From Microlunatus elymi (GTDB lineage: Bacteria; Actinomycetota; Actinomycetes; Propionibacteriales; Propionibacteriaceae), in NCBI RefSeq assembly GCF_007362775.1, contig NZ_CP041692.1, positions 3,348,001 to 3,412,000 on the forward strand: 64,000 nucleotides of DNA. Direction: 5' to 3'. Below are positions 1-64,000 of this stretch, piece after piece (position 1 is the first letter of the stretch; each line of letters starts with the position of its first letter). The notes under the pieces were generated by a model. That model saw only the letters and a list, made by a program, of their open reading frames with translations, made no database searches and was not told the origin of the DNA. The position numbers and the translations under genes are program-made.

Positions 1-145
1 CGGGGGCGAGCAGCGACAGCACCGGCTCGTGGCCGGCCAGGATGCCGATGTCGCCCTCGACCGTCTTGGCGATGACACTGTCGACGTCGCCGGACCAGAC
101 CACCGCGTCGGCGGAGACGACCCGGACCTCCAACGGTTCAGCCAT
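1..145 (-). CDS. atpC: F1Fo ATP synthase subunit epsilon (partial, N-terminal part)
   Basis: Only the first 48 codons are inside the window; the gene runs off the left edge. The translation from the ATG at 145 starts MAEPLEVRVVSADAVVWSGD and continues through VEGDIGILAGHEPVLSLL, the typical epsilon beta-sandwich start. Epsilon is the small central-stalk subunit that couples rotor and catalytic head and can inhibit ATP hydrolysis. It lies 6 bases downstream of atpD on the same strand, as the last gene of the operon, which supports the call despite the short length. Confidence 0.93.
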   Translation of the reverse strand, partial: MAEPLEVRVVSADAVVWSGDVDSVIAKTVEGDIGILAGHEPVLSLLAP

Positions 146-151
146 CGTGGA

Positions 152-1624
<1,473 letters not shown>

Positions 1625-1663
1625 TCACTCGGCTCGGTCGGGCGGTGCTCAATCGGCCCGTGC

Positions 1664-2575
1664 TCAGTCATCTTGGGCTCCCGCATTGGCCAGCGCGTCG
1701 ACACCACCGACGATCTCGCTGATCTCTTGGGTGATGCCGGCCTGGCGGACCTGGTTGGCCTCCCGGGTCAGGCTCTGGATCAGGTCTTCGGCGTTGTCGG
1801 TGGCCGACTTCATCGCCCGCTGCCGGGCCGCCAGCTCCGACGCCGCGCCCTGCAGCAGACAGAAGTGGATCCGGCTGGCCACGTACAGCGGCAGCAGCTC
1901 GTCCAGCACGGTCTCGGCGCTCGGCTCGAAGTCGTACAGCGGGAGCAGCTCGTCGGCTGACGGCGGCTCCTCGCCCTCGATGACCTCCAGCGGAGCCAGC
2001 CGGATGACCTCCGGCCGCTGGGTGACCATCGACACGAACCGGGTGTAGACGATGTGGATCTCGTCCACGCCGCCTTCCGACGTCGGCTTGTTGAACGCGT
2101 CCAGCAGCCCGTCGGCGATGGCCCGGGCGTCGGCGTAGCTCGGGTTGTCGGAGTAGCCGTCCCACTGTCCGGCCACCGGCCGGTTGCGGAAGTTGTAGAA
2201 CGCCCCCGCCTTCCGGCCGGACAGGAACGGGACGACCTCCAGGCCGTTGCCGGCCAGCAGCTCCCGCAACTGCTCACCCTCCCGGATGACGCTGGACGAG
2301 TACGCCCCGGCCTGGCCGCGGTCGGAGGTGATCAGCAACATGGCAGCCCGTTTGGGCTGCTCGGCCTCGGTGAGCAGCGGATGGTCGACGTTGGAGTACG
2401 TCGCCAGTGCCGACACCGCCCGGGTCAGTTCGGCCTGGTACGGCGCCGCGGCCCGGGCCCGCTGTTGGGCCTTGATGATCCGCGACGCGGCGATCAATTC
2501 CATCGCCCGGGTGATCTTCTTGATGTTGCTGGCGGACGCCCGTCGGGCCCGCAGCTCACGCAAGGATGCTGGCAT
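1664..2575 (-). CDS. atpG: F1Fo ATP synthase subunit gamma
   Basis: 303 residues, the usual actinobacterial length. Gamma is the rotating central shaft. The N-terminal helix (MPASLRELRARRASASNIKKITRAMELIAASRI) and the C-terminal helix with RQRAMKSATDNAEDLI pack as the coiled coil inside alpha3beta3, and both are recognisable. The gene lies 35 bases downstream of atpA and 60 bases upstream of atpD, within the operon. Confidence 0.97.
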   Translation of the reverse strand: MPASLRELRARRASASNIKKITRAMELIAASRIIKAQQRARAAAPYQAELTRAVSALATYSNVDHPLLTEAEQPKRAAMLLITSDRGQAGAYSSSVIREGEQLRELLAGNGLEVVPFLSGRKAGAFYNFRNRPVAGQWDGYSDNPSYADARAIADGLLDAFNKPTSEGGVDEIHIVYTRFVSMVTQRPEVIRLAPLEVIEGEEPPSADELLPLYDFEPSAETVLDELLPLYVASRIHFCLLQGAASELAARQRAMKSATDNAEDLIQSLTREANQVRQAGITQEISEIVGGVDALANAGAQDD

Positions 2576-2610
2576 CTAGGTCACTAGCCCCTTCATCGCC
2601 CCTATCGACC

Positions 2611-4248
2611 TCATCGCCGTTGGGCGACGATCTTCTCCTGCTCGACCTGATCGGCTTCCAGCGGCTTGGTGTCCTCACGGCCGACCAGGAAGTTGCCCTC
2701 CGCGGTCTTGAAGCCCTTCTTGAACTCCGCGATCTCGGTCCGCAGCGCTTCCTTGGTCGAGTCCTCGAACACCTTGGACTCGCGAATGCCGGCCAGGATG
2801 CCGGTGTTGCCGTGCCGCAGGTGCTCCAGCAGCTCCTGCTCGAAGCGCAGCACGTCGGAGACCGGGACGTCGTCGAACTGTCCGTCCAGACCGGCCCAGA
2901 TGCTGACGACCTGCTCCTCGAACGGGTACGGGCTGTACTGCGGCTGCTTCAGCAGCTCCATCAGTCGTGAACCCCGCTCCAGCTGACGCCGAGTGGTCGC
3001 GTCCAGGTCGGAGGCGAACATGGCGAACGCCTGCATGTCGCGGAACCGGGCGAGCTCGGTCTTCAACGCCGACGCGGCCGTCTTCATCGCCTTCGTCTGC
3101 GCGGCGCCGCCGACCCGGGACACCGAGATGCCCACGTCGATGGCCGGGCGCTGATTGGCGTTGAACAGGTCGGACTGCAGGAAGATCTGGCCGTCGGTGA
3201 TCGAAATGACGTTGGTCGGGATGTAGGCCGACACGTCGTTGGCCTTGGTCTCGATGATCGGCAGGCCGGTCATCGAGCCGCCGCCGAGCTCCGGGCTCAG
3301 CTTGGCGCAACGCTCCAGCAGCCGGGAGTGCAGGTAGAACACGTCACCCGGGTAGGCCTCGCGGCCCGGCGGACGCCGCAGCAGCAGCGACATCGCGCGG
3401 TACGCCTCGGCCTGCTTGCTCAGGTCGTCGAAGACGATCAGCACGTGCTTGCCCTGGTACATCCAGTGCTGGCCGATGGCCGAGCCGGTGTACGGGGCGA
3501 TGTACTTGTAGCCGGCCGGATCCGAGGCCGGCGCGGACACGATGGTGGTGTACTCCATCGCGCCGTTCTCCTCCAGCGAGGAACGGACCGCGGCCACCGT
3601 GGAGGCCTTCTGGCCGATCGCGACGTAGACGCAGAGCACCTGCTGCTCCGGGTCGCCGGTGGCCCAGTTGTCCTTCTGATTGATGATCGTGTCGACCGCG
3701 ATCGCCGTCTTGCCGGTCTTGCGGTCGCCGATGATCAGCTGACGCTGACCGCGGCCGATCGGGATCATGCCGTCGATCGCCTTCATCCCGGTCTGCAGCG
3801 GCTGCCGGACCTCGGCCCGGTCCATCACGCCGGCGGCCTGCACCTCGAGGTCACGCCGACCGTCCAGGTTGGTGATCTCGCCGAGGCCGTCGATCGGGCG
3901 GCCGAGCGCGTCCACCACCCGGCCGAGGTAGCCGTCGCCGACCGGGACCGAGAGGATGTCGCCGGTGCTCTTGACCGTCGACCCCTCCTCGATGCCCTCG
4001 GAGTCGCCCATCACCACGACGCCGATCTCGCGGGTGTCGAGGTTCTGCGCGATGCCGATGGTGCCGTTCTCGAACTGCAGCAGCTCGTTGGCCATTGCCG
4101 ACGGCAGACCCTCGACCCGAGCGATGCCGTCACCGGAGCTGATCACGGTGCCGACCTCTTCGCGGCTGGCCGCCTCCGGGGTGTAATTCCGGACGTAGTT
4201 GTCCAGAGCTTCCCGGATCTCCTCCGGGCGAATCGTGAGTTCTGCCAT
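2611..4248 (-). CDS. atpA: F1Fo ATP synthase subunit alpha
   Basis: 545 residues. Alpha holds the non-catalytic nucleotide sites and donates the arginine finger to beta. The P-loop GDRKTGKT is at about residues 174-181, and the arginine-finger segment [13 protein letters not shown] is present. The N-terminal barrel includes [14 protein letters not shown]. The gene lies 57 bases downstream of atpH and 35 bases upstream of atpG. No damage is seen. Confidence 0.98.
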
Positions 4249-4305
4249 CGCCTTCGTTCCTGCTCTCGAAGTATGTGTTCTCGTCGTTCAAACGTAGGTG
4301 GTTCG

Positions 4306-5097
4306 TCAGCCGAATTGCCGGCGTACTTCATCCAACCGGCCGGCCACGGTGCCCTCGATGACCTCGTCACCGAGCTCGATCCTCAGGCCGCCGAGCAGTT
4401 CCGGCTCGACGATCTCCTGGAGGGCGACCTCACGGCCGACCTGCCGGGCCAACGCGTTCTGCAGCCGATCGCGCTGCTGCAGTTCCAGCGGCCGGGCCAC
4501 CCGGACGGTGGCGATCAGCCGATTCCGAAGCGTCGCCGCCTCGGCGACGTAGCCGCCCAGGGTACGAGCGAAGTTGCGATCCCGGGCACCGATCGCGCGC
4601 TCGGCCAGCCGTACGGTCTCGGCCGCCGCTCTGCCGGACAGCAGTGCGTCGACCAACTCAACCCGGCGTTCGACCGAAGCGGTCCGATCGGTGATCGCAG
4701 CACGCAGGGCGGCATCGCCGTCGACCAACCGTCCGAAGCGGAAGAGCTGGTCCTCCACGTCGTCCAGCCGGTGCTCGGACTGAGCCACCTTGAGCAGCGC
4801 CCGAATCGCCTGCCGTTCGAGTGCGTCCAGCAGCGCCCGATGCCCGAGTCGCTTGCCGACGGCCTCGGTGACCAGGCCGAGTGCGGCCGAGTCGATCCGA
4901 GACTCCAGCAGGCCCTGAGCCAGCCCCTGCCGGCGTTCGGTCGGCGTGCTCGGGTCGGTCAGCGCACGGCGCAGTGCCGGCGAGCCTTCGAGCAGGTCGA
5001 CCACGCCGAACAGCTCGTCGGCCAACTCGGCGCTGACCTGGGTACGGTCCAGGGTTGCGTCCAGTTCGGCGACCGCGGCCTCGGACTCGATGCTCAC
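4306..5097 (-). CDS. atpH: F1Fo ATP synthase subunit delta
   Basis: 263 residues, the long actinobacterial form of delta (about 180 in E. coli). Delta joins the top of F1 to the peripheral stalk. The C-terminal segment (VARPLELQQRDRLQNALARQVGREVALQEIVEPELLGG) matches the conserved OSCP/delta end, with a final hydrophilic IEGTVAGRLDEVRRQF. Its start overlaps the end of atpF by 4 bases, so the two are probably translationally coupled. Confidence 0.95.
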   Translation of the reverse strand: MSIESEAAVAELDATLDRTQVSAELADELFGVVDLLEGSPALRRALTDPSTPTERRQGLAQGLLESRIDSAALGLVTEAVGKRLGHRALLDALERQAIRALLKVAQSEHRLDDVEDQLFRFGRLVDGDAALRAAITDRTASVERRVELVDALLSGRAAAETVRLAERAIGARDRNFARTLGGYVAEAATLRNRLIATVRVARPLELQQRDRLQNALARQVGREVALQEIVEPELLGGLRIELGDEVIEGTVAGRLDEVRRQFG

Positions 5098-5642
5098 TGG
5101 ACGTTCGCTCCCTCGGGCGCCTCGGAGGACTCGAGGTCGGCGATGAAGCGATCGACCGTCCGCCGGGCCCGCTCGTCGTCGTCCAGCGACTCACCGACGA
5201 TCCGGCCGGCCAGCGAGGTGGCCAGGCCACCCAACTCGCCGCGCAACTGGCTGACGATCTGGGACCGCTCGGCCTCCAGCTGGGAGTGAGCTGCCGCGAC
5301 GATCCGGTCGGCCTCGGCCTGGGCCCGCTCGCGCATCTCGGCGACGATCTGGGCACCCTCGGACTTGGCCTGTTCCTTGATCTGAGCGGCTTCACCCCGG
5401 GCGTCGGCGAGCTGAGCCTGGTACGACTGCAGCGCCGCCTGCGCTTCTTCCTGTGCCTTCTCGGCCTTCTGGATGCCGCCCTCGATCGCCTCGGCCCGTT
5501 GGGCGTACGTCTGCTCGAACCGCGGCATCACGACCTTCCAGACGATCACCGTCAGGATCAGCGCGAAGACGATCGCCGCGATGATCTCCGACAGGTGCGG
5601 CAGGATCGGGTTCTCTTCGAGTGGAACGAGAAGCGTGATCAT
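5094..5642 (-). CDS. atpF: F1Fo ATP synthase subunit b
   Basis: 182 residues. One N-terminal membrane helix (about residues 17-38, IIAAIVFALILTVIVWKVVM) is followed by a long Ala/Glu/Gln-rich helix that dimerises as the peripheral stator. The gene sits between atpE and atpH, overlapping atpH by 4 bases. The organisation is ordinary for the family. Confidence 0.96.
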   Translation of the reverse strand: MITLLVPLEENPILPHLSEIIAAIVFALILTVIVWKVVMPRFEQTYAQRAEAIEGGIQKAEKAQEEAQAALQSYQAQLADARGEAAQIKEQAKSEGAQIVAEMRERAQAEADRIVAAAHSQLEAERSQIVSQLRGELGGLATSLAGRIVGESLDDDERARRTVDRFIADLESSEAPEGANVQ

Positions 5643-5655
5643 GATCCGATTCCGC

Positions 5656-5880
5656 TCAGTTCATGAAGACGAAGGCGAGCGCGAGGCCGATCATGGCCAG
5701 CGCCTCGGTCAGCGCGAAGCCGATCCACGCGGTGCCCATCATGGCGCCACGAGCCTCCGGCTGACGCGCGGTGCCCTGAATGACGGCGGCGAAGATCAGA
5801 CCGACGCCGATGCCCGGGCCGATGGCGCCGAGGCCGTAGCCGATGGCAGCGAGCGAACCGCGAATCTCCATTGGAGTCAT
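5656..5880 (-). CDS. atpE: F1Fo ATP synthase subunit c
   Basis: 74 residues, starting at the ATG at 5880 with a GGAAAGGAAACA-type ribosome site. Two membrane helices form the c-ring hairpin. The first is glycine-rich ([17 protein letters not shown]), the polar loop has ARQPEA, and the second helix carries the ion-binding carboxylate, Glu59, in [14 protein letters not shown]. The absence of the extra polar ligands of sodium-type rings suggests a proton ring (inference). The open frame extends further upstream, but that part overlaps atpB antisense-like sequence and lacks the family start. Confidence 0.96.
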
Positions 5881-5945
5881 TGCTGTTGTTTCCTTTCCCT
5901 GTTCGGGTTTCCGCTGACCGGACTCCCGGCCAGAAGCTGTGTTTG

Positions 5946-6737
5946 TCAGTGCTCGTCGGCGAGTGCGGTGCCGACGTACTGGGCGGTCAGGAGGGTGAAG
6001 ATGTAGGCCTGGAAGGCCTCGACGAAGATCTCCAGGCCGAAGATCGCCATCGAGAAGATCAGCGAGACGACACCGGCGACGTTGTTGAACAACGATTCGC
6101 TCTCGAACAGCAGGTACTCGCCGCCGAGCACGAAGATCAAGATCAACAAGTGACCGGCGAACATGTTGGCGAAGAGTCGAAGGCTCAACGTGATCGGCCG
6201 CAGGATGATGTTCGAGACGAACTCGATCGGGATGATGATGAACCACATCGGCCACGGCACACCCGAGGGCAATACCGACCGGCGCATGTACCCGAAGAAG
6301 CCGTGCTTCTTAATACCGACGGCGTTGTAGAGCACCCAGCTCATGATCGCCAGGCCGTAGGCCCAGCCGACCTTGCCGATCGTCGGGAAGACGAAGACCG
6401 GGAAGACACCCCAGATGTTGTTCACCAGGATGAAGGAGAACAACGCCACCAGGAACGGCACGAACTTCTTGAAGTCGTGGCCGATCTGGTCCCGGGCGAT
6501 CCCGTCCCGGACGAAGTTGTAGGTGAACTCACCGACGAACTGCCCCTTGGTCGGCACCAGCGAGCGCTTGTTCGACATGATCAACCAGAACGCGATGATC
6601 AAGATCATCGAGATGATCGCCATCAACATCGGCAGGTTGAACCAGCTCGGCGCGCCGTGCCAGATCGGCGGCTTGTCGAAGCTGTGCACGCCCGGGAGTT
6701 CGAAGCCCTCCAAGGGAACCAGCAGCGGTGTGGCCAT
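5946..6737 (-). CDS. atpB: F1Fo ATP synthase subunit a
   Basis: 263 residues with about five or six membrane helices. The essential half-channel arginine is Arg187 in [15 protein letters not shown]. Subunit a forms the proton access channels facing the c-ring. It is the first structural gene of the operon, upstream of atpE, and follows the two small AtpI/AtpZ-like genes. Confidence 0.97.
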
Positions 6738-6810
6738 GCTTACTTCGTCCCTTCCTGGATGGCGATCACGGATTCATCGAGCTGCGCGAGCTCCTCGCGC
6801 GCTGAGCAGA

Positions 6811-7236
6811 TCACCCGACGGTGTCCTCTCCCCTGTTGCCGGAGGCCGAGCTCCCGGCAGCGTTCGTTGGTACGAGCCGCTCGGGACGGCCGGCCCGCAG
6901 CGCCCAGTCGGCTTCGGTGGCCTTCTTCTTGGCCACCAACGCCGCGGTGCTGTCCGAGCCCAGATCCCCGTAGCGGACGATGATCAAATACAAGCTGAGG
7001 CCGACCCCGATGAAGAGGCCGATCGGCAGCAGAAAAGTCAAGTGCAGAAAGTGCGACGCCAGATACCCCAAGCCGCCGTAGACCACGATGCCGCCGACGA
7101 TGTAGGACAGGATGGCCATGCCCTTGGCCATCGAGTCCGGTTCGTTGATCGGATCGCCGGACGCGGCCGGTCCGGACAGACGCGGCATCTTGCGACCGGA
7201 CAGGAACGATCGCTTGCGGGTGTGCTGGGTAGGCAT
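6811..7236 (-). CDS. AtpZ/AtpI-like small membrane protein
   Basis: 141 residues. Two hydrophobic helices lie at about residues 41-61 (MAILSYIVGGIVVYGGLGYLA) and 66-86 (LTFLLPIGLFIGVGLSLYLI), flanked by a basic N-terminal tail and a charged C-terminal tail. Size, topology and position just upstream of atpB match the AtpZ/putative F0F1 ATPase subunit family, whose members help assemble the c-ring or carry ions. The upstream open reading continues, but the ATG at 7236 gives the family-like length. The exact role is inferred. Confidence 0.75.
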   Translation of the reverse strand: MPTQHTRKRSFLSGRKMPRLSGPAASGDPINEPDSMAKGMAILSYIVGGIVVYGGLGYLASHFLHLTFLLPIGLFIGVGLSLYLIIVRYGDLGSDSTAALVAKKKATEADWALRAGRPERLVPTNAAGSSASGNRGEDTVG

Positions 7237-7302
7237 AGCGGTCCAAACGGTAGCAGTCTGCTCTCAGGTCCGACACAGGCCGGTACTGCGGTCTGGTCAT
7301 GA

Positions 7303-7923
7303 TCAACCGTCGCCCTCCTCACGTCGCGGTGAGGCCTTGCTCTGCGGACGATCGGCCGCCTTGTGGTCCGGGTCCCAGTCCCCGCTGACGGAGAGTTCCT
7401 GAGCACTCGGTCCGGGATCGACGTCGCTGACGTCGGAGTCGCTGTTGCCTTCCTCGGCCGGTCCGGTGTACTCGGTGTCGTAGATGCCGATCCGCAGTTT
7501 GCGGAACACCATCACCTCGACCACCAGCCAGCCGACGATCACCGCGATCGTACTGATGAAGATCGTGTTCGCGTCAATCGCGTTCCAGGCGTCGCGGTTC
7601 TTCTCGAAGATCATCAGGATCAATCCGAGCACCACCACCCGGCCGGTGTAGCTGGCCATCGAGACCGCCATCAGGGTGCGTGCACCGGCATCGGCGAACT
7701 TGACCATCACCAGTTGGCCGACGGTGTAGAAGAACAGCACCATGCCGGCGCCGAGGGCGGCCGAGCCGAGTCCCCTGGTCCCGTCGATCACGGTGAAGAT
7801 GATCAAGCAGATGATCGCGGCGCCGAGGCCGCCGGCGAGCCCGCCGAAGAGCAGTTTGCGCGCGCGGACGACATGAATGCTCGGTCCGGTCCTGCTCCGG
7901 CTGCTCGGGCTGTCAGTCGTCAT
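7303..7923 (-). CDS. atpI: AtpI-like ATP synthase accessory membrane protein
   Basis: 206 residues with four predicted membrane helices between about residues 28 and 140 and an acidic, Ser/Asp-rich cytoplasmic tail (residues 150-206). Helix pattern and position at the head of the atp operon fit the AtpI family, which aids assembly of the c-ring. The tail is longer than in E. coli AtpI but common in actinobacteria. The ATG at 7923 opens the operon. Confidence 0.75.
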   Translation of the reverse strand: MTTDSPSSRSRTGPSIHVVRARKLLFGGLAGGLGAAIICLIIFTVIDGTRGLGSAALGAGMVLFFYTVGQLVMVKFADAGARTLMAVSMASYTGRVVVLGLILMIFEKNRDAWNAIDANTIFISTIAVIVGWLVVEVMVFRKLRIGIYDTEYTGPAEEGNSDSDVSDVDPGPSAQELSVSGDWDPDHKAADRPQSKASPRREEGDG

Positions 7924-8062
7924 GGCGGCGGCTGTCCTGTCTCGGTTTACCAGGCCGGCGCCGGTCGTGTGGACGGCGCCGATGGGGGCTGGCTGACTAC
8001 GCTTGTGAAAACTAGCACAAAGTCCGCCGCAGACTCCAACTCAGCCTTTCCTCAGCCGGAGT
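7924..8062 (-). promoter_or_regulatory. Probable atp operon promoter region with an inverted repeat
   Basis: This 139-base gap between wecA and atpI is the only sizeable gap upstream of the atp genes. It holds an inverted repeat, CTTGTG (8002-8007) and CACAAAG (8016-8022), around an AT-rich centre, unusual in this GC-rich context. It may mark a promoter or operator. No clear pair of promoter hexamers can be assigned. Confidence 0.35.
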
Positions 8063-9238
8063 TCATCGTCGCGAGGTGGCGTCGTTGACCACCTCCGGGC
8101 GGTCGTCCAGCCGGCTCTGCCCCGACTTGCGTTTGCCGCCCTTGCCGTTGATCGGGCGGCCGAGGGTCAGGATCGACAACACGATCGCGACCACCACGAT
8201 CACCACCACCACCTCCCAGCTGTGCAACTGGGCCAGCGCGATCACTCCGAAGGAGACCAGCGCGGTCCAGGCATACATGATCAACACCGCCCGGCGCATG
8301 CCGTGCCCGCGTTGCATCAGCCGGTGATGCAGGTGCTGTTTGTCCGCCACGAACCACCACTTGCCGTGATAGGTCCGCCGGACGAAGGCCAGCACGAAGT
8401 CCAGGATCGGCAACGCCAGGATCGCCAGCGGCAGCACCAGCGGCAGATAGGTCGGCAGCAGTCCCCCGCCGCCCCGGGTGTCCTCCAGTTGAGACGAGTC
8501 CATCTGCCCGGTCAGGCTGATCGTCGAGGTGGCGAGCAGGAAACCGAGCAGCATCGCACCCGAATCGCCCATGAACATCCGGGCCGGCTGGAAGTTGTGC
8601 GGCAGGAAACCGATGCAGGCGCCGACCACGGCCACCGTGATCAGGCTCGAGGTGGTGGCGCGGACCAGGTCCAGCTGGACGGTCAGGTTGTAGGAGTAGA
8701 TGAAGAAGGCGAACGCACCGATGCCGACCACGCCGGCGGCCAAACCGTCCAGCCCGTCGACGTAGTTGACCGCGTTCGTACACAGCAGCACGAAGAACAC
8801 CGTGATCGCGATCTGCACACTGCTGTCCAGGGCGATGGTGTTGTTGTTCAGCGGGATGTAGAGCATCTTCACGCCGAAGCCGACCAACAGGCCGGCGGCC
8901 AGCACCTGCCCGGCCAGCTTGGCGAACGGGTTCAGGTCGAGCAGGTCGTCCAGCACCCCGACCGCGCAGATCACCGCCGCGCCGAGCAGCACCGCGCGGG
9001 AGTCGGATCGGACGATGGGCACCTCGCCGAGGAACGGCAGATGGTTGGCGACCAGGAAGGCCGCCGTCACCCCGCACAACATCGCGACGCCGCCGAAGTA
9101 GGGCATCTCGACGGTGTGCACGTCCCGGGCCCGGATCTTCGCCACCGCCCCGGTCCGCAATGCGACTCGTCGCCAGACCGCTGCCAGCACGTACGTGGTG
9201 GCCGCCGAGATCAGCAGGACGAGCAGGTATTCACGCAT
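8063..9238 (-). CDS. wecA: WecA/TagO-type undecaprenyl-phosphate GlcNAc-1-phosphate transferase
   Basis: 391 residues, polytopic, of the polyprenyl-phosphate sugar-1-phosphate transferase family (MraY/WecA/TagO). It moves a sugar-1-phosphate from a UDP-sugar to the lipid carrier and starts wall polymer synthesis at the inner membrane. Visible motifs: DVHTVEMPYFGGVAM near the N-terminus, NAVNYVDGLDGLAAGV, GDSGAMLLGFLLA and the His-rich QHLHHRLMQRGHG loop typical of the WecA branch. In mycobacteria the homologue in this position makes decaprenyl-PP-GlcNAc. It begins 3 bases downstream of sua5. Confidence 0.88.
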   Translation of the reverse strand: MREYLLVLLISAATTYVLAAVWRRVALRTGAVAKIRARDVHTVEMPYFGGVAMLCGVTAAFLVANHLPFLGEVPIVRSDSRAVLLGAAVICAVGVLDDLLDLNPFAKLAGQVLAAGLLVGFGVKMLYIPLNNNTIALDSSVQIAITVFFVLLCTNAVNYVDGLDGLAAGVVGIGAFAFFIYSYNLTVQLDLVRATTSSLITVAVVGACIGFLPHNFQPARMFMGDSGAMLLGFLLATSTISLTGQMDSSQLEDTRGGGGLLPTYLPLVLPLAILALPILDFVLAFVRRTYHGKWWFVADKQHLHHRLMQRGHGMRRAVLIMYAWTALVSFGVIALAQLHSWEVVVVIVVVAIVLSILTLGRPINGKGGKRKSGQSRLDDRPEVVNDATSRR

Positions 9239-9241
9239 CGA

Positions 9242-10060
9242 TCAGCCGGCCGACCCATCCTTGACCGGGGGTTGCAGGGTGTGGCGGGCGCGGAGCTGTT
9301 CGACGGTGTAGGTCGGCTCCGGTTCGGGTTCGCCGGAGAGGTCCTCGATGTCCGGGAGGTATTGGCGCAGCAGGTCGAGATCCAGCGCACCGCGGCGCAG
9401 GATCTGGCCGGTCTCCTTGACGGTGAAGTCGATCATCGTGGACGGCTTGCCGGAGGTGCCGCTGACCTCGCCGGCGTCCAGGTAGACCGCGACCGAGTCG
9501 CCGAGCTGGTCGATCGCGTCGTCGCAGCTGACCGCCGACGGCCGGCCGGTCCGGTTGGCGCTGCTGACCGCCATCGGGCCGGTCTGCCGGAGCAGTTCGC
9601 GGGTGAGCGGGTGATCGGGCACCCGGACGGCGACGGTTCCGCGGGTCTCCCCCAGATCCATCCGCAGGCTGGAGTGTGCGGTGCAGATGATCGTCAGCGC
9701 TCCCGGCCAGAGCTCGGTGACCAGCTTCTGCGCCGACTCCGGTACGTCGCTGGTCAACGCCTTGAGCACACCGGGATCGGCGATCAGCACCGGCGGCGGC
9801 ATGTCCCGGCCGCGGCCCTTGGCGTCCAGCAGGCGCTGCACCGCCTCGGCGTTGTAAGCGTCGGCACCGATCCCGTACACGGTGTCGGTGGGCAGCACGA
9901 CGCACTCGCCCGCCTCGACGGCGTGCCGGGCTGCGTTCGCGGCGGCGCCGATCGCGGCACGGTCCTGCGGATCGGTGCAGTCGAAGCGCTGGTATCGCGG
10001 GCCCGCGTCGGCCGGGGCTTCGTCGGCGCCGGTCTGCAGGTCGGTGGCTTGGTCGTTCAT
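9242..10060 (-). CDS. sua5: L-threonylcarbamoyladenylate synthase (Sua5/YrdC/TsaC family)
   Basis: 272 residues from the ATG at 10060 (a GTG at 10078 is also possible). The YrdC fold is shown by VVLPTDTVYGIGADAYN, KGRGRDMPPPVLIAD, GTVAVRVPDHPLTRELLRQTGPMAVSSANRTG and a C-terminal extension past residue 210. The enzyme makes threonylcarbamoyl-AMP for the t6A37 modification of ANN-decoding tRNAs. Neighbours prmC and wecA match the conserved actinobacterial order. The KxR substrate signature appears shifted, as in many actinobacterial members. Confidence 0.88.
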   Translation of the reverse strand: MNDQATDLQTGADEAPADAGPRYQRFDCTDPQDRAAIGAAANAARHAVEAGECVVLPTDTVYGIGADAYNAEAVQRLLDAKGRGRDMPPPVLIADPGVLKALTSDVPESAQKLVTELWPGALTIICTAHSSLRMDLGETRGTVAVRVPDHPLTRELLRQTGPMAVSSANRTGRPSAVSCDDAIDQLGDSVAVYLDAGEVSGTSGKPSTMIDFTVKETGQILRRGALDLDLLRQYLPDIEDLSGEPEPEPTYTVEQLRARHTLQPPVKDGSAG

Positions 10061-10094
10061 CGGCGCCAATCCTGCCACGTGATCAGTGGCCGTC

Positions 10095-10988
10095 CTACGC
10101 GGTCCGGCGTGCGGTGGTGAACCGCGGTCGATCGCTCAGGTCGCGATGGTCACGAACCTCGGTGAAGCCGCCGTGCCGGGCGAACAGTTCGGGTACGGAT
10201 TCGGCCTGCAGTTCGGCGTGTTCGCAGGCCACCCAGCCGCCTGCGCGCAGCAGCCGGGCGGCAACGCCGGTGAGCGCGCGGACCGCGTCCAGGCCGTCGT
10301 CACCGGAGAACAGGGCCAGCTCCGGATCATGATCCCGCGCCTCGGTCTGCACCGACTCCCAGGCCGTCAGCGGGATGTACGGCGGGTTGCAGACGACCAC
10401 GTCGACGGTGCCGTCGAGATCCCGGTAGGCATCGGCCATGTCGCCGACCCGCAACTCGACCCCGGTGCCGGCCAGGTTCCTGGCCGCCCAGCTCGCGGCC
10501 GCCTCACTCAGCTCCACCGCGTGCAGCTCTGCGGCGGGGGCCTCGTCGGCGAGTGCACGGGCAATCGCACCCGACCCCGTACACAGATCGACCGCAACCG
10601 GGACCCGGCCGCTGCGTTCGACCTCGGCCAGCCGGTCGATCGCCCAGCCGGTCATCAACTCGGTCTCCGGCCGGGGCACGAACACGCCCGGGCCGACCTG
10701 CAGCCGGACGTGCCGGAAGTACGCGATGCCGGTGATGTGCTGCAGCGGTTCGCGAGACTCGCGCCGGCGCAGCATCGTCTCGAACCGGTGCACCCCGGCC
10801 GAGTCGACCACGTTCATGATCAACAACCGGGACGGATCGACCTCGGCCGCGGCCGCCAGCAGCAGCCGGGCGTCCACGTCCGGGCTGTCCACGCCGGCCG
10901 CGGCCAGCCGGCTCCTCGCGGTCGCCAACAACTCTCGTACCGACCGCCCGTCCGCCATGCCGGTGACCCTATCGAGCCGTTCGCTCAC
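10095..10988 (-). CDS. prmC: Peptide chain release factor N5-glutamine methyltransferase
   Basis: 297 residues. PrmC methylates the glutamine of the GGQ motif in RF1 and RF2. The catalytic NPPY is at about residues 201-204, preceded by the SAM-binding region VAVDLCTGSGAIARALA and by RPETE at 106-110. The N-terminal helical domain is present. Its usual partner prfA is not adjacent: a TetR/DUF899/SRPBCC module lies between them. The start overlaps the end of the TetR gene by 4 bases. Confidence 0.93.
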   Translation of the reverse strand: MSERLDRVTGMADGRSVRELLATARSRLAAAGVDSPDVDARLLLAAAAEVDPSRLLIMNVVDSAGVHRFETMLRRRESREPLQHITGIAYFRHVRLQVGPGVFVPRPETELMTGWAIDRLAEVERSGRVPVAVDLCTGSGAIARALADEAPAAELHAVELSEAAASWAARNLAGTGVELRVGDMADAYRDLDGTVDVVVCNPPYIPLTAWESVQTEARDHDPELALFSGDDGLDAVRALTGVAARLLRAGGWVACEHAELQAESVPELFARHGGFTEVRDHRDLSDRPRFTTARRTA

Positions 10989-11602
10989 AACAGGAGCCCG
11001 GCGATGACCGCGTCCACGGTGCGTTCGGCGGCGGGCCAGAGCTGATCATGCGGACGGCCGCGAAGCGGGCCGTGCAGTGCCAGCAGCGCGAAGCCGTGCA
11101 CCGCCGACCAACAGGGCCATTCGGCCCCTTCTCGCTCGGTCTCGGCGAGGTCGCCACTGGCCACCAGTGCGTCCAGCGCGGAGACCAGCATGGTCAGGGG
11201 TGACGGCAGCGCGTGCCCGCCGGCCGCCGGATCGACTGGCTGGATGTCACCGAAGGCCGTCTCGAACCAGCCCGGCTCGCGCAGCGCGAACTCGATGTAG
11301 CCGAGGCCGACCGCACGCAACCGCTCCCGCGCCGCGACCTTGGTCCGGCCGCCCGACGCGTGGGTGAGCATCCGGGCGACCATCTGCTGCTGGATCTGCT
11401 CGGCGACGGCGCTCAGCAGACTGTCCCGATCGGCGAAATGCCGGTAGGCGGCGTTGGGCGAGACGCCGAGCCGGCGGGTGACCTCACGCATCGCCAGCGC
11501 CGACGGTCCCCCGTTGCGGGTCAATTCGAGGCCGGCCTCCAGCAGCGCCTGGCGCAGGTTGCCGTGATGGTAGCCCTGCCGCTGGGCCCCGGAGCTCGCC
11601 AC
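10985..11602 (-). CDS. TetR family transcriptional regulator
   Basis: 205 residues if started at the GTG at 11602, which has a GGGAGG ribosome site six bases upstream; a longer frame extends through the intergenic promoter and is unlikely. The N-terminal helix-turn-helix reads ALAMREVTRRLGVSPNAAYRHFADRDSLL. The C-terminal half is a ligand-binding helical domain. It diverges from the DUF899 gene, with a strong inverted repeat between them, so it probably represses that gene and itself. Its 3' end overlaps prmC by 4 bases, so prmC may be read from its promoter. Confidence 0.88.
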   Translation of the reverse strand: MASSGAQRQGYHHGNLRQALLEAGLELTRNGGPSALAMREVTRRLGVSPNAAYRHFADRDSLLSAVAEQIQQQMVARMLTHASGGRTKVAARERLRAVGLGYIEFALREPGWFETAFGDIQPVDPAAGGHALPSPLTMLVSALDALVASGDLAETEREGAEWPCWSAVHGFALLALHGPLRGRPHDQLWPAAERTVDAVIAGLLL

Positions 11603-11632
11603 CAGAATCCTCCCGTCCAGGTCGCTCGGCTC

Positions 11633-11689
11633 TTGACAGCCGGCAACCGATGTGTACGGTGTGAACATAACATGTGAACACCGTCCACA
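11633..11689 (+). promoter_or_regulatory. Promoter and TetR-type operator for the DUF899 gene
   Basis: TTGACA (11633-11638), a 16-base spacer and TACGGT (11655-11660) form a recognisable promoter. Over the -10 lies an inverted repeat: TGTGTACGGTGT (11651-11662) and ACACCGTCCACA (11678-11689) match at 11 of 12 positions around a 15-base spacer. Repression by the divergent TetR protein is the natural reading. That is inference from position and symmetry. Confidence 0.65.
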
Positions 11690-11691
11690 TC

Positions 11692-11720
11692 TCGAAGGGC
11701 CCTGAGCTTGTCGAAGGGCC
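11692..11720. repeat. Dispersed 29-bp repeat, copy 1
   Basis: This contains CCCTGAGCTTGTCGAAGGG at 11700-11718, flanked by TCGAAGGG. It is the reverse complement of the copy at 20643-20671 with one mismatch over 29 bases, and its core matches a third copy at 32146-32164. This copy lies in the 5' untranslated region of the DUF899 gene. Confidence 0.8.
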
Positions 11721-11760
11721 AACTCCCTCGTTCATCCCACACTCGTTCAACGGAGACACC

Positions 11761-12471
11761 ATGTCCGACATCCTCACCACCCAGGCCCTGCCCCCGATCG
11801 TCGACACCGAGACCTGGCGGCAGGAGCTCGCCAAACTCCGGATCCGGGAGAAGGCCGCGACTCGCGAACTCGACGCCATTGCGGCGCAGCGGCGTCGGCT
11901 GCCCATGGCCGAGTTGCCCGACTACACCCTGGTCGGCAAGGACGGCCCGGTCCGGCTGGTCGACATCTTCGACGGCCGCTCGCAGTTGATCACCTATCAC
12001 CACATGTGGTCGCCGGGTGCCGAGTGGCAATGCTCCGGCTGCACCGGCTTCACCGCCCAGTTCACCCGGCTCGACTTCCTCGAACCGTACGATGCCCGAT
12101 TCGTCATCGTGACCCAGGGCGCGATCGACGAAGCCCTTGCCTACAAGGAGAAAGTGGGCAACAAGATGGAGTGGTACTCCACCTCCGACAGCCCGTTCGG
12201 TGCCGACGTGGACGCGCCGCCCGGCGGTGGCTTCGGGGTCAACGTGTTCCTCCGCGACGGCGACACCGTCTACCGCACCTGGCACACCAACGGCCGCGGC
12301 ACCGAGCAGCTCAGCCACACGTTCCCGCTGATCGATCTGCTGGTCTGGGGACGGCAGGAGGAGTGGCAGGATTCGCCGGACGGCTGGCCGAAGTCGCCGA
12401 CCTACTCGGGCTGGAGCAGCTCGGAAGACGTCGGCCGCCTGTACGGCCCTTCGGCCGTCGCCCACCAGTGA
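11761..12471 (+). CDS. DUF899 family thioredoxin-like protein
   Basis: 236 residues from the ATG at 11761 (GGAGA ribosome site); an upstream in-frame ATG at 11674 falls inside the operator and is rejected. The family pattern is clear: EKAATRELDAIAAQRRRLPM, the thioredoxin-fold region with SPGAEWQCSGCTGF (a CxxC in place of the usual lone Cys or Ser), and the C-terminal DLLVWGRQEEWQDSP. The biochemical role of DUF899 is not settled. It is co-directional with the SRPBCC gene 7 bases downstream and divergent from TetR. Confidence 0.85.
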   Translation: MSDILTTQALPPIVDTETWRQELAKLRIREKAATRELDAIAAQRRRLPMAELPDYTLVGKDGPVRLVDIFDGRSQLITYHHMWSPGAEWQCSGCTGFTAQFTRLDFLEPYDARFVIVTQGAIDEALAYKEKVGNKMEWYSTSDSPFGADVDAPPGGGFGVNVFLRDGDTVYRTWHTNGRGTEQLSHTFPLIDLLVWGRQEEWQDSPDGWPKSPTYSGWSSSEDVGRLYGPSAVAHQ

Positions 12472-12478
12472 TGCCGAG

Positions 12479-12979
12479 ATGATCATGACCGACGATCAGC
12501 TGATTCGCAGCCGGACGATCCCGGCCGCACCGGATGCCGTGTTCGCCGTGCTGCGCGATCCGGCCCGGCATCCCGAGACCGAGCCGACCGACTGGGTGCG
12601 CAGCGCCATCGACCCCCGGCCGATCACCGAGGTCGGGCAGGTGTTCGGGATGAACATGTATGCCCGCCGCGACGGTTTCGACCCCGACTACGTGATGCAC
12701 AACCAGGTGATCGCGTTCGAGGAGCCGACCACGATCGCGTGGCGGCCTGGCCAGTACGGCCCGGACGGCACGCTCGGCTTCGGCGGCTGGAGCTGGCGCT
12801 ACGACCTCACGGCGCAAGGTGACAACTGTGTCGTCACACTGACCTACGACTGGAGCCAGACACCCCAGCAACTGCGCGAACTGTTCGGTCTGCCGCCGTT
12901 CGGCCCGGACTTTCTTGATCAGTCACTGGAGTGCCTGGAGCGCGCCGTCAACGCCGACCGAGTCCGGCAACCGGCCTGA
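12479..12979 (+). CDS. SRPBCC (START/Bet v1-like) family protein
   Basis: 166 residues. The N-terminal RSRTIPAAPDAVFAVLRDPARHPE and the later TTIAWRPG and WSWRYDLTAQGDNCVVTLTYDW follow the SRPBCC/polyketide-cyclase-like pattern of a hydrophobic-ligand cavity. No catalytic residues can be assigned. It begins 7 bases after the DUF899 gene and is probably co-transcribed and controlled by the TetR protein. The ATG at 12485 is an alternative start. Confidence 0.8.
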   Translation: MIMTDDQLIRSRTIPAAPDAVFAVLRDPARHPETEPTDWVRSAIDPRPITEVGQVFGMNMYARRDGFDPDYVMHNQVIAFEEPTTIAWRPGQYGPDGTLGFGGWSWRYDLTAQGDNCVVTLTYDWSQTPQQLRELFGLPPFGPDFLDQSLECLERAVNADRVRQPA

Positions 12980-13013
12980 CGAGGTCGCGGCAGCGGCAAA
13001 CGGCTCGACCGCG

Positions 13014-14078
13014 TCAAACGGACAAACGTTCGGCGGTGTCGGCCTCCTGCAGCGCGGTGACGATCGGATCAAGATCACCGGCGAGAACTTGATCAAGGTT
13101 GTGCGCCTTGTAGCCGATCCGGTGATCGGCGATCCGGTTCTCCGGGAAGTTGTAGGTGCGGACGCGTTCGGAGCGATCGACCGTCCGCACCTGCGATTTG
13201 CGGGCCGCCGACGCTGCGTCCGCCTGCTCCTCCTCGGCCCGGGCGATCAGCCGGGCGCGGAGCATCCGCATCGCCTGTTCCTTGTTCTGCAGTTGGGATC
13301 TCTCGTTCTGGCAGGACACCACGATCCCGGTCGGCAGATGGGTGATCCGGACCGCTGAGTCGGTGGTGTTGACTCCCTGGCCACCCGGTCCGGACGATCG
13401 GTAGACGTCGATCCGAAGATCATTTTCATCGATCTCGACCTCGGCCTCGGCCACCTCCGGCATTACCAGCACGCCGGCCGCGGAGGTGTGCACCCGGCCC
13501 TGGGACTCGGTCACCGGCACCCGCTGCACCCGATGCACGCCGCCCTCGAACTTGAGCACCCCGTACGGCATCGTGTCCGGTGCGCCGGCCGAGGCCGCCT
13601 TCACCGCGACGGTGATCGACTTGTAGCCACCAAGATCGGTCTCCTGGACGTCCAGCACCTCGAGCTTCCAGCCGCGGTGCTCGGCGAATCTGCCGTACAT
13701 CTTGAACAGGTCGGCCGCGAACAGCGCCGACTCCTCGCCGCCTTCGCCGGACTTGATCTCCATGATCGCGTCGCTGGAGTCGTTCGGGTCACGGGGTGCG
13801 AGCAGCCGGGTCAGCCGTTCGGTCGCCTGCTCCAGTTCGGTCGACAGCTGCTCGGCCTCGGCCGCGAAACTCTCGTCGTCGTCGGCGAGCTCCTGCGCGG
13901 CAGCAAGATCGTCCTTGAGTTGGTCGTAGTGATCGAGCGCCTTCACGATCCCGGACAGTTCGGCGTAGCGGCGGCCGATCCTGCGTACCTTGCCCTGATC
14001 GGCGTGGGTGGCCGGGTCGGCCATCTCCGCCTCCAGCCGCGCGAACTCCTCTCGCAGCGGTGCCGCCGACTCGAACAT
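13014..14078 (-). CDS. prfA: Peptide chain release factor 1
   Basis: 354 residues. The stop-codon recognition tripeptide PVT is at about residues 188-190 and the catalytic GGQ at 232-234 ([17 protein letters not shown]). RF1 reads UAA and UAG and is the substrate of PrmC. It lies downstream of rpmE on the same strand. The convergent SRPBCC gene ends only 34 bases away, and no terminator hairpin is visible between them. Confidence 0.97.
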
Positions 14079-14128
14079 GCTGTCTCCTGACTACTTCCGC
14101 CCCGCCGACCGAACTGCTGGCAACAGAA

Positions 14129-14167
14129 ACGCCGGGAACCGGACCTGTCGGTCCTGGCTCCCGGCGT
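14129..14167 (-). terminator. Hairpin terminator after rpmE
   Basis: ACGCCGGGA (14129-14137) pairs with TCCCGGCGT (14159-14167), with an inner GGACC/GGTCC stem. On the minus strand the hairpin is followed by a TTTCTGTT stretch. It fits an intrinsic terminator or attenuator between rpmE and prfA. Confidence 0.6.
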
Positions 14168-14177
14168 CTGAGCGTTG

Positions 14178-14384
14178 CTACTTCTTCTTGCCGTACCGCT
14201 TCTCGAAGCGGGCGACCCGGCCACCGGTGTCGAGGATCTTCTGCTTGCCGGTGTAGAACGGGTGGCAGGCCGAGCAGACCTCGACCCGGAGGCTGCCGCC
14301 GGCGGTCGACTTGGTCTCAAAGGTGTTGCCGCAGCTACACGTCACCTCGGTGGTCGTGTACTCCGGATGGATGCCAGTCTTCAT
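14178..14384 (-). CDS. rpmE: 50S ribosomal protein L31 (zinc-binding type)
   Basis: 68 residues from the ATG at 14384 with a GGGAG ribosome site. Sequence hallmarks are MKTGIHPEY, Cys16, Cys18, Cys37 and Cys40 (CSCG and CSAC, the zinc-binding C+ form), HPFYTGKQK and [12 protein letters not shown]. Zinc-dependent L31 can be swapped for a cysteine-free paralogue under zinc starvation in many actinobacteria. It sits between rho and prfA as usual. Confidence 0.96.
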
Positions 14385-14527
14385 GTTTCTCCCTCGCTGT
14401 GCGTGCACCGGGTCGCCATGGACGTTGCGACGATCCTGACTGGGTCGTCGACGGGCGTGAACCGGCACCGGCGAACAAGTGTGCCGCATCCCGTAACGCC
14501 ACACCAAACCGGAACATTCCGCCGAGT

Positions 14528-14569
14528 TGTCAGCGTCAGGACGCGTTATAGCGCCTTCTGACGCTGACA
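14528..14569 (-). terminator. Perfect 12-bp hairpin after rho
   Basis: TGTCAGCGTCAG (14528-14539) pairs perfectly with CTGACGCTGACA (14558-14569) around an 18-base loop, 12 bases past the rho stop codon. There is no T-tract, so it may be a weak or Rho-assisted terminator, a processing site or an mRNA-stabilising hairpin. Confidence 0.5.
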
Positions 14570-14580
14570 GGTCGGCTGGG

Positions 14581-16578
14581 TCAGTCGCGTTGGCCGGGCA
14601 TGGTCTTGGTGATGGCGACCAGGAACTCGCTGTTGGTCTGGGTTTTCTTCAGCCGGTCCAACATCATCTCCAGCGCCTGCTGGCCGTCCAGGTTGGACAG
14701 CACCCGGCGCAACTTCCAGATGATGCCGAGCTCCTCGCGGCCCATCAGCAACTCCTCCCGGCGGGTGCTGGAGGCGTCCACGTCGATGGCCGGGAAGATC
14801 CGCTTCTCGGAGTATTCCCGCCGCAGCCGCAGCTCCATGTTGCCGGTGCCCTTGAACTCCTCGAAGATCACCTCGTCCATCTTCGAGCCGGACTCGATCA
14901 GGGCGGTGGCAAGAATGGTCAGCGAACCGCCGTTCTCGATGTTGCGGGCGGCGCCGAAGAACTTCTTCGGCGGGTAGAGCGCAGCCGAGTCGACACCACC
15001 GGAGAGGATCCGCCCTGACGCCGGTGCGGCCAGGTTGTAGGCCCGGCCCAGTCGGGTGATGCCGTCCAGCAGCACGACCACGTCGTGGCCGAGCTCGACC
15101 AGCCGCTTGGCCCGCTCGATCGCCAGCTCGGCGACCGTGGTGTGATCGTCGGCCGGCCGGTCGAAGGTGGAACTGATCACCTCACCGCGAACGGACCGTT
15201 CGAAGTCGGTGACCTCCTCCGGACGCTCGTCCACCAGCACCACCATCAGGTGCGTGTTCGGACTGTTGGTGGTGATCGCGTTGGCGATCGCCTGCATCAC
15301 CATCGTCTTGCCGGCCTTGGCCGGGGCGACGATCAGGCCACGCTGACCCTTGCCGATCGGGGCGACCAGGTCGATCAAACGGCCGGTCAGGTTGTTCGGC
15401 GTGGTCTCCAACCGGTAGCGCTCGTTCGGGTAGAGCGGGGTCAGCTTGTTGAAGTCCGCCCGGCCCTTCGCGGCCTCCGGGTCGGCGTTGTTGACGGTGT
15501 CGATCTTGACCAGCGGGTTGAACTTCTCCCGCCGCTCGCCGTCCGTGGGCTGGCGGATCGCGCCGGTGATCACGTCACCCTTGCGCAGGCCGTACTTCTT
15601 CACCATCGACAGCGACACGTACGCGTCGTTGGATCCGGGCAGGTAGCCGCTGGTCCGGACGAACGCGTAGTTGTCGAGGACGTCGAGGATGCCGGAGGTC
15701 GGCACCAGCACGTCGTCCTCGCTGATCACCGGCTCGGACTCGTAGCGCTCGATGCCGCCGCCACCGCGGTTGTTACGCCGGCCCTGCCGATCGCGACTAC
15801 GCCGGCGACGGCTGCGACGCCCGCCGGACCCGTCGTCGTCCCCGCGGTTGTCGTTGCGATTGTCGCTGCGGTTGTCGTTGCGATTGTCTCCACGGTTGTT
15901 GCGCTGCCGGTTGCCCTGGTCGCGACCCTCGCGGTTCTGCTGATCGCGGCCGTCGCGATTGCCGTCCCGACTGTTGTCGCGGTTGTTGTCGCGGCTCGGC
16001 TCGCGCTGGGTCTGGTCGCCGCGGTTGTCGCGGCCGGACTGGCGACGTTCGGTGTCGCGGGAGTCGCGGCTGACCTGCTCCCGGATTGCCTGCTCCAACT
16101 CGGCCCGGCTGGCCTGGGTCTGCTCGGCGCGAGTCGCCTCGGCCCGGCTGTCCGGCGTCTTCTCGGCACGGCCGCCATCGGCGCGCTCCGGGCGCGATTC
16201 AGTCTCGCGGCGCGATCCGGCCTCGGGGCTCGACTCGGCCCGATCCGTACGCGACGTCGTCCGGTCGGTATCCGGCAGGGTCGGCTGACCGGCCGGCGAC
16301 TCGGCCGCAGCCGGCGACGTCTTGCGGGACCGGTCCGCGTTGGCCCGATCCGAGCTCGGTCGGGTCGCAGCCGACGGTGCCGCAGAAGCACCGGTGCCAC
16401 CCGATTGGGCCGACTTGATCGCCTCGATGAGCTGACCCTTGCGCATCCCACCGGCACCCTTGAGGCCCAGCTGGGACGCGATCTGCTTCAGCTCGGGCAG
16501 GACCAGCGATTCCAGTCCGGTCCCCTTGCGCTTGCGGGAGGCCTGCTGGGTGCCGGTCGCCTCGGCGGTATCTGTCAC
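14581..16578 (-). CDS. rho: Transcription termination factor Rho
   Basis: 665 residues, longer than the 419 of E. coli because of an actinobacterial insert. The N-terminal Rho domain ([17 protein letters not shown]) is followed by a low-complexity Arg/Asp/Asn/Glu-rich stretch at about residues 60-265 (repeated RDNR and DNRND). Then come the RNA-binding cold-shock domain ([30 protein letters not shown]) and the RecA-like motor with PAKAGKT and [16 protein letters not shown]. Such inserts add RNA contacts in Micrococcus and Mycobacterium Rho. It is oriented as thrB-rho-rpmE. Confidence 0.96.
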
Positions 16579-17144
16579 GTGTTTCCTTTCGGATTCGCCC
16601 GTTTGAGGTACGGGCTGCTATCGGCGGGTTCGATGACCCGCGTTGTGCCTGAAGCCCCGCGTTCCGCCTGGATCCAGGGCGGGAGAACAGGTGTGCGTGC
16701 GGCGGACAGTGCTGGACCATGCGCAGTGGCGTTCGTTCTCTCGTCAGGCAACGATCTGAGCTCCAGGTCTTTCGATCACCGCACCGTACGAGGATTGCGC
16801 GCACGGATGCACGGGTGCAGTCGCCTGCAGCCCTGGTGCGATCGTTCGGCACGGCGGTCGGAAATGATCCGGTGCTCGTACCTGGGGCGCCCGACCTGTG
16901 GGCGCTGACCGACGATCCACGCGTACACCATCGACCCGGCCGCAAGACGTCAGGCGGATTGGCTTGCAGGCGTTTGAGGGAAGAACACCACGGTCGGTCG
17001 GGCTGGACCCGATCAGGCCGGTGCGAGAATCCCCGAGGGTGCTCAAGTGACGGATGAAAGATCCATCGGCATCGCTCAGGCTAGCACGCAGCTCGGACAA
17101 TCCGCTCACCCGCAGTCAATCTTTGCCGAATCCCGACGTCCGGC
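16579..17144 (-). promoter_or_regulatory. Long rho leader region
   Basis: No credible gene was found in these 566 bases between thrB and rho. A TGCTAGCCT element on the minus strand (TAGCCT at 17083-17078) resembles an actinobacterial extended -10. Used as a promoter, it would give a leader of about 490 bases. A hairpin GCGGGT/ACCCGC lies at 16624-16641, close to the start of rho. A long leader would suit Rho autoregulation, which is known in other bacteria; here it is inference. Confidence 0.4.
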
Positions 17145-18089
17145 TCAGGCCTCGTCGCTGTCCGGCCGGCTGATCTTGTCGGCGACGATCCTGGCGCCGG
17201 CCGCCACCTCGAGGCGGAGGCAACGGAATTCGACCGATACCGCCTGCTCGGCGTCAACGAGCTGAGCCTCGGTACCGAGCACCAGCACGGTCGGCCCGGC
17301 GCCGCTGATCACCGCCGGCAGCTGCTGTCCCCGCAGGGTGTCCAGCAGGGCGGCCGACTGCGGCATCGCCGTGGCGCGATACGACTGATGCAGCCAGTCG
17401 GCAGTCGCCTCGAACAACAACTCGGGCGCGGCGGTCAACGCCCGAACCAGCAAACCCGCCCGACCGGCGTTCGCCGCGGCATCGGAATGGGGCACCGACT
17501 TCGGCAACAGCGCTCGGGCCTGCTCTGTTCCCACCGGGGTCGGCGGAATCAGCGCCAGTGCGCCGATGTCGGGGTGCACGCCGGCGACCGACGCTGCGAC
17601 CTGCCGGTCGCCGCCCACCCGGCGATAGGCCAGCACCAGATCGCCGTACAACGCGGCCGCGACGTTGTCGGGATGTCCCTCGATCTCGTCAGCCGGCCCG
17701 AGCCAGTCCGCCGGATCGAACGGTTCGTCGGGCCGGGCCAGTCCGTGCGCCCCGATCAGGCCGGTGACGATCGCCGCCGACGAGGATCCCAGTCCGCGGC
17801 TGCCCGGGATCCGGTTGTGCGCCTCGACGCGTACGCCGGCGGGCTCGACCCCGAGCCGTCTCAAGCCGAACTCGAGACTTCGTACGATGAGGTTCCGGCG
17901 GCCGGTCGGCAGCCGGCCCGCCCCCTCACCGGCGACGACGACCCGGGTGGGTTCGTCGACCACGCTGAAACTGCAGCTGTTGTAGAGATCGAGGGCCAGT
18001 CCCAGACAGTCGAATCCCGGCCCGAGGTTGGCGCTGGTCGCGGGAACCTCGACCTCGACTCGACGTCCAGCAGGCAACACGCTCGGCAT
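17145..18089 (-). CDS. thrB: Homoserine kinase
   Basis: 314 residues, GHMP kinase family. It phosphorylates homoserine for threonine synthesis. The ATP-binding loop is PGSRGLGSSSAAIVTGL, the N-terminal substrate region is VPATSANLGPGFDCLGLAL, and the C-terminal motif is AVISGAGPTVLVL. It starts 3 bases downstream of thrC and ends the hom-thrC-thrB run. Confidence 0.95.
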   Translation of the reverse strand: MPSVLPAGRRVEVEVPATSANLGPGFDCLGLALDLYNSCSFSVVDEPTRVVVAGEGAGRLPTGRRNLIVRSLEFGLRRLGVEPAGVRVEAHNRIPGSRGLGSSSAAIVTGLIGAHGLARPDEPFDPADWLGPADEIEGHPDNVAAALYGDLVLAYRRVGGDRQVAASVAGVHPDIGALALIPPTPVGTEQARALLPKSVPHSDAAANAGRAGLLVRALTAAPELLFEATADWLHQSYRATAMPQSAALLDTLRGQQLPAVISGAGPTVLVLGTEAQLVDAEQAVSVEFRCLRLEVAAGARIVADKISRPDSDEA

Positions 18090-18092
18090 CGG

Positions 18093-19196
18093 TCAGAATC
18101 CGCAGGCCGACGCCACCGCGGACAGATCGGCGGGCACGACGTCCGCGTTGGCGGAGTCGATCGGATCCAGCGCACCGAGCGCAGTGTCGACGTCCTTCAG
18201 GCCGTGACCGGTGACGGTGACACTGATCCGCAGTCCGGCCGGCACCGCGTCTCGTTCCTTCAACGCCAACAGACCGGCCACCCCGGTCGCCGACGCCGGC
18301 TCGACGAAGACGCCCTCCCGCTGGGCCAGGAACGCCTGGGCGGCCATGATCTCGTTGTCGCTGACCGCCGCGAACAGGCCGCCGGACTCGTTCCTGGCCG
18401 CGATCGCCAACTCGGTGGAGGCCGGCCGGCCGATCCGGATCGCGGTCGCGATGGTGTCCGGTTCGGCCACCGGCGCACCGTTGACCAGCGGGGCCGCCCC
18501 GGCCGCCTGGAATCCCCAGATCTTCGGTCGCCCGCTGGTCATGCCCTGCTCGGCGTACTGCCGAAAACCCAGCCAGTACGCCGAGATGTTGCCGCCGTTG
18601 CCGACCGGCAGCACATGGACGTCGGGAGCATCGCCGAAGGCGTCGCAGATCTCGAAGGCGGCGGTCTTCTGCCCCTGCAGCCGGACCGGATTGACCGAGT
18701 TGACCAGCGCCACCGGGTAGTTGTCGGCGACCTGGCGAGCCAGCGCCAGGCAGTCGTCGAAGTTGCCGTCCAGCTGGACGATCCGAGCGCCGTGGATGAC
18801 GGCCTGAGCCAGCTTGCCGGCGGCGATCCGGCCGGCCGGCAGCAACACGATCGGCGTCATGCCGGCGCGGGCGGCGTAGGCCGCGGCCGAAGCGGACGTG
18901 TTGCCGGTGGAAGCACAGATCACCGCAGTCGATCCCTCGGCCAGGGCCTTGGAGACCGCGACCGCCATCCCCCGGTCCTTGAACGACCCGGTCGGGTTGG
19001 CGCCCTCGACCTTCAGCCAGACCTCGCCGTCCAACTCGTCGGACAGCGCGTGCGCGCGGATCAGCGGCGTCGACCCCTCGCCCAGGCTGACCACCGGATC
19101 GTCCTCGGCGATCGGCAGCCAGGGCCGGTAACGGGCGATCACTCCCGACGGCACCTGGTCGGGTGCGGTCTGAGCTCTGGAAACGGCGCTCATCAT
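18093..19196 (-). CDS. thrC: Threonine synthase
   Basis: 367 residues, PLP-dependent fold type II. The Schiff-base lysine is Lys73 in NPTGSFKDRGM. The phosphate cup is seen in STGNTSASAAAYAARAG, and the PLP-ring contacts in PVGNGGNISAYWLGF. It converts O-phosphohomoserine to threonine. The start overlaps hom by 4 bases. Confidence 0.96.
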   Translation of the reverse strand: MMSAVSRAQTAPDQVPSGVIARYRPWLPIAEDDPVVSLGEGSTPLIRAHALSDELDGEVWLKVEGANPTGSFKDRGMAVAVSKALAEGSTAVICASTGNTSASAAAYAARAGMTPIVLLPAGRIAAGKLAQAVIHGARIVQLDGNFDDCLALARQVADNYPVALVNSVNPVRLQGQKTAAFEICDAFGDAPDVHVLPVGNGGNISAYWLGFRQYAEQGMTSGRPKIWGFQAAGAAPLVNGAPVAEPDTIATAIRIGRPASTELAIAARNESGGLFAAVSDNEIMAAQAFLAQREGVFVEPASATGVAGLLALKERDAVPAGLRISVTVTGHGLKDVDTALGALDPIDSANADVVPADLSAVASACGF

Positions 19197-20509
19197 TCCC
19201 CTTCGACTCTCATCACGCTGGTCACCTCGTTGACGACGTCGAGCTCGTGCAGGGCCCGGACGGTCGCGCTGAGGGCGGCATCGGTGGCCCGATGGGTGAC
19301 GATGACCAGCTTGGCGTCCTGTTCGCGGCCCTGCTGCCGGACGGTCTGGATCGACACGTCGCAGTCGGCGAACACCTGCGCGATCCGGGCCAGTACGCCG
19401 GCGACGTCGGCCACGTCCAGCGACAGGTGGTAGCGGGTGATCACCTCACCGATCGGCGAGATCTTACGCTGCGCGTAGCTGGACTCTCCCGGCCCTGCCG
19501 CGCCGCGCAGCCGGTTGCGGCAGACGGTGACCAGGTCGCCGAGCACCGCCGATGCGGTCGGCGCACCGCCGGCGCCAGGGCCGGTGAACATCAGCCGGCC
19601 GGCCGAACGGGACTCGGTGAAGACGGCGTTGTACGGGCCACGGACGGTGGCCAGCGGATGGTCCCGCGGAATCATCGCCGGATGGACCCGGACCGAGACC
19701 GCCCGCTCCCCCTGGCCGTTCGGCTCGGTCAGCGCACAGATCGCCAGCAGCTTCACCACGCAGCCCATCTCCTGGGCCGAGGCGATGTCCCCGGCGGTCA
19801 CCTCGGTGATCCCCTCGCGGTAGACGTCGGCACTGCTGACCCTGCTGTGGAAGGCCAGGCTGGACAGGATCGCCGCCTTCGCTGCGGCGTCGAAACCCTC
19901 GATGTCGGCGGTCGGATCGGCCTCGGCGTAGCCGAGCTCCTGAGCCTCCTCCAGGGTCTCGTCGAAGCCCGAGCCCTCGGTGTCCATCTTGTCCAGGATG
20001 TAGTTGGTGGTGCCGTTGACGATGCCCATCACCGAGGTGATCTCGTCACCGACCAGCGATTCCCGCAGCGGCCGGACGATCGGGATGGCGCCGGCCACCG
20101 CGGCCTCGAAGTAGAGATCGACGCCGGCCTTCTCCGCGGCCTCGTACAGCGTGGTGCCGTCCTCGGCCAGCAGAGCCTTGTTGGCGGTGACCACCGAGGC
20201 GCCGTGCTCCATCGCGGTGATGATCAAGGAACGGGCCGGTTCGATGCCGCCGATCAGCTCGACCACCACGTCCACGTCGTCGCGGCGGACCAGCGAGTCG
20301 GCGTCGTCGGTGAGCAGGCCCTCGTCGATTCCCGGGCGGGACTTGTTCAGCCGGCGCACAGCCACGCCGACCAGTTCCAACGGCCGGCCGACCCGCATCG
20401 CCAGGTCGGCGGCCTGGTCGGTGATCAACGTGACCACCTCCGTACCGACCACACCGCAGCCCAGGACGGCAACACGCAGGGGCTGCTGTTCAGCGGGGGT
20501 GACGTTCAT
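19193..20509 (-). CDS. hom: Homoserine dehydrogenase
   Basis: 438 residues from the ATG at 20509; a longer frame has no family similarity. The N-terminal NAD(P)-binding motif is AVLGCGVVGTEV. The catalytic domain includes GIVNGTTNYILDKM and the aspartate-rich active site ADPTADIEGFDAAAKAAIL. A C-terminal ACT domain (HLSLDVADVAGVLARIAQVFADCDVSIQTV) allows threonine feedback. It is the branch enzyme of Asp-family synthesis, upstream of thrC. Confidence 0.96.
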   Translation of the reverse strand: MNVTPAEQQPLRVAVLGCGVVGTEVVTLITDQAADLAMRVGRPLELVGVAVRRLNKSRPGIDEGLLTDDADSLVRRDDVDVVVELIGGIEPARSLIITAMEHGASVVTANKALLAEDGTTLYEAAEKAGVDLYFEAAVAGAIPIVRPLRESLVGDEITSVMGIVNGTTNYILDKMDTEGSGFDETLEEAQELGYAEADPTADIEGFDAAAKAAILSSLAFHSRVSSADVYREGITEVTAGDIASAQEMGCVVKLLAICALTEPNGQGERAVSVRVHPAMIPRDHPLATVRGPYNAVFTESRSAGRLMFTGPGAGGAPTASAVLGDLVTVCRNRLRGAAGPGESSYAQRKISPIGEVITRYHLSLDVADVAGVLARIAQVFADCDVSIQTVRQQGREQDAKLVIVTHRATDAALSATVRALHELDVVNEVTSVMRVEGE

Positions 20510-20642
20510 GGCTCGTGCCCTCGTCGTTCGGTACGGATGGATGGGGCGCCGCTTTCTGCGGCGATTCACGCCGCCGCGGCCCAAACATTGTTGCCCATGG
20601 CCGGGATGGGCGAAAACTCATCCACGCAATGTGGACAGTTGT

Positions 20643-20671
20643 GGCCCTTCGACAGGCTCAGGGCCCTTCGA
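20643..20671. repeat. Dispersed 29-bp repeat, copy 2
   Basis: CCCTTCGACAGGCTCAGGG at 20645-20663 with a CCCTTCGA extension. It lies 2 bases after the lysA stop codon, in the 163-base gap before hom, and may affect lysA-hom read-through. Confidence 0.8.
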
Positions 20672-20672
20672 T

Positions 20673-22073
20673 TCAGCCGACGTCGAGGGCGAGCAGGTCG
20701 TCGATCGTCTCCCGGCGGATCAGCGTGGTGATCGTGCCGTCCTTCACGGAGACCATCGGCGGCCGCGGTACGTGGTTGTAGTTGCTGGCCATCGACCGGC
20801 TGTACGCGCCGGCGGCCGGCACGGCGAGCAGATCGCCGGGTCCGATGTCGGCGGGCAGGAACTCGTCGCGGACCACGATGTCGCCACCCTCGCAGTGCTT
20901 GCCGACCACGCGAGCCAGCGCCGGTGGTGCATCCGAGCGACGGGAGGCCAAGGTCGCGGAGTATTCGGCCGCGTACAGGGCGGTCCGGATGTTGTCGCTC
21001 ATCCCGCCGTCGACGGCGACGTACAGCCGGCTGGCCCCGCCGTCCAGCAGCACTCGCTTGACGGTGCCGACCCGGTACAGCGCGAAGGCGGCCGGCCCGC
21101 TGATCGAGCGGCCCGGCTCGATCGACAGGTGCGGCACCTGGACCCCCAGGGCGGCGCACTCGGCGGTGACGATCCTGTTCAGCGCGTCGGCCAGTTGCTG
21201 CGGCGTCGACGGCGTGTCCTGGCTGGTGTAGGCGATGCCGAAGCCGCCACCAAGATCAAGTTCGGGCAGTTCGACGCCGGTCTCCTGGGCGAACTGGGCG
21301 TGCAGCCGCAGGGTGCGCCGAGCCGCGACCTCGAACCCGTCGGCGTCGAAGATCTGGGAGCCGATGTGGGAGTGGATGCCGACCAGCCGCAGCCGCGGAT
21401 GATCATGGATCCGGCGCAGTGCGGCCTCGGCCTGACCACCGGCGATGGAGAAGCCGAACTTCTGATCTTCGTGCGCGGTGGAGATGTATTCGTGGGTGTG
21501 TGCCTCGACGCCGGTGGTGACCCGGACCATCAGCGTCGGCTCGACGTCGAGCTCCTCGCCGATCTTGATCAACCGGGTGATCTCGTCGTCGGAGTCGACG
21601 ATGATCCTGCCCACCCCGGCCCGCAGCGCGCTGGTGATCTCCTCGCTGCTCTTGTTGTTGCCGTGCAGTCCGATCCGTTCGGGGTCGACTCCGGCGGCCA
21701 GAGCCACCGCCAGCTCACCGCCGGTGCACACGTCCAGGCCGAGACCTTCCTCGGTGACCCAGCGCGCAACCGCCTTGCAGAGCAGGGATTTCCCGGCGTA
21801 GTACACGCCCCAGCCGGTGAACGCGTCGGCGAACTCGCGGGCCCGCGCCCGAAGATCATCTTCGTCCACTACGTAGGCGCAGGTGCCGACCCGTTCGGCG
21901 ATCCCGGTCGCCGTCAGGCCCGCGATCGTCAGCTCGCCGGAGTCGTTCTTGGCGACATTGCGGCTCCACAGCCGCGGCAGCAACGCGTTGACGTCGGTGG
22001 GCACCGCGAGCCAGTGCGGGGCTGCGGAGGCGACGTCGGCGTGGATCGAGCCGGCGACGTGAGTGTGGGACAT
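20673..22073 (-). CDS. lysA: Diaminopimelate decarboxylase
   Basis: 466 residues from the ATG at 22073; upstream in-frame codons fall in repetitive leader DNA. It is a PLP-dependent alanine-racemase-fold decarboxylase that makes lysine from meso-diaminopimelate. The PLP lysine is in GVYYAGKSLLCKAVARWV. Also present are CTGGELAVALAAG, IGSQIFDADGFE, the glycine loop SIEPGRSISGPAAF and the C-terminal CEGGDIVVRDEFLP. It is placed upstream of hom, as in many actinobacteria. Confidence 0.95.
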   Translation of the reverse strand: MSHTHVAGSIHADVASAAPHWLAVPTDVNALLPRLWSRNVAKNDSGELTIAGLTATGIAERVGTCAYVVDEDDLRARAREFADAFTGWGVYYAGKSLLCKAVARWVTEEGLGLDVCTGGELAVALAAGVDPERIGLHGNNKSSEEITSALRAGVGRIIVDSDDEITRLIKIGEELDVEPTLMVRVTTGVEAHTHEYISTAHEDQKFGFSIAGGQAEAALRRIHDHPRLRLVGIHSHIGSQIFDADGFEVAARRTLRLHAQFAQETGVELPELDLGGGFGIAYTSQDTPSTPQQLADALNRIVTAECAALGVQVPHLSIEPGRSISGPAAFALYRVGTVKRVLLDGGASRLYVAVDGGMSDNIRTALYAAEYSATLASRRSDAPPALARVVGKHCEGGDIVVRDEFLPADIGPGDLLAVPAAGAYSRSMASNYNHVPRPPMVSVKDGTITTLIRRETIDDLLALDVG

Positions 22074-22134
22074 GGCGCAAACTCTGCCAGATGCCCGCCG
22101 CTCCCCTGCACCGATATCTCGCTGGGCGGCGTCA

Positions 22135-22318
22135 GTGCGGACCCTCCGACCAAGTCGAGTACGGCGGGAGCCACCCGTCGGCACGTGCGCTTTCCCACCA
22201 AAGCCGGATACGGCGCTCCGTTGGGCCGGGTGCGCGTACGTTTCCCCACCAAGGACGAGAAACAAACAGCCACCCGACCGTCGACGCGTACGTTTCCCCA
22301 CCAAGGACGAGTACGTCG
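22135..22318. repeat. Four degenerate direct repeats with a 50-52 bp period upstream of lysA
   Basis: Copies start at 22135, 22185, 22236 and 22288. Each is about 31 bases: a GTRCG start, a CCCCACCAAGGACGAG-like core and usually a TACGGCG or TACGTCG end. Copies 3 and 4 share their first 24 bases exactly (22236-22259 and 22288-22311); copies 1 and 2 are more diverged. Spacing is 50, 51 and 52 bases. The whole gap 22074-22390 has no credible gene. It should contain the lysA promoter. Confidence 0.7.
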
Positions 22319-22390
22319 CCGACGCTCAGACGTGCTGGTCGCACCATGAATGCCCGGGCTGCGACCCGGGTCGGGCACCTGGGTCTGGGC

Positions 22391-24277
22391 TCACTTGGGC
22401 ATGATGCCGGCGAAGAAGGCGGCCAGGTCCTGGCGGGCCGACAGCGGGAGCACGGCCGACACGTAGTGGTCGGGACGAACCACGATCAGTACGCCGTCGC
22501 GATCGATGCCGCGGTCGGTGAACACGTCGTCCTCGGTGTCGGCGGAGTACACCTTCTCGTAGTCGATCAACGAGTACGGGCCGACCTTCGGCAGGTACGC
22601 CGTGGGCACCGTGCCCAGGTCGATGTCGGTGTGCTGCTGCTGATAGATCACCTTGACGTCGAACCAGGCGTCCACGTCGCCGTCGGCCGGGGTGTAGGCG
22701 ACCAGCGGCGAATCCGGCGAGCCGATGATCCAGTCGGCGAAGTCGGTCGCCGTCGACGGCTGCCCCGGCGCCGGTCGATCGGCGAAGACGTAGATCCGCC
22801 AGCGGCCGTCGGCGCGGTGGTGATGACCGAGGTGGACGAGGTTGCCGTCGCAGACGCGGCGCACCTGCGGCGACCGGAATCGCTTGCCCAGTGGGAATCC
22901 CGGCGCCAGCTCCTGGTGCCGATCGTTGCCGGTGATCATGGACCGCCGATACTGCGTCATCAGCCCAGCCGGGAATTCTGCGGTGCGCACGTAGAAGTCC
23001 TCCAGCGCGGTCGGATCGCCGAGTTCCTCGGGTTTGGCGGCCATCATGCTGGACCAGGTCCGATCGAAGTCGATCAACTCCTGGGCGATCGGCTGCCGTT
23101 CGGCCGAATACGTGTCCAGCAAGGATTCCGCGGCCCGGCCGTCCAGCACGTGCGCGAGCTTCCAGGCGATGTTCCAGCCGTCCTGGATGGACACGTTCAT
23201 GCCCTGGCCGGCCTTGGCGCTGTGCGTGTGGCAGGCGTCACCGGTGATGAACACCCGCGGCGTACGGTGCCCGGTCGTCTCGGCCGGCAGGTCGTCGAAC
23301 TTGTCGGTCAGCCGGTGACCCACCTCGTACACGCTGCGCCAGCACACCTTCTTCACCGTCAAGGTGTACGGGTGCAGGATCTTGTTGGCGCGGGCCTCGA
23401 CCTCCTGCTGGCTGGTCTGGCGTATCGACTCATGATCATGTTCGTCCACCTCGCCGAGGTCGACGTACATCCGGAAGAGGTAGTTGCCCTCCCGCGGGAT
23501 GTGCAGGATGTTGCCGCCGTCGTGGGACTGGATCGCGCACTTGGTGCGGATGTCGGGGAAGTCGGTCTCGGCCAGCACGTCCATCACACCCCAGGCATGA
23601 TTGGCCCGGTCACCGACCAGCTCCCGGCCGATCGCCTCGCGGACCTGGCTGCGGGCGCCGTCGCAACCGATCACGTACTTGGCGCGTACGGTGCGGGTCT
23701 CGCCCTGCTGTTCGCCGCAGCTGTGACGCAACGTCACGCTGACCGGATGATCACCGGCCTCGGCGACCTCGAGGGCGACGAATTCGTAGCCGTAGTCGGG
23801 CAGCAGTCGCGCCGGGCCGACCCGAGCGGACTCGGCGAAGTAGTCCAGAACCCTTGCCTGGTTGACGATCAGGTGCGGGAACTCGCTGACGTGGGTCGGA
23901 TCGTCGGGCGCCAGCGCGGTCCGGATGATGTTCTCCGGATGCGCAGGATCGGGCTTCCAGAAGGCCATCTGGGTGATGTGATAGGCCTCCTCGGTGATCC
24001 GCTGGGCGAAGCCGAACGCCTGGAAGGTCTCCACGCTGCGGGCCTGGATGCCGTCGGCCTGGCCGATCTCCAGCCGGCCGGGGCGGCGCTCGATCAGCCG
24101 GGTGCTGATGTCGGGGAACTGCGCCAGTTGAGCGGCCGCGATCATGCCGGCCGGGCCGCTGCCGACGATCAGCACGTCCATCTCGTCCGGCAACTCCGCG
24201 GGCCGATCCAACCCGCCGCCGGCTGCCGGCAGCACCCGTGGATCGCCGGACACGTACCCGTGGTGATGGAACTGCAC
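22391..24277 (-). CDS. FAD-dependent aromatic monooxygenase (phenol 2-monooxygenase-like)
   Basis: 628 residues from the GTG at 24277, which has an AAGGAGGAG ribosome site; an upstream frame overlaps the divergent gene. Class A flavoprotein hydroxylase motifs: GSGPAGMIAAAQLA (FAD GxGxxG), IGCDGARSQVR (DG motif) and FITGDACHTHSAKAGQGMN (GD motif). The C-terminal thioredoxin-like domain of phenol/3-hydroxybenzoate hydroxylases begins near residue 440. It probably hydroxylates a phenolic substrate using NADPH and O2. No ring-cleavage genes lie nearby, so the substrate is unknown. Confidence 0.88.
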   Translation of the reverse strand: MQFHHHGYVSGDPRVLPAAGGGLDRPAELPDEMDVLIVGSGPAGMIAAAQLAQFPDISTRLIERRPGRLEIGQADGIQARSVETFQAFGFAQRITEEAYHITQMAFWKPDPAHPENIIRTALAPDDPTHVSEFPHLIVNQARVLDYFAESARVGPARLLPDYGYEFVALEVAEAGDHPVSVTLRHSCGEQQGETRTVRAKYVIGCDGARSQVREAIGRELVGDRANHAWGVMDVLAETDFPDIRTKCAIQSHDGGNILHIPREGNYLFRMYVDLGEVDEHDHESIRQTSQQEVEARANKILHPYTLTVKKVCWRSVYEVGHRLTDKFDDLPAETTGHRTPRVFITGDACHTHSAKAGQGMNVSIQDGWNIAWKLAHVLDGRAAESLLDTYSAERQPIAQELIDFDRTWSSMMAAKPEELGDPTALEDFYVRTAEFPAGLMTQYRRSMITGNDRHQELAPGFPLGKRFRSPQVRRVCDGNLVHLGHHHRADGRWRIYVFADRPAPGQPSTATDFADWIIGSPDSPLVAYTPADGDVDAWFDVKVIYQQQHTDIDLGTVPTAYLPKVGPYSLIDYEKVYSADTEDDVFTDRGIDRDGVLIVVRPDHYVSAVLPLSARQDLAAFFAGIMPK

Positions 24278-24438
24278 CGCTCCTCCTTCAAAGCTGCCTC
24301 GGCTCTGCGACGATCCGAGCCTATTTCGGCTTCGGTAACGCCGCCGGATCTGAGCTGATGAAGTCCTGCCGGCCGGCGGAACGGTCGACTCGACTGACCG
24401 GGATGGCCGGCTGATCCGGGCCCGATCCACAATGAGCC

Positions 24439-25296
24439 GTGTCTTGTGAACCCGCCGGCGCGGTCGGCCGCGCGCTGGCCCACGTCGCGTCCGTGTCCTC
24501 CGGTCCGCCGCTGGATCGCGCGCTCCGCGTGACACTCAACTTCCATCCCGATCGGATCACCGCCGGCCAGGGCGTGCTCGAACGGCTGGCGGCCGACGGA
24601 CGTTATCTGTCGCAGTTCGTCACCGGGACCAGCAACGGCGGTCTGACCGCCTACCCCGGGGGTGATCGCTGGCGCTGGGAGCACCGGATCTTCGCCGGCG
24701 CGTACGACGATGCCGACCCGGCGGACCGACCGGTCTACGGGGCCTTGAACTTCCGGGCTCGAAGCGTCGGCGGCGCCCAACGCTTCGGCTCCGCTCACCT
24801 CCGGCTCACCGCGGAGACGCTGGATCGAACCACCTTCTGTTTCCCCGACAGCACCTTCGAACCGGGCACCTTCGGGGTGGCCTCGCGGATGGGACTGATC
24901 GGGCTGGCCGATGCCGCCGAGCACGACCTGCTCGACGACTACATCGAGGCCCAGGTGCACGGACCGGTCCGGATCGATCGGGATGTCGAGGCGCTGGTGT
25001 TGGACCCCTGCTATCGCGACGGACCGATCGAACAGGCAGCCCGCAAGCTCGTTTGCTCGATCGAGTGGCACCGAGGGTTTCGTTTGTCCGTTGAGGAAAT
25101 GCGGCATCATGCCGGCTATCGCGGGCCCGAGTTCGTCGAACTCGGCGCAGCGATCGCAACCGGCGGCGTACTCGATCCCAAGATCATCTCCGAGGCGGCG
25201 AACAGTGGCCGCTACGACCTGCAGGCGATCAAACGGGTCTGGCACCTGCTCGCGCGTTTCGGTGGCCCGGATCAAGATCGCCGATCCGATTCGTAA
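24439..25296 (+). CDS. DUF3626 family protein
   Basis: 285 residues from the GTG at 24439. The TLNFHPDR segment early in the protein, FVTGTSNGGLTAYPGGDRWRWE, the GALNFRARSVGGAQRFGSAHL block and the C-terminal IISEAANSGRYDLQAIKRVWHLLARFG match the DUF3626 family as I recall it. The function is unknown. It is transcribed divergently from the monooxygenase across 161 bases, with no obvious functional link. Confidence 0.75.
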   Translation: MSCEPAGAVGRALAHVASVSSGPPLDRALRVTLNFHPDRITAGQGVLERLAADGRYLSQFVTGTSNGGLTAYPGGDRWRWEHRIFAGAYDDADPADRPVYGALNFRARSVGGAQRFGSAHLRLTAETLDRTTFCFPDSTFEPGTFGVASRMGLIGLADAAEHDLLDDYIEAQVHGPVRIDRDVEALVLDPCYRDGPIEQAARKLVCSIEWHRGFRLSVEEMRHHAGYRGPEFVELGAAIATGGVLDPKIISEAANSGRYDLQAIKRVWHLLARFGGPDQDRRSDS

Positions 25297-25314
25297 CCTC
25301 CGTACCGACCCTGG

Positions 25315-25320
25315 TATGTT
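25315..25320 (+). promoter_or_regulatory. Candidate -10 element for tRNA-Arg
   Basis: TATGTT at 25315-25320 lies 47 bases before the tRNA in the 71-base gap after the DUF3626 gene. It is the best -10-like hexamer there; no convincing -35 is seen. Confidence 0.4.
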
Positions 25321-25367
25321 TCTCACCGGTTCGCCGACCTGCACTTCGCCGGGACAGAACCAGGTTG

Positions 25368-25439
25368 GCCCCCGTAGCTCAGGGGATAGAGCACCGCCCT
25401 CCGGAGGCGGGAGCGTAGGTTCGAATCCTACCGGGGGCG
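25368..25439 (+). tRNA. tRNA-Arg (anticodon CCG)
   Basis: The full cloverleaf is visible. The acceptor GCCCCCG pairs with CGGGGGC, the D-arm is GCTC/GAGC, the anticodon stem is CCGCC/GGCGG with a CTCCGGA loop (anticodon CCG, reading CGG), and the T-arm GTAGG/CCTAC has a TTCGAAT loop. No CCA is encoded after the discriminator G. Confidence 0.96.
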
Positions 25440-25448
25440 CCGACTGTG

Positions 25449-25874
25449 TCAGTCCGGCGGCCAGGGCCCGATCGGGCGGCCGATCTCCCATTCGTGACCG
25501 AACGGATCGACGATCCTGCCGAGCCGCCAACCGTGTTCGTCATCGACCCCGGCCTTCGCAATTGCGCCCGCGGCGACGGCTGCCGACATCACCGCATCGG
25601 GTTCGTCGACGACGAGCAACGTCCGGCTGGGGCCCCCGTTGAGTTCGGCGGGGCTGAATCGGCCGCTGTCCGGATCCGCTGCGCTGATCCAGAACGAGGC
25701 GTCTCCAACTCTGAGCTGAGCCACGATGTCGTCACCCTCCCCCACTCGGTGCAGGACGATCGCTCCGGACGCGGAACGGTAGAACTCCACTGCCTCGCCT
25801 GCCCGCTCGACCCACAGCTGCGGCTGAAAACTCACCACGCCGTCAGTCCCGCACCGGGCCGATGACTTCGGCAC
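25449..25874 (-). CDS. VOC (glyoxalase/bleomycin-resistance-like) family protein
   Basis: 141 residues. FQPQLWVERAGEAVEFYRSASGAIVLHRVGEGD and the C-terminal GWRLGRIVDPFGHEWEIGRPIG show the paired beta-alpha-beta-beta-beta modules of PhnB-like VOC proteins. Family members bind metals or small ligands; no substrate can be assigned. The GTG at 25874 may be too early; a GTG at about 25838 would leave more room for the divergent promoter. The gene ends 9 bases after the tRNA. Confidence 0.75.
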   Translation of the reverse strand: MPKSSARCGTDGVVSFQPQLWVERAGEAVEFYRSASGAIVLHRVGEGDDIVAQLRVGDASFWISAADPDSGRFSPAELNGGPSRTLLVVDEPDAVMSAAVAAGAIAKAGVDDEHGWRLGRIVDPFGHEWEIGRPIGPWPPD

Positions 25875-25895
25875 CAGTTACCGAAGCGCGCGACC

Positions 25896-26585
25896 TTGCG
25901 TCGGCCGGATTGCCTCACCAGAATGCGGAGGGTGTCCGAATACGACTGGGACCCGAAGACCTATCTTGCGCTCATGGCCGAGGAGGTGCCGGACTACCAC
26001 CGGCTACAAGATCAACTTGTGGTTGCAGCGTCCGTCCACACGTCGGCGAAGTTGATCTTGGATCTCGGTATCGGCAGCGGACTCAGCGCGGCCCGAGTGC
26101 TGGATGCGCTGCCGCAGGCAACTCTGGTCGGCATCGACAACAGTCATGCGATGCTCGCAGCCGCCGCGAGTTCCCTTCCCCTGCGTCGATTCACGCCGAT
26201 CGAGCAGCGGCTGGAGGATCCGCTGCCCTCCGGCCCCTATGACCTGGTGATCTCGATGCTCGCCATACATCACCTGGACGGACCGGGCAAGGCCGACCTC
26301 TTCTCCCGGATCGCCGGCGCACTGCGCCCCGGCGGCCGATTCGTGCTGGCGGATCTGGTCATCCCTGAAAATCCGGCAGACATGATGACACCGATTGACG
26401 GCGTCGAGGACAAGCCGAGCAGCTTGTCCGATCAGCTCACCTGGCTCACTGCCGCCGGACTTCAGCCGTCGGTGTCCTGGCAACATCGCGATCTTGCGGT
26501 GATCAACAGCACTCGGCCGGATCAGTCCACGGCGCACGTGAAGTGGCCGGCCGCGGTCAAATCCCAGGAGCTACCGCACTCATGA
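25896..26585 (+). CDS. Class I SAM-dependent methyltransferase
   Basis: 229 residues. The SAM-binding motif I is LILDLGIGSGLSAARVL, an acidic residue closes the next strand (LVGIDNSHAML), and motif IV is DLVISMLAIHHLDG, followed by LRPGGRFVLADLVIP. The substrate is unknown. The start is uncertain: the ATG at 25923 is also plausible, and the present start lies only 21 bases from the divergent VOC gene. No clear partner genes are seen. Confidence 0.82.
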   Translation: MRRPDCLTRMRRVSEYDWDPKTYLALMAEEVPDYHRLQDQLVVAASVHTSAKLILDLGIGSGLSAARVLDALPQATLVGIDNSHAMLAAAASSLPLRRFTPIEQRLEDPLPSGPYDLVISMLAIHHLDGPGKADLFSRIAGALRPGGRFVLADLVIPENPADMMTPIDGVEDKPSSLSDQLTWLTAAGLQPSVSWQHRDLAVINSTRPDQSTAHVKWPAAVKSQELPHS

Positions 26586-26813
26586 GTTGCCGCGGAGAGT
26601 CGTAACCTCCTTCAATCCGACGGCGCCGGGAGAACTCTCCGTAACGCTCAGGCGATCCGCCGTTGGGGCGCGCATCGCCGGTCGCCCAGAGGACTTGTCC
26701 GAGGTTCCGCAGATCTTGCCGAGCTAACGATCGCTGAATCGCCGACCCGTGCGCCACTGGCTCGGACGACTCTCGGAGGCTCGGACAAACCGCCGAAACC
26801 TCGGTGACACCGG

Positions 26814-27275
26814 CTATCGCAGATGATCAAGAACTGCCTGGATCACGTCCTCGACCGGTCGGCACGTGTCGATCTCCACGGTCGCTGTCCTGCGCAGCAA
26901 CGGCTCCACGGTTTCCTTGTACTGCAGGGATTCGGCAAGCTCGCGCTCGGTCTTCCCGTACGGATTGTTGGTGCGGGTCAGCAATCGCTCTCGCATCGTC
27001 TCGGCCGGGGCAGTGAGCAGTACTACGCGATCAAATCGTGGCCGGAGCGCCGCCATGTTGCTCGCCGACCCGCTGACGAAGATCAGCTGATCCTCGGCAT
27101 CCAACAGCATCCTGATCCGATCCACGTCCCAGACCCAGTCGCCGGTGTCGTCGAAGCGGGAGTAGCCATGGTAGTCAAGATCAACTGCGCAATATCCGCG
27201 CCGCTGCAGTCCGATGATCAGCGTCGACTTGCCCACACCGGAGACTCCGGTGATCAACACCCGACGTGGCGACAA
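26814..27275 (-). CDS. P-loop kinase-like protein (adenylate/shikimate kinase-like fold)
   Basis: 153 residues. The Walker A motif is ITGVSGVGKSTLI at the N-terminus. The lid region RERLLTRTNNPYGKTERELAE and the final DTCRPVEDVIQAVLDHL are typical of small nucleoside or metabolite kinases. The substrate is unknown. It lies 3 bases downstream of the XRE regulator gene on the same strand. The 228-base gap to its right neighbour's 3' end (26586-26813) shows only short GGCTCGGAC direct repeats. Confidence 0.72.
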   Translation of the reverse strand: MSPRRVLITGVSGVGKSTLIIGLQRRGYCAVDLDYHGYSRFDDTGDWVWDVDRIRMLLDAEDQLIFVSGSASNMAALRPRFDRVVLLTAPAETMRERLLTRTNNPYGKTERELAESLQYKETVEPLLRRTATVEIDTCRPVEDVIQAVLDHLR

Positions 27276-27278
27276 GGC

Positions 27279-28133
27279 TCAGGCGCTTGCGGCCAGGTGA
27301 CGGGAGTCCTTGCGCTGTTGGGAAACCAGCTCTGCGATCCGTTCGGCTGTGTCGGTCCCCGGCTGCGGAGTGTGCAGCACCACCGCAAGGTCGGAACGCT
27401 CCGGCAGATGCAGCTGCCGGCTCTCCATCAGCAACTCCCCGGCCGCCGGATGATTGAACGTCTTCATGGTGACCGTGGGCGCGACCACCTCCTGCCGCCC
27501 CCACAACCGGACGAACTCGGGGCACCGCCGGGACAGCTCGTCGATCACCGCACGGTAACCGTCGTCCTGACCGTGCCGGGACACCTCGTACCGGTAATTG
27601 GCGACGACGATCGGCGCCGTCTTCTCCCAACTGGCCAGCTTGCCGCGATATTGATCGGTGCAGAAGAAGTCGATCATGCAGTTGCCGGCGAACTCCTTCT
27701 GATAGCCGAAGGTCGCCTGCGCCGCCTCGTTGGCAGCAACGAAATTCCAGTACTGATCCACCACGTGCGCCGGGCTCGGCATCCAGCCGTCCAGCAGCCG
27801 CATCACGTCGGCGCCGATGGTCAGGTCCTCCGGTGTAGTGGGCAGCGGCGGGTTCAGACCCGCGAGCACGTAGAGGTGTCGGCGCTCCTCCTCGCCGAGC
27901 CGCAGCACCCGAGCCACCGCGTCCAGCACCTGGCCCGAGACGGTGATGTCGCGTCCCTGCTCGAGCCATTGATACCAGGACGTGCCGACGCCGGCCAGCA
28001 CGGCCACTTCCTCCCGGCGCAGACCGGAGGTACGACGTCGCGCGCCGACCGGCAGCCCGACCTCGGCCGGCGACACCTGGCCGCGCCGGGCCCTCAGGAA
28101 TTCGCTGATCTCGCTGCGGACGGTGGTGGTCAC
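27279..28133 (-). CDS. XRE family regulator with MmyB-like ligand-binding domain
   Basis: 284 residues. The N-terminal XRE helix-turn-helix is RRTSGLRREEVAVLAGVGTSWYQWLEQGRDI. After residue 100 comes the MmyB-like PAS-type domain (PSPAHVVDQYWNFVAANEAA) that binds a small hydrophobic ligand in this family. It is divergent from the MFS gene with only 57 bases between them, so it probably controls that exporter. Confidence 0.87.
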   Translation of the reverse strand: MTTTVRSEISEFLRARRGQVSPAEVGLPVGARRRTSGLRREEVAVLAGVGTSWYQWLEQGRDITVSGQVLDAVARVLRLGEEERRHLYVLAGLNPPLPTTPEDLTIGADVMRLLDGWMPSPAHVVDQYWNFVAANEAAQATFGYQKEFAGNCMIDFFCTDQYRGKLASWEKTAPIVVANYRYEVSRHGQDDGYRAVIDELSRRCPEFVRLWGRQEVVAPTVTMKTFNHPAAGELLMESRQLHLPERSDLAVVLHTPQPGTDTAERIAELVSQQRKDSRHLAASA

Positions 28134-28190
28134 GGCACCAGCATAAGCAGACTCTCCGATCCTGCCCGACGGTTGTCGGACGCTGGAAAC

Positions 28191-29708
28191 ATGTCCGACG
28201 TCCTGACCAACACGCCCGTCCTGCGCGGCCGCAGCAGGCTGATCCTGATCTTGCTCTGCGCCGCGCAGTTCTCGATCGCGATCGACTTCTCCATCCTCAA
28301 CATCGCCCTACCCAGCCTGGGCGCCGACCTCGGCTTGTCGGACGCCGACCTGCAATGGGGCATCACCGCCTTCGCGCTGCCGTCCGGTGGCTTTCTGCTG
28401 CTGGCCGGCCGCCTCGGTGATCTGATCGGTCGACGTCGGATGTTCCTGGCCGGGTTGACGATCTTCGCCCTGGCGTCGCTGGCGGCGACCCTGGCGACCG
28501 GGCCGGCGATGTTCTTCGCCGCCCGGGCGATCCAGGGCCTCGGCGCGGCGATCACCATCCCGACCGCGATGGCGCTGCTGACCACGAACTTCGCCGAAGG
28601 GCCGGCCCGCAACCGGGCCCTCGGCGTATCCGGAATGATCTTGTCCCTCGGCTTCACCCTGGGCATGCTGCTCGGCGGCACCCTGACCTCGGTGTTCGGC
28701 TGGCGGGCGACCATGGCGCTGAACGTGATCATGGCCATCCCGGTGCTGATCGCCGCACCGATCCTGCTCACCGAGAGCCGGCCGGAACGCGCCCCCAGGC
28801 TTGATCTGCCCGGCGCCGTCACCGTCACCGGCGGTCTGCTGGCGCTGATCTACTCCGTCTCCACTGCCGCCCAGACTCGTTGGGATCGGCCGGAGGTGCT
28901 GATCGGTCTGCTGCTCGCGATCGGGTTGTTCGCGGCGTTCGCAGTGATCGAGACCAGGACCCCGCAACCGCTGGTGTCGTTGCAGATCCTGCGCCGTCGT
29001 ACCGTCGCCTGGGGCAACCTCGGCGGGATGACCACCTTCGCCATGGCCAGCTCGCTCACCTTCCTGCTGAGCCTTTACCTGCAGGAGGTTCTCGGTCTCT
29101 CCCCGTTGGCCTCCGGCCTGGTCTTCGGCGTCACCGGGCTCGGTGCGGCCGCTGCCGGCGTGGTCGCGTCCCGATTGATCAACAGATTCACCGCCCGGAA
29201 CACCTTGATCGGTGGCCTGTTGCTGCAGGCCGCGGCCACCGCGACCATGATCATGATCGGCGGTCACCGGACTGGTGTGCTGGTGGTGTTGATCTTCTGC
29301 ACGATCACTTTCGGCGGTCACATGTGGGCCGTCGTCTCGTACGGGGTGACCGCGACGTCGGGCCTGCCGAATCATGAACAGGGCTTGGCAACCGGCCTGC
29401 TGACGACCGCGCAGCAGGTCGGACTGACCCTCGGCACGCCGATCCTGTCCGCCGTCTACGCGGCCCATGCGGCGAGCCTGCAGGCGGCCGGCCGGTCAGC
29501 GGGGCGGGCGATGCTCGGCGGTCTGCACCTCGGGATCGTGATCAACGCGCTCGTCGTGCTGGCGGCGGCCGTGCTGATCGGCGCCTTCCTGCGTGACGGC
29601 AGCGGTTTCGGCCTCTCGCGCCCACACCCGCGCCAGCACCGCGCAGACGATCAACTGGATCAGGTGGAAGATCATCAACGGCAGCACGATCACGCCCACT
29701 GTGCTTGA
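28191..29708 (+). CDS. MFS drug/metabolite exporter (DHA2-like)
   Basis: 505 residues from the ATG at 28191, about 14 membrane helices. Motif A-like GRLGDLIGRRRMFLAG follows helix 2, and the LNIALPSLGADLGLS start and the motif-C-like GMILSLGFTLGMLLGGTLTSVFGWRATM are typical of the EmrB/QacA branch. It is divergent from the XRE regulator. The last 37 residues (after GAFLRDG) are non-membranous and encoded opposite the SBF-like gene; the two 3' ends overlap by 213 bases. Confidence 0.87.
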   Translation: MSDVLTNTPVLRGRSRLILILLCAAQFSIAIDFSILNIALPSLGADLGLSDADLQWGITAFALPSGGFLLLAGRLGDLIGRRRMFLAGLTIFALASLAATLATGPAMFFAARAIQGLGAAITIPTAMALLTTNFAEGPARNRALGVSGMILSLGFTLGMLLGGTLTSVFGWRATMALNVIMAIPVLIAAPILLTESRPERAPRLDLPGAVTVTGGLLALIYSVSTAAQTRWDRPEVLIGLLLAIGLFAAFAVIETRTPQPLVSLQILRRRTVAWGNLGGMTTFAMASSLTFLLSLYLQEVLGLSPLASGLVFGVTGLGAAAAGVVASRLINRFTARNTLIGGLLLQAAATATMIMIGGHRTGVLVVLIFCTITFGGHMWAVVSYGVTATSGLPNHEQGLATGLLTTAQQVGLTLGTPILSAVYAAHAASLQAAGRSAGRAMLGGLHLGIVINALVVLAAAVLIGAFLRDGSGFGLSRPHPRQHRADDQLDQVEDHQRQHDHAHCA

Positions 29709-30569
29709 CGGGAAGAGCAGCGTGGCCATCGGCAGCCCGCTGGCCAGGCTCTTCTTCGAACCGCAGAACACCAGCACCACGCGATCGCCGCGCGGGATCC
29801 GCGCCACCCGTCCGACCACGAAGGTCAACCCCAGCACCACCGCCAGCAGCACCATGCTGAAGAAGATGATCAAGCCCAGCTTGGACGGCGGCACGACATG
29901 CCACAGGCCCTCGACCACGCCCGCGCTGAACGCGGTGTAGACCACCAGCAGTACCGAACCGCGATCGACGATGTTGACCACCGGCTTGTGCCGGCCGAGC
30001 CAGCCGCCGATCCGGCGGTGCAACAACAGCCCGATGCCGAACGGCAGCAACAGTTGCAGCAGGATTCCGACCACCGACCCGGTGGTGATCTTGGCCTGCG
30101 ACCCGAGCAGCAGGGCAGCCAGCAGCGGCGTCACGACGACTCCGAGCACGTTGGAGATCGACGCCGAACTGACGGCGAGGCCGACGTTGCCGCGGGCGAT
30201 CGAGGTGAACGCGATCGACGACTGCACCGTGGACGGCAGGATGCACAGGAACAGCACACCGGCGTAGAGGACCGGCCCGAGCAACGAGTGCAGCGGATAG
30301 GACGCCAGCCCGAGCAGCGGGAAGATGACGAAGGTGAAGCCCAGCACCAGGAGCTGGAAGCGCCACCGGGCGAAGCTGTTCAGCGCGCTCTGCGGCGACA
30401 GCTTCGCCCCGTGCAGGAAGAAGAGCAGGCAGACCGCCGCGGTGGTCAGATGATGGAAGACCGTCGCCGCCGCGCCGCTGGCAGGCAGCAGGCTGGCCAG
30501 GACGATCACCGCGAACAACGACACGATGAACAGGTCGAGCCATCCGGGCAGGCGCAGCTTGCTGGTCAC
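29496..30569 (-). CDS. SBF-like (bile acid:sodium symporter family, YfeH-type) membrane protein
   Basis: 357 residues, about ten helices with an internal two-fold repeat. LHGAKLSPQSALNSFARWR, LPSTVQSSIAFTSIARGNVGLAVSSASISNVLGV and VVLVFCGSKKSLASGLPMATLLFP are typical of the SBF/CPA-like family. The transported anion is unknown. The C-terminal 38 residues after AREAE are hydrophilic, opposite MFS helix 14, and look like read-through into antisense sequence. It diverges from the GT87 gene. Confidence 0.85.
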   Translation of the reverse strand: MTSKLRLPGWLDLFIVSLFAVIVLASLLPASGAAATVFHHLTTAAVCLLFFLHGAKLSPQSALNSFARWRFQLLVLGFTFVIFPLLGLASYPLHSLLGPVLYAGVLFLCILPSTVQSSIAFTSIARGNVGLAVSSASISNVLGVVVTPLLAALLLGSQAKITTGSVVGILLQLLLPFGIGLLLHRRIGGWLGRHKPVVNIVDRGSVLLVVYTAFSAGVVEGLWHVVPPSKLGLIIFFSMVLLAVVLGLTFVVGRVARIPRGDRVVLVFCGSKKSLASGLPMATLLFPSSTVGVIVLPLMIFHLIQLIVCAVLARVWAREAETAAVTQEGADQHGRRQHDERVDHDPEVQTAEHRPPR

Positions 30570-30634
30570 CCGGACATCATGCCGCTGACCTGGATGGTTG
30601 CCGCGGCCCGGCCGCCGATGTCGGCGCCGAATGA

Positions 30635-30640
30635 TAGGTT
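30635..30640 (+). promoter_or_regulatory. Candidate -10 for the GT87 gene
   Basis: TAGGTT within ATGATAGGTT, 34 bases before the GTG at 30674. It supports that start over an upstream TTG at 30650. Confidence 0.4.
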
Positions 30641-30673
30641 CGCGGTTGCTTGATTGCCGACCGGAGAGAGTAC

Positions 30674-31963
30674 GTGTTCAGCCCGACCGCGCCCGTCACC
30701 ACACCTGCCACGACCCGCCATGCCGGCCTGTCCGTGGTCATTCTGTGGTTGGTGACCCGGGCCATTATGGTCCTGCTCGCACTGACCATCGAGAACGTCG
30801 CCACCGGAGACGTCAGTTACTACTGGCGCAAGATCGACGCGCTGGGCCACGTCGGGCTGGCCGAGACGCTGAACGAGTATCCGACGCCGGTGGTCTGGAT
30901 GCTGGCCATCCCGTACGCGATCGGGTTCGGCAGCCAGACCGGTTACCTGATCGCGTTCATCGCGCTGATGATGCTGCTGGACGCCGCGTTCACCTTTGTC
31001 CTGTATCGCGCTGCCGGCAACCGTCGCGATCCGGCGGTGCTCTTCTGGTTGTTCTTCGTCTTCCTGATCGGGCCGCTCAGCTACCTGCGGTTCGACCTGG
31101 TGCCGGCGGTGCTGGCCGGACTATCGCTGTTGGTCGCCCGCCGGCAGCCGTGGCTGACCGGGGCGCTGACCGGGCTCGGGGCCGCGATCAAGTTGTGGCC
31201 GGCCCTGTTGATCTTTCCGTTCGCCGGCTACCGCCGTGGCCGTCGGGCGACCCTGATCGGTTTCGTCGTCGCCGGCTTCGGCCTTGCCCTGATCAGCCTG
31301 ATGACCGGCGGTCCGAAGCGGCTGTTCTCCCCGCTGACCTGGCAGTCCGATCGCGGGCTGCAGATCGAGTCGCTCTGGGCCACCGGGTTGATGTTCCTGC
31401 GGATGATCGATCCCGCCACCTGGGTGGTGGCGATGTCCCGCTACCAGGCCTTCGAGGTGTTCGGCCCCGCCGTCGGCACCTGGCTGGTGATCAGCAACCT
31501 GGCCACCTTCGCCGGTCTGATCGTGATGATCGCGCTCTACGTCAGGATCCTGCGGCTGCCGGAACCGTCCACCGGGGTGACCGGACTGGTGGTGTTGTCC
31601 ACGGTGGCGATCATGATCATCACCAACAAGACTCTGAGCCCGCAGTACCTGCTCTGGCTGGGCGGTCCGTTGGCCGCGGTGTTGATCATGAGGGCTCGCG
31701 ATCTACAGGGCCGCCTCACCGTGTACGCCCGGCTCGGCCTGCAGGTGCTGGCGCTGGCCCTGCTCACGCACCTGGTCTATCCGCTGACCTACTTCGGCTT
31801 GTACGGGGATCGTCACGGTGCGCTGTTCGTCACCTCGACCACCCTGCTGGTGCTGCGCAACCTCGGCCTGCTGGTCTTCACCATCGCCCTGGTCGCGACC
31901 ACCTGGCGGGCGACCAGGCCGTCGTCGCCGGCCCGGCCGTTGTCGGCCAGAAGTCCCAGATGA
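30674..31963 (+). CDS. GT87-type polyprenol-phosphate-dependent mannosyltransferase
   Basis: 429 residues from the GTG at 30674 with a GGAGA ribosome site. About ten helices; the GT-C features include EYPTPVVWMLAIPY in the first loop, LSYLRFDLVPAVLAGLSLL and TLSPQYLLWLGGP, which match GT87/DUF2029 enzymes (PimE-like alpha-mannosyltransferases). They act on the outer face of the membrane with polyprenyl-phosphate sugar donors. The acceptor is unknown. It is 16 bases upstream of the kinase gene. Confidence 0.8.
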   Translation: MFSPTAPVTTPATTRHAGLSVVILWLVTRAIMVLLALTIENVATGDVSYYWRKIDALGHVGLAETLNEYPTPVVWMLAIPYAIGFGSQTGYLIAFIALMMLLDAAFTFVLYRAAGNRRDPAVLFWLFFVFLIGPLSYLRFDLVPAVLAGLSLLVARRQPWLTGALTGLGAAIKLWPALLIFPFAGYRRGRRATLIGFVVAGFGLALISLMTGGPKRLFSPLTWQSDRGLQIESLWATGLMFLRMIDPATWVVAMSRYQAFEVFGPAVGTWLVISNLATFAGLIVMIALYVRILRLPEPSTGVTGLVVLSTVAIMIITNKTLSPQYLLWLGGPLAAVLIMRARDLQGRLTVYARLGLQVLALALLTHLVYPLTYFGLYGDRHGALFVTSTTLLVLRNLGLLVFTIALVATTWRATRPSSPARPLSARSPR

Positions 31964-31979
31964 TCACGAGCGGCCGTCG

Positions 31980-32972
31980 ATGAGACGACTGCTGATCGGC
32001 GCGGACGTCGGCGGCACCTCGACCCGGGTCGCGGTCGCCGACCGGACCGGCGCCGTACTCACCGTGGCCCGGCAACCGGCGGGCAATCCCAACGCGGTCG
32101 GCGTTCAGACCTCGGCGGAGCGGATTCGTGCTGCGATCGGCGATGCCCTTCGACAGGCTCAGGGATTCTCGGCCGAGGCCGGCGTCGACGCGGTCGTGCT
32201 GGGGATTGCCGGATTCGGCACCGCGATCGAGGCCGGTGCCGAATTCCTGGACGCGGCGCTGCCCGACGAGATCGCCGCATCGACGGTGCGGATCGTCTCC
32301 GACCTCGCGGTCGGCTACGCGTCGGCGACGCCGCTGCCGCGCGGTTACGTGGTGATCGCCGGGACCGGGTCCGGAGCCGCCGAGATCGATCGGGGCGAGA
32401 TCCTGGCCCGCCGTGGCAGCTGGGGCTGGCTGCTCGGCGACGAGGGCGGCGGGTTCTGGCTCGGCCGGGAGGCGGTCCGCAGCGCGCTGGCCGAGGTCGA
32501 ACGCCGGCAGCCGTACGGAGCGCTGACCCGGGCCGTACTGGACGAGTTGAAGATCCCGTCCGCCGACCCTGCCGATGCGTTGGCAGGTCTGGTCCGGGTC
32601 CCCTACCTGAGCCGACCGGTCGAGCTGGCCGAGCTGGCCCCGATCGTCACCGGACTGGTCGACAGCGATCCCGCCGCGACGGCCATCTGCGCCGGAGCTG
32701 TGGAACACCTGACCCGGCTGCTGCTGGAGCTGCAGCCACGGCCGGGCCGACCGATCGTCGCCGCCGGTTCGGTGCTGCAGACGCCGGGTCCGATCAGTGC
32801 CGGCTTCGCCGTCCGGCTGCACAACGAACTGGCCGGCCCGGTGCTGGAGGCACGGTCCGGACTGGTCGGAGCGCTCTGGCTGGCGGCCTGCGACAGCGCC
32901 GCCCGGACCGGGTCCGAACCGCCGGATCCCGGGCTGCACGCACGGTTCGTGGGCACCCTGATCGAGCGCTGA
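31980..32972 (+). CDS. BadF/BadG/BcrA/BcrD-type sugar kinase (N-acetylglucosamine kinase-like)
   Basis: 330 residues, ASKHA fold. The phosphate-1 loop is IGADVGGTSTRVAVAD, phosphate 2 is VVIAGTGSGAAEI, and LARRGSWGWLLGDEGGGFWLGREAV is the signature of the NAGK branch. It probably phosphorylates GlcNAc or a related sugar. Codons at 32146-32164 are supplied by a dispersed 19-base repeat, giving DALRQAQGFS in a surface helix. It is co-directional with the GT87 gene. Confidence 0.83.
   Translation: MRRLLIGADVGGTSTRVAVADRTGAVLTVARQPAGNPNAVGVQTSAERIRAAIGDALRQAQGFSAEAGVDAVVLGIAGFGTAIEAGAEFLDAALPDEIAASTVRIVSDLAVGYASATPLPRGYVVIAGTGSGAAEIDRGEILARRGSWGWLLGDEGGGFWLGREAVRSALAEVERRQPYGALTRAVLDELKIPSADPADALAGLVRVPYLSRPVELAELAPIVTGLVDSDPAATAICAGAVEHLTRLLLELQPRPGRPIVAAGSVLQTPGPISAGFAVRLHNELAGPVLEARSGLVGALWLAACDSAARTGSEPPDPGLHARFVGTLIER
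32146..32164. repeat. Dispersed repeat core, copy 3, inside a coding region
   Basis: CCCTTCGACAGGCTCAGGG, identical over 19 bases to the core of copy 2 at 20645-20663. The reading frame of the kinase passes through it without a stop. Confidence 0.85.
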
Positions 32973-33039
32973 CGGGCCCGCCGCGCAGCCTGGGCGCGGG
33001 CACGCCGTACCAGTTCGCTCCGTGGTCTTGAGACTTCGG

Positions 33040-33045
33040 TAGCCT
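33040..33045 (+). promoter_or_regulatory. Candidate -10 for kgd
   Basis: TAGCCT in the 158-base gap before kgd, about 86 bases upstream of its GTG. No convincing -35 is seen. Confidence 0.35.
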
Positions 33046-33130
33046 AGGGGGCTGTCCGGGGAAACCCGGGTAAGCCTGTATCGGTGCATGCAGGCACAGG
33101 CAGAGAGCGAACAACCGGAAGAAGGCGACC

Positions 33131-36100
33131 GTGGCCACCGCGCCCGACCCACACTCCACCAGCAACTCAGCAGAAGACTTCGGCGCCAACGACTGGCTGA
33201 TCGAGCAGATGTACGAGCAGTACGTCGCCGATCCGAAATCGGTCGACGCGACCTGGGCCCGTTACTTCAGCACCAACGGGGCTCCGGGATCAGCACCGGC
33301 CGCCACCGGCACCGTCGCCGCCAAGTCCGCCTCGCCCACCACCCAGCAACCGCCGAGTGCTCCTGCCAACGGCGCGGCCCCGGCCCGGTCCGCCGCCTCC
33401 CCAGCCCAGACGTCACCGGCCAAGGCCGCCCCGACCCAGACCGCCCCGACCCAGACCGCCCCGACCCAGACCGCCCCGACCCAGACCGCCCCGACCCAGA
33501 CCGCTCAGGCCCAGACCGCCCCGACGAAGCCGGCCGAGCAGAGCGCGCCGGCGCGACCGACGTCGAAGGTCGAGTCCAAGACCAACCAGAGCCAGCCGGC
33601 CAAGCCGGCCACCGGGGCCGGTCTGCCCGCCGATCCGCCGAATCCCTCCGAGCGGCCCGCCGCCGGAAGTGATGAGCCGCTGCGGGTCGTGATGCGCGGC
33701 GCCCCGATGCGAACCGCGAAGAACATGGACGCATCGCTGACCGTGCCCACCGCGACCAGTGTGCGCTCGCTGCCGGTCAAGCTGCTGATCGATCAGCGGA
33801 TCGTGATCAACAACCACCTGCGCCGCGCCCGCGGCGGCAAGGTGTCCTTCACCCACATCATCGGCTACGCGATTGTTCAAGCCTTAAAGGCGATTCCGGA
33901 CATGAACGTCGCCTACGAGGTGGTCGACGGCAAGCCGAATCTGGTCAAGCCGGCGCACATCAATCTCGGTCTGGCCATCGACCTGCCCAAGCCCGACGGC
34001 ACCCGCCAGCTGGTGGTGCCGAGCATCAAGGGTGCGGAGGATCTCGACTTCGCCCAGTTCTGGGCCGCGTACGAGCAGATCGTCAAGAAGGCGCGTGGCA
34101 ACAAGCTGACCGTCGACGACTTCGCCGGCACCACCATCTCGTTGACCAACCCGGGCACCATCGGCACCAACCATTCGGTCCCCCGGCTGATGAACGGTCA
34201 GGGCGCGATCATCGGCGTCGGATCGATGGACTACCCGGCCGAGTTCCAGGGCTCGAACCCGGAGCGGCTGAACACCCTCGGCGTCTCCAAGATCATGACG
34301 CTCACCTCGACCTACGACCACCGGGTCATCCAGGGTGCGCTGTCGGGTGAGTTCCTGGCCAAGCTGCATGCGCTGCTGCTCGGCGAGGACGGCTTCTACG
34401 ACCACATCTTCACCTCGCTGCGGATCCCGACCGCGCCGATCTACTGGGCGACCGACCGCAGCACCATGCACGAGGACCAGGTTTCCAAGAATGCAAGGGT
34501 TTTCGAGCTGATCAACGCCTATCGGGTGCGCGGTCACCTGATGGCCGACATCGACCCGATCGAGTACCACCTGCGCAATCATCCTGATCTTGATGTGCAG
34601 ACCCACGAGCTCACCTTGTGGGACCTTGATCGCGAGTTCGCCACCGGCGACTTCGCCGACGGCTCCGGCCGGATGACCCTGCGCAAGATCCTCGGCATCC
34701 TGCGGGACTCGTACTGCCGGACCGTCGGCATCGAGTACATGCACATCCAGGATCGCGCCCAGCGTCGCTGGATCCAGGCTCACGTCGAGCGGCCGCACGA
34801 GTCGATGCCGCGCGACGAGCAGCTGCGGATCATGGACAAGCTCAACGAGGCCGAGATCTTCGAGACCTTCCTGCAGACCAAGTACGTCGGTCAGAAGCGG
34901 TTCAGTCTCGAGGGCGGCGAGTCCGCGATCGCCTTGCTGGACGAGATCTGCGAGCAGGCCGCCGATGATCAACTGGACGAGGTCACCATCGGGATGGCCC
35001 ACCGTGGCCGGCTGAACGCCTTGGCCAACATCGTCGGCAAGTCGTACACCCAGATCTTCCGCGAGTTCGAGGGCAACATCGATCCGCGGACCGTGCAGGG
35101 CTCCGGCGACGTCAAGTACCACCTGGGCGCGGAGGGCAAGTTCACTTCGCTGGCCGGGAACACGATCAAGACCTCGATGGCGGCCAATCCGAGTCACCTG
35201 GAGGCCGTTGATCCTGTGCTGGAAGGGATTGCGCGGGCCAAGCAGGACATTCTTGATCAAGGTACGGAGTATCCGGTGCTGCCGGTGCTGGTGCACGGTG
35301 ACGCCGCGTTCGCGGGCCAGGGCGTGGTGGCCGAGACGCTGGGACTGTCGCAGCTGCGCGGCTATCGCACCGGCGGCACCATCCACGTCGTGGTCAACAA
35401 CCAGGTCGGATTCACCACCACCCCGGCCGAAGGTCGTTCCTCCACCTACGCCACCGACGTTGCCCGGATGGTGCAGGCACCGATCTTCCACGTGAACGGC
35501 GACGATCCCGAGGCCTGCATCCAGGTCGCCCGGTTGGCCTACGACTACCGCCGCGAGTTCAACAAGGACGTGGTGATCGACTTGGTCTGCTACCGCAGCC
35601 GCGGTCACAACGAGGGCGACGATCCGAGCATCACCCAGCCGCTGATGTACGACCTGATCAGCAAGAAGCGCAGCGTCCGCAAGATCTACACCGAGGCGCT
35701 GATCGGTCGTGGCGACATCACCATCGAGGACGCCGAAGAGGTGCTGAAGAAGTTCCAGTCCCGGCTGGAGAGTGTCTTCGAGGAGGTCCGGCAGGCGGCC
35801 ACCGCGCCGGTCGACGACGAATACCGTCGCCATCCGAAGTATCCGGAGAAGACCGGTGCCAAGCACGGCACCGCGATCAGCCCCGAGGTGATGCAGCGGA
35901 TCGCCGACGCGCACCTGAACGTGCCGGAGGGATTCACCGTGCACCCGAAGGTGCTGCCGCAGTTGCAGCGGCGGGCGAAGTCGATCGCCGAGGGCGGCAT
36001 CGACTGGGGCACGGGCGAGTTGCTGGCGCTCGGTTCGGTGATGATCGAGGGTCGGCCGGTCCGGCTGACCGGTCAGGACACCCGGCGCGGCACGTTCTCA

Positions 36101-37036
36101 TCCCGGTTCGCCGCGTTGGTGGATCGCAAGAACGCCGACGTCTGGATTCCCTTGCAGCACTTGGATCCGCAGCAGGGGCGCTTCCACGTGTTCAACTCGC
36201 CGTTGAGCGAGTACGCCGCGATGGGCTTCGAGTACGGCTACTCGGTGGCTCGGCCGGAGGCGCTGGTGCTGTGGGAGGCGCAGTACGGCGACTTCTCCAA
36301 CGGCGCGCAGACGATCATCGACGAGTTCATCACCGCCGGCTACTCCAAGTGGGGCCAGAAGTCCGGCGTGGTGCTGCTGCTGCCGCACGGCTACGAGGGC
36401 CAGGGATCGGACCACAGCTCGGCGCGGATCGAACGCTGGCTGCAACTTGCGGCCGACAACGCCTTCACCGTGGCGCAGCCGTCGACCTCGGCGAGTTACT
36501 TCCACCTGCTCCGCAATCACGCGCTCAGTTCCAACCACAAACCGCTGATCGTGCTGACACCGAAGCGGATGCTGCGGATGAAGGCGGCGGCTTCGCAGCC
36601 GACCGACTTCACCGAGGGCAGCTGGGAGTCGGTGCTGGGTGACGATTCGATCAGCGATCCGAGCAAGGTCCGCCGGATGATCCTGACCAGCGGGATGGCC
36701 CGCTGGGAGCTGATGGCCGAACGGGACAAGCAGGGCAAGTCGGAGGAGATCGCGGTGGTGGCGCTGGAGCGCTACTACCCGCTGCCGGCCGACCAGATCG
36801 CTGCCGAGCTGGCGAAGTATCCGAATCTGGAGCAGTTCTACTGGGTGCAGTACGAGCCGAAGAATCAGGGTGCGTGGCCGTTCCTGGCGCTCAACCTGCC
36901 GGAGGCGTTCGCCGAGCTCGGTGTGAATCAGCAGCTCACTCCGGTCACCCGGCCCGCCTCCTCGGCGCCGGCCACCGGCTCCCACAAGGTGCACGAGGCC
37001 GAGCAGAAGCAGTTGTTCGCCACCGCCCTGGGCTGA
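33131..37036 (+). CDS. kgd: Multifunctional 2-oxoglutarate decarboxylase/dehydrogenase E1 with fused succinyltransferase domain
   Basis: 1301 residues, the actinobacterial Kgd/OdhA fusion. The N-terminal E1-type peptide NDWLIEQMYEQYVADP is followed by an Ala/Pro-rich linker with six PTQTA-type repeats (about residues 100-130). An E2-like succinyltransferase domain comes next (PRLMNGQGAIIGVGSMDYPAEF, TSTYDHRVIQGALSGEFL), then the thiamine-diphosphate E1 domain (MAHRGRLNAL, GDAAFAGQGVVAETLGLSQL, VNNQVGFTT). No lipoyl domain is present, as expected for the family. It runs the 2-oxoglutarate step of the TCA cycle and is controlled by GarA/OdhI-type proteins elsewhere. Confidence 0.96.
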   Translation: MATAPDPHSTSNSAEDFGANDWLIEQMYEQYVADPKSVDATWARYFSTNGAPGSAPAATGTVAAKSASPTTQQPPSAPANGAAPARSAASPAQTSPAKAAPTQTAPTQTAPTQTAPTQTAPTQTAQAQTAPTKPAEQSAPARPTSKVESKTNQSQPAKPATGAGLPADPPNPSERPAAGSDEPLRVVMRGAPMRTAKNMDASLTVPTATSVRSLPVKLLIDQRIVINNHLRRARGGKVSFTHIIGYAIVQALKAIPDMNVAYEVVDGKPNLVKPAHINLGLAIDLPKPDGTRQLVVPSIKGAEDLDFAQFWAAYEQIVKKARGNKLTVDDFAGTTISLTNPGTIGTNHSVPRLMNGQGAIIGVGSMDYPAEFQGSNPERLNTLGVSKIMTLTSTYDHRVIQGALSGEFLAKLHALLLGEDGFYDHIFTSLRIPTAPIYWATDRSTMHEDQVSKNARVFELINAYRVRGHLMADIDPIEYHLRNHPDLDVQTHELTLWDLDREFATGDFADGSGRMTLRKILGILRDSYCRTVGIEYMHIQDRAQRRWIQAHVERPHESMPRDEQLRIMDKLNEAEIFETFLQTKYVGQKRFSLEGGESAIALLDEICEQAADDQLDEVTIGMAHRGRLNALANIVGKSYTQIFREFEGNIDPRTVQGSGDVKYHLGAEGKFTSLAGNTIKTSMAANPSHLEAVDPVLEGIARAKQDILDQGTEYPVLPVLVHGDAAFAGQGVVAETLGLSQLRGYRTGGTIHVVVNNQVGFTTTPAEGRSSTYATDVARMVQAPIFHVNGDDPEACIQVARLAYDYRREFNKDVVIDLVCYRSRGHNEGDDPSITQPLMYDLISKKRSVRKIYTEALIGRGDITIEDAEEVLKKFQSRLESVFEEVRQAATAPVDDEYRRHPKYPEKTGAKHGTAISPEVMQRIADAHLNVPEGFTVHPKVLPQLQRRAKSIAEGGIDWGTGELLALGSVMIEGRPVRLTGQDTRRGTFSSRFAALVDRKNADVWIPLQHLDPQQGRFHVFNSPLSEYAAMGFEYGYSVARPEALVLWEAQYGDFSNGAQTIIDEFITAGYSKWGQKSGVVLLLPHGYEGQGSDHSSARIERWLQLAADNAFTVAQPSTSASYFHLLRNHALSSNHKPLIVLTPKRMLRMKAAASQPTDFTEGSWESVLGDDSISDPSKVRRMILTSGMARWELMAERDKQGKSEEIAVVALERYYPLPADQIAAELAKYPNLEQFYWVQYEPKNQGAWPFLALNLPEAFAELGVNQQLTPVTRPASSAPATGSHKVHEAEQKQLFATALG
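33431..33520 (+). repeat. Six 15-bp tandem repeats in the kgd linker
   Basis: The unit CCGACCCAGACCGCC occurs four times exactly from 33431, then twice with small changes. It encodes PTQTA repeats in the flexible linker. In-frame copy-number change is the likely mutation mode. Confidence 0.9.
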
Positions 37037-37045
37037 CGTTCGATC

Positions 37046-37225
37046 ATGTACTTCACCGATCGCGGCATCGAGGAGCTCGAGTCGCGCCGAGGCGAGGAGG
37101 ACGTCAGCCTGGCCTGGGTGGCGGAGCAACTTCGTACCTTCGTGGATCTCAACCCCGAGTTCGAGACCCCGATCGAACGCTTCGCCACCTGGCTGGCCCG
37201 CGCCGACGACGACTTCGAGGACTGA
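37046..37225 (+). CDS. DUF6104 family small protein
   Basis: 59 residues starting MYFTDRGIEELESRRGEEDV, with AEQLRTFVDLNPEFETPIERFATWLAR. This acidic small protein is found directly after kgd in many actinobacteria as DUF6104 (from memory of the family). It starts 9 bases after the kgd stop codon, so it is probably co-transcribed. The function is unknown; a link to the 2-oxoglutarate dehydrogenase complex is only suggested by position. Confidence 0.8.
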   Translation: MYFTDRGIEELESRRGEEDVSLAWVAEQLRTFVDLNPEFETPIERFATWLARADDDFED

Positions 37226-37292
37226 AGGCGATCACGAGACAATTCCGTTGCCTGCCTGACCTGTCGCGGTCTAGTGTCCTCTTCGCCCCGGA

Positions 37293-37329
37293 TCAGTGTT
37301 GAGGCCGGACGTGTCCGGCAACATCACAC
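37293..37329 (+). other. Strong hairpin just 5' of the tRNA-like element
   Basis: GCCGGAC (37304-37310) pairs with GTCCGGC (37313-37319), extended by GTGTT/AACA-type pairing outside a small bulge. There is no following T-tract, so it is a poor intrinsic terminator. It may be part of the same RNA as the tRNA-like domain. Confidence 0.45.
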
Positions 37330-37332
37330 GCG

Positions 37333-37401
37333 TCGTACCCGGGGAACCGTGAATGGTAAAGCGCACTCTTTATGCGTCGAGGTTCGACTCCTCTCCTACG
37401 A
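37333..37401 (+). ncRNA. tRNA-like RNA element (Y-RNA-like candidate) upstream of slipin
   Basis: The segment has tRNA geometry but is not a normal tRNA. A five-base TCGTA/TACGA acceptor-like stem closes it. The anticodon-like arm GCGCA/TGCGT (one G-T pair) has a seven-base CTCTTTA loop with a CTT anticodon position. A T-arm GAGG/CCTC with loop TTCGACT follows with almost no variable loop. The D region has a conserved-looking AATGGTA but no proper D-stem, and no CCA follows. Bacterial YrlA Y RNAs are tRNA mimics of this style. Alternatives are a decayed tRNA-Lys or an integration scar. Confidence 0.5.
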
Positions 37402-37585
37402 AGGTCGGGGTCGGGCGGCGACATCGGACGAACCGATGCCTTGTGGCGACGCCGGTCAGCACGACGGCGTCGGCCCCGCATCGACTCGTCGTCGCCGTCC
37501 GGCCCTGCCACAGGTCGGGGCTGTGTCAGTAGGACCTGCCACGCGGGACGATCGCGACGCATCGACAACGAAGGGAGGCCGTGGG
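37402..37585 (+). promoter_or_regulatory. Hairpin-rich leader between the tRNA-like element and slipin
   Basis: No gene. It holds CATCGG/CCGATG (around 37422-37438) and an eight-base CGACGCCG/CGGCGTCG hairpin (around 37447-37472). These may be the 3' part of the same RNA, or the slipin 5' untranslated region. A GGAGG ribosome site precedes the ATG at 37586. Confidence 0.35.
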
Positions 37586-38278
37586 ATGAAGCAGAACCTG
37601 TTCTCGATCACCGTCAACGCACATGAGCGTGCCCTGGAGTTCACCGACGGCCGACTGTCGCGGGTGCTGGAGCCGGGACGATATCGGCGGGTGCGGCGAG
37701 CCGAGTTCCGGGTGATCGACATCCGCGATCAGCTGATGATCATCAGCCCGCAGGACGTTCCGGCTGCCGACGGTGTGCAGGTCAAGGTGTCCGCGACGCT
37801 GCGTTGGCACGTCGACGATCCGGTTGCCTTCGATCAGGTTGCCGCCGATCCGGCTCAGCTGGTGTACGCGGCCGTGCAGGTCGCCATCCGGGAATCCGTC
37901 GCGGCAATCGCCTCGACCGACCTGGCCGGTGTCGCTCGGCGAGATCTCGGATCGGCGCTGACCGAGACCGCGACGGCGGCCGGGCGTGAACTGGGCATCG
38001 GCATTCGTACCGTCCAGGTCAAGGACGTGCTGCTGCCGGGCGAGATCCGGTCTGCCGTGTTGGAGGCCTTGGTCGCGCAGCGGCAGGGCGTGGCAAAGCT
38101 GGAGGCTGCGCGGGCCGAGACCGCCGCGCTGCGGTCGATGGCGAACGCGGCCAAGCTGCTCGATGATCACCCGGCGCTGGCGCAACTGCGACTGCTGCAG
38201 TCGGCCCCGTATGGGACCAAGATCGTCATGCAGTTGCCCGGTGGCGACCGGGTGACTGACGTTGCGGTCAACGACTAG
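37586..38278 (+). CDS. Slipin family SPFH/band 7 protein (soluble form)
   Basis: 230 residues, no membrane helix. The start ITVNAHERALEFTDGRLSRVLEPGRYRR, the SPFH core (IISPQDVPAADGVQVKVSATLRWHVDDP) and the coiled end (LLPGEIRSAVLEALVAQRQGVAKLEAARAETAALRSMANAAKLLDDHPALAQLRLLQ) match the short slipins found beside rtcB, Ro60 or Y-RNA genes in other bacteria. Proteins of this family oligomerise as scaffolds. None of those partner genes is in this window. The ATG at 37586 has a GGAGG site. Confidence 0.85.
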   Translation: MKQNLFSITVNAHERALEFTDGRLSRVLEPGRYRRVRRAEFRVIDIRDQLMIISPQDVPAADGVQVKVSATLRWHVDDPVAFDQVAADPAQLVYAAVQVAIRESVAAIASTDLAGVARRDLGSALTETATAAGRELGIGIRTVQVKDVLLPGEIRSAVLEALVAQRQGVAKLEAARAETAALRSMANAAKLLDDHPALAQLRLLQSAPYGTKIVMQLPGGDRVTDVAVND

Positions 38279-38286
38279 ACGGTTGA

Positions 38287-39288
38287 TCAGCCGGCTGTAC
38301 TCTCCCGGATGACCAACCTGAAGTCGATCGTCGCCAGGTCGTGATCAACTTCGGTGCCCGGTGCTTTCAGCAACCTGATCGCCTGCTGCGCGATCTGGCC
38401 CCGGTTGGTTGCGATCGTGCTCAGCGACGGAGTGGACACGGCGCCGTACGGGATGTCGTCGAAGCCGATCACGGCGACATCCTCCGGCACCCGGATTCCG
38501 TTCTGCAGCAGGGCTCTGATCGCTCCCAGGGCCAGCCAGTCGGTGGCGCAGAAGATCCCGTCGGGCAGCGGATTGCCGTCGGAGATGATCTTGGTCATCG
38601 CCGCCTCTCCGTCGGCCCCGCTGACTCCGCGGGCGGTGCGTAGCCAGCGCGGCTCGGCGCGCGGGCCGACGTCGGTCAGTGCCTGTCGGAAGCCGCGATA
38701 TCGCGGGTTGGACTGCCGTGGTCTGCCGACGCCGATCATGCCCAGCCGGGTCCGGCCGAGGTCGATCAGGTGCCGGGTGGCGAGCCGGGCCGCTGCCTGG
38801 TTGTCGATTCCGAGGTGCGGTGCCCCGGCCTGGTCGACATGCTCGCCCGGCAGCACCAGGGGTGTGGCGTCGGACCGGTTGGCGATCTCCTCTGCGCCGA
38901 TCGTCATCGGACTGAAGATCATCCCGTCAACGCGGCGGCTGAATTCGCCGCTGATCACCCGTCGTTCGGCCTCGAGGTCGCCACCGGTCTGCTCGATCAG
39001 CACCACCGCGCCGACCTCGTGGGCAGCATCGATCACGTGCCGGGCCAGCGCCGCGAAGTACGGACGATCGAGCTGCGGCACGATCAACGCGTACATCCCG
39101 GCCCTGCCCCGGGCCAGGTTTCGCGCGGACAGGTTGGGCCGATAGCCGAGCGCGTCGATCGCGGTCTGCACCCGGTCCAGGGTCTTGGCGGAGATGTGCG
39201 GGTAGCCGTTGATCACGTTGGACACGGTCTTCATCGACACCCCGGCCCGCTGGGCAACATCCTCCAGGCGCGGCTTCCGGGTGATCAT
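38287..39288 (-). CDS. LacI family transcriptional regulator
   Basis: 333 residues. The N-terminal helix-turn-helix is LEDVAQRAGVSMKTVSNVING, with the hinge helix GYRPNLSARNLARG. The periplasmic-binding-protein-like sensor domain follows (VGRPRQSNPRYRGFRQAL, GIFCATDWLALGAIRAL, VIGFDDIPYGAVSTPSLSTI). It probably senses a sugar. It lies 12 bases after a decayed sugar-binding-protein gene and near the sulfatase and GH140 genes, whose promoters hold candidate operators. Confidence 0.92.
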   Translation of the reverse strand: MITRKPRLEDVAQRAGVSMKTVSNVINGYPHISAKTLDRVQTAIDALGYRPNLSARNLARGRAGMYALIVPQLDRPYFAALARHVIDAAHEVGAVVLIEQTGGDLEAERRVISGEFSRRVDGMIFSPMTIGAEEIANRSDATPLVLPGEHVDQAGAPHLGIDNQAAARLATRHLIDLGRTRLGMIGVGRPRQSNPRYRGFRQALTDVGPRAEPRWLRTARGVSGADGEAAMTKIISDGNPLPDGIFCATDWLALGAIRALLQNGIRVPEDVAVIGFDDIPYGAVSTPSLSTIATNRGQIAQQAIRLLKAPGTEVDHDLATIDFRLVIRESTAG

Positions 39289-39300
39289 GATCAGCCGATC

Positions 39301-39820
39301 CTATCCGGCCAGTGCCTGCCGGGCCTCCTGGATGAATCGCCTCGCGCCGGCCGCCGGATCGATCTAGCCGAATCCGACATCCTCGTTCACCCGAGCCATC
39401 GACTCCTGCAGCTGCCCGTAGCCCTTCGGCCAAGCGGCGGGCGGCGGTCCGACCTTGTCCTTGATCTTGTCGATGTACGCGATCGCCTTGCCTTCGGGCG
39501 ATTCCGGGTCGCTGGCGAGTTGCTGACGCCCCTTGGCCGACGGTGGGACTCCCAGGCTCAGACCGAGGGTCTTGATCGCGGCCGGGTCTTGATCAAGTAG
39601 TCGATCAGCGTCTCAGCGCCGACCTGGTTCTTGGATTCTGCGGAGACCACCCAGAAGTCCAGCGCCTTCAGGAATTGCCGCCGTACCAGCCGACCCTGAG
39701 TTGGCCCTCGGTCGCCGAGCCGGCACCGCCCTTCGAAGTGCATCCGCTGGCGAGGCCGGCCAGCCCGGCGGCACCGGCTGCGGACAGTCCCAGCAGCGAT
39801 CTTCTGCACAATTTGATCAT
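39301..39820 (-). pseudogene. Decayed ABC-transporter sugar-binding lipoprotein
   Basis: Reading minus from the ATG at 39820 gives a clean lipoprotein signal (KLCRRSLLGLSAAGAAGL, lipobox LASGC with Cys27), then GQLRVGWYGGNS and a stop. A different frame continues ALDFWVVSAESKNQVGAETLIDYL. Another follows with ESPEGKAIAYIDKIKDKVG, WPKGYGQLQESMARVNEDVGFG, a TAG, and an in-frame IDPAAGARRFIQEARQALAG ending at 39301. Only about 170 codons of an expected 420 or so remain, with at least two frame changes and one stop. The central sugar-binding core is deleted. Confidence 0.8.
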
Positions 39821-39874
39821 GGAGTGCGTACGCGTCGGTTCTCCCTCGGTGATCGGCTCAACGTGAGTAGTGCG

Positions 39875-41362
39875 TCATTGCGCCCAACGCCAGTTGTGCG
39901 GGGCGGCCTTCGGGGCGTAGTTGCCGGTCGGCAGATCGTCGGCGATCCGAATCATCCAGCGGATGAGATCTGCCGACAGCTGGTCCCGGGTCGCGCGGTG
40001 CGCCGGATCGTCGAACAAGTTGATCAACTCGCCCGGGTCGCGGGCCAGATCGTACAGCTCTCCGCTGCCGTTCAGATCCATGATCAACTTGTGATCACCT
40101 CGTCGCAGCATCCGGCTCCCACCGCTCTGAGTGACGGAGTTGAGCTCGTCGAAAGTCCTCCCCTGGTAGGGAAAGTGCAGTTCCGGGTGGTCGTCGAGCG
40201 CGTACGGCACACCGCCGTAGCCGAGCTCGCCGATGACGCTGTCGAACTCGTCGGCCGGAGTCGGCTCACCGGACAGCAGCGGCAGCAGGCCGCGCCCTTG
40301 CACCCCGGGCGGGATCTCAGCCCCGATCAGCTCGCAGACGGTCGGCATCAGATCAACCATCGACACCAGCTCTTGCCGGGTCTGCCCAGGGAGGATGCCG
40401 GGGCCGCTGATCTGGAACGGGATTCGCATCAACGCATCCGACATCCCCGCTCCCTTGCGCTGCAATCCGTAGTCGGCGAAGTAGTCGCCGTGATCGCTGA
40501 CGAAGATCACCACGGTGTCGAGATGTCGATCTTCCAGATGATCGAGCAGCCGACCGATCTGATCGTCGATCAGCCGCAACATGCCCAGGTAGTTGGCACG
40601 ATAGCGGCGCCACTCGTCGTCGTACCCGGGTCGCTTGTGCTCCACCAGCTCACGGAGCCATCGATAGTTGCCGCCCTTGGCGTCGATGACCTCGGGGCCG
40701 GCAATCCGGGCCGGTACGTCCTGCTCCGGCACGAGAGAGAAGTAGGGCTCCGGCACCTGATAGGGATTGTGTGGCTCGGGGAAGGACACCCACCAGAAAG
40801 CAGGTTGATCGCGTCGCGAGTCGTCGACGGCGGCGATCGCATCGGTGGCGATCCGATACGGCAACTGGTCCTCGACCGCGAACGGCGTCGGCACGTCGGC
40901 CACACCGTGATCAAGGTCGGTCAGCCAGTTGTCGAAGCGCCGGTGATCGTCGGTGTGCTGCGGCCCGGATGTGTGCCAGTACGGTCCGGCATAGCTGTCG
41001 AAGTCGTCCGGGCCGGGATGCATGTGCGGCTTGCCAGCGAAGTGCAGCTGAAATCCCTGCGCACGCAGGACATCCAGCAGGTCCGCTTGATAGAAGGCGT
41101 GCTCGGCGTTGCTGTTCTGCCGGACCCGATGTGCCGTGGGAAAGCGACCGGTCAGCAGGCTGGTGCGAGCCGGTACGCAGGCCGGATAGCTCGTGTACGC
41201 ACGATCGAAAGCGGTCCCCTGCCGTGCCAGCGCGTCGAGCCGCGGCATCGTGTCGACCGAGCAGCCGGTGCGCCGGGTCAGCCCGACCCGGTGCTGGTCG
41301 GTCATGATCAACAGGATGTTCGGTCGCGTCGCGCGCTCGTTCGCAATGCCCTCGGCCGCCAT
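39875..41362 (-). CDS. Type I (formylglycine) sulfatase
   Basis: 495 residues. The modification motif is CVPARTSLLTG with Cys62, of the C-x-P-A-R type that is converted to formylglycine. Metal ligands are in ILLIMTDQHRVG and FVSDHGDYFADYG. No signal peptide, so it acts in the cytoplasm. A GAGGAG site precedes the ATG at 41362. Plant pectin lacks sulfate esters, so the substrate may be a sulfated algal or animal glycan, or another ester; it is unknown. Upstream lies a perfect 18-base palindrome. Confidence 0.9.
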   Translation of the reverse strand: MAAEGIANERATRPNILLIMTDQHRVGLTRRTGCSVDTMPRLDALARQGTAFDRAYTSYPACVPARTSLLTGRFPTAHRVRQNSNAEHAFYQADLLDVLRAQGFQLHFAGKPHMHPGPDDFDSYAGPYWHTSGPQHTDDHRRFDNWLTDLDHGVADVPTPFAVEDQLPYRIATDAIAAVDDSRRDQPAFWWVSFPEPHNPYQVPEPYFSLVPEQDVPARIAGPEVIDAKGGNYRWLRELVEHKRPGYDDEWRRYRANYLGMLRLIDDQIGRLLDHLEDRHLDTVVIFVSDHGDYFADYGLQRKGAGMSDALMRIPFQISGPGILPGQTRQELVSMVDLMPTVCELIGAEIPPGVQGRGLLPLLSGEPTPADEFDSVIGELGYGGVPYALDDHPELHFPYQGRTFDELNSVTQSGGSRMLRRGDHKLIMDLNGSGELYDLARDPGELINLFDDPAHRATRDQLSADLIRWMIRIADDLPTGNYAPKAAPHNWRWAQ

Positions 41363-41388
41363 AGCTCCTCAGATCGAAATCGTCGCCA

Positions 41389-41410
41389 ATCTACAGCGCT
41401 GTAGATCCTA
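41389..41410 (-). promoter_or_regulatory. Sulfatase promoter with perfect 18-bp palindrome
   Basis: ATCTACAGCGCTGTAGAT (41389-41406) is perfectly symmetric. On the minus strand the overlapping TAGGAT (41410-41405) is a good -10, so the palindrome would cover the transcription start. The AGCGCT centre is like operators of LacI-family sugar regulators. Confidence 0.6.
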
Positions 41411-41585
41411 GGGGTTCGAGACGCTGAACGTCCACACTCGGGTCCTCCCCGGTGTGACCGTTGGGGGATCTGCCGGCCGGATGGTCGAAATCGCGGCCGT
41501 CGACGGTGCATCTCGCCGGCAGATTCTGTACGGACCGGTAGGCCGCCGCTGATTGATCACGGTGATTGCTTCTCGACAAGGATCC

Positions 41586-41629
41586 TTGACAGGTTCGGGA
41601 CGACTACTACAAGATGTTTTTAAACGTTT
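41586..41629 (+). promoter_or_regulatory. GH140 operon promoter with AAACGTTT operator-like site
   Basis: TTGACA (41586-41591), a 16-base spacer and TACAAG (41608-41613) form a promoter. AAACGTTT (41622-41629) lies just downstream, where a LacI-family repressor could block it. The rest of the gap 41411-41734 shows no gene. Confidence 0.5.
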
Positions 41630-41734
41630 CATTCTCGATCTGACCGTTGCGTGATCTTGTTGGTCCGGTTCACCCGGAGGGTGATCACCGTTTCAGGTCG
41701 TGCCACTTCTCGCCACTGCAATGAAGGAGAAGAG

Positions 41735-43258
41735 ATGTCGGACGCCGGGACTCAAGCCCCGACCAACGTTGCCACCGGAGTCTCCCGCCGCAGAGTGCTC
41801 GCCGCAAGCGCCGCGGTAGGAGTCGCAGCCGGGACCTTGCACGCAACGAAAGCAGTTGCAGCCGCACCGGAGCGGAAGCCGGACCACGGCAGCGGCACCG
41901 CGCCGTGGAAGAACGGTCGGCTGATCGTCTCCGACAACGGCCGCTTTCTCCAGCACCAGAACGGCAAACCGTTCTTCTGGCTCGGTGACACCGCCTGGCT
42001 GCTGCACAAGCTCTCCAAGGACGACATCGGCAAGTACTTCGCCGATCGGCGGCGCAAGAGCTTCAACGTCGCGCAACTGCAGGTGGTCCCGGCCAGCCTC
42101 GATTACAAGAACCACGACGGCGAGACACCGTTCGTCCAACATCAGATCCGCCAGCCGAACCCGGCCTACTGGAGCTATGTCGACTACATCGTCGATCAGG
42201 CCGCTCAGCACGGCATCTACATGGCGATGGACACCGTCTGGGGTTCGATCGTCACCAGCGGTCAGCTGACAGGAGACGACGCAGCCTGGTACGGCGACTG
42301 GATCGGCAAACGTTACAAGGACAAGCCCAACATCGTCTGGCTGAACGGCGGCGACACCAAGGCCGATCAAGCACTGCCGGTGTGGCTGACCCTCGGCGCG
42401 GCGATCCGGAAGGCGGACCCCAATCACCTGATCACCTTCCACCCGTTCGGCCGCTACTCCTCGTCGACCTGGTTCCACGATGCGGACTGGCTGGACTTCA
42501 ACATGTTCCAGTCCGGCCACCGCACCTACCAGCAGTCCTTCGACGCCGCGACCCCCGAGGTCACCGGCGTCGAGCTACCCACCCTGTGGAAGGGCGAGGG
42601 CAACTGGAAGGACGTGATCGAGGACTACAAGCTCTACCCGCCGAAGCCCACTCTGGACGGAGAGCCCAGCTACGAAGGGATTCCGCAGGGTCTGCACGAT
42701 CCCACTCAGCCGCTGTGGAACGACGACGACGTCCGCCGCTACGCCTACTGGTCCGTCTTCGCCGGCGCCTGCGGACACACCTACGGCAACGGCGCGGTGA
42801 TGTCCATGCACCTGCCCTCCGACGGCCCGACCGGCGCCTACGGCGTGACCAAGTACTGGGACGAGGCCATCCACGATCCCGGCGCCGGGCAGGTCCAACA
42901 CCTGCAGCAGTTGATGCTGTCGCGGCCCTACTTCCAGCGGATCTACGACCCGACCGTCGTGATCGGCGACCCGGGCTTCCAGCATGATCATCTGATCACC
43001 ACCCGCGGCGACGACTTCCTGTTCGCCTACATCTACACCGGTCGCTCGTTCTCACTGCAGCTCGGCAAGCTGTCCGGAGACGTACTGAAAGCCTGGTGGT
43101 ATCGGCCGAAGGACGGCAGCTGCCGGCCGCTCGGACACCTCAAGAACTCCGGCGTACGAAGGTTCGATCCGCCCGGCCGGCCGGCCCCGGGCAACGACTG
43201 GGTGCTGGTGCTGGACGACGCGGCCCAGGAGTTCGCCCGGCCGGGTGAGGTTTCCTGA
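41735..43258 (+). CDS. GH140-like (DUF4038) secreted glycoside hydrolase, apiosidase-like
   Basis: 507 residues from the ATG at 41735 with an AAGGAGA site. The Tat signal is SRRRVLAASAAVGVAAG. The DUF4038 barrel is shown by NGKPFFWLGDTAWLLHKLSKDDIGKYFADRR, AQHGIYMAMDTVW, NIVWLNGGDTKAD and ITFHPFGRYSSSTWF. A C-terminal beta domain begins near residue 400 (RPYFQRIYDPTVV). GH140 enzymes release apiose from rhamnogalacturonan II; that specificity is inferred. First gene of a three-gene exported/cytoplasmic unit. Confidence 0.82.
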   Translation: MSDAGTQAPTNVATGVSRRRVLAASAAVGVAAGTLHATKAVAAAPERKPDHGSGTAPWKNGRLIVSDNGRFLQHQNGKPFFWLGDTAWLLHKLSKDDIGKYFADRRRKSFNVAQLQVVPASLDYKNHDGETPFVQHQIRQPNPAYWSYVDYIVDQAAQHGIYMAMDTVWGSIVTSGQLTGDDAAWYGDWIGKRYKDKPNIVWLNGGDTKADQALPVWLTLGAAIRKADPNHLITFHPFGRYSSSTWFHDADWLDFNMFQSGHRTYQQSFDAATPEVTGVELPTLWKGEGNWKDVIEDYKLYPPKPTLDGEPSYEGIPQGLHDPTQPLWNDDDVRRYAYWSVFAGACGHTYGNGAVMSMHLPSDGPTGAYGVTKYWDEAIHDPGAGQVQHLQQLMLSRPYFQRIYDPTVVIGDPGFQHDHLITTRGDDFLFAYIYTGRSFSLQLGKLSGDVLKAWWYRPKDGSCRPLGHLKNSGVRRFDPPGRPAPGNDWVLVLDDAAQEFARPGEVS

Positions 43259-43260
43259 TC

Positions 43261-44520
43261 ATGAAACGGGCCACTTCCGAGCGACCGCGTCTGCTCAGCA
43301 AGGTACGGCTGACCGTTGCCGCCGCTGCAGCCGGAACGCTCACCCTGCTTGCCGTCGGCTCTGCTGCCCTGCCCGGCACCGCGGCGTCGGCCGACGGCCG
43401 CCCCGGTGTGGCGCAGGGCCCGGCCGGTGGCTACGCCTGCCGGCAGTATCTGCCGCTGCCCGACAACTCCTATCTGCCGCCCGACATCACCAAGTGGCGA
43501 GTGCACGCGGGCACTCTGGCTCAAGCGCCGAACGGCGACCTGCTGTATGCCTTCTACGGCGGGAAAAGCGAGGGCTCGGCCGACCAGAATCTCTATCTGT
43601 CGCGGCTGCCCAAGGGCGAATCGACCTGGCAGAAGCCTCAACTCCTGTTCGACGAACCGGGCAAGGCGGACGGCAATCCGATCTTGTGGACCGATGGCAA
43701 GGTCGTCCACGCCTTCTTCGTGACGATCTTCGGGCACGGCTGGGAGCAGTCCAGCATCCGGCAGATCTCGTCGGTCGACAACGGGCGCAGCTGGTCGGCA
43801 CCGACCTACATCCACCAGGACTGGGGTCTGATGACCGGCACCCGTCCGTTCCGGATGAGCAACGGCGAGGTGCTGCTGCCGGTCTACGACGAGGCCGCCT
43901 CCACCTCCGGGTTCATGATCGCCGGCCCGGACCTCAAGACCTGGACGGCCTACCCCAGCAACCACGAGGACTGGTTGCACTCGCCGAACGGATCCATCCA
44001 GCCGACCGTGGTCGAGCTCGAACCGGGCCATCTGCTCGCCTACCTGCGAACCGGCGACGGCTCGGTCTACCGCACCCAGTCCACCGACTACGGCCGCACC
44101 TGGTCCACTCCCGAACGCAGCGAACTCGGCAATCCCAACTCCCGGGTCGCGCTGCTCAAGCTCGACAACGGTGATCTTGTCGTCGGCTACAACCCGTGGG
44201 TCGAACACCACTCTCCGCTGCGGATCTCCTTGTCCACGGACAAGACCAAGACCTGGACACCGCCCTGGAGCTACACCGTGGACGTGGAGAATGCGATGGG
44301 GCCGCAGTACACGTACCCCTATCTGATCCAGTCCGACGACGGGATGATCCACATGGCGTACTCGGCAAATCGCGACCGAATGGCGGAGATCACCTTCAAC
44401 GAGCAGTACCTCGAATCCGGCGTCAGCCTGCTGTCCAAGGACGGTTGGGGTGCGACCGAGTTCCGCAACGGCCGGGTCAGCTCGGTGGACAGGTGCAAGT
44501 TCCGAATGGGTCAGGGCTGA
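43261..44520 (+). CDS. Secreted BNR-repeat (sialidase-like) glycosidase
   Basis: 419 residues with a Sec signal (KVRLTVAAAAAGTLTLLAVGSAALPGTAASA). Asp-box motifs SVDNGRSWSAP and STDYGRTWSTP mark a six-bladed propeller of the BNR_2 group; a weaker one is STDKTKTWTPP. It is paralogous to the cytoplasmic protein at 50450-51571. True sialidase activity is doubtful. In a pectin setting it could target keto-deoxy acids such as Kdo or Dha, or rhamnose-linked residues (inference). It starts 2 bases after the GH140 gene. Confidence 0.8.
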   Translation: MKRATSERPRLLSKVRLTVAAAAAGTLTLLAVGSAALPGTAASADGRPGVAQGPAGGYACRQYLPLPDNSYLPPDITKWRVHAGTLAQAPNGDLLYAFYGGKSEGSADQNLYLSRLPKGESTWQKPQLLFDEPGKADGNPILWTDGKVVHAFFVTIFGHGWEQSSIRQISSVDNGRSWSAPTYIHQDWGLMTGTRPFRMSNGEVLLPVYDEAASTSGFMIAGPDLKTWTAYPSNHEDWLHSPNGSIQPTVVELEPGHLLAYLRTGDGSVYRTQSTDYGRTWSTPERSELGNPNSRVALLKLDNGDLVVGYNPWVEHHSPLRISLSTDKTKTWTPPWSYTVDVENAMGPQYTYPYLIQSDDGMIHMAYSANRDRMAEITFNEQYLESGVSLLSKDGWGATEFRNGRVSSVDRCKFRMGQG

Positions 44521-44524
44521 GGCG

Positions 44525-45733
44525 ATGGGCTCGGCTGTTGTCAAGATCACCGACTTCGGCGCGGTTGCCGACGGCCGTACGGACTGCACCGCTGCCATCG
44601 CCGCATCGATCGGCGACGTGGCACGGACGGGTGGTGGCCGGGTGGTCATTCCACCCGGCACCTACCACACCGGGCCGATCCACCTGCTCGACGACATCGA
44701 CCTGCATCTGACCGCCGGTGCGGTGCTGCAGTTCAGTCAGGATCCTGACGACTACCTGCCGATCGTCCGCACCCGCTACGAAGGAGTGGACTGCTACAAC
44801 TACTCCCCCTTCGTGTACGCAGCCGGCCGGGCCAACATATCCCTGACCGGCAAGGGAATTCTCGACGGCAGCGCCGATGACCATCACTGGTGGGACTGGA
44901 CCCGAGCCGGCGGCGACGCCGGCGATGGACCGGCCAAACGGGAGTTGCTCGACGCCGCCGCGGCCGGTGTCCCGGTGGCCGAACGCCGCTTCGGCAGCGG
45001 ATCGCGGCTGCGGCCCGGCTTCGTCCAGTTCGTCGACTGCCGTCAGGTGCTGGTCGAGGGTCTCACCATCCGCAACTCGCCGATGTGGGTGCTGCATCCG
45101 CTGCTCTGCGAGGACGTGATCATCCGGGACGTTACCGTCGACAGTCACGGTCCCAACAACGACGGCTGCAATCCCGAGTCCTGCCGCAACGTGTTGATCA
45201 CCGGCTGCACGTTCGACACCGGCGACGACTGCATCGCGATCAAGTCCGGGAAGGATCACGACGGGCGCCGGGTGAACGTGCCGTGCGAGAACGTCGTGAT
45301 CACCGACTGCCTGATGCGGGCCGGCCACGGCGGTATCACGCTCGGCAGCGAGACCAGCGGCGGCATCCGCAATGTGGTCGGCGAACGCTGCACGATGGAC
45401 AGCCCGGATCTCAAGCGGGCTTTGCGCATCAAGTCCAGTCCCCGCCGCGGAGGGGTGATCGAGAACGTACGATTCCGCGACATCACGATCGGTTCGGTCG
45501 CCGATGCGGTGATCGAGATTGCCCTCGATTACGAGAACGTCCGCAGCGGGCCGTATCCGCCGACGGTTCGTGACATCGAGTTCAGCAGGGTCACCGCCGC
45601 GACCGCCGCGCCTGCACTGAATCTGGTCGGTCTGCCCGAGGCTCCGATCACCGACGTCCGTTTGATCGACTGCAGCTTCGCGTCGATGCGTTCAGCCGAC
45701 CGGATCGAGCACGTGATCGGCCTCCAGCAGTAG
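44525..45733 (+). CDS. GH28 polygalacturonase (exo type likely)
   Basis: 402 residues, starting at the ATG at 44525. GH28 signature residues are all present: NNDG (211-214), GDD (233-235), GHG (267-269) and RIK (301-303). The right-handed beta-helix begins with ITDFGAVADGRTDCTAAI. No signal peptide, so it probably cleaves imported oligogalacturonides. Its last 42 bases overlap the convergent unknown gene. Confidence 0.92.
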   Translation: MGSAVVKITDFGAVADGRTDCTAAIAASIGDVARTGGGRVVIPPGTYHTGPIHLLDDIDLHLTAGAVLQFSQDPDDYLPIVRTRYEGVDCYNYSPFVYAAGRANISLTGKGILDGSADDHHWWDWTRAGGDAGDGPAKRELLDAAAAGVPVAERRFGSGSRLRPGFVQFVDCRQVLVEGLTIRNSPMWVLHPLLCEDVIIRDVTVDSHGPNNDGCNPESCRNVLITGCTFDTGDDCIAIKSGKDHDGRRVNVPCENVVITDCLMRAGHGGITLGSETSGGIRNVVGERCTMDSPDLKRALRIKSSPRRGGVIENVRFRDITIGSVADAVIEIALDYENVRSGPYPPTVRDIEFSRVTAATAAPALNLVGLPEAPITDVRLIDCSFASMRSADRIEHVIGLQQ

Positions 45734-47710
45734 CGCCTGCCACAGCGGGAGGGCGATCACCCAGGACGGGTTCCAGGTGTTGGCGGCGCCGCGCTGCTGC
45801 CAGTCGGTGACGAAGAACGCCTCGGTCTGCTCGCCCGCCACCTCGAAACCCCACTCACCCGGCCTCGTACAGATCCCTTGCCGCAACGCCACGTCGACCT
45901 CGATCGCCCAACGACAGAAGCGATCCTGGCCGGTCAACCGGCCCAGTCGCCACAGGGCATGGGTCGGGAAGTAGACATCCAGGTGATGATTCTGCACGCT
46001 CACCCCGGGCCAGCCCCGAGCCCGGAAACCGGCCCGCTCGAGGATCGAACCGGCCGGCTGCTCGGGCGACCAGTGATACACCCAGGTCAACAGCCAGTCG
46101 GCCACGCCGCATGCGCGCTCAAGATAGCGGGCGTCCGCGGTCAGCTCGTGCATCATGATCAAGAACCGCAGATAGCCGAGCCCGGATTCCTTGTCCTCAC
46201 AGGCCGCATCCAAGGTGGCGAACGCGTACGGTCGCTCGAAGCCGGGCCCCGGCAACCGATGATAGGCCTCAGCCAACTCGATCGCAGCATCCCGGAATCG
46301 CTGCTCTCCGCTGAGCCGGTGGGCCCACGCCACCGCGTGAGCTGCCGGTACTCCGGCAAACCCGCGGCGTTGCTGGATCGGCGTCCCGTCCGTCCGCCAG
46401 CCGATCGGCACGACGCCGTCCGCGGTCAGCGTCTTGAGCACGAAATCCGCACCGGACACCACCGCGGCGATCCAGTCCTGGTTGGGGATTTTGCCGGCGT
46501 CGCGGAACAACTCGGTGATTTCCGCCAGGTCCACCAGCGTCTCGCCGTGAGCTCGCGCCGAGATCATCGGCGCGCCGGCCAACCGGAATCCGCCCCAGCG
46601 CCGATCGTCGTGAACGTAGTGATTCAGCCGCATTCCGTCGACCGCGGTGGCCGAACCTCGCAGGTAGAACTCGACCACCTGCCGGCATCGCCGTAGCCGT
46701 TCGGGCTCGTCGTTGCGCAGCCCCAGCCGGGCGTCGCACCAGGCCAGCCGCAGACACTGCCCGGTCCAGCCGTACAGGAAGTCGTGGTCGGGTCGGCCGG
46801 GCTTGTTGCGGGGTTCGCCCCAGGCCGGAAACTTCAGATAACCCGCGACGTCGCCGTCGGCGAACCAGCGAGCATCCAGTGCGCTGGTCTTCAACTCGAT
46901 CGTCCGGCCGCGTGACAGCGTCGTCGCGGCGTCCGGAAGGCCCGGCGGAAAGAGGTCGTCCGCGAACGCGGTCAACCGCCGGAATCCCTGCCCTGGCGGG
47001 GTGATCCGCGTTCGCTCGATCAGGTAGCCCTGCCGAAGTTGATCACCGGGCTGAAGATCACGATAGCCGGCCTGATGCTCGGTGATCACCTGCTTGTGGA
47101 CGTAGTCCACGTCCGGCCGGCCGTCGAACATGATCGCTCCACCGGCAGCGATGATCACCGTCCGGTCCGGATCGCTCGCGGCGCCCAGAGAGCCCCCGTC
47201 CCAGCCGCCTACCAAGGCGTCCGAAGACACGTCCGCGGCCAGGATCACCGCCTCGCCGGCACGTTCCGCGCACACCGCGGGAATCGGCAGCCGGTGGGTC
47301 TGGGTGACGAAGCCGCCGCGGCCGACGTGCGGCACGGTCCGCTCGGGATCGACCGACGGATTGTCGTGGTGGATCACCTGCGGGATGGTGATCCGGGCGC
47401 CGGCCGGCGCGGGCAGCAGCAGGCCGAGCACCACATCGCGCAGCACGTCGTCACCGCCCTGGCGCCAGTCGAGCCTGATCGCCAACCGATCCCCGGTCGG
47501 TGTCAGCGTCGCCCGCAACACAAGATCATCAACCCGGCCGGTGATCAGCACGGCGTCGGCCCCGACGGTGGTCGAGACGTCCGTCAGACCGGAAGCCAGC
47601 GGCTTCCACGGCCTACCCACTGAGACCAGCAGCAGCGAGCCGAGCAACTCGGCAAGATCATCTTCCGCCGCGCCGCCGAGCAACAGCGCGACCCGACGAT
47701 CGATCAGCAC
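45692..47710 (-). CDS. Uncharacterised protein, probable alpha/alpha-barrel carbohydrate-active enzyme
   Basis: 672 residues from the GTG at 47710, which overlaps the end of the preceding gene by 7 bases. The first 250 residues are beta-rich. From about residue 300 it shows repeated helical hairpins with DHDFLYGWTGQCLRLAWCDARLGL, GFAGVPAAHAVAWAHRLSGEQRFRDAAIELAEAYHRL and HHLDVYFPTHALWRLGRLTGQDRF, the look of a six-hairpin glycosidase. I cannot name the family. As last gene of the ten-gene minus-strand unit it probably acts on pectin-derived oligosaccharides. Confidence 0.65.
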   Translation of the reverse strand: MLIDRRVALLLGGAAEDDLAELLGSLLLVSVGRPWKPLASGLTDVSTTVGADAVLITGRVDDLVLRATLTPTGDRLAIRLDWRQGGDDVLRDVVLGLLLPAPAGARITIPQVIHHDNPSVDPERTVPHVGRGGFVTQTHRLPIPAVCAERAGEAVILAADVSSDALVGGWDGGSLGAASDPDRTVIIAAGGAIMFDGRPDVDYVHKQVITEHQAGYRDLQPGDQLRQGYLIERTRITPPGQGFRRLTAFADDLFPPGLPDAATTLSRGRTIELKTSALDARWFADGDVAGYLKFPAWGEPRNKPGRPDHDFLYGWTGQCLRLAWCDARLGLRNDEPERLRRCRQVVEFYLRGSATAVDGMRLNHYVHDDRRWGGFRLAGAPMISARAHGETLVDLAEITELFRDAGKIPNQDWIAAVVSGADFVLKTLTADGVVPIGWRTDGTPIQQRRGFAGVPAAHAVAWAHRLSGEQRFRDAAIELAEAYHRLPGPGFERPYAFATLDAACEDKESGLGYLRFLIMMHELTADARYLERACGVADWLLTWVYHWSPEQPAGSILERAGFRARGWPGVSVQNHHLDVYFPTHALWRLGRLTGQDRFCRWAIEVDVALRQGICTRPGEWGFEVAGEQTEAFFVTDWQQRGAANTWNPSWVIALPLWQALLLEADHVLDPVG

Positions 47711-49017
47711 CGGGTGATCCGGATGGCGTTGTACTGCCGGACCGGGAGCTCCAGCAGGTATTCCCCGGACACCCGATCGGCGACGAGTTCCCGTCGCAGG
47801 TTCCAGGTGTCGATCACCTCGACCCGGAACAACGCGTCGGCCGGCAGCTCGAAGCGCCGATGCCGGAATCGGTGCGCGCCCAGATACTGCAGGTAGTACT
47901 GGCCCGGCACCTCCAAGGTGGAGGCATCGTACGAGACGGATCCGTAACGCAATCCGATCGGCGCCTCGTCCAGGATCGACCCCAGCAGTGCCAGCCGGGG
48001 CGGTGCGGCACCCTTGAGCTCTCCGCCGACCGCCCACCAACGGTTGTCGTACCACTCCCCGTGGCCGGCGAAGCCGCCACGGCAGACCGCCTCCCAGATG
48101 TCGGCGACGAGGTCTTCGGCACTTCGACTGCCGTCGTGGTTCGCCGCGTCGCCCTCCATGCCAAGGTCGTCCACCAGCACGGGCTTGCGGTATCGCCGAG
48201 TCAACACCGAACAGACTCGAGGTTGATCATGATGCAGGCTGCAATGGGTGATCAGCCGCGCTCCGAAGTCGAAGCCGACGCCGGCCTGTATGGTTCGCAG
48301 CCGCTGCCCGTGATCGCATTCGGCCAACAGCCGCAACACCTCGTCCCAGAACTGATCCGTCGACGCCGGATGGTCAGCGGGCCAGCGATCCGGATCGATC
48401 GCCAAACACCAAGCCACGTTGCGAAAGGCGGCGAATCGGGCCACCAGCGGCCGCAGGTAGCCGCGCCAGTCCACGGCAGGATCGGCGAGCAGTTCGGGTG
48501 TGAAGATCACCAACTCTGCCTGGATGCCCAGCCCGGCGAGCTCCCGTACGGCGGCTTCGAGCTGATCCAGCTCTGCTTCGGCCGGTGCGGTGGCCGAACC
48601 GTCGGCGAGCACGTCCATCCTGATCTTGGTGAACGGTGCGTCGGCCAACTGTGCCAGTGTCGCGGCCCGTTGGGCAGATTCGGCGCGGTGCCACCAGCGT
48701 GCGCAGGTCCCGATCGGGGTGTACGGGGTCCGGTCCGCATAGCCGAATCGCAGCTCGTCGACGATCACCACCGGCCCGTGGTTGTCGGGCCCAGGTGGGC
48801 CGCACTCCAGCTCACCGTGGCCGGCCATCCGCCCGGCGGCATCAAGGATGCGGTATCGCCACAGTCCTTCGAACTCCGGTGAGAAGCGGACGAGTTCCCT
48901 TCCCCGACTCGGAAAGCTCTCGACGTAGCGGCGTTCGCCGTCGTGTTCAAAGATCACCGTCGCGCCCGGCGTCGAGGTGACGTCGAGTTCGGCAACGCCC
49001 CAGCGTTCGGTGATCAC
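47704..49017 (-). CDS. DUF5060/DUF5605-type glycosidase paralogue with altered catalytic residues
   Basis: 437 residues. The N-terminal DUF5060-like beta domain (ITERWGVAELDVT to FEGLWRYRILDA) precedes a (beta/alpha)8-like domain. It aligns along its length with the 49014-50453 protein, but the acid/base Asn-Glu of that protein is Ile207-Asp208 here, and its nucleophile-position Glu is Asp284 (VDDLGMEGD). It may be an inactive or re-specialised partner. It overlaps its neighbours at both ends by 4 and 7 bases. Confidence 0.75.
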   Translation of the reverse strand: MITERWGVAELDVTSTPGATVIFEHDGERRYVESFPSRGRELVRFSPEFEGLWRYRILDAAGRMAGHGELECGPPGPDNHGPVVIVDELRFGYADRTPYTPIGTCARWWHRAESAQRAATLAQLADAPFTKIRMDVLADGSATAPAEAELDQLEAAVRELAGLGIQAELVIFTPELLADPAVDWRGYLRPLVARFAAFRNVAWCLAIDPDRWPADHPASTDQFWDEVLRLLAECDHGQRLRTIQAGVGFDFGARLITHCSLHHDQPRVCSVLTRRYRKPVLVDDLGMEGDAANHDGSRSAEDLVADIWEAVCRGGFAGHGEWYDNRWWAVGGELKGAAPPRLALLGSILDEAPIGLRYGSVSYDASTLEVPGQYYLQYLGAHRFRHRRFELPADALFRVEVIDTWNLRRELVADRVSGEYLLELPVRQYNAIRITRC

Positions 49018-50453
49018 GCGACCTCCCTGACCTTGTTCGTCGCGTCGGTCCGCCGTCGGACCCGGCGTACGCGGAGGGCGAGATCACTGCGACCGAGCGG
49101 GACCGTGCAGCGGCCGCGGTGACGGCCCGGGACCGGTTCGACCGTCATCTGCCAGGTGTCGATCACGTCGATCAGATGATCTTCGTCGCCGAGCTCCAGG
49201 AAGTGTTCGGCCGGCACCCGTTCACCGAAGTAGATCAGCCGGTAATCGGCGGTGTCGGTCCAGTCGGCCGGAGCCTCGTCGATGATCGAGCGCAGGAACG
49301 CGATCCGCTGCGGGCTGTCACCGATCAACCTGCCGCCCCGAGAAATCCAATGACCGTTGGGATTGTCGACGTAGCACTCGCCGTGCCCGACGAATCCGCC
49401 GGCGGCCATTCCGTGCCAGAACCGCCGGGTCATCTCTCGACCGGTCAGGTTGCCCCACCGGCGATCGACGTCGCCCTCGTAGCCGATCTCGTCGATCACC
49501 ACCGGTCGCGGATATCGCGCCCGCCAGTCCTCGGCCCGCGCGGCGTCCCAATGCTGGATGCTCTGGTGGGTGGTCCACGGCTTGTCGAAGTCGTAGATCG
49601 ACTCGTACTCGTACATCCGGGTGCCGTTGTGGATCGAGGCCAGCCGCCGATACGGATCGATCCGCTGCAGGTAGAGCAGCAGGTCGTCCCAGTCGGCGAC
49701 GGTCTTGGCGTGGTTGAAGTCGTACTCGTTGGAGATCGACCACCAGACGTTGCGGAACGCGGCCAGCCGGGCGACGACGTAGCGCAGGTAGAAACGATCA
49801 AGCTCCGGGCTCATGTTGTCCACGCCCCAGTGGCCCTTGTCGTAGGGGTGGAACAGGATCAGGTCGGCCTCGACGCCCAGCCGGCCGAGATCGCCGATCC
49901 TGTCCTCCAGGTGAGAGAAGAACTCGAGGTTGAATCGGGTCCGGTCCAAGGTCTCGGCTGTGCTGCCGACGAAGGCCAGCCGATCCGGACGCATGTCCTG
50001 GGTCGGCAGAATGCACATCCGGACCTTGTTGAACGGCGATTCCGCCAGGCTGGCCAGAGTCAGCTCTTCATGATCAAGATCACCGGTGTGCGTCCAGTGA
50101 TAGCAGGTGGTGCCGTACGACTCGTGCCGGCTGCCGTCGGCGTAGCGGAACAGCGAGCGCCCGAAGACCCGAACCGGGCCGTGATTTCCGGCTCCCGCCG
50201 GCCCGACCTCGAAGTCGCCGCGATGACCGTTCAGCTCGGTGGTCGGGCTGACCGTCCGGTAGCGCCAGCTGCCTTCCTGGTCGGGCGAGAACCTGATCTT
50301 GTATCGGCCGCCGCCGTCGTAGAAGCCGTCCACCGTCACGTCGCGGTTGCGGTAGCTGAAGATCGCCTGCACTTCCACGTCGGTGAACGGGTTGCCGCTG
50401 CTCGGCCCGGTCAGCACGATCTCGTACACGCCCCAGCGCTCGACCATGATCAA
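49014..50453 (-). CDS. DUF5060/DUF5605-type glycoside hydrolase
   Basis: 479 residues. The N-terminal DUF5060 domain (VERWGVYEIVLTGPSSGNPFTDVEVQAIF, FSPDQEGSWRYRTVSP) is followed by a TIM barrel. The likely acid/base is Glu243 in WWSISNEYDF and the likely nucleophile Glu322 in PVVIDEIGYEGD. A C-terminal beta domain (DUF5605-like) ends in a basic tail. No signal peptide, so it is cytoplasmic. The substrate is unknown. The start overlaps the BNR gene by 4 bases. Confidence 0.78.
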   Translation of the reverse strand: MIMVERWGVYEIVLTGPSSGNPFTDVEVQAIFSYRNRDVTVDGFYDGGGRYKIRFSPDQEGSWRYRTVSPTTELNGHRGDFEVGPAGAGNHGPVRVFGRSLFRYADGSRHESYGTTCYHWTHTGDLDHEELTLASLAESPFNKVRMCILPTQDMRPDRLAFVGSTAETLDRTRFNLEFFSHLEDRIGDLGRLGVEADLILFHPYDKGHWGVDNMSPELDRFYLRYVVARLAAFRNVWWSISNEYDFNHAKTVADWDDLLLYLQRIDPYRRLASIHNGTRMYEYESIYDFDKPWTTHQSIQHWDAARAEDWRARYPRPVVIDEIGYEGDVDRRWGNLTGREMTRRFWHGMAAGGFVGHGECYVDNPNGHWISRGGRLIGDSPQRIAFLRSIIDEAPADWTDTADYRLIYFGERVPAEHFLELGDEDHLIDVIDTWQMTVEPVPGRHRGRCTVPLGRSDLALRVRRVRRRTDATNKVREVA

Positions 50454-51571
50454 ACCTCGCCGCCGGTCAACCAGTCCGGTGCGAAGACGACGTGCTTGAT
50501 CGTCTTGCGCAGCATCGAATACGCCGCCTGCAGCCGCCCGTCGCGAGTCTGCAGCAGGGCCGGATAGGAGTAGCCCATCGGCCGGTCGCGGTGTTCCAGA
50601 TCGGCGTTCTGCAGGTTGCGACGGATCGGCCAGGTCCGGCCGTCATCTGTGGATACTGCCAGCGTCAATGGTGTCCGCAGCGGCTTCTTCCGGGTCAACG
50701 GCCCGTCGGGTCCGTCCACCCAACGGAATTGATCACGCTCCAGGGTGGCGTCGTTGAAGATCACCACCAGCCGACCGTCGGTCAGCCGCAGCAACTGGAT
50801 CGCCGAGTTGTTGTTGGGCAGCTCGGTCCGGACCGGCCTGGTCCAACTCCGACCAAGATCATCGGAACCGGTCGCGTAGATCCGATCCGCGTCGCGGGAG
50901 CGGAGCAACCCGAGCAGGCTGCCGTCCGTACGCGGCGCCACGCTCAGCTGCACCCGACCCAGCGAGTCGTCCACGACGTGCTCGGTCCAGGTCTGACCGT
51001 GGTCGGTGCTGATCGCCGCCACGCTGTACTCGCCTTGGTCGGTGACCCGGTAGACCGGCAACAGCCACGATCCGTCGGGCTGGAACAGCGGCGGGTTGCG
51101 CAGGAAGACGCCCGGCCCCATCAACGCCCAGCGAGCCGACCATGATCGCCCACCGTCGTCCGACGTCCGGGCGTAGACGATCGCGTCCCGTCGATCATGG
51201 GGCGTGTTGCTGGTGTGCAGCAACCAGACGGTGCCCTCCGGATCGGTGAAGATCACCGGATTCTGTTCGGAGTGTTCGGAATCGGCGGCGATCAAGATCG
51301 GTTGCTGCCAGCGATCGCCACCGGCGGGCAGCCGGGAGATCACCACGTTGGTGCCCGGATCGCCCTCCTGCGGCCCGTTGAACCAAGCACACAACAGATC
51401 GCCGTCGGCCGTCTCGGCCAGCGACGCCGCGTGACTGTCGCCGGGATGCAGGATCGGCAGCAGCGCCTCGGTCCGCTGATCATCTGCGCCCGGGCGGAGC
51501 ACGCCGTCGAACCTCGGGTCCAGCTCGGTCGTGGTCGGCACGGCGGCGCCGTCAAGGTCTTCGAAGATCAT
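50450..51571 (-). CDS. Cytoplasmic BNR-repeat (sialidase-like) glycosidase
   Basis: 373 residues, no signal peptide. Asp boxes SDDGGRSWSAR, STDHGQTWTEH, SDDLGRSWTRP and STDDGRTWPIR mark the BNR_2 propeller, and the N-terminal HAASLAETADGDLLCAWFNGPQEG is the family entry motif. It is paralogous to the secreted 43261-44520 protein. It probably acts on imported oligosaccharides; the bond is not known. It overlaps oppF by 4 bases. Confidence 0.78.
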   Translation of the reverse strand: MIFEDLDGAAVPTTTELDPRFDGVLRPGADDQRTEALLPILHPGDSHAASLAETADGDLLCAWFNGPQEGDPGTNVVISRLPAGGDRWQQPILIAADSEHSEQNPVIFTDPEGTVWLLHTSNTPHDRRDAIVYARTSDDGGRSWSARWALMGPGVFLRNPPLFQPDGSWLLPVYRVTDQGEYSVAAISTDHGQTWTEHVVDDSLGRVQLSVAPRTDGSLLGLLRSRDADRIYATGSDDLGRSWTRPVRTELPNNNSAIQLLRLTDGRLVVIFNDATLERDQFRWVDGPDGPLTRKKPLRTPLTLAVSTDDGRTWPIRRNLQNADLEHRDRPMGYSYPALLQTRDGRLQAAYSMLRKTIKHVVFAPDWLTGGEV

Positions 51572-52635
51572 GCTGCGCCCAGCTCCTCGATGCCACGCAG
51601 TTGCAGTTCGTCGGAGAAGTGGCAGGCGCTGAGCTGCCCGGAGTCCGTTCTGTGCAAGGTCGGAACCTCCGTACGGCAGCGGTCCTGGGCATAGAAGCAG
51701 CGTGGATGGAACGGACAGCCGGACGGCACGTTGGACGGATCGGCCACCTCTCCGCGCAGCACGATCCGCTCCCGGCGCTCCCCGGTCGGATCGGGATCCG
51801 GCACCGCCGACAGCAGCGCCTCGGTGTAGGGGTGGCGGGGCCGGCCGAAGACCTGCTCGGTCGGGCCGGACTCGACCACCTTGCCGACGTACATCACCAC
51901 CACCTCGTCGGCCATGTATTCCACCGTGCCGAGATCGTGGCTGATGAACAGGTAGGTCAACTCGTGCTCCTCCTGCAGATCCTTGAGCAGGTTCAGGATC
52001 TGGGCCCGGACCGACACGTCCAGCGCGCTGACCGCCTCGTCCGCGACCACCAGTCGCGGGTCCAGGGCGAGTGCCCGGGCGATGCCGACCCGCTGCCGTT
52101 CTCCTCCGGAGAAGGCGTTGGGGTAACGATGCCGATACTCCGGCCGCAGCCCGACCCGACGCAGCAACTCGACCACCCGCTCCTCCACCTCGGACCGGCC
52201 GGCGACGTGGTTCACGGTCAACGGCTCCGCCACGATGTCGCCCAGGGTCAGTCGCGGGTTGAGGGATGAGAACGGGTCCTGGAAGATCAACCGGATCTGC
52301 CGGCGGTACTCCTTCATCCGCCGCTCCGGCACCCGAGCAAGATCGATCCAGTCGCCGCCCGGCGCACTGTAGTTGATCTTGCCGGCGGTCGGGTCGAGCA
52401 CGCGCAGCAGCAGCCGGCCCAGCGTGCTCTTGCCACAGCCGGATTCGCCGACCAATCCGACGGTACGACCTGCCGGGATGGCCAGATCGACCCCGTCGAC
52501 GGCCTTGACCACCCGGGACACCCGGCTCAGCAGGCCCGATCGGATCGGGAAGTCCTTGGACAACCCCTCGGTCTGCATCAGCAGCGGTGCGCTCACCGCG
52601 GCGCCCGCATTTCCTTGCTCAGCAACGACATTCAT
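51568..52635 (-). CDS. oppF: Opp/Dpp-type ABC transporter ATPase (second)
   Basis: 355 residues from the ATG at 52635. Walker A GESGCGKSTLGRLL, signature FSGGERQRVGIARALAL, Walker B LVVADEAVSALDVS. The C-terminal oligopeptide/oligosaccharide-type extension carries four cysteines (CPFHPRCFYAQDRC), the iron-sulfur-like tail of OppF/DppF. It powers uptake with its partner oppD. In this locus the cargo is probably an oligosaccharide rather than a peptide. Confidence 0.92.
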   Translation of the reverse strand: MNVVAEQGNAGAAVSAPLLMQTEGLSKDFPIRSGLLSRVSRVVKAVDGVDLAIPAGRTVGLVGESGCGKSTLGRLLLRVLDPTAGKINYSAPGGDWIDLARVPERRMKEYRRQIRLIFQDPFSSLNPRLTLGDIVAEPLTVNHVAGRSEVEERVVELLRRVGLRPEYRHRYPNAFSGGERQRVGIARALALDPRLVVADEAVSALDVSVRAQILNLLKDLQEEHELTYLFISHDLGTVEYMADEVVVMYVGKVVESGPTEQVFGRPRHPYTEALLSAVPDPDPTGERRERIVLRGEVADPSNVPSGCPFHPRCFYAQDRCRTEVPTLHRTDSGQLSACHFSDELQLRGIEELGAA

Positions 52636-52639
52636 CGGC

Positions 52640-53779
52640 TCAGTTCTCCTCCTCGAACAGCACACAGCGCACCTGGTGTCCGTCGTCGTCGGTGATCATC
52701 GGCGGTTCGGCCACCTCACAGCGACCGGGGATGAAGTAGTCGCAGCGGTCGTGGAACGCACATCCGGTCGGCCGATCGTACGGGTGCGGCACCATGCCGC
52801 GGACCGGGTCCAGCCGGGCTCCGCGACGCATGCCGAGCGCCGGCACCGAGCGCAACAACGCCCTCGTGTACGGATGCTTCGGATGCGCGAACAGACTGCG
52901 CAGCTCACCACACTCGACCACCTTGCCCAGATACATCACGACGACCCGATCGGCCATCTGTGCCGCCACCCCGAGATCATGAGTGATCAACATGATCGCC
53001 ATCCCGAACTCACGCTGCAGGGACTTCAGCAGCTCCAGAATCTGTGCCTGGGTGGTGACATCGAGGGCCGTGGTCGGTTCGTCGGCGATCAGCAACTCCG
53101 GATCGCAGGACAACGCCATCGCGATCATGGCCCGTTGTCGCATCCCGCCGCTGAGCTCGAACGGATAGCTGTCGATCCGCTTTTCCGGTCCCGGGATGCC
53201 GACCCGACCGAGCAGCTCGATGGCCCGTTGCCGCGCTTCTTCCTTGGTCAGCGGCTCGTGCAGCCGGATCGCCTCGACGATCTGGTTGCCGATCGTGTGC
53301 ACCGCCGACAACGAGGTCATCGGTTCCTGGAAGACCATCGCGATCCGCTTGCCACGTACGGCCTGGATGGTGGGCTGCTCGGCCGTGACCAGGTCGACCA
53401 TGCCGTCGGGTGCATCCGGCAGCACGGGCACGTCCTTCTTGCGACGCAGCAGTCCGCGCCGACGACGCGGCTCCCGCACCTCGGAGTCCGGTGGTGCAGG
53501 TACCCACACCTGGCCGCCGGCGATCTTGCCCGGCCGGTCGACCAGTCGCAGGATCGATCGGGCGGTCATGCTCTTACCGCAGCCCGACTCGCCGACCACC
53601 GCGATCGTCTCGCCGCGGCCGATCTCCAGGTCGACGCCGTCCACCGCGTCGACCACACCGTCCTCCAGCACGAACTGGGTCTTCAGCCCTGCCAGCCGGA
53701 GCACCGGCAGCTCGTCACGATCTCCTCCACCGGCGGTTTGATGATCACTTGTAGGGGTCTGCAGCATCGCGTAGTCCAT
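52640..53779 (-). CDS. oppD: Opp/Dpp-type ABC transporter ATPase (first)
   Basis: 379 residues. Walker A GESGCGKSMTARSIL, signature LSGGMRQRAMIAMAL, Walker B LLIADEPTTALDVT, and the C-terminal CAFHDRCDYFIPGRC motif. A 40-residue insert after the first helix (PDSEVREPRRRRGLLRRKKDVP) is basic and unusual. It starts inside the 3' end of oppC. Confidence 0.92.
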   Translation of the reverse strand: MDYAMLQTPTSDHQTAGGGDRDELPVLRLAGLKTQFVLEDGVVDAVDGVDLEIGRGETIAVVGESGCGKSMTARSILRLVDRPGKIAGGQVWVPAPPDSEVREPRRRRGLLRRKKDVPVLPDAPDGMVDLVTAEQPTIQAVRGKRIAMVFQEPMTSLSAVHTIGNQIVEAIRLHEPLTKEEARQRAIELLGRVGIPGPEKRIDSYPFELSGGMRQRAMIAMALSCDPELLIADEPTTALDVTTQAQILELLKSLQREFGMAIMLITHDLGVAAQMADRVVVMYLGKVVECGELRSLFAHPKHPYTRALLRSVPALGMRRGARLDPVRGMVPHPYDRPTGCAFHDRCDYFIPGRCEVAEPPMITDDDGHQVRCVLFEEEN

Positions 53780-54920
53780 CTCCGACGAAGTTCATGGCCA
53801 GCACGGTGATGAAGATCGCCGCGCCGGGGAGCATCAGCCAGGGCGCCGTCTGGATCGCCCGGATGTTCTGAGCATCCTGCAGCAGCACACCCCAGCTGAC
53901 CGCGGGTGACTGCAGGCCGAGACCGAGGAAGCTCAGACCGGTCTCGCCCAAGATCATCGCCGGGACCGACATGGTCAGTGACGCGATGATGTGGCTGCTG
54001 AACGACGGCACCATGTGGCGGAAGATGATCCGCGGCTGACTGCAGCCGTCCAACCGGGCCGCGGTGACGAAGTCCTCCTCGCGCAGGGAAAGGAATCGGC
54101 CGCGGACCACTCGGGCCATCCCGGTCCAGCCGATCACCGACAAGATCACCGTGATCGCGAAATACCGGGTCAGCGGGCCCCAGCCGGCCGGGATGGCTGC
54201 CGACAGCGCCAACCACAGCGGCAGCGTCGGGATCGCCATCAGGAATTCGATGATCCGCTGGATCAGGGTGTCCGGTTTGCCGCCGTAGTAGCCGGAGATG
54301 CCACCCATGGTGAGGCCGATCAGGAAGCTCATTGCCACGCCGACCAACCCGATCGACAGTGAAACCCTTGCGCCGTAGAGAATTCGGGTGAGCAGATCGT
54401 GTCCGGCCCGGTCGGCGCCCCAGAGGAAGAACGGCTGGCCGAACTCCTTCGGTCCGATGAAGTGACGGTCGGACGGGAACAGCCCCCAGACCTTGTACGG
54501 CGCACCCTTGACGAACAAGCCGACCTCGATCCGCTGCTGCGGATCGCTGGTGAAGGTACGGGCGTACGTCTGCGGATCCTGCTTGACCTGGAATCCGTTC
54601 ACGTACAGGCCGAGACCCTCGGTCTGGCTGTAGACGTGCAACACCTGCGGCGGCGCGTAGGCGTACTTCGGATCCTGCACCGACGGCGTCGACGGCGCCA
54701 GGAACTCGGCGAAGATCGCCACCGCGTAGATGAACAGCACCGCGACCAGGCCGATCTTGGCCAGCTTGTGCCGGCGGAACTTGCGCCAGATCAACTGCCA
54801 TTGCGATGCGGTGCCGCCGCGGACCGCCGCTTGCCGGTCGGCCTCGGGCGGCAGCGGATCCGTCACCGGAGTCGCGCTGCGCTCCTCGACCGCCATCGGT
54901 TTGATCATGTTCTCGGCCAC
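53745..54920 (-). CDS. oppC: Opp/Dpp-type ABC transporter permease (second)
   Basis: 391 residues from the GTG at 54920, which follows a GGAGAG site and lies 1 base after the oppB stop codon. An N-terminal OppC_N-type helix (HKLAKIGLVAVLFIYAVAIFAEF) precedes a large extracytoplasmic insert (about residues 60-150) and the permease core with the cytoplasmic loop LREEDFVTAARLDGCSQPRIIFRHMVP. It joins oppB to form the channel. Confidence 0.9.
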   Translation of the reverse strand: MAENMIKPMAVEERSATPVTDPLPPEADRQAAVRGGTASQWQLIWRKFRRHKLAKIGLVAVLFIYAVAIFAEFLAPSTPSVQDPKYAYAPPQVLHVYSQTEGLGLYVNGFQVKQDPQTYARTFTSDPQQRIEVGLFVKGAPYKVWGLFPSDRHFIGPKEFGQPFFLWGADRAGHDLLTRILYGARVSLSIGLVGVAMSFLIGLTMGGISGYYGGKPDTLIQRIIEFLMAIPTLPLWLALSAAIPAGWGPLTRYFAITVILSVIGWTGMARVVRGRFLSLREEDFVTAARLDGCSQPRIIFRHMVPSFSSHIIASLTMSVPAMILGETGLSFLGLGLQSPAVSWGVLLQDAQNIRAIQTAPWLMLPGAAIFITVLAMNFVGDGLRDAADPYK

Positions 54921-54921
54921 G

Positions 54922-55920
54922 TCAACTCTCCGCATAACGTCGTCGGATTCGGGGATCCCACCAGGCCAGGGCAAGATCACTCAACAGGGTGCCGATCACC
55001 ATCAGGGTGCTCAGGATCAGGATGAAACTGCCCACCAGATACATGTCCTGGCTCTCCACGCCGCCCAGCAGCAACGGTCCGGTGGTCGGCAGACTGAGCA
55101 CGATCGAGATGATCGTCTCGCCACTGATCAGACCGGGCAGCAACCAGCCGACGGTGGAGAAGAACGGGCTCAGCGACATGCGCACCGGGTACTTCAGCAG
55201 CAGCCGCCACTCCGGCATCCCCTTGGCTCGTGCGGTCACCACGTACGGCTTGTACAGCTCGTCCAGCAGATTCGCCCGGGTGGTTCTGATCAAGCCTGCG
55301 GTGCCGGACATCCCGATGATCAGGATCGGCACCCAGAGATGGGAGGCCAGATCCAGCACCTTGCCCATGTTCCAGGCCGCGTCGGCGTACTGCGGTGAGA
55401 AGAGCCCGCCGACGCTCTGATGGAACACTCTCGAGCCCAGATAGAGAAACAGCAAAGCGATCATGAACTCCGGGACGGCCATCCCGATGAAGCCGAAGAC
55501 GGTGGCCGCGTAGTCACCCTTGGAGTACTGCTTCACCGCCGAGTAGATGCCGATCGGGAAGGCCACCGCCCAGACGAAGAACAAGGTGCTGATCGACAGG
55601 AACGCCGACAACGCCACCCGGTTCCAGATCATGCTGGACACCGGCCGATTCCAGGCAAACGATTGTCCGAAATCGCCGTGCAGCAGGATGTTGCTGATCC
55701 ACTTGAAGTACTGGACGATGAAGGGATCGTCCAGCCCGTAGCGGGCCCGCAGAGCAGCCATCCGCTGCACGCTGATCTCCTGGCCGTTGGCCTCGGCGAC
55801 CGCCTGCATCGTGTCGACGTAATCGCCCGGCGGCAACTGGATGATCCAGAAGGCCACCAGCGAGACCACGGCCAGGGTGATCACCATCAGCCCGAGCCGG
55901 CGGAGTACGTACTGTGCCAT
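54922..55920 (-). CDS. oppB: Opp/Dpp-type ABC transporter permease (first)
   Basis: 332 residues, six helices. MAQYVLRRLGLMVITLAVVSLVAFWIIQLPPGDY is the classic OppB/DppB start. The ATPase-contact loop is YVVTARAKGMPEWRLLLKYPVRMSLSP. It lies 16 bases downstream of the binding-protein gene. Confidence 0.93.
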   Translation of the reverse strand: MAQYVLRRLGLMVITLAVVSLVAFWIIQLPPGDYVDTMQAVAEANGQEISVQRMAALRARYGLDDPFIVQYFKWISNILLHGDFGQSFAWNRPVSSMIWNRVALSAFLSISTLFFVWAVAFPIGIYSAVKQYSKGDYAATVFGFIGMAVPEFMIALLFLYLGSRVFHQSVGGLFSPQYADAAWNMGKVLDLASHLWVPILIIGMSGTAGLIRTTRANLLDELYKPYVVTARAKGMPEWRLLLKYPVRMSLSPFFSTVGWLLPGLISGETIISIVLSLPTTGPLLLGGVESQDMYLVGSFILILSTLMVIGTLLSDLALAWWDPRIRRRYAES

Positions 55921-55936
55921 CGATCTGTTCGCCTAC

Positions 55937-57928
55937 TCAGCTTTCGAAGAAGTAGTGCTCGGGATTGTTAGGCCCGGGAGCCCCGTAGCCGCCCGATCCC
56001 GGGAAGGTCTTCATCACGTTGCGGAAGTTGTTCTTGGCGATGCCGTACGAGTCGGCCGGGGTGCAGATCCCGATGTAGACGAACTGTTCCTTGGCCAGTT
56101 CGATGATCTGCTTGCCGATGTCGGTCGCCTTCCGTGCGTCGTAGGTGTGCCGCATCTTGTCGAACAGCTCCAAGGCAGTCTTGTAGGTGCCCGGCGGCTC
56201 CTGGCCGGACTTGCCGTCGGTGGCGTACCAATTCGCCCAGGTGCTGCCCCACCGCGACGAGCCGCGCGGGTTGGAGGCGACGTAGTAGTGGTTCGATCCC
56301 TGCGTCGCACGGACCTCGAAGTTGCCCGCCGTCCAGGTGGACGCCTCGGCCACGTTGGCCTGGACGCGTTGCCAGTAAAGGTCTTCCGAGACCCGAGAGA
56401 TGTTGGTGTCGATGCCGACCGCCTTCCAGTCGGCCTTGATCAACTCCATCCCGTCGACGTGATCGGGCATCGCCGAGTCGACCAGCACGGTGATGGTGAT
56501 CTTCTTCCCGTCCCGCAGCCGGAAGCCGTCGGAGTCCTTCTTGCTGTAGCCGGCCTTGTCCAGGTACTCGTTCGCCTTCTGTGGTGAGTACTCGGTGAAC
56601 TGGGTGCCGAACTCCTCGTTGTAGACGGGACTGTCCGGCAGCGGTGCGCACTGCCACGGCTTGCCCTGCCCGGCGTACACGGTGTCGATGATCTTCTGCC
56701 GGTTGATCGCGTACGACAGGCCGACCTTGAAGTCCTTGTTGGCGTACATCTTCGCCTTGCCCTTGTCCTTCAGGGTCATGTTGAACCCGATCACGAAGGC
56801 GTTGGGACCGTCCGGGGTTACCGAGAACATCCGGTAATCACCCTTCTGCTCACCGTCGGCGACCACCGGCTTGTTCCGTACGGTGGTGAAGTTGCGCATC
56901 TGCATGTCGAACTCGCCGTTGGTTACCTTGAGCAGCTCGACCTCGGGATCCTGCAACACCAGGCAGCTGATCTTGTCGATGTACGGCAGCTGGCTGCCGT
57001 CGGGATCGGTCTTCCAGTAGTACGGGTTGCGGACGGCCTGCACCGAGTCGGCGTCGCCGAGCGCCTTGGTCAACACCCAGGCGTTCAGCGTCGGCATGTC
57101 GACGTTGCTCCACGCCGTGGTCTTGTTCTCCCACAGCTGCATCCAGTCGTTCAGATTGGCCTGTTTGACCAGCTTCTCGACGCCTCTGTTGTACTTCGCG
57201 TGGAACTGCTTCAGGTAGTGCATCGGCATGATCATGGCCGCCTGACCCACCGCCACCTCGTTCAGGAATCCCGGCTTGGGATTGGTGAACACGTACTGCA
57301 CGGTGAGATCGTCGACCTTCTTGAAGGTCGCCGGTTTGCCGGTCTCCGAGTCCAGCCACAGGTCGTAGATGCCACCCTCGTGCATCGGCGGGTAGGTGTT
57401 GACGTCCTCGTAGGTGAACCGCAGGTCCTCGGTGGTCAACGGCTTGCCGTCCGACCACTTCACGCCCTCGCGCAGCTTGAACTCGAAGATCCGGCCGCCG
57501 TCACGATCACGGAAGGACTCGGCGACGTTGGGCATGATCTCTTCCAGGCCGGCCGCGTCGCTCCATTCGCGGGTCCAGCGGATGATCGGGTCGTAGCCGA
57601 TGCTGATGGTCAGCCACTGGGCGTCCTCCTCGGTGATCATCGCCGAGTGCCAGGTGCCGCCGTACTGGCCGATCTTCTCCACCGGCTTGACGATCGCCGG
57701 GTTCTTCGGCAACCGCTGCTCGACCGGCGGCAGTTTGCCTGACTTGACCTGCTCGGCCAGCATCGGGGCTTCCTTGCCCTTCGGACCGGCGTCGTTACTG
57801 ACCTGCTTGGTGTCGGGAGCGGTGCTGAAGAAGCTGCACCCCGACAGCGATACCGCGGCGCCGAGTCCGGCGCTGACACCGAGCAGCGCGCGCCGGGTCA
57901 GTTGCGGGTTCTTCGCAAGTGTGGACAT
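55937..57928 (-). CDS. Family 5 extracellular solute-binding lipoprotein
   Basis: 663 residues. The lipoprotein signal is RRALLGVSAGLGAAVSL with lipobox LSGC (Cys31), and the RR suggests Tat export. The SBP_bac_5 fold is indicated by EDAQWLTISIGYDPIIRW, KLREGVKWSDGKPLTTEDLRFTYED and the later GKAKMYANKDFKVGLSYAINRQKII. Long members of this family bind oligosaccharides in several actinobacteria; the locus suggests a pectic ligand (inference). Confidence 0.9.
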   Translation of the reverse strand: MSTLAKNPQLTRRALLGVSAGLGAAVSLSGCSFFSTAPDTKQVSNDAGPKGKEAPMLAEQVKSGKLPPVEQRLPKNPAIVKPVEKIGQYGGTWHSAMITEEDAQWLTISIGYDPIIRWTREWSDAAGLEEIMPNVAESFRDRDGGRIFEFKLREGVKWSDGKPLTTEDLRFTYEDVNTYPPMHEGGIYDLWLDSETGKPATFKKVDDLTVQYVFTNPKPGFLNEVAVGQAAMIMPMHYLKQFHAKYNRGVEKLVKQANLNDWMQLWENKTTAWSNVDMPTLNAWVLTKALGDADSVQAVRNPYYWKTDPDGSQLPYIDKISCLVLQDPEVELLKVTNGEFDMQMRNFTTVRNKPVVADGEQKGDYRMFSVTPDGPNAFVIGFNMTLKDKGKAKMYANKDFKVGLSYAINRQKIIDTVYAGQGKPWQCAPLPDSPVYNEEFGTQFTEYSPQKANEYLDKAGYSKKDSDGFRLRDGKKITITVLVDSAMPDHVDGMELIKADWKAVGIDTNISRVSEDLYWQRVQANVAEASTWTAGNFEVRATQGSNHYYVASNPRGSSRWGSTWANWYATDGKSGQEPPGTYKTALELFDKMRHTYDARKATDIGKQIIELAKEQFVYIGICTPADSYGIAKNNFRNVMKTFPGSGGYGAPGPNNPEHYFFES

Positions 57929-57984
57929 CTTTGTACTCCCTTGCTCCTGGGCGTCCGCCGCGGCGGACGGCCTGCTGTTACGTT

Positions 57985-58947
57985 TCAGACGGATGCCGGC
58001 GACGGCTGCACGTCGTCGAGCTTTTCGATCAAACCGATGACCCCCACCACAAGTCGTTCTTGTTCGTCCTCGGTCAGGTCGCGCAGCGGGGCGACACCAC
58101 GAGCCCCGTCGATCCGGCCGAGCGCTGCCAACAGGAACTTGTAGATGCCGGCGATCGCGGTCGGACTGGTCCGTCCAGGCAGCCTGAGTGCGGCCATCAG
58201 CTCGTCGGTCTGCCGTTGCCGGGCCCGGGTCTCGTCCCAGTCGCCGCGCCGGGCCGCCTCGTACTGAGCGACCAAGTGCCGCGGAACCAGGTTGGCCGTC
58301 GACGACATCGCGCCCACTGCACCGACGAAGTAGCCGAGATCACTGACCGCCGAGCCGCCGGTGAAGGCCGGGATCTCCACCCCGGCATCGGCAGCCGCGT
58401 TGATCAACTGGCGCAACCAGAGCACGTCCGAACTGCTGTCCTTCGCGCCACAGATCACGCCGTCGGCCGCCAGCTCGACGATCGAGGCGATGGTCAGTCC
58501 GGGACCGGCGATCTGCGGCATGTGATAGGCGATCACCGGCCCGGCTTCGGCAGCCAGAGCGCGGAAGTGGGTCTTGATCTCGTCCTGACTGAACTGGGCC
58601 GCGTACGGCGGCAGCACCGAGACCATGGTCGCGCCGGCCTTGCGGGCCGCCCGCGCCTGCTCCAGCGCCAACGCCAGCGAGGTGTCACCGACGTGGGCGA
58701 TCACCGGCACCCGCAGGTCGGCGATCCGGACGCACTCGCCGACGACCCTGGCCCGCTGCTCCACGTCCAGTCCGTAGAATTCGCCGGTCGTGCCGTTGAC
58801 CCACAGCCCCTGCACGCCGGCGTCCAGGAGATGACCCACGTGGCGTTCCAGTGAGTCGATGTCCAACTGCCGATCGTCGTTCAGTGGCGTGATGACCGGT
58901 GTCAGCACACCGGCCAACTGCGTGGGGGCCAACTGATCCTGATTCAC
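57985..58947 (-). CDS. Dihydrodipicolinate synthase/N-acetylneuraminate lyase family aldolase
   Basis: 320 residues from the GTG at 58947. The pyruvate-type Schiff-base lysine is Lys169 (GAKDSSSD), the catalytic Tyr is Tyr141 (VIAYHMPQ), and GTTGE is at 52-56. The family condenses or cleaves 2-keto acids. The real dapA should be elsewhere. Here it could cleave or dehydrate 2-keto-3-deoxy sugar acids from galacturonate or RG-II. It is the first gene of the ten-gene minus-strand unit. Confidence 0.85.
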   Translation of the reverse strand: MNQDQLAPTQLAGVLTPVITPLNDDRQLDIDSLERHVGHLLDAGVQGLWVNGTTGEFYGLDVEQRARVVGECVRIADLRVPVIAHVGDTSLALALEQARAARKAGATMVSVLPPYAAQFSQDEIKTHFRALAAEAGPVIAYHMPQIAGPGLTIASIVELAADGVICGAKDSSSDVLWLRQLINAAADAGVEIPAFTGGSAVSDLGYFVGAVGAMSSTANLVPRHLVAQYEAARRGDWDETRARQRQTDELMAALRLPGRTSPTAIAGIYKFLLAALGRIDGARGVAPLRDLTEDEQERLVVGVIGLIEKLDDVQPSPASV

Positions 58948-59057
58948 CCGGGGGACCGCCTCTCCGTTGAATGCCGCCGGAATACCAGGATGATGGGAGA
59001 CCGGTCCCCCGGTTGTCAACCCTGTTGCCGCGACGCGCCGAAAATATCCGTGCAAAG

Positions 59058-59113
59058 TTGACATATTGGGCCGTTCGCGCTGGCATGCTAGAGACGCTGG
59101 TTGGCATACCAGC
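59058..59113. promoter_or_regulatory. Divergent promoter and GntR-type operator
   Basis: TTGACA lies at 59058-59063. GCTGGT (59096-59101) and ACCAGC (59108-59113) form an inverted repeat around TGGCAT, and a second TGGCAT lies 15 bases upstream of this inverted repeat (59081-59086). The arrangement between the aldolase and GntR genes fits FCD-type GntR control. Confidence 0.55.
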
Positions 59114-59137
59114 ATTGATCCGCACGAGGAGACACAG

Positions 59138-59845
59138 ATGGCAACCACCGCGCCGCCGGCCGATCAGGGAAGCCTGGAGGCCCGCGCCCACGAGTCTTTG
59201 GTGGATTGGCTGGTCAACGAGCATCCCGCACCGGGCCAACCGGTGCCGATCCGTGAGTTCGCCCGCAACCTGGGGATGAGCCGGACGCCGGTCCGCAGCG
59301 CCGTGGGCCGGCTGTACGAACGCGGCCTGCTCGCCTATGACTCGACCACCGGCTTCACCGTCGCGATTCCTTCGCTGAGTTCGATCTACGAGCTGTTCGA
59401 GGTGCGGCTGATGATCGAATCCCACTCGGTGCGCCGGTTCCTGCAGCAGCATCCCAAGGGGTCTCCGCGTCGGATCACTCAGCTGGTCGACGAGGCCGCC
59501 GAGCTGGCCACCCGGGCCGTCGATGATCAAGCCGCCTACATCGCCTTCCGCGACAACGACTCGGCGTTCCACCGCAGCCTGGTCGAGCTGGCCGAGCTGC
59601 CGCGCCTGCTGGAGATGCACAGCGACCTGCACCTGAGCATTCATGTCACCCGAGCCGGGATGGAAGCGCCGCTGACCCATGATCGACTCGACATCGCGGT
59701 GGCGGAGCACCGTGCGATCACCGACGCGCTGGATCGCGGCGACATGGCCGGCGCCCAGGATGCGCTGGAATCCCACATCCTCCGGGTCCGCGATCAGACC
59801 ATCGTCTTCCTGAGCCGGCCCCGATTCGGGCCCACGGCCCCGTGA
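59138..59845 (+). CDS. GntR family regulator, FCD subfamily
   Basis: 235 residues from the ATG at 59138 with a GAGGAG site; an upstream frame crosses the operator and is rejected. The winged helix is PIREFARNLGMSRTPVRSAVGRLYERGLL. The helical FCD domain has the metal/ligand residues in FRDNDSAFHRSLVELA and VAEHRAITDALDRGD. It is divergent from the transporter unit and first in the pectinesterase unit, so it probably controls both. Sugar acids are common ligands for this subfamily. Confidence 0.9.
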   Translation: MATTAPPADQGSLEARAHESLVDWLVNEHPAPGQPVPIREFARNLGMSRTPVRSAVGRLYERGLLAYDSTTGFTVAIPSLSSIYELFEVRLMIESHSVRRFLQQHPKGSPRRITQLVDEAAELATRAVDDQAAYIAFRDNDSAFHRSLVELAELPRLLEMHSDLHLSIHVTRAGMEAPLTHDRLDIAVAEHRAITDALDRGDMAGAQDALESHILRVRDQTIVFLSRPRFGPTAP

Positions 59846-61416
59846 ACTCTGCCGAGACGCCTCCGCCGGCGATGGGCCTCTGGCCCCCGCCGGGGAGCAC
59901 CCGTGTGTGTCCCGACACTCCGCTGCGAATACCGCTCGCCGACGGTGGCATGCCAGGCCGGATCAGGGTCCTCACCGGCGACGGTGTGCCGGTGGCCCGG
60001 ATCGAGCCGGACGATGCGGGTCTGTCCCGTCGGACGGTCGGCGGTGCGCTCGACGACCGCGGGCTCCCCCACCTGTTCCGCTATCGGCCGTTCGAGGTTG
60101 ATCACCGACACGGTGTGGTGACGGTCCATCCGCCGTTCGAACTGGCGCCGGCCACCTGGTATCGGATCGAGATCGACGGCAGGGCGACCGAATGGGCGTT
60201 TCGCACCCGTCCGGCCCTGCCGGCCGTCCTTGATCAACTACGAGTGGCCGCCGACGGCACCGCTGATTTCTGTACGGTGCAAGGTGCGATCGACGCCGCA
60301 CCGACCGGACTCGATCGGCCGGTGATCATCACCGTCGCCGCAGGGCACTATCGAGAGTTGTGTTTCATCGCCGAACATCGGCCGCCGATGATCATCCGCG
60401 GCGCCGGCCGAGGACGCACGGTGATCAGCTACGCCAACAACAACCGGCTCAACGGCGTTGCGTCGGACAGTCGCTGCCGGCTGCGGCGGCTCGGCGATCG
60501 CGATCTCTACAACGGCTGGCGTGCCAACGTCGGCGTCGACGCCGCCGACGTCAGCTTCGAAGACCTGACCATGATCAACACCACCGGCCCGGGCGGATCC
60601 CAGGCGGAGGCGTTTCGCGGCAACCACGAACGACTGCTGCTGAACCGGGTCGAGTTGATCGGCCACCAGGACACCGTACGAGTGCAGGGTCGCGCCTTCC
60701 TGACCGAGTGCCGGATCAGCGGCACCGTCGATTTCGTCTGGGGCACCGGCGCGGTCTACCACTGGCGCAACGAGTTCCGCTCCCGGGCCGCCGGCTACGT
60801 CTTCCAGGTGCGCAACGGCGCCGACGAACGTGGTCACGTGCTTCGGGACTGCCGCTTCAGCCGCGAGGGTGCGGTGGTCGACAGGTCGGTGTGGATCGCT
60901 CGGACCGACACTTCCGCCTTCCCACACAGCGAAGTGAGCTTGATCGACTGCACTCTGGATCGGCACATCGCACCGAGCGGCTATCTGATCACCGGCGACG
61001 GACCGGCGACGGCGGTCCGATTCGCCGAGACCGGCAGCCGGGCTCCCGACGGCTCGCGTGTCGACCTTTCGCTGCGAACGGCCGCGATGCGGCGGCCGGA
61101 CCGGCGGCGTACGGCTGCCGATGCAGATCCGGCGACGGTGTTGGACGGATGGGTGCCGCGCACCGTCAACGCCGGCGAGACGGCGGTGGAGCCGGGCGCG
61201 CAGGTGGTGATCAACTGGTCCGCACCGCCGGGACACTCGCCCGACGACCTGATCATGATCGGAGAACACGGGGTGTCGGTGGAGTCCTCGGCCACCCTCG
61301 GCGCCGTGGTCGTCACCGCACCGCGCCGCCCGGGCCGGCACCCGGTCAGCTTCCGGCCCGTCGGCGGAGACTCCCGATCCGGCGCCACCGCGACGATCGA
61401 GGTGATCGACAAATGA
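59842..61416 (+). CDS. CE8 pectinesterase with C-terminal beta domain
   Basis: 524 residues. It removes methyl esters from pectin. CE8 motifs: GHYRE (168-172), QAEAF (254-258), HQDTV with Asp277, and DFVWG with Asp297; the usual LGRPW is changed to VWIAR. An N-terminal beta domain (1-130) and an Ig-like C-terminal domain (about 430-524) flank the helix. No signal peptide. It overlaps the GntR gene by 4 bases. Confidence 0.88.
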   Translation: MNSAETPPPAMGLWPPPGSTRVCPDTPLRIPLADGGMPGRIRVLTGDGVPVARIEPDDAGLSRRTVGGALDDRGLPHLFRYRPFEVDHRHGVVTVHPPFELAPATWYRIEIDGRATEWAFRTRPALPAVLDQLRVAADGTADFCTVQGAIDAAPTGLDRPVIITVAAGHYRELCFIAEHRPPMIIRGAGRGRTVISYANNNRLNGVASDSRCRLRRLGDRDLYNGWRANVGVDAADVSFEDLTMINTTGPGGSQAEAFRGNHERLLLNRVELIGHQDTVRVQGRAFLTECRISGTVDFVWGTGAVYHWRNEFRSRAAGYVFQVRNGADERGHVLRDCRFSREGAVVDRSVWIARTDTSAFPHSEVSLIDCTLDRHIAPSGYLITGDGPATAVRFAETGSRAPDGSRVDLSLRTAAMRRPDRRRTAADADPATVLDGWVPRTVNAGETAVEPGAQVVINWSAPPGHSPDDLIMIGEHGVSVESSATLGAVVVTAPRRPGRHPVSFRPVGGDSRSGATATIEVIDK

Positions 61417-62525
61417 GTAGGCGACCAATCGCCGCCATCGACCCAGATGTGGCCGGGCAGCGTTCCGAAGAGATCAGAACGATGCCGCAACAGGCCGTCG
61501 GCGTTGACGTGGACTCCTTGATCACGCTGCACAGCGATGCAGACGTCGACGATCGGCGCGAACGGCTGATTCACCATGTCTGGAAGGGATCCGGACTCCC
61601 AGCCGAACGCCCGCTGGTGACCGCCGAGGTCGACTGCGCCGAACTGGCGAGCTTGGACGCCGGCCGGATCGACCGGCTGGTCCGGCCGCTCCCGCACCGT
61701 GGCACCGCCACCTCGTACCTGGTGCATCCGAGGAATCCGCAACCGGGCCGGCTCGGGATCTTCCTGTCCGGGCACGGAAACCCGCGTAGTCCCCGCTATC
61801 ACCGACCTCAGCTCGCCGTGATGCAGGCGCTGCTGGACCGCGGCTACCGGGTCGGCTCGATCGACATGCCGTTCTTCGGTTGGAACACCGAGGTGACCTC
61901 GACCGGCTCGGTCGACCTGCCCGACGACTGGCCGGATCATCACGAGGTGCTGGCCGAGGTCGAGTCGGACGAGTTCTCCGCGGCACGGCTCTTCGTCGAG
62001 CCGGCGGTGACCTTGATCAACGAGGCCGCGGCGAGCGGACCGCCGGCCGACGTCGCGGTGATCGGCTTCTCCGGCGGCGCCTGGACCACCACGCTGCTCG
62101 CGGCACTCGATCCACGGGTCACCAGCAGCTTCCAGGTGGCCGGCTCGTCGCCGTTCTATCTGCGGCCGTTCCCGGTCGGCAAACCGAATTTCGGCGACTG
62201 GGAACAACGCCGGGAATCCCAACCGGGCTTGTACGACATCGCCGGCTATCTGGATCTGTACGTGCTCGGCGGTGCGGGTGCCGGCCGCCGTCAGTGGCAG
62301 ATCCTCAATCGCTTCGACCCGGTCTGCTTCCCCGGCGTCGGCCACCGCAGCTATGCCCAGCCCGTTGCCGATCGCGCGGCAGCCCTGGGCGGGGCGTTCG
62401 AGGTGGTCGACGACCCGACCCACGGCGAACACCAGATCTCCCCGTACGCGATCTCGGTGATCGCCTGGGAGCTTGATCAGAACCGTCAGCTTGATCAACT
62501 GTCTTCTCCCACGACCCAGGAGTGA
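61413..62525 (+). CDS. Alpha/beta hydrolase of unknown substrate
   Basis: 370 residues from the ATG at 61413, overlapping the CE8 stop by 4 bases. The nucleophile elbow is GFSGGAW, the oxyanion-type region GIFLSGHGNPRSPRYH, and a late HGEHQIS may supply the histidine. It could be a glycan acetyl or feruloyl esterase acting beside the pectinesterase; no close family is recognised. Confidence 0.7.
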   Translation: MSRRPIAAIDPDVAGQRSEEIRTMPQQAVGVDVDSLITLHSDADVDDRRERLIHHVWKGSGLPAERPLVTAEVDCAELASLDAGRIDRLVRPLPHRGTATSYLVHPRNPQPGRLGIFLSGHGNPRSPRYHRPQLAVMQALLDRGYRVGSIDMPFFGWNTEVTSTGSVDLPDDWPDHHEVLAEVESDEFSAARLFVEPAVTLINEAAASGPPADVAVIGFSGGAWTTTLLAALDPRVTSSFQVAGSSPFYLRPFPVGKPNFGDWEQRRESQPGLYDIAGYLDLYVLGGAGAGRRQWQILNRFDPVCFPGVGHRSYAQPVADRAAALGGAFEVVDDPTHGEHQISPYAISVIAWELDQNRQLDQLSSPTTQE

Positions 62526-62529
62526 TGTC

Positions 62530-64000
62530 GTGCAGCTCACCGCCGCACCAGCCGGCCCCATCCGACCGACCGCGTCGGCGCGGCTCGATCAACGTCCCGA
62601 CGTACGCGCCGAGATCACCGGCGGCCTGCTCGGACACTGGCAGCAGGTCAACCGAAAAGCCAGCATCCCGCTGGGCATCGGCCAGTTGGAGCAGGCCGGC
62701 AACTACGACAACCTGCGGCTGGCTGCCGGCAACTGCGTCGACGCCGTCCATCGTGGCCCGGTCTACATGGACTCCGACATCTACAAAATGCTGGAGAGTG
62801 CCGGCTTTCAGCTCGAGACCGGTGCTGACGACGAGCTGATCGACTTCGTCCGGGCGGCTGCCGAGTTGATCATCGCGGCACAGGCCGACGACGGCTACCT
62901 CAACTCCTACTATCAGGTTCGCGCGCCCGAGAAGCGTTACGCCGAGTTGACCAACTCGCACGAGCTCTACACCGCGGGCCATCTGCTGCAGGCTGCGGTC
63001 GCGCTGGCGCGCGCGGGCCATGATCAACTGATGCAGCCGGCGCTTCGGCTGGCCGATCATCTGGTCGAGGTGTTTCTTGATCAACGCTGTCCGCACCTGG
63101 ACGGCCATCCCGAAGTCGAGACCGCGCTGGTCGAGCTCTACCGGCAGACCGGCAAGGCCGACTACCTGGAACTGGCTCGTCGACTGATCGAAGATCGCGG
63201 CCGCGGGCTCGCCGGTCGCCACACCGTCGGCTCGGCCTACTTCCAGGACGCACTGCCCATACGAGAGATGCCGATCCTGACCGGACACGCGGTCCGAGCG
63301 ATGTATCTGGAGGCGGGCATCGTCGACGTCGCGGTCGAGACCGACGACCGGAGCCTGCTCGACGCGTCGGTCCGGCGCTGGCAGGACATGGTCGCCAGCA
63401 AGACCGTGATCACCGGCGGCAACGGCGCTCGGATGCTCAAGGAGGCGTTCGGCGAGGGCTACGAACTGCCGAGTGACCAGTCCTACAACGAAACCTGCGC
63501 CGCGGTCGCTGCGATCCATTGGAGCTGGCGACTGCTGCTGGCCACCGGAGAGGCGCGCTATGCGGACCTGATCGAGCGAACCCTCTACAACGTGTTCGGG
63601 GCGTCGGTGTCGGCCGACGGGACCGAATTCTTCAAGGGCAACCCGCTGCAACGTCGTCATGATCATGAACAGGTGATCGGCGATCCGCGGTATCGCGGTG
63701 GCTGGTTCTGGTCGGCCTGCTGCCCGCCGAACGTGACCCGGTTGATGGCGTCCCTGCAGCACTATCTCGCCACCAGCACCGACGACAGTCTGACCGTCCA
63801 GCAGTACGCCGCCGCCCGGCTGTCGGCCGACGTGGCCGGCGATCCGGTGACACTTCGGCTGGAGTCTGATCTGCCCTGGGACGGCCGAGTGATGATCACC
63901 GTGGACGCGGCGGGCGGCCGGGAGTGGACGCTGCGGCTGCGACAGCCGTCGTGGAGCCCCACGGTGCGGCTGTTGATCAACCAGGAGCCGCAGGTCGTCG
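62530..64000 (+). CDS. GH127 beta-L-arabinofuranosidase-like glycosidase (partial, 3' end outside window)
   Basis: 490 codons from the GTG at 62530 to the window edge, open throughout. The alpha/alpha barrel shows ELTNSHELYTAGHLLQAAVAL and PILTGHAVRAMYLEAG. The Zn-thiolate site is indicated by ETC (Glu321, Cys323) and CCPPN (Cys397, Cys398), matching the catalytic cysteine cluster of GH127. No signal peptide. GH127 members act on beta-L-arabinofuranose and, in RG-II loci, on aceric acid. It starts 4 bases after the hydrolase gene. Confidence 0.88.
   Translation, partial: MQLTAAPAGPIRPTASARLDQRPDVRAEITGGLLGHWQQVNRKASIPLGIGQLEQAGNYDNLRLAAGNCVDAVHRGPVYMDSDIYKMLESAGFQLETGADDELIDFVRAAAELIIAAQADDGYLNSYYQVRAPEKRYAELTNSHELYTAGHLLQAAVALARAGHDQLMQPALRLADHLVEVFLDQRCPHLDGHPEVETALVELYRQTGKADYLELARRLIEDRGRGLAGRHTVGSAYFQDALPIREMPILTGHAVRAMYLEAGIVDVAVETDDRSLLDASVRRWQDMVASKTVITGGNGARMLKEAFGEGYELPSDQSYNETCAAVAAIHWSWRLLLATGEARYADLIERTLYNVFGASVSADGTEFFKGNPLQRRHDHEQVIGDPRYRGGWFWSACCPPNVTRLMASLQHYLATSTDDSLTVQQYAAARLSADVAGDPVTLRLESDLPWDGRVMITVDAAGGREWTLRLRQPSWSPTVRLLINQEPQVV

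What the first reader, a model, noticed from the sequence alone, without database searches (positions are those of the whole stretch)
37293..38278. tRNA-like RNA next to a soluble slipin: possible Y-RNA/RNA-repair remnant or new minimal system
Seen: acceptor-like TCGTA/TACGA, an anticodon-like arm with a CUU-type seven-base loop, and a T-arm with loop TTCGACT directly after it, flanked by strong hairpins and followed by an SPFH slipin gene with no membrane helix. The D-arm is broken and CCA is absent, so it is not an ordinary tRNA-Lys. Known: YrlA-class bacterial Y RNAs mimic tRNA and bind Ro60; short slipins occur beside RtcB/Ro60 genes. Inference: this may be a Ro60-less, RtcB-less pairing of a tRNA mimic with a scaffold protein, expressed after kgd.
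Basis: partly seen in the sequence, partly recalled or inferred. Interest (0 to 1): 0.85.

Follow-up and report, generated by a model that had tools for sequence, protein, structure and literature searches.

The report
tRNA-mimic RNA paired with soluble slipin
Scattered actinobacteria carry a structured RNA, apparently undescribed, that imitates part of a transfer RNA and sits directly in front of a gene for a stomatin-like scaffold protein that has lost its membrane anchor, often behind a promoter of the kind switched on when antibiotics block protein synthesis.

Summary
Window 37286-37509 encodes a conserved structured RNA: a 5' hairpin with a conserved internal loop, a tRNA-elbow module (D-loop-like YGGYR, variable hairpin, T-arm), and a 43-pair 3' hairpin with a conserved asymmetric internal loop. 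It lies upstream of a soluble slipin (37586-38278). A covariance model from 22 loci (87 doubly changed cells; shuffles 29, 0/500 as high) scores the window 80.7 bits. In 394 genomes of its class all 13 hits at E<=1e-5 lie beside a soluble slipin. Rfam 15 shows no such family. It is not YrlA (other module order, no model match) nor a decayed tRNA; the TCGTA/TACGA 'acceptor' is a coincidence. In the slipin the membrane-inserting segment has turned basic (net charge >=3 in 44 of 50 relatives, mean +4.1; ordinary slipins +1.2). A WhiB7/WblC-type promoter precedes the RNA in 22 of 38 loci (0.5% of shuffles); the window's own copy is weak. In another class the RNA-slipin pair ends a 12-tRNA array. 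Best reading (about 50%): a translation-stress ribonucleoprotein, a slipin ring with its own tRNA-mimicking RNA, working like Ro60-Y RNA. Main rival: a cis-acting slipin leader. Expression and binding are untested.

The parts
37238..37277 (+). Promoter-like element: A/T box GACAAT (37238-37243), -35 TTGCCT (37248-37253), 18-nt spacer, -10 TAGTGT (37272-37277); a weak instance of the WhiB7/WblC promoter type that is clear in relatives
   Evidence: position conserved relative to the RNA start; >=5/6 GAAAWY + N3 + N6 + N16-19 + TANNNT in 22 of the 38 loci tested, 18 of 3800 dinucleotide shuffles. The exact pattern is absent from the window and the sigma-70 consensus scan does not list this site.
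37286..37344 (+). 5' hairpin: P1 37286-37291 with 37339-37344; internal loop AUCA 37292-37295 / GCGUCGUAC 37330-37338 (conserved); P2 37296-37299 with 37326-37329; upper stem 37305-37310 with 37313-37318
   Evidence: Alignment A5, pair counts (helices 88% and 78% of cells paired, 13 of 17 pairs with a double change), model R1 match 37286-37394, 80.7 bits (the window is in the training set as L005)
37354..37358 (+). D-loop-like motif UGGUA
   Evidence: YGGYR in 34 of 41 loci at this place, 20% in shuffles
37361..37377 (+). Anticodon-arm-like hairpin (GCGCA-CUCUUUA-UGCGU), variable in sequence and loop size among relatives
   Evidence: mean score of the best hairpin at this place 12.0 in 39 loci versus 7.8 in mononucleotide shuffles; only 8 of 39 are individually below 5%, the window is 8.5%
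37379..37393 (+). T-arm GAGG-UUCGACU-CCUC
   Evidence: helix 3: 97.7% of cells paired, 3 of 4 pairs with double changes; absent in 10 of 52 loci read
37403..37509 (+). 3' long hairpin P3/P4 (43 pairs) with asymmetric internal loop CCUUGUGG (37439-37446) / GCCCCGC (37473-37479)
   Evidence: the loop shape is in 31 of 34 separately folded loci; six more loci folded do not show it in their best fold and were not carried into, so 31 of 40; z -3.74
37570..37578 (+). Ribosome-binding site GAAGGGAGG
   Evidence: sequence
37586..38278 (+). Soluble stomatin-type SPFH protein (slipin), 230 aa; residues 30-47 (37673-37726) PGRYRRVRRAEFRVIDIR replace the hydrophobic segment of ordinary slipins
   Evidence: Pfam Band_7 4.2e-24; AlphaFold pLDDT 91.8; P. 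horikoshii stomatin Z 17.3, human stomatin Z 15.7; segment comparison; no membrane helix

Best explanation
A two-part translation-stress cassette. SHOWN by comparison: one conserved structured RNA (5' hairpin, usually a tRNA-elbow module, long 3' hairpin) precedes a soluble stomatin-type protein whose membrane anchor is gone and whose hydrophobic membrane loop has become basic; the two are inherited together; a WhiB7/WblC-type promoter starts the unit in many members. INFERRED: when translation is blocked WhiB7 turns the unit on; the RNA is made from its own start at the foot of P1, folds, and is possibly freed from the slipin mRNA by RNase III cutting of the long 3' hairpin; slipin subunits form a cytosolic ring whose basic face binds the two hairpins through their conserved internal loops; the D/T elbow then imitates a tRNA to recruit, or keep busy, an enzyme that grips tRNA elbows, so that the particle protects, sorts or repairs tRNAs during translation stress. 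It would work like Ro60-YrlA, from unrelated parts.
For: Covariation: 84.5% of cells paired versus 64.7% shuffled and 40-55% slid; 87 doubly changed cells versus 29. In the same 394 genomes, 13 of 13 model hits at E<=1e-5 are in slipin-positive genomes and adjacent to slipin, 0 in the 376 others. No model hit at 16 membrane-slipin loci. Basic segment: net charge >=3 in 44 of 50, mean +4.1 versus +1.2 (n=16); hydropathy -1.12 versus +0.61. In 25 loci no neighbour besides slipin is shared by more than 4 loci except ABC-transporter ATPases (13 loci, scattered places). The slipin tree forces at least 4 changes between loci with and without the T-arm, while several T-less loci keep both hairpins, as expected if hairpins bind the protein and the elbow recruits. 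WhiB7-type promoter 22 of 38; a WhiB protein with an AT-hook exists in G000. In G768/G779 the unit follows a tRNA array. In Anabaena a slipin (alr0740) is derepressed 42-fold without TrcR, which also represses rtcB and a 26-tRNA array and is relieved under translation stress (PMC10272220, passages).
Against: No transcript, no binding, no oligomer shown. No terminator between RNA and slipin, so it may be only a leader. The tRNA-like stretch does not fold stably by itself in the window. The elbow module is missing in 10 of 52 loci. The number of doubly changed pairs is only slightly above shuffles (16 versus 13.2; 36 of 500 as high). The window's own promoter is a weak match, and 16 of 38 loci fail the rule. 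Five of the 18 slipin-positive genomes gave no RNA hit and only 21-27 bits when their loci were searched, within the range of false hits (up to 30.8 bits). L062, L063 and L065 are missed by the model. One search scored only 9 candidates a genome with strict filters, so lone copies could have been missed. A basic face could bind acidic lipid or protein instead of RNA.
Confidence: 0.5

Rival explanations
1. Cis-acting leader: the RNA is the 5' untranslated region of slipin mRNA and only regulates slipin, for example slipin binds its own leader, or a tRNA-elbow-binding protein senses translation state through the mimic and changes slipin translation or mRNA stability.
For: Always upstream on the same strand, not found elsewhere; no terminator between RNA and gene; promoter-like element at the RNA start; WblC is reported to control many noncoding RNAs and UTRs (PMC7157823, passages).
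Against: No terminator was found in the window, and the distance from the last hairpin to the start codon varies (16 nt in L064, 76 nt in the window), unlike switches that mask the ribosome-binding site; masking itself was not tested. About 220 nt with three modules is much for simple autoregulation.
Confidence: 0.33
2. The element is a degenerating tRNA (or tRNA-array end) that happens to sit before slipin; conservation is residual.
For: In G768/G779 the RNA is the last member of a tRNA array; tRNAs or a tmRNA lie near L118 and L120.
Against: Doubly compensated hairpins outside any tRNA fold, conserved internal loops across families, link to one protein family, no tRNA-model score.
Confidence: 0.03
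3. A divergent YrlA-class Y RNA serving a Ro60 encoded elsewhere.
For: tRNA elbow mimicry; two relatives with this slipin (G008, G019) also have Ro60.
Against: G000 has no TROVE hit; YrlA model negative; module order differs from the YrlA-like RNA beside Ro60 in G008; R1 gives that RNA only 13.5 bits, E 0.23.
Confidence: 0.04

Closest known systems
YrlA-class bacterial Y RNA with Ro60 (Rsr); Rfam RF02553
   Same: Non-decoding RNA with D-loop/T-loop elbow mimicry next to a protein scaffold; at two of seven TROVE-positive relatives (G008, G054) the YrlA-like locus also carries an exact WhiB7-type promoter pattern
   Different: No Ro60; no match to the YrlA model; module order is not that of the YrlA-like RNA of G008; partner is an SPFH protein; two long hairpins with their own conserved internal loops
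Stomatin / slipin (SPFH, Band 7) proteins; soluble subfamilies SPFH8 and SPFH9 of PMC2636767 (passages)
   Same: SPFH fold: P. horikoshii stomatin Z 17.3, human stomatin Z 15.7; Pfam Band_7; soluble subfamilies without documented members were already noted, also in Actinobacteria
   Different: Membrane anchor absent and hydrophobic segment replaced by a basic one; linked to a dedicated RNA. Whether it is SPFH8 or SPFH9 was not tested
Vault particle (major vault protein shoulder = SPFH fold, with vault RNAs)
   Same: SPFH-fold subunit (MVP Z 11.8) associated with small noncoding RNAs (PMC13347060, passages)
   Different: No MVP repeats or cap helix; RNA association here is inferred only
Anabaena TrcR regulon: 26-tRNA array, rtcB, slipin alr0740
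   Same: A slipin expressed together with a tRNA array and RNA repair under translation stress (PMC10272220, passages; PMC9938897, passage, whose authors warn of an antibiotic effect)
   Different: Cyanobacterial, different regulator; the region upstream of alr0740 was not examined here
WhiB7/WblC regulon
   Same: Promoter grammar GAAAWY, 3 bp, -35, 16-19 bp, TANNNT (PMC7157823, passages) found at 22 of 38 RNA-slipin loci
   Different: No induction data; the window's own copy is weak

Membership tests
YrlA (RF02553) | Match to the Rfam covariance model | tested here: not met
   Window stretch at E up to 10: no YrlA; G000 no YrlA hit at E<=0.001; 6 relatives at E up to 5: none
YrlA (RF02553) | Module order T-arm, acceptor hairpin, D-arm closed by a Ro60-binding stem (order read in G008; Ro60 stem recalled) | tested here: not met
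   Here D-motif, hairpin, T-arm with separate 5' and 3' hairpins; YrlA-like RNA of G008
YrlA (RF02553) | Ro60/TROVE gene in the genome | tested here: not met
   G000 0 hits; 7 of 57 genomes positive
tRNA | tRNA model match, acceptor stem, CCA, anticodon arm of fixed loop | tested here: not met
   no conserved acceptor, loop size varies
tRNA-elbow mimic | T-arm with UUCRANY-type loop plus D-loop GG upstream | tested here: met
   T-arm in 42 of 52 loci read, one of them (L065) with a UGCAAAU loop; YGGYR in 34 of 41. The tertiary contact itself is not testable
Any Rfam 15 family | Gathering-score match over the RNA | tested here: not met
   Window and 20 relatives: only ordinary tRNAs and a tmRNA elsewhere
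SPFH / slipin protein | Band_7 domain and SPFH fold | tested here: met
SPFH / slipin protein | N-terminal membrane segment (of the classic members) | tested here: not met
   Highest 19-aa hydropathy in the N-terminal 60 aa: at most 1.49 over 38 proteins, mean 0.52; 12 ordinary slipins 1.54-3.29
RtcB/Ro60 RNA-repair operon | RtcB in genome or locus | tested here: not met
   G000 has no RtcB; G002, G003, G009 have RtcB away from the slipin; not among shared neighbours
WhiB7/WblC regulon | GAAAWY-N3-(-35)-N16-19-TANNNT promoter in the family of loci | tested here: met
   22 of 38 loci with one mismatch allowed in the box and any -35, shuffles 18 of 3800; 0 exact matches in 16 membrane-slipin loci
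WhiB7/WblC regulon | The same promoter in the window | tested here: inconclusive
   Box GACAAT 5/6, -35 1/4 at the strict spacing, -10 TAGTGT; exact pattern absent
WhiB7/WblC regulon | Induction by ribosome inhibitors through WhiB7 | not testable with these tools
   No expression data; G000 has a WhiB protein with an AT-hook
Vault RNP | Cage of SPFH-type subunits with bound small RNA | not testable with these tools
   Fold similarity only

The most novel reading that the evidence does not exclude
An SPFH-based bacterial ribonucleoprotein: a cytosolic stomatin-type ring that has traded its membrane face for an RNA-binding face and carries its own tRNA-mimicking RNA, switched on by WhiB7 when ribosomes stall. 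It would be an independent counterpart of Ro60-Y RNA and a bacterial analogue of the vault's SPFH-protein-plus-small-RNA design.
Probability: 0.42. Interest if true: 0.93.

Novelty: new variant of a known kind. Interest (0 to 1): 0.82.

Why it matters
SPFH proteins are known mainly as membrane organisers; no paper in the listings I saw links a bacterial one to a dedicated RNA (searches; open-licence papers only). A conserved RNA-slipin pair would help explain why slipin genes turn up with tRNA arrays and RNA repair, would add a candidate effector to the actinobacterial antibiotic-stress response, and gives a small two-part system in which the question 'what is a tRNA mimic on a ring protein for' can be tested genetically. 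The RNA family itself (about 50 loci, not in Rfam 15) appears new whatever its function.

Tried and rejected
YrlA, tRNA and any Rfam family: rejected. No YrlA hit reaches Rfam's cut-off; the one I read away from Ro60 (L050) is two tandem tRNAs by eye.

Pseudoknot between the internal-loop CGUCGU and ACGAC of the 3' hairpin loop: complementary in many loci but no compensating change seen on reading the sequences; not claimed.

Phage or mobile origin: no slipin hit in 50,697 phage records and none confirmed in viral contigs; 17 viral contigs matched a bare sequence pattern, which I read as chance matches (best model score 23.7 bits). One slipin hit in 72,556 plasmid records.

Partner genes: in 25 loci ABC-transporter ATPases recur in 13 (Pfam on five members) at scattered places; no other neighbour is shared by more than 4 loci. 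I take them as chance but did not test this. SPFH8/SPFH9 assignment not tested. Sigma-70 consensus or terminator for the unit: none found (its one promoter-like site lies inside slipin).

Rows dropped. Three slipin fragments (L004, L010, L013) have no intact upstream region, show no T motif and are not counted. Order-level hits G234, G306 and G356 were not fetched. The 52 loci read are: 6 of the window's genus (L011 is cut by the contig end inside slipin), 3+4+3 of three other genera of its family, 20, 13, 2, 1 plasmid record. Several are near-copies (for example L104/L105, L115/L147), so counts of loci overstate independence. Subsets: 38 of 52, 35, 41, 39. For the 3' hairpin, six loci folded (L002, L067, L095, L121, L123, L124) did not show the internal-loop shape in their best fold and were left out; L002 and L095 have the loop letters. 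Three genomes with weak model hits (G376, G493, G609) and a second weak hit in G495 were not read.

Full report
WHAT IS THERE. The window lies in a 5.12-Mb genome (G000); the named relatives of this slipin that a scan of genome contigs returned are four Propionibacteriaceae or Propionibacteriales MAGs. Order on the + strand: kgd (33131-37036), DUF6104 (37046-37225), the element, slipin (37586-38278), then a lacI-type regulator on the other strand. ARAGORN and Rfam at gathering score name nothing in the element, and at E up to 10 only five chance-level families appear.

CONSERVATION. The nine genus and family slipin loci first read (L001-L003, L005-L009, L011) all have GGTTCGANTCC about 150-300 nt upstream of slipin. 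Searches with slipin profiles gave 32 of 198 family genomes at E<=1e-20, of which 17, at E<=2.7e-40, are of this soluble kind; 36 of 293 order genomes and 18 of 394 class genomes at E<=1e-28; and 5 of 256 phylum genomes, two of them new. I read the upstream region of 52 soluble-slipin loci: 42 have a T-arm, 10 do not (L062, L063, L067-L069, L107-L111). Sixteen membrane-anchored slipin loci, used as control, show no such RNA with the model.

STRUCTURE. Alignment A5 of 22 loci with P1, P2 and the T-arm: 84.5% of cells paired against 64.7% in shuffles and 40-55% when slid; 87 doubly changed cells against 29, 0 of 500 shuffles as high; pairs with a double change 16 against 13.2, 36 of 500 as high; T-arm 97.7% paired. 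The structure was drawn partly from one row, so the slid control leans its way. Between P1 and the T-arm the best hairpin has unrelated sequence from locus to locus: mean score 12.0 in 39 loci against 7.8 in shuffles, but only 8 of 39 individually below 5% and the window 8.5%. A D-loop-like YGGYR precedes it in 34 of 41 loci, 20% in shuffles. After the T-arm a hairpin of 21-48 pairs was cut out in 34 loci; 31 of them have the same internal-loop shape, with YYUG on the 5' side in 23 of the 31 (YYUGYGG in 14) and YCCR on the 3' side in all 31, including loci without a T-arm (L062, L063, L107-L111). Six further loci folded lack the shape in their best fold and had been left out, so the fair count is 31 of 40. 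Against: the tRNA-like stretch of the window folds no better than shuffles (z 0.49); the 225-nt whole is z -3.74.

EXCLUSIVITY. Model R1 scores the window 80.7 bits at 37286-37394 (a training row) and finds 24 of 27 soluble-slipin loci outside its training set at E<=0.004; L062, L063 and L065 are missed. L147 scores 58.7 bits. In L145/L146 it cannot tell the RNA from the neighbouring tRNAs, so those are assigned by eye. In the same 394 class genomes searched with slipin and with R1, 13 hits at E<=1e-5 all fall in slipin-positive genomes, next to slipin. The other five slipin-positive genomes gave no hit and 21-27 bits when their loci were searched, which overlaps false hits (up to 30.8 bits). 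Ten other genomes have hits weaker than 1e-5; of seven read, two are tRNAs and five I read as chance, mostly in open frames; three were not read. One search scores only 9 candidates a genome with strict filters, so lone copies may be missed. Rfam shows no family over the RNA at 20 relatives.

PROTEIN. AlphaFold on 38 relatives gives pLDDT 91.8. P. horikoshii stomatin Z 17.3 (104 aligned, rmsd 1.3), human stomatin Z 15.7 (215 aligned, rmsd 10.6), major vault protein Z 11.8. The profile search of PDB sequences puts stomatin chains first, E 3e-22. There is no membrane helix in 38 relatives. The segment that in ordinary slipins reads like PGLIFILPFLDKMVRVDLR reads PGRYRRVRRAEFRVIDIR here; over 50 RNA-linked proteins mean net charge +4.1 (range 0 to 8; >=3 in 44) and hydropathy -1.12, over 16 membrane slipins +1.2 (range 1 to 3) and +0.61. 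That this segment touches the membrane in stomatins is recalled, not from a call. The basic face as RNA-binding is inference.

PROMOTER. P1 is preceded by TANNNT within 20 nt in 25 of 35 loci, 7% in shuffles. The published WblC rule (GAAAWY, 3 bp, -35 TKGMNN, 16-19 bp, TANNNT, start 7-8 bp on; PMC7157823, passages), with one mismatch allowed in the box and any -35, fits 22 of 38 loci and 18 of 3800 dinucleotide shuffles. With no mismatch the pattern is absent from the 64-kb window (0.27 expected), whose own element is GACAAT...TAGTGT. In the fetched loci it also occurs at a few other places (for example on the other strand of L002 and L003, and in L141). A WhiB protein with an AT-hook exists in G000 and in G009, G055, G231 and G692; the AT-hook as the mark of WhiB7 is from PMC3905903 (passages). 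Two of the seven TROVE-positive genomes (G008, G054) carry the exact pattern at their YrlA-like/Ro60 locus.

tRNA ARRAY. In G768 and G779, of another class, the slipin follows a tRNA array (12 genes in G768, 5 within the stretch of G779) whose last member, by eye, is an RNA with hairpin and T-arm like ours. In G768 an exact WhiB7-type pattern (0.17 expected by chance in the 15-kb stretch, so weak by itself) lies about 215 nt upstream of the first tRNA.

CONTEXT. In 25 loci no neighbour besides slipin is shared by more than 4 loci, except ABC-transporter ATPases in 13. On the slipin tree well-supported branches force at least 4 changes between loci with and without the T-arm (36 and 9 rows, rooting unsure), so the elbow module looks like a removable part. 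Phages and viral contigs: none (chance matches). Plasmids: one record, Tsukamurella tyrosinosolvens NZ_LR134452.1, with the RNA at 58.7 bits.

MECHANISM. I take a stress-induced slipin-RNA particle as most likely (0.5) and a cis-acting leader as the main rival (0.33). Shown: RNA family, tight pairing, protein remodelling, promoter type in many members. Inferred: transcription, release from mRNA, slipin binding, ring formation, recruitment by the elbow, role in tRNA maintenance. The Anabaena slipin alr0740, raised 42-fold without the repressor TrcR, which also silences rtcB and the 26-tRNA array (PMC10272220, passages), supports the tRNA-stress direction from a distant phylum.

NOVELTY. Papers searched. 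One search (tRNA-like and slipin) found no paper; in the listings of the others I saw none on a bacterial SPFH protein with a dedicated RNA. Only open-licence papers are searched, and I read passages of nine (searches cover ten papers, passages only), so this is not proof. I file it as a new variant of the 'ring protein plus tRNA-mimic RNA' kind, not as a YrlA.

Noticed in passing
L148 (G768:C240) 4200-6420, - strand: A 12-tRNA array with a WhiB7-type promoter pattern, and by eye a possible short leader peptide and a hairpin followed by a T-rich stretch before the first tRNA, ending in the RNA and slipin; looks like an antibiotic-inducible tRNA operon with attenuation.
   Followed up: partly
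L047 1305-1342 and L049 1379-1416: Exact WhiB7/WblC-type promoter patterns at YrlA-like/Ro60 loci of two of seven TROVE-positive genomes (G008, G054), suggesting that Y RNA/Ro60 is also translation-stress controlled in some actinobacteria.
   Followed up: partly
window 37454-37467 and relatives: Conserved apical loop GGUCAGCACGACGG of the 3' hairpin in many loci of the window's order, resembling the 5' internal loop (UCAG...; CGUCGU is complementary to ACGACG); no compensating changes seen.
   Followed up: partly
L107, L109, L110, L111 (family f2) and L067-L069 (genus g34): RNAs without the T-arm; the f2 ones keep both the 5' hairpin and the 3' hairpin with its internal loop: a natural test of what the elbow module does.
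   Followed up: partly
L147, L156, L157, L158, L160, L164 and others: ABC-transporter ATPase genes lie within a few kb of slipin in 13 of 25 loci; probably chance, as such genes are common, but not tested.
   Followed up: partly
window 17852-17944: ARAGORN calls a tRNA-Gly on the minus strand that Rfam's tRNA model does not list at its gathering score; possibly a false or odd tRNA.
   Followed up: no
L147 7977-8642 / 8623-9030: In Tsukamurella tyrosinosolvens NZ_LR134452.1 (labelled plasmid 10) the slipin gene overlaps a convergent MarR-family gene at their 3' ends.
   Followed up: no
L118 2509-2581, L120 1029-1101 and 2971-3343: Ordinary tRNA genes, and in L120 a tmRNA gene, lie within about 1.5 kb of the slipin unit in some distant loci.
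   Followed up: no
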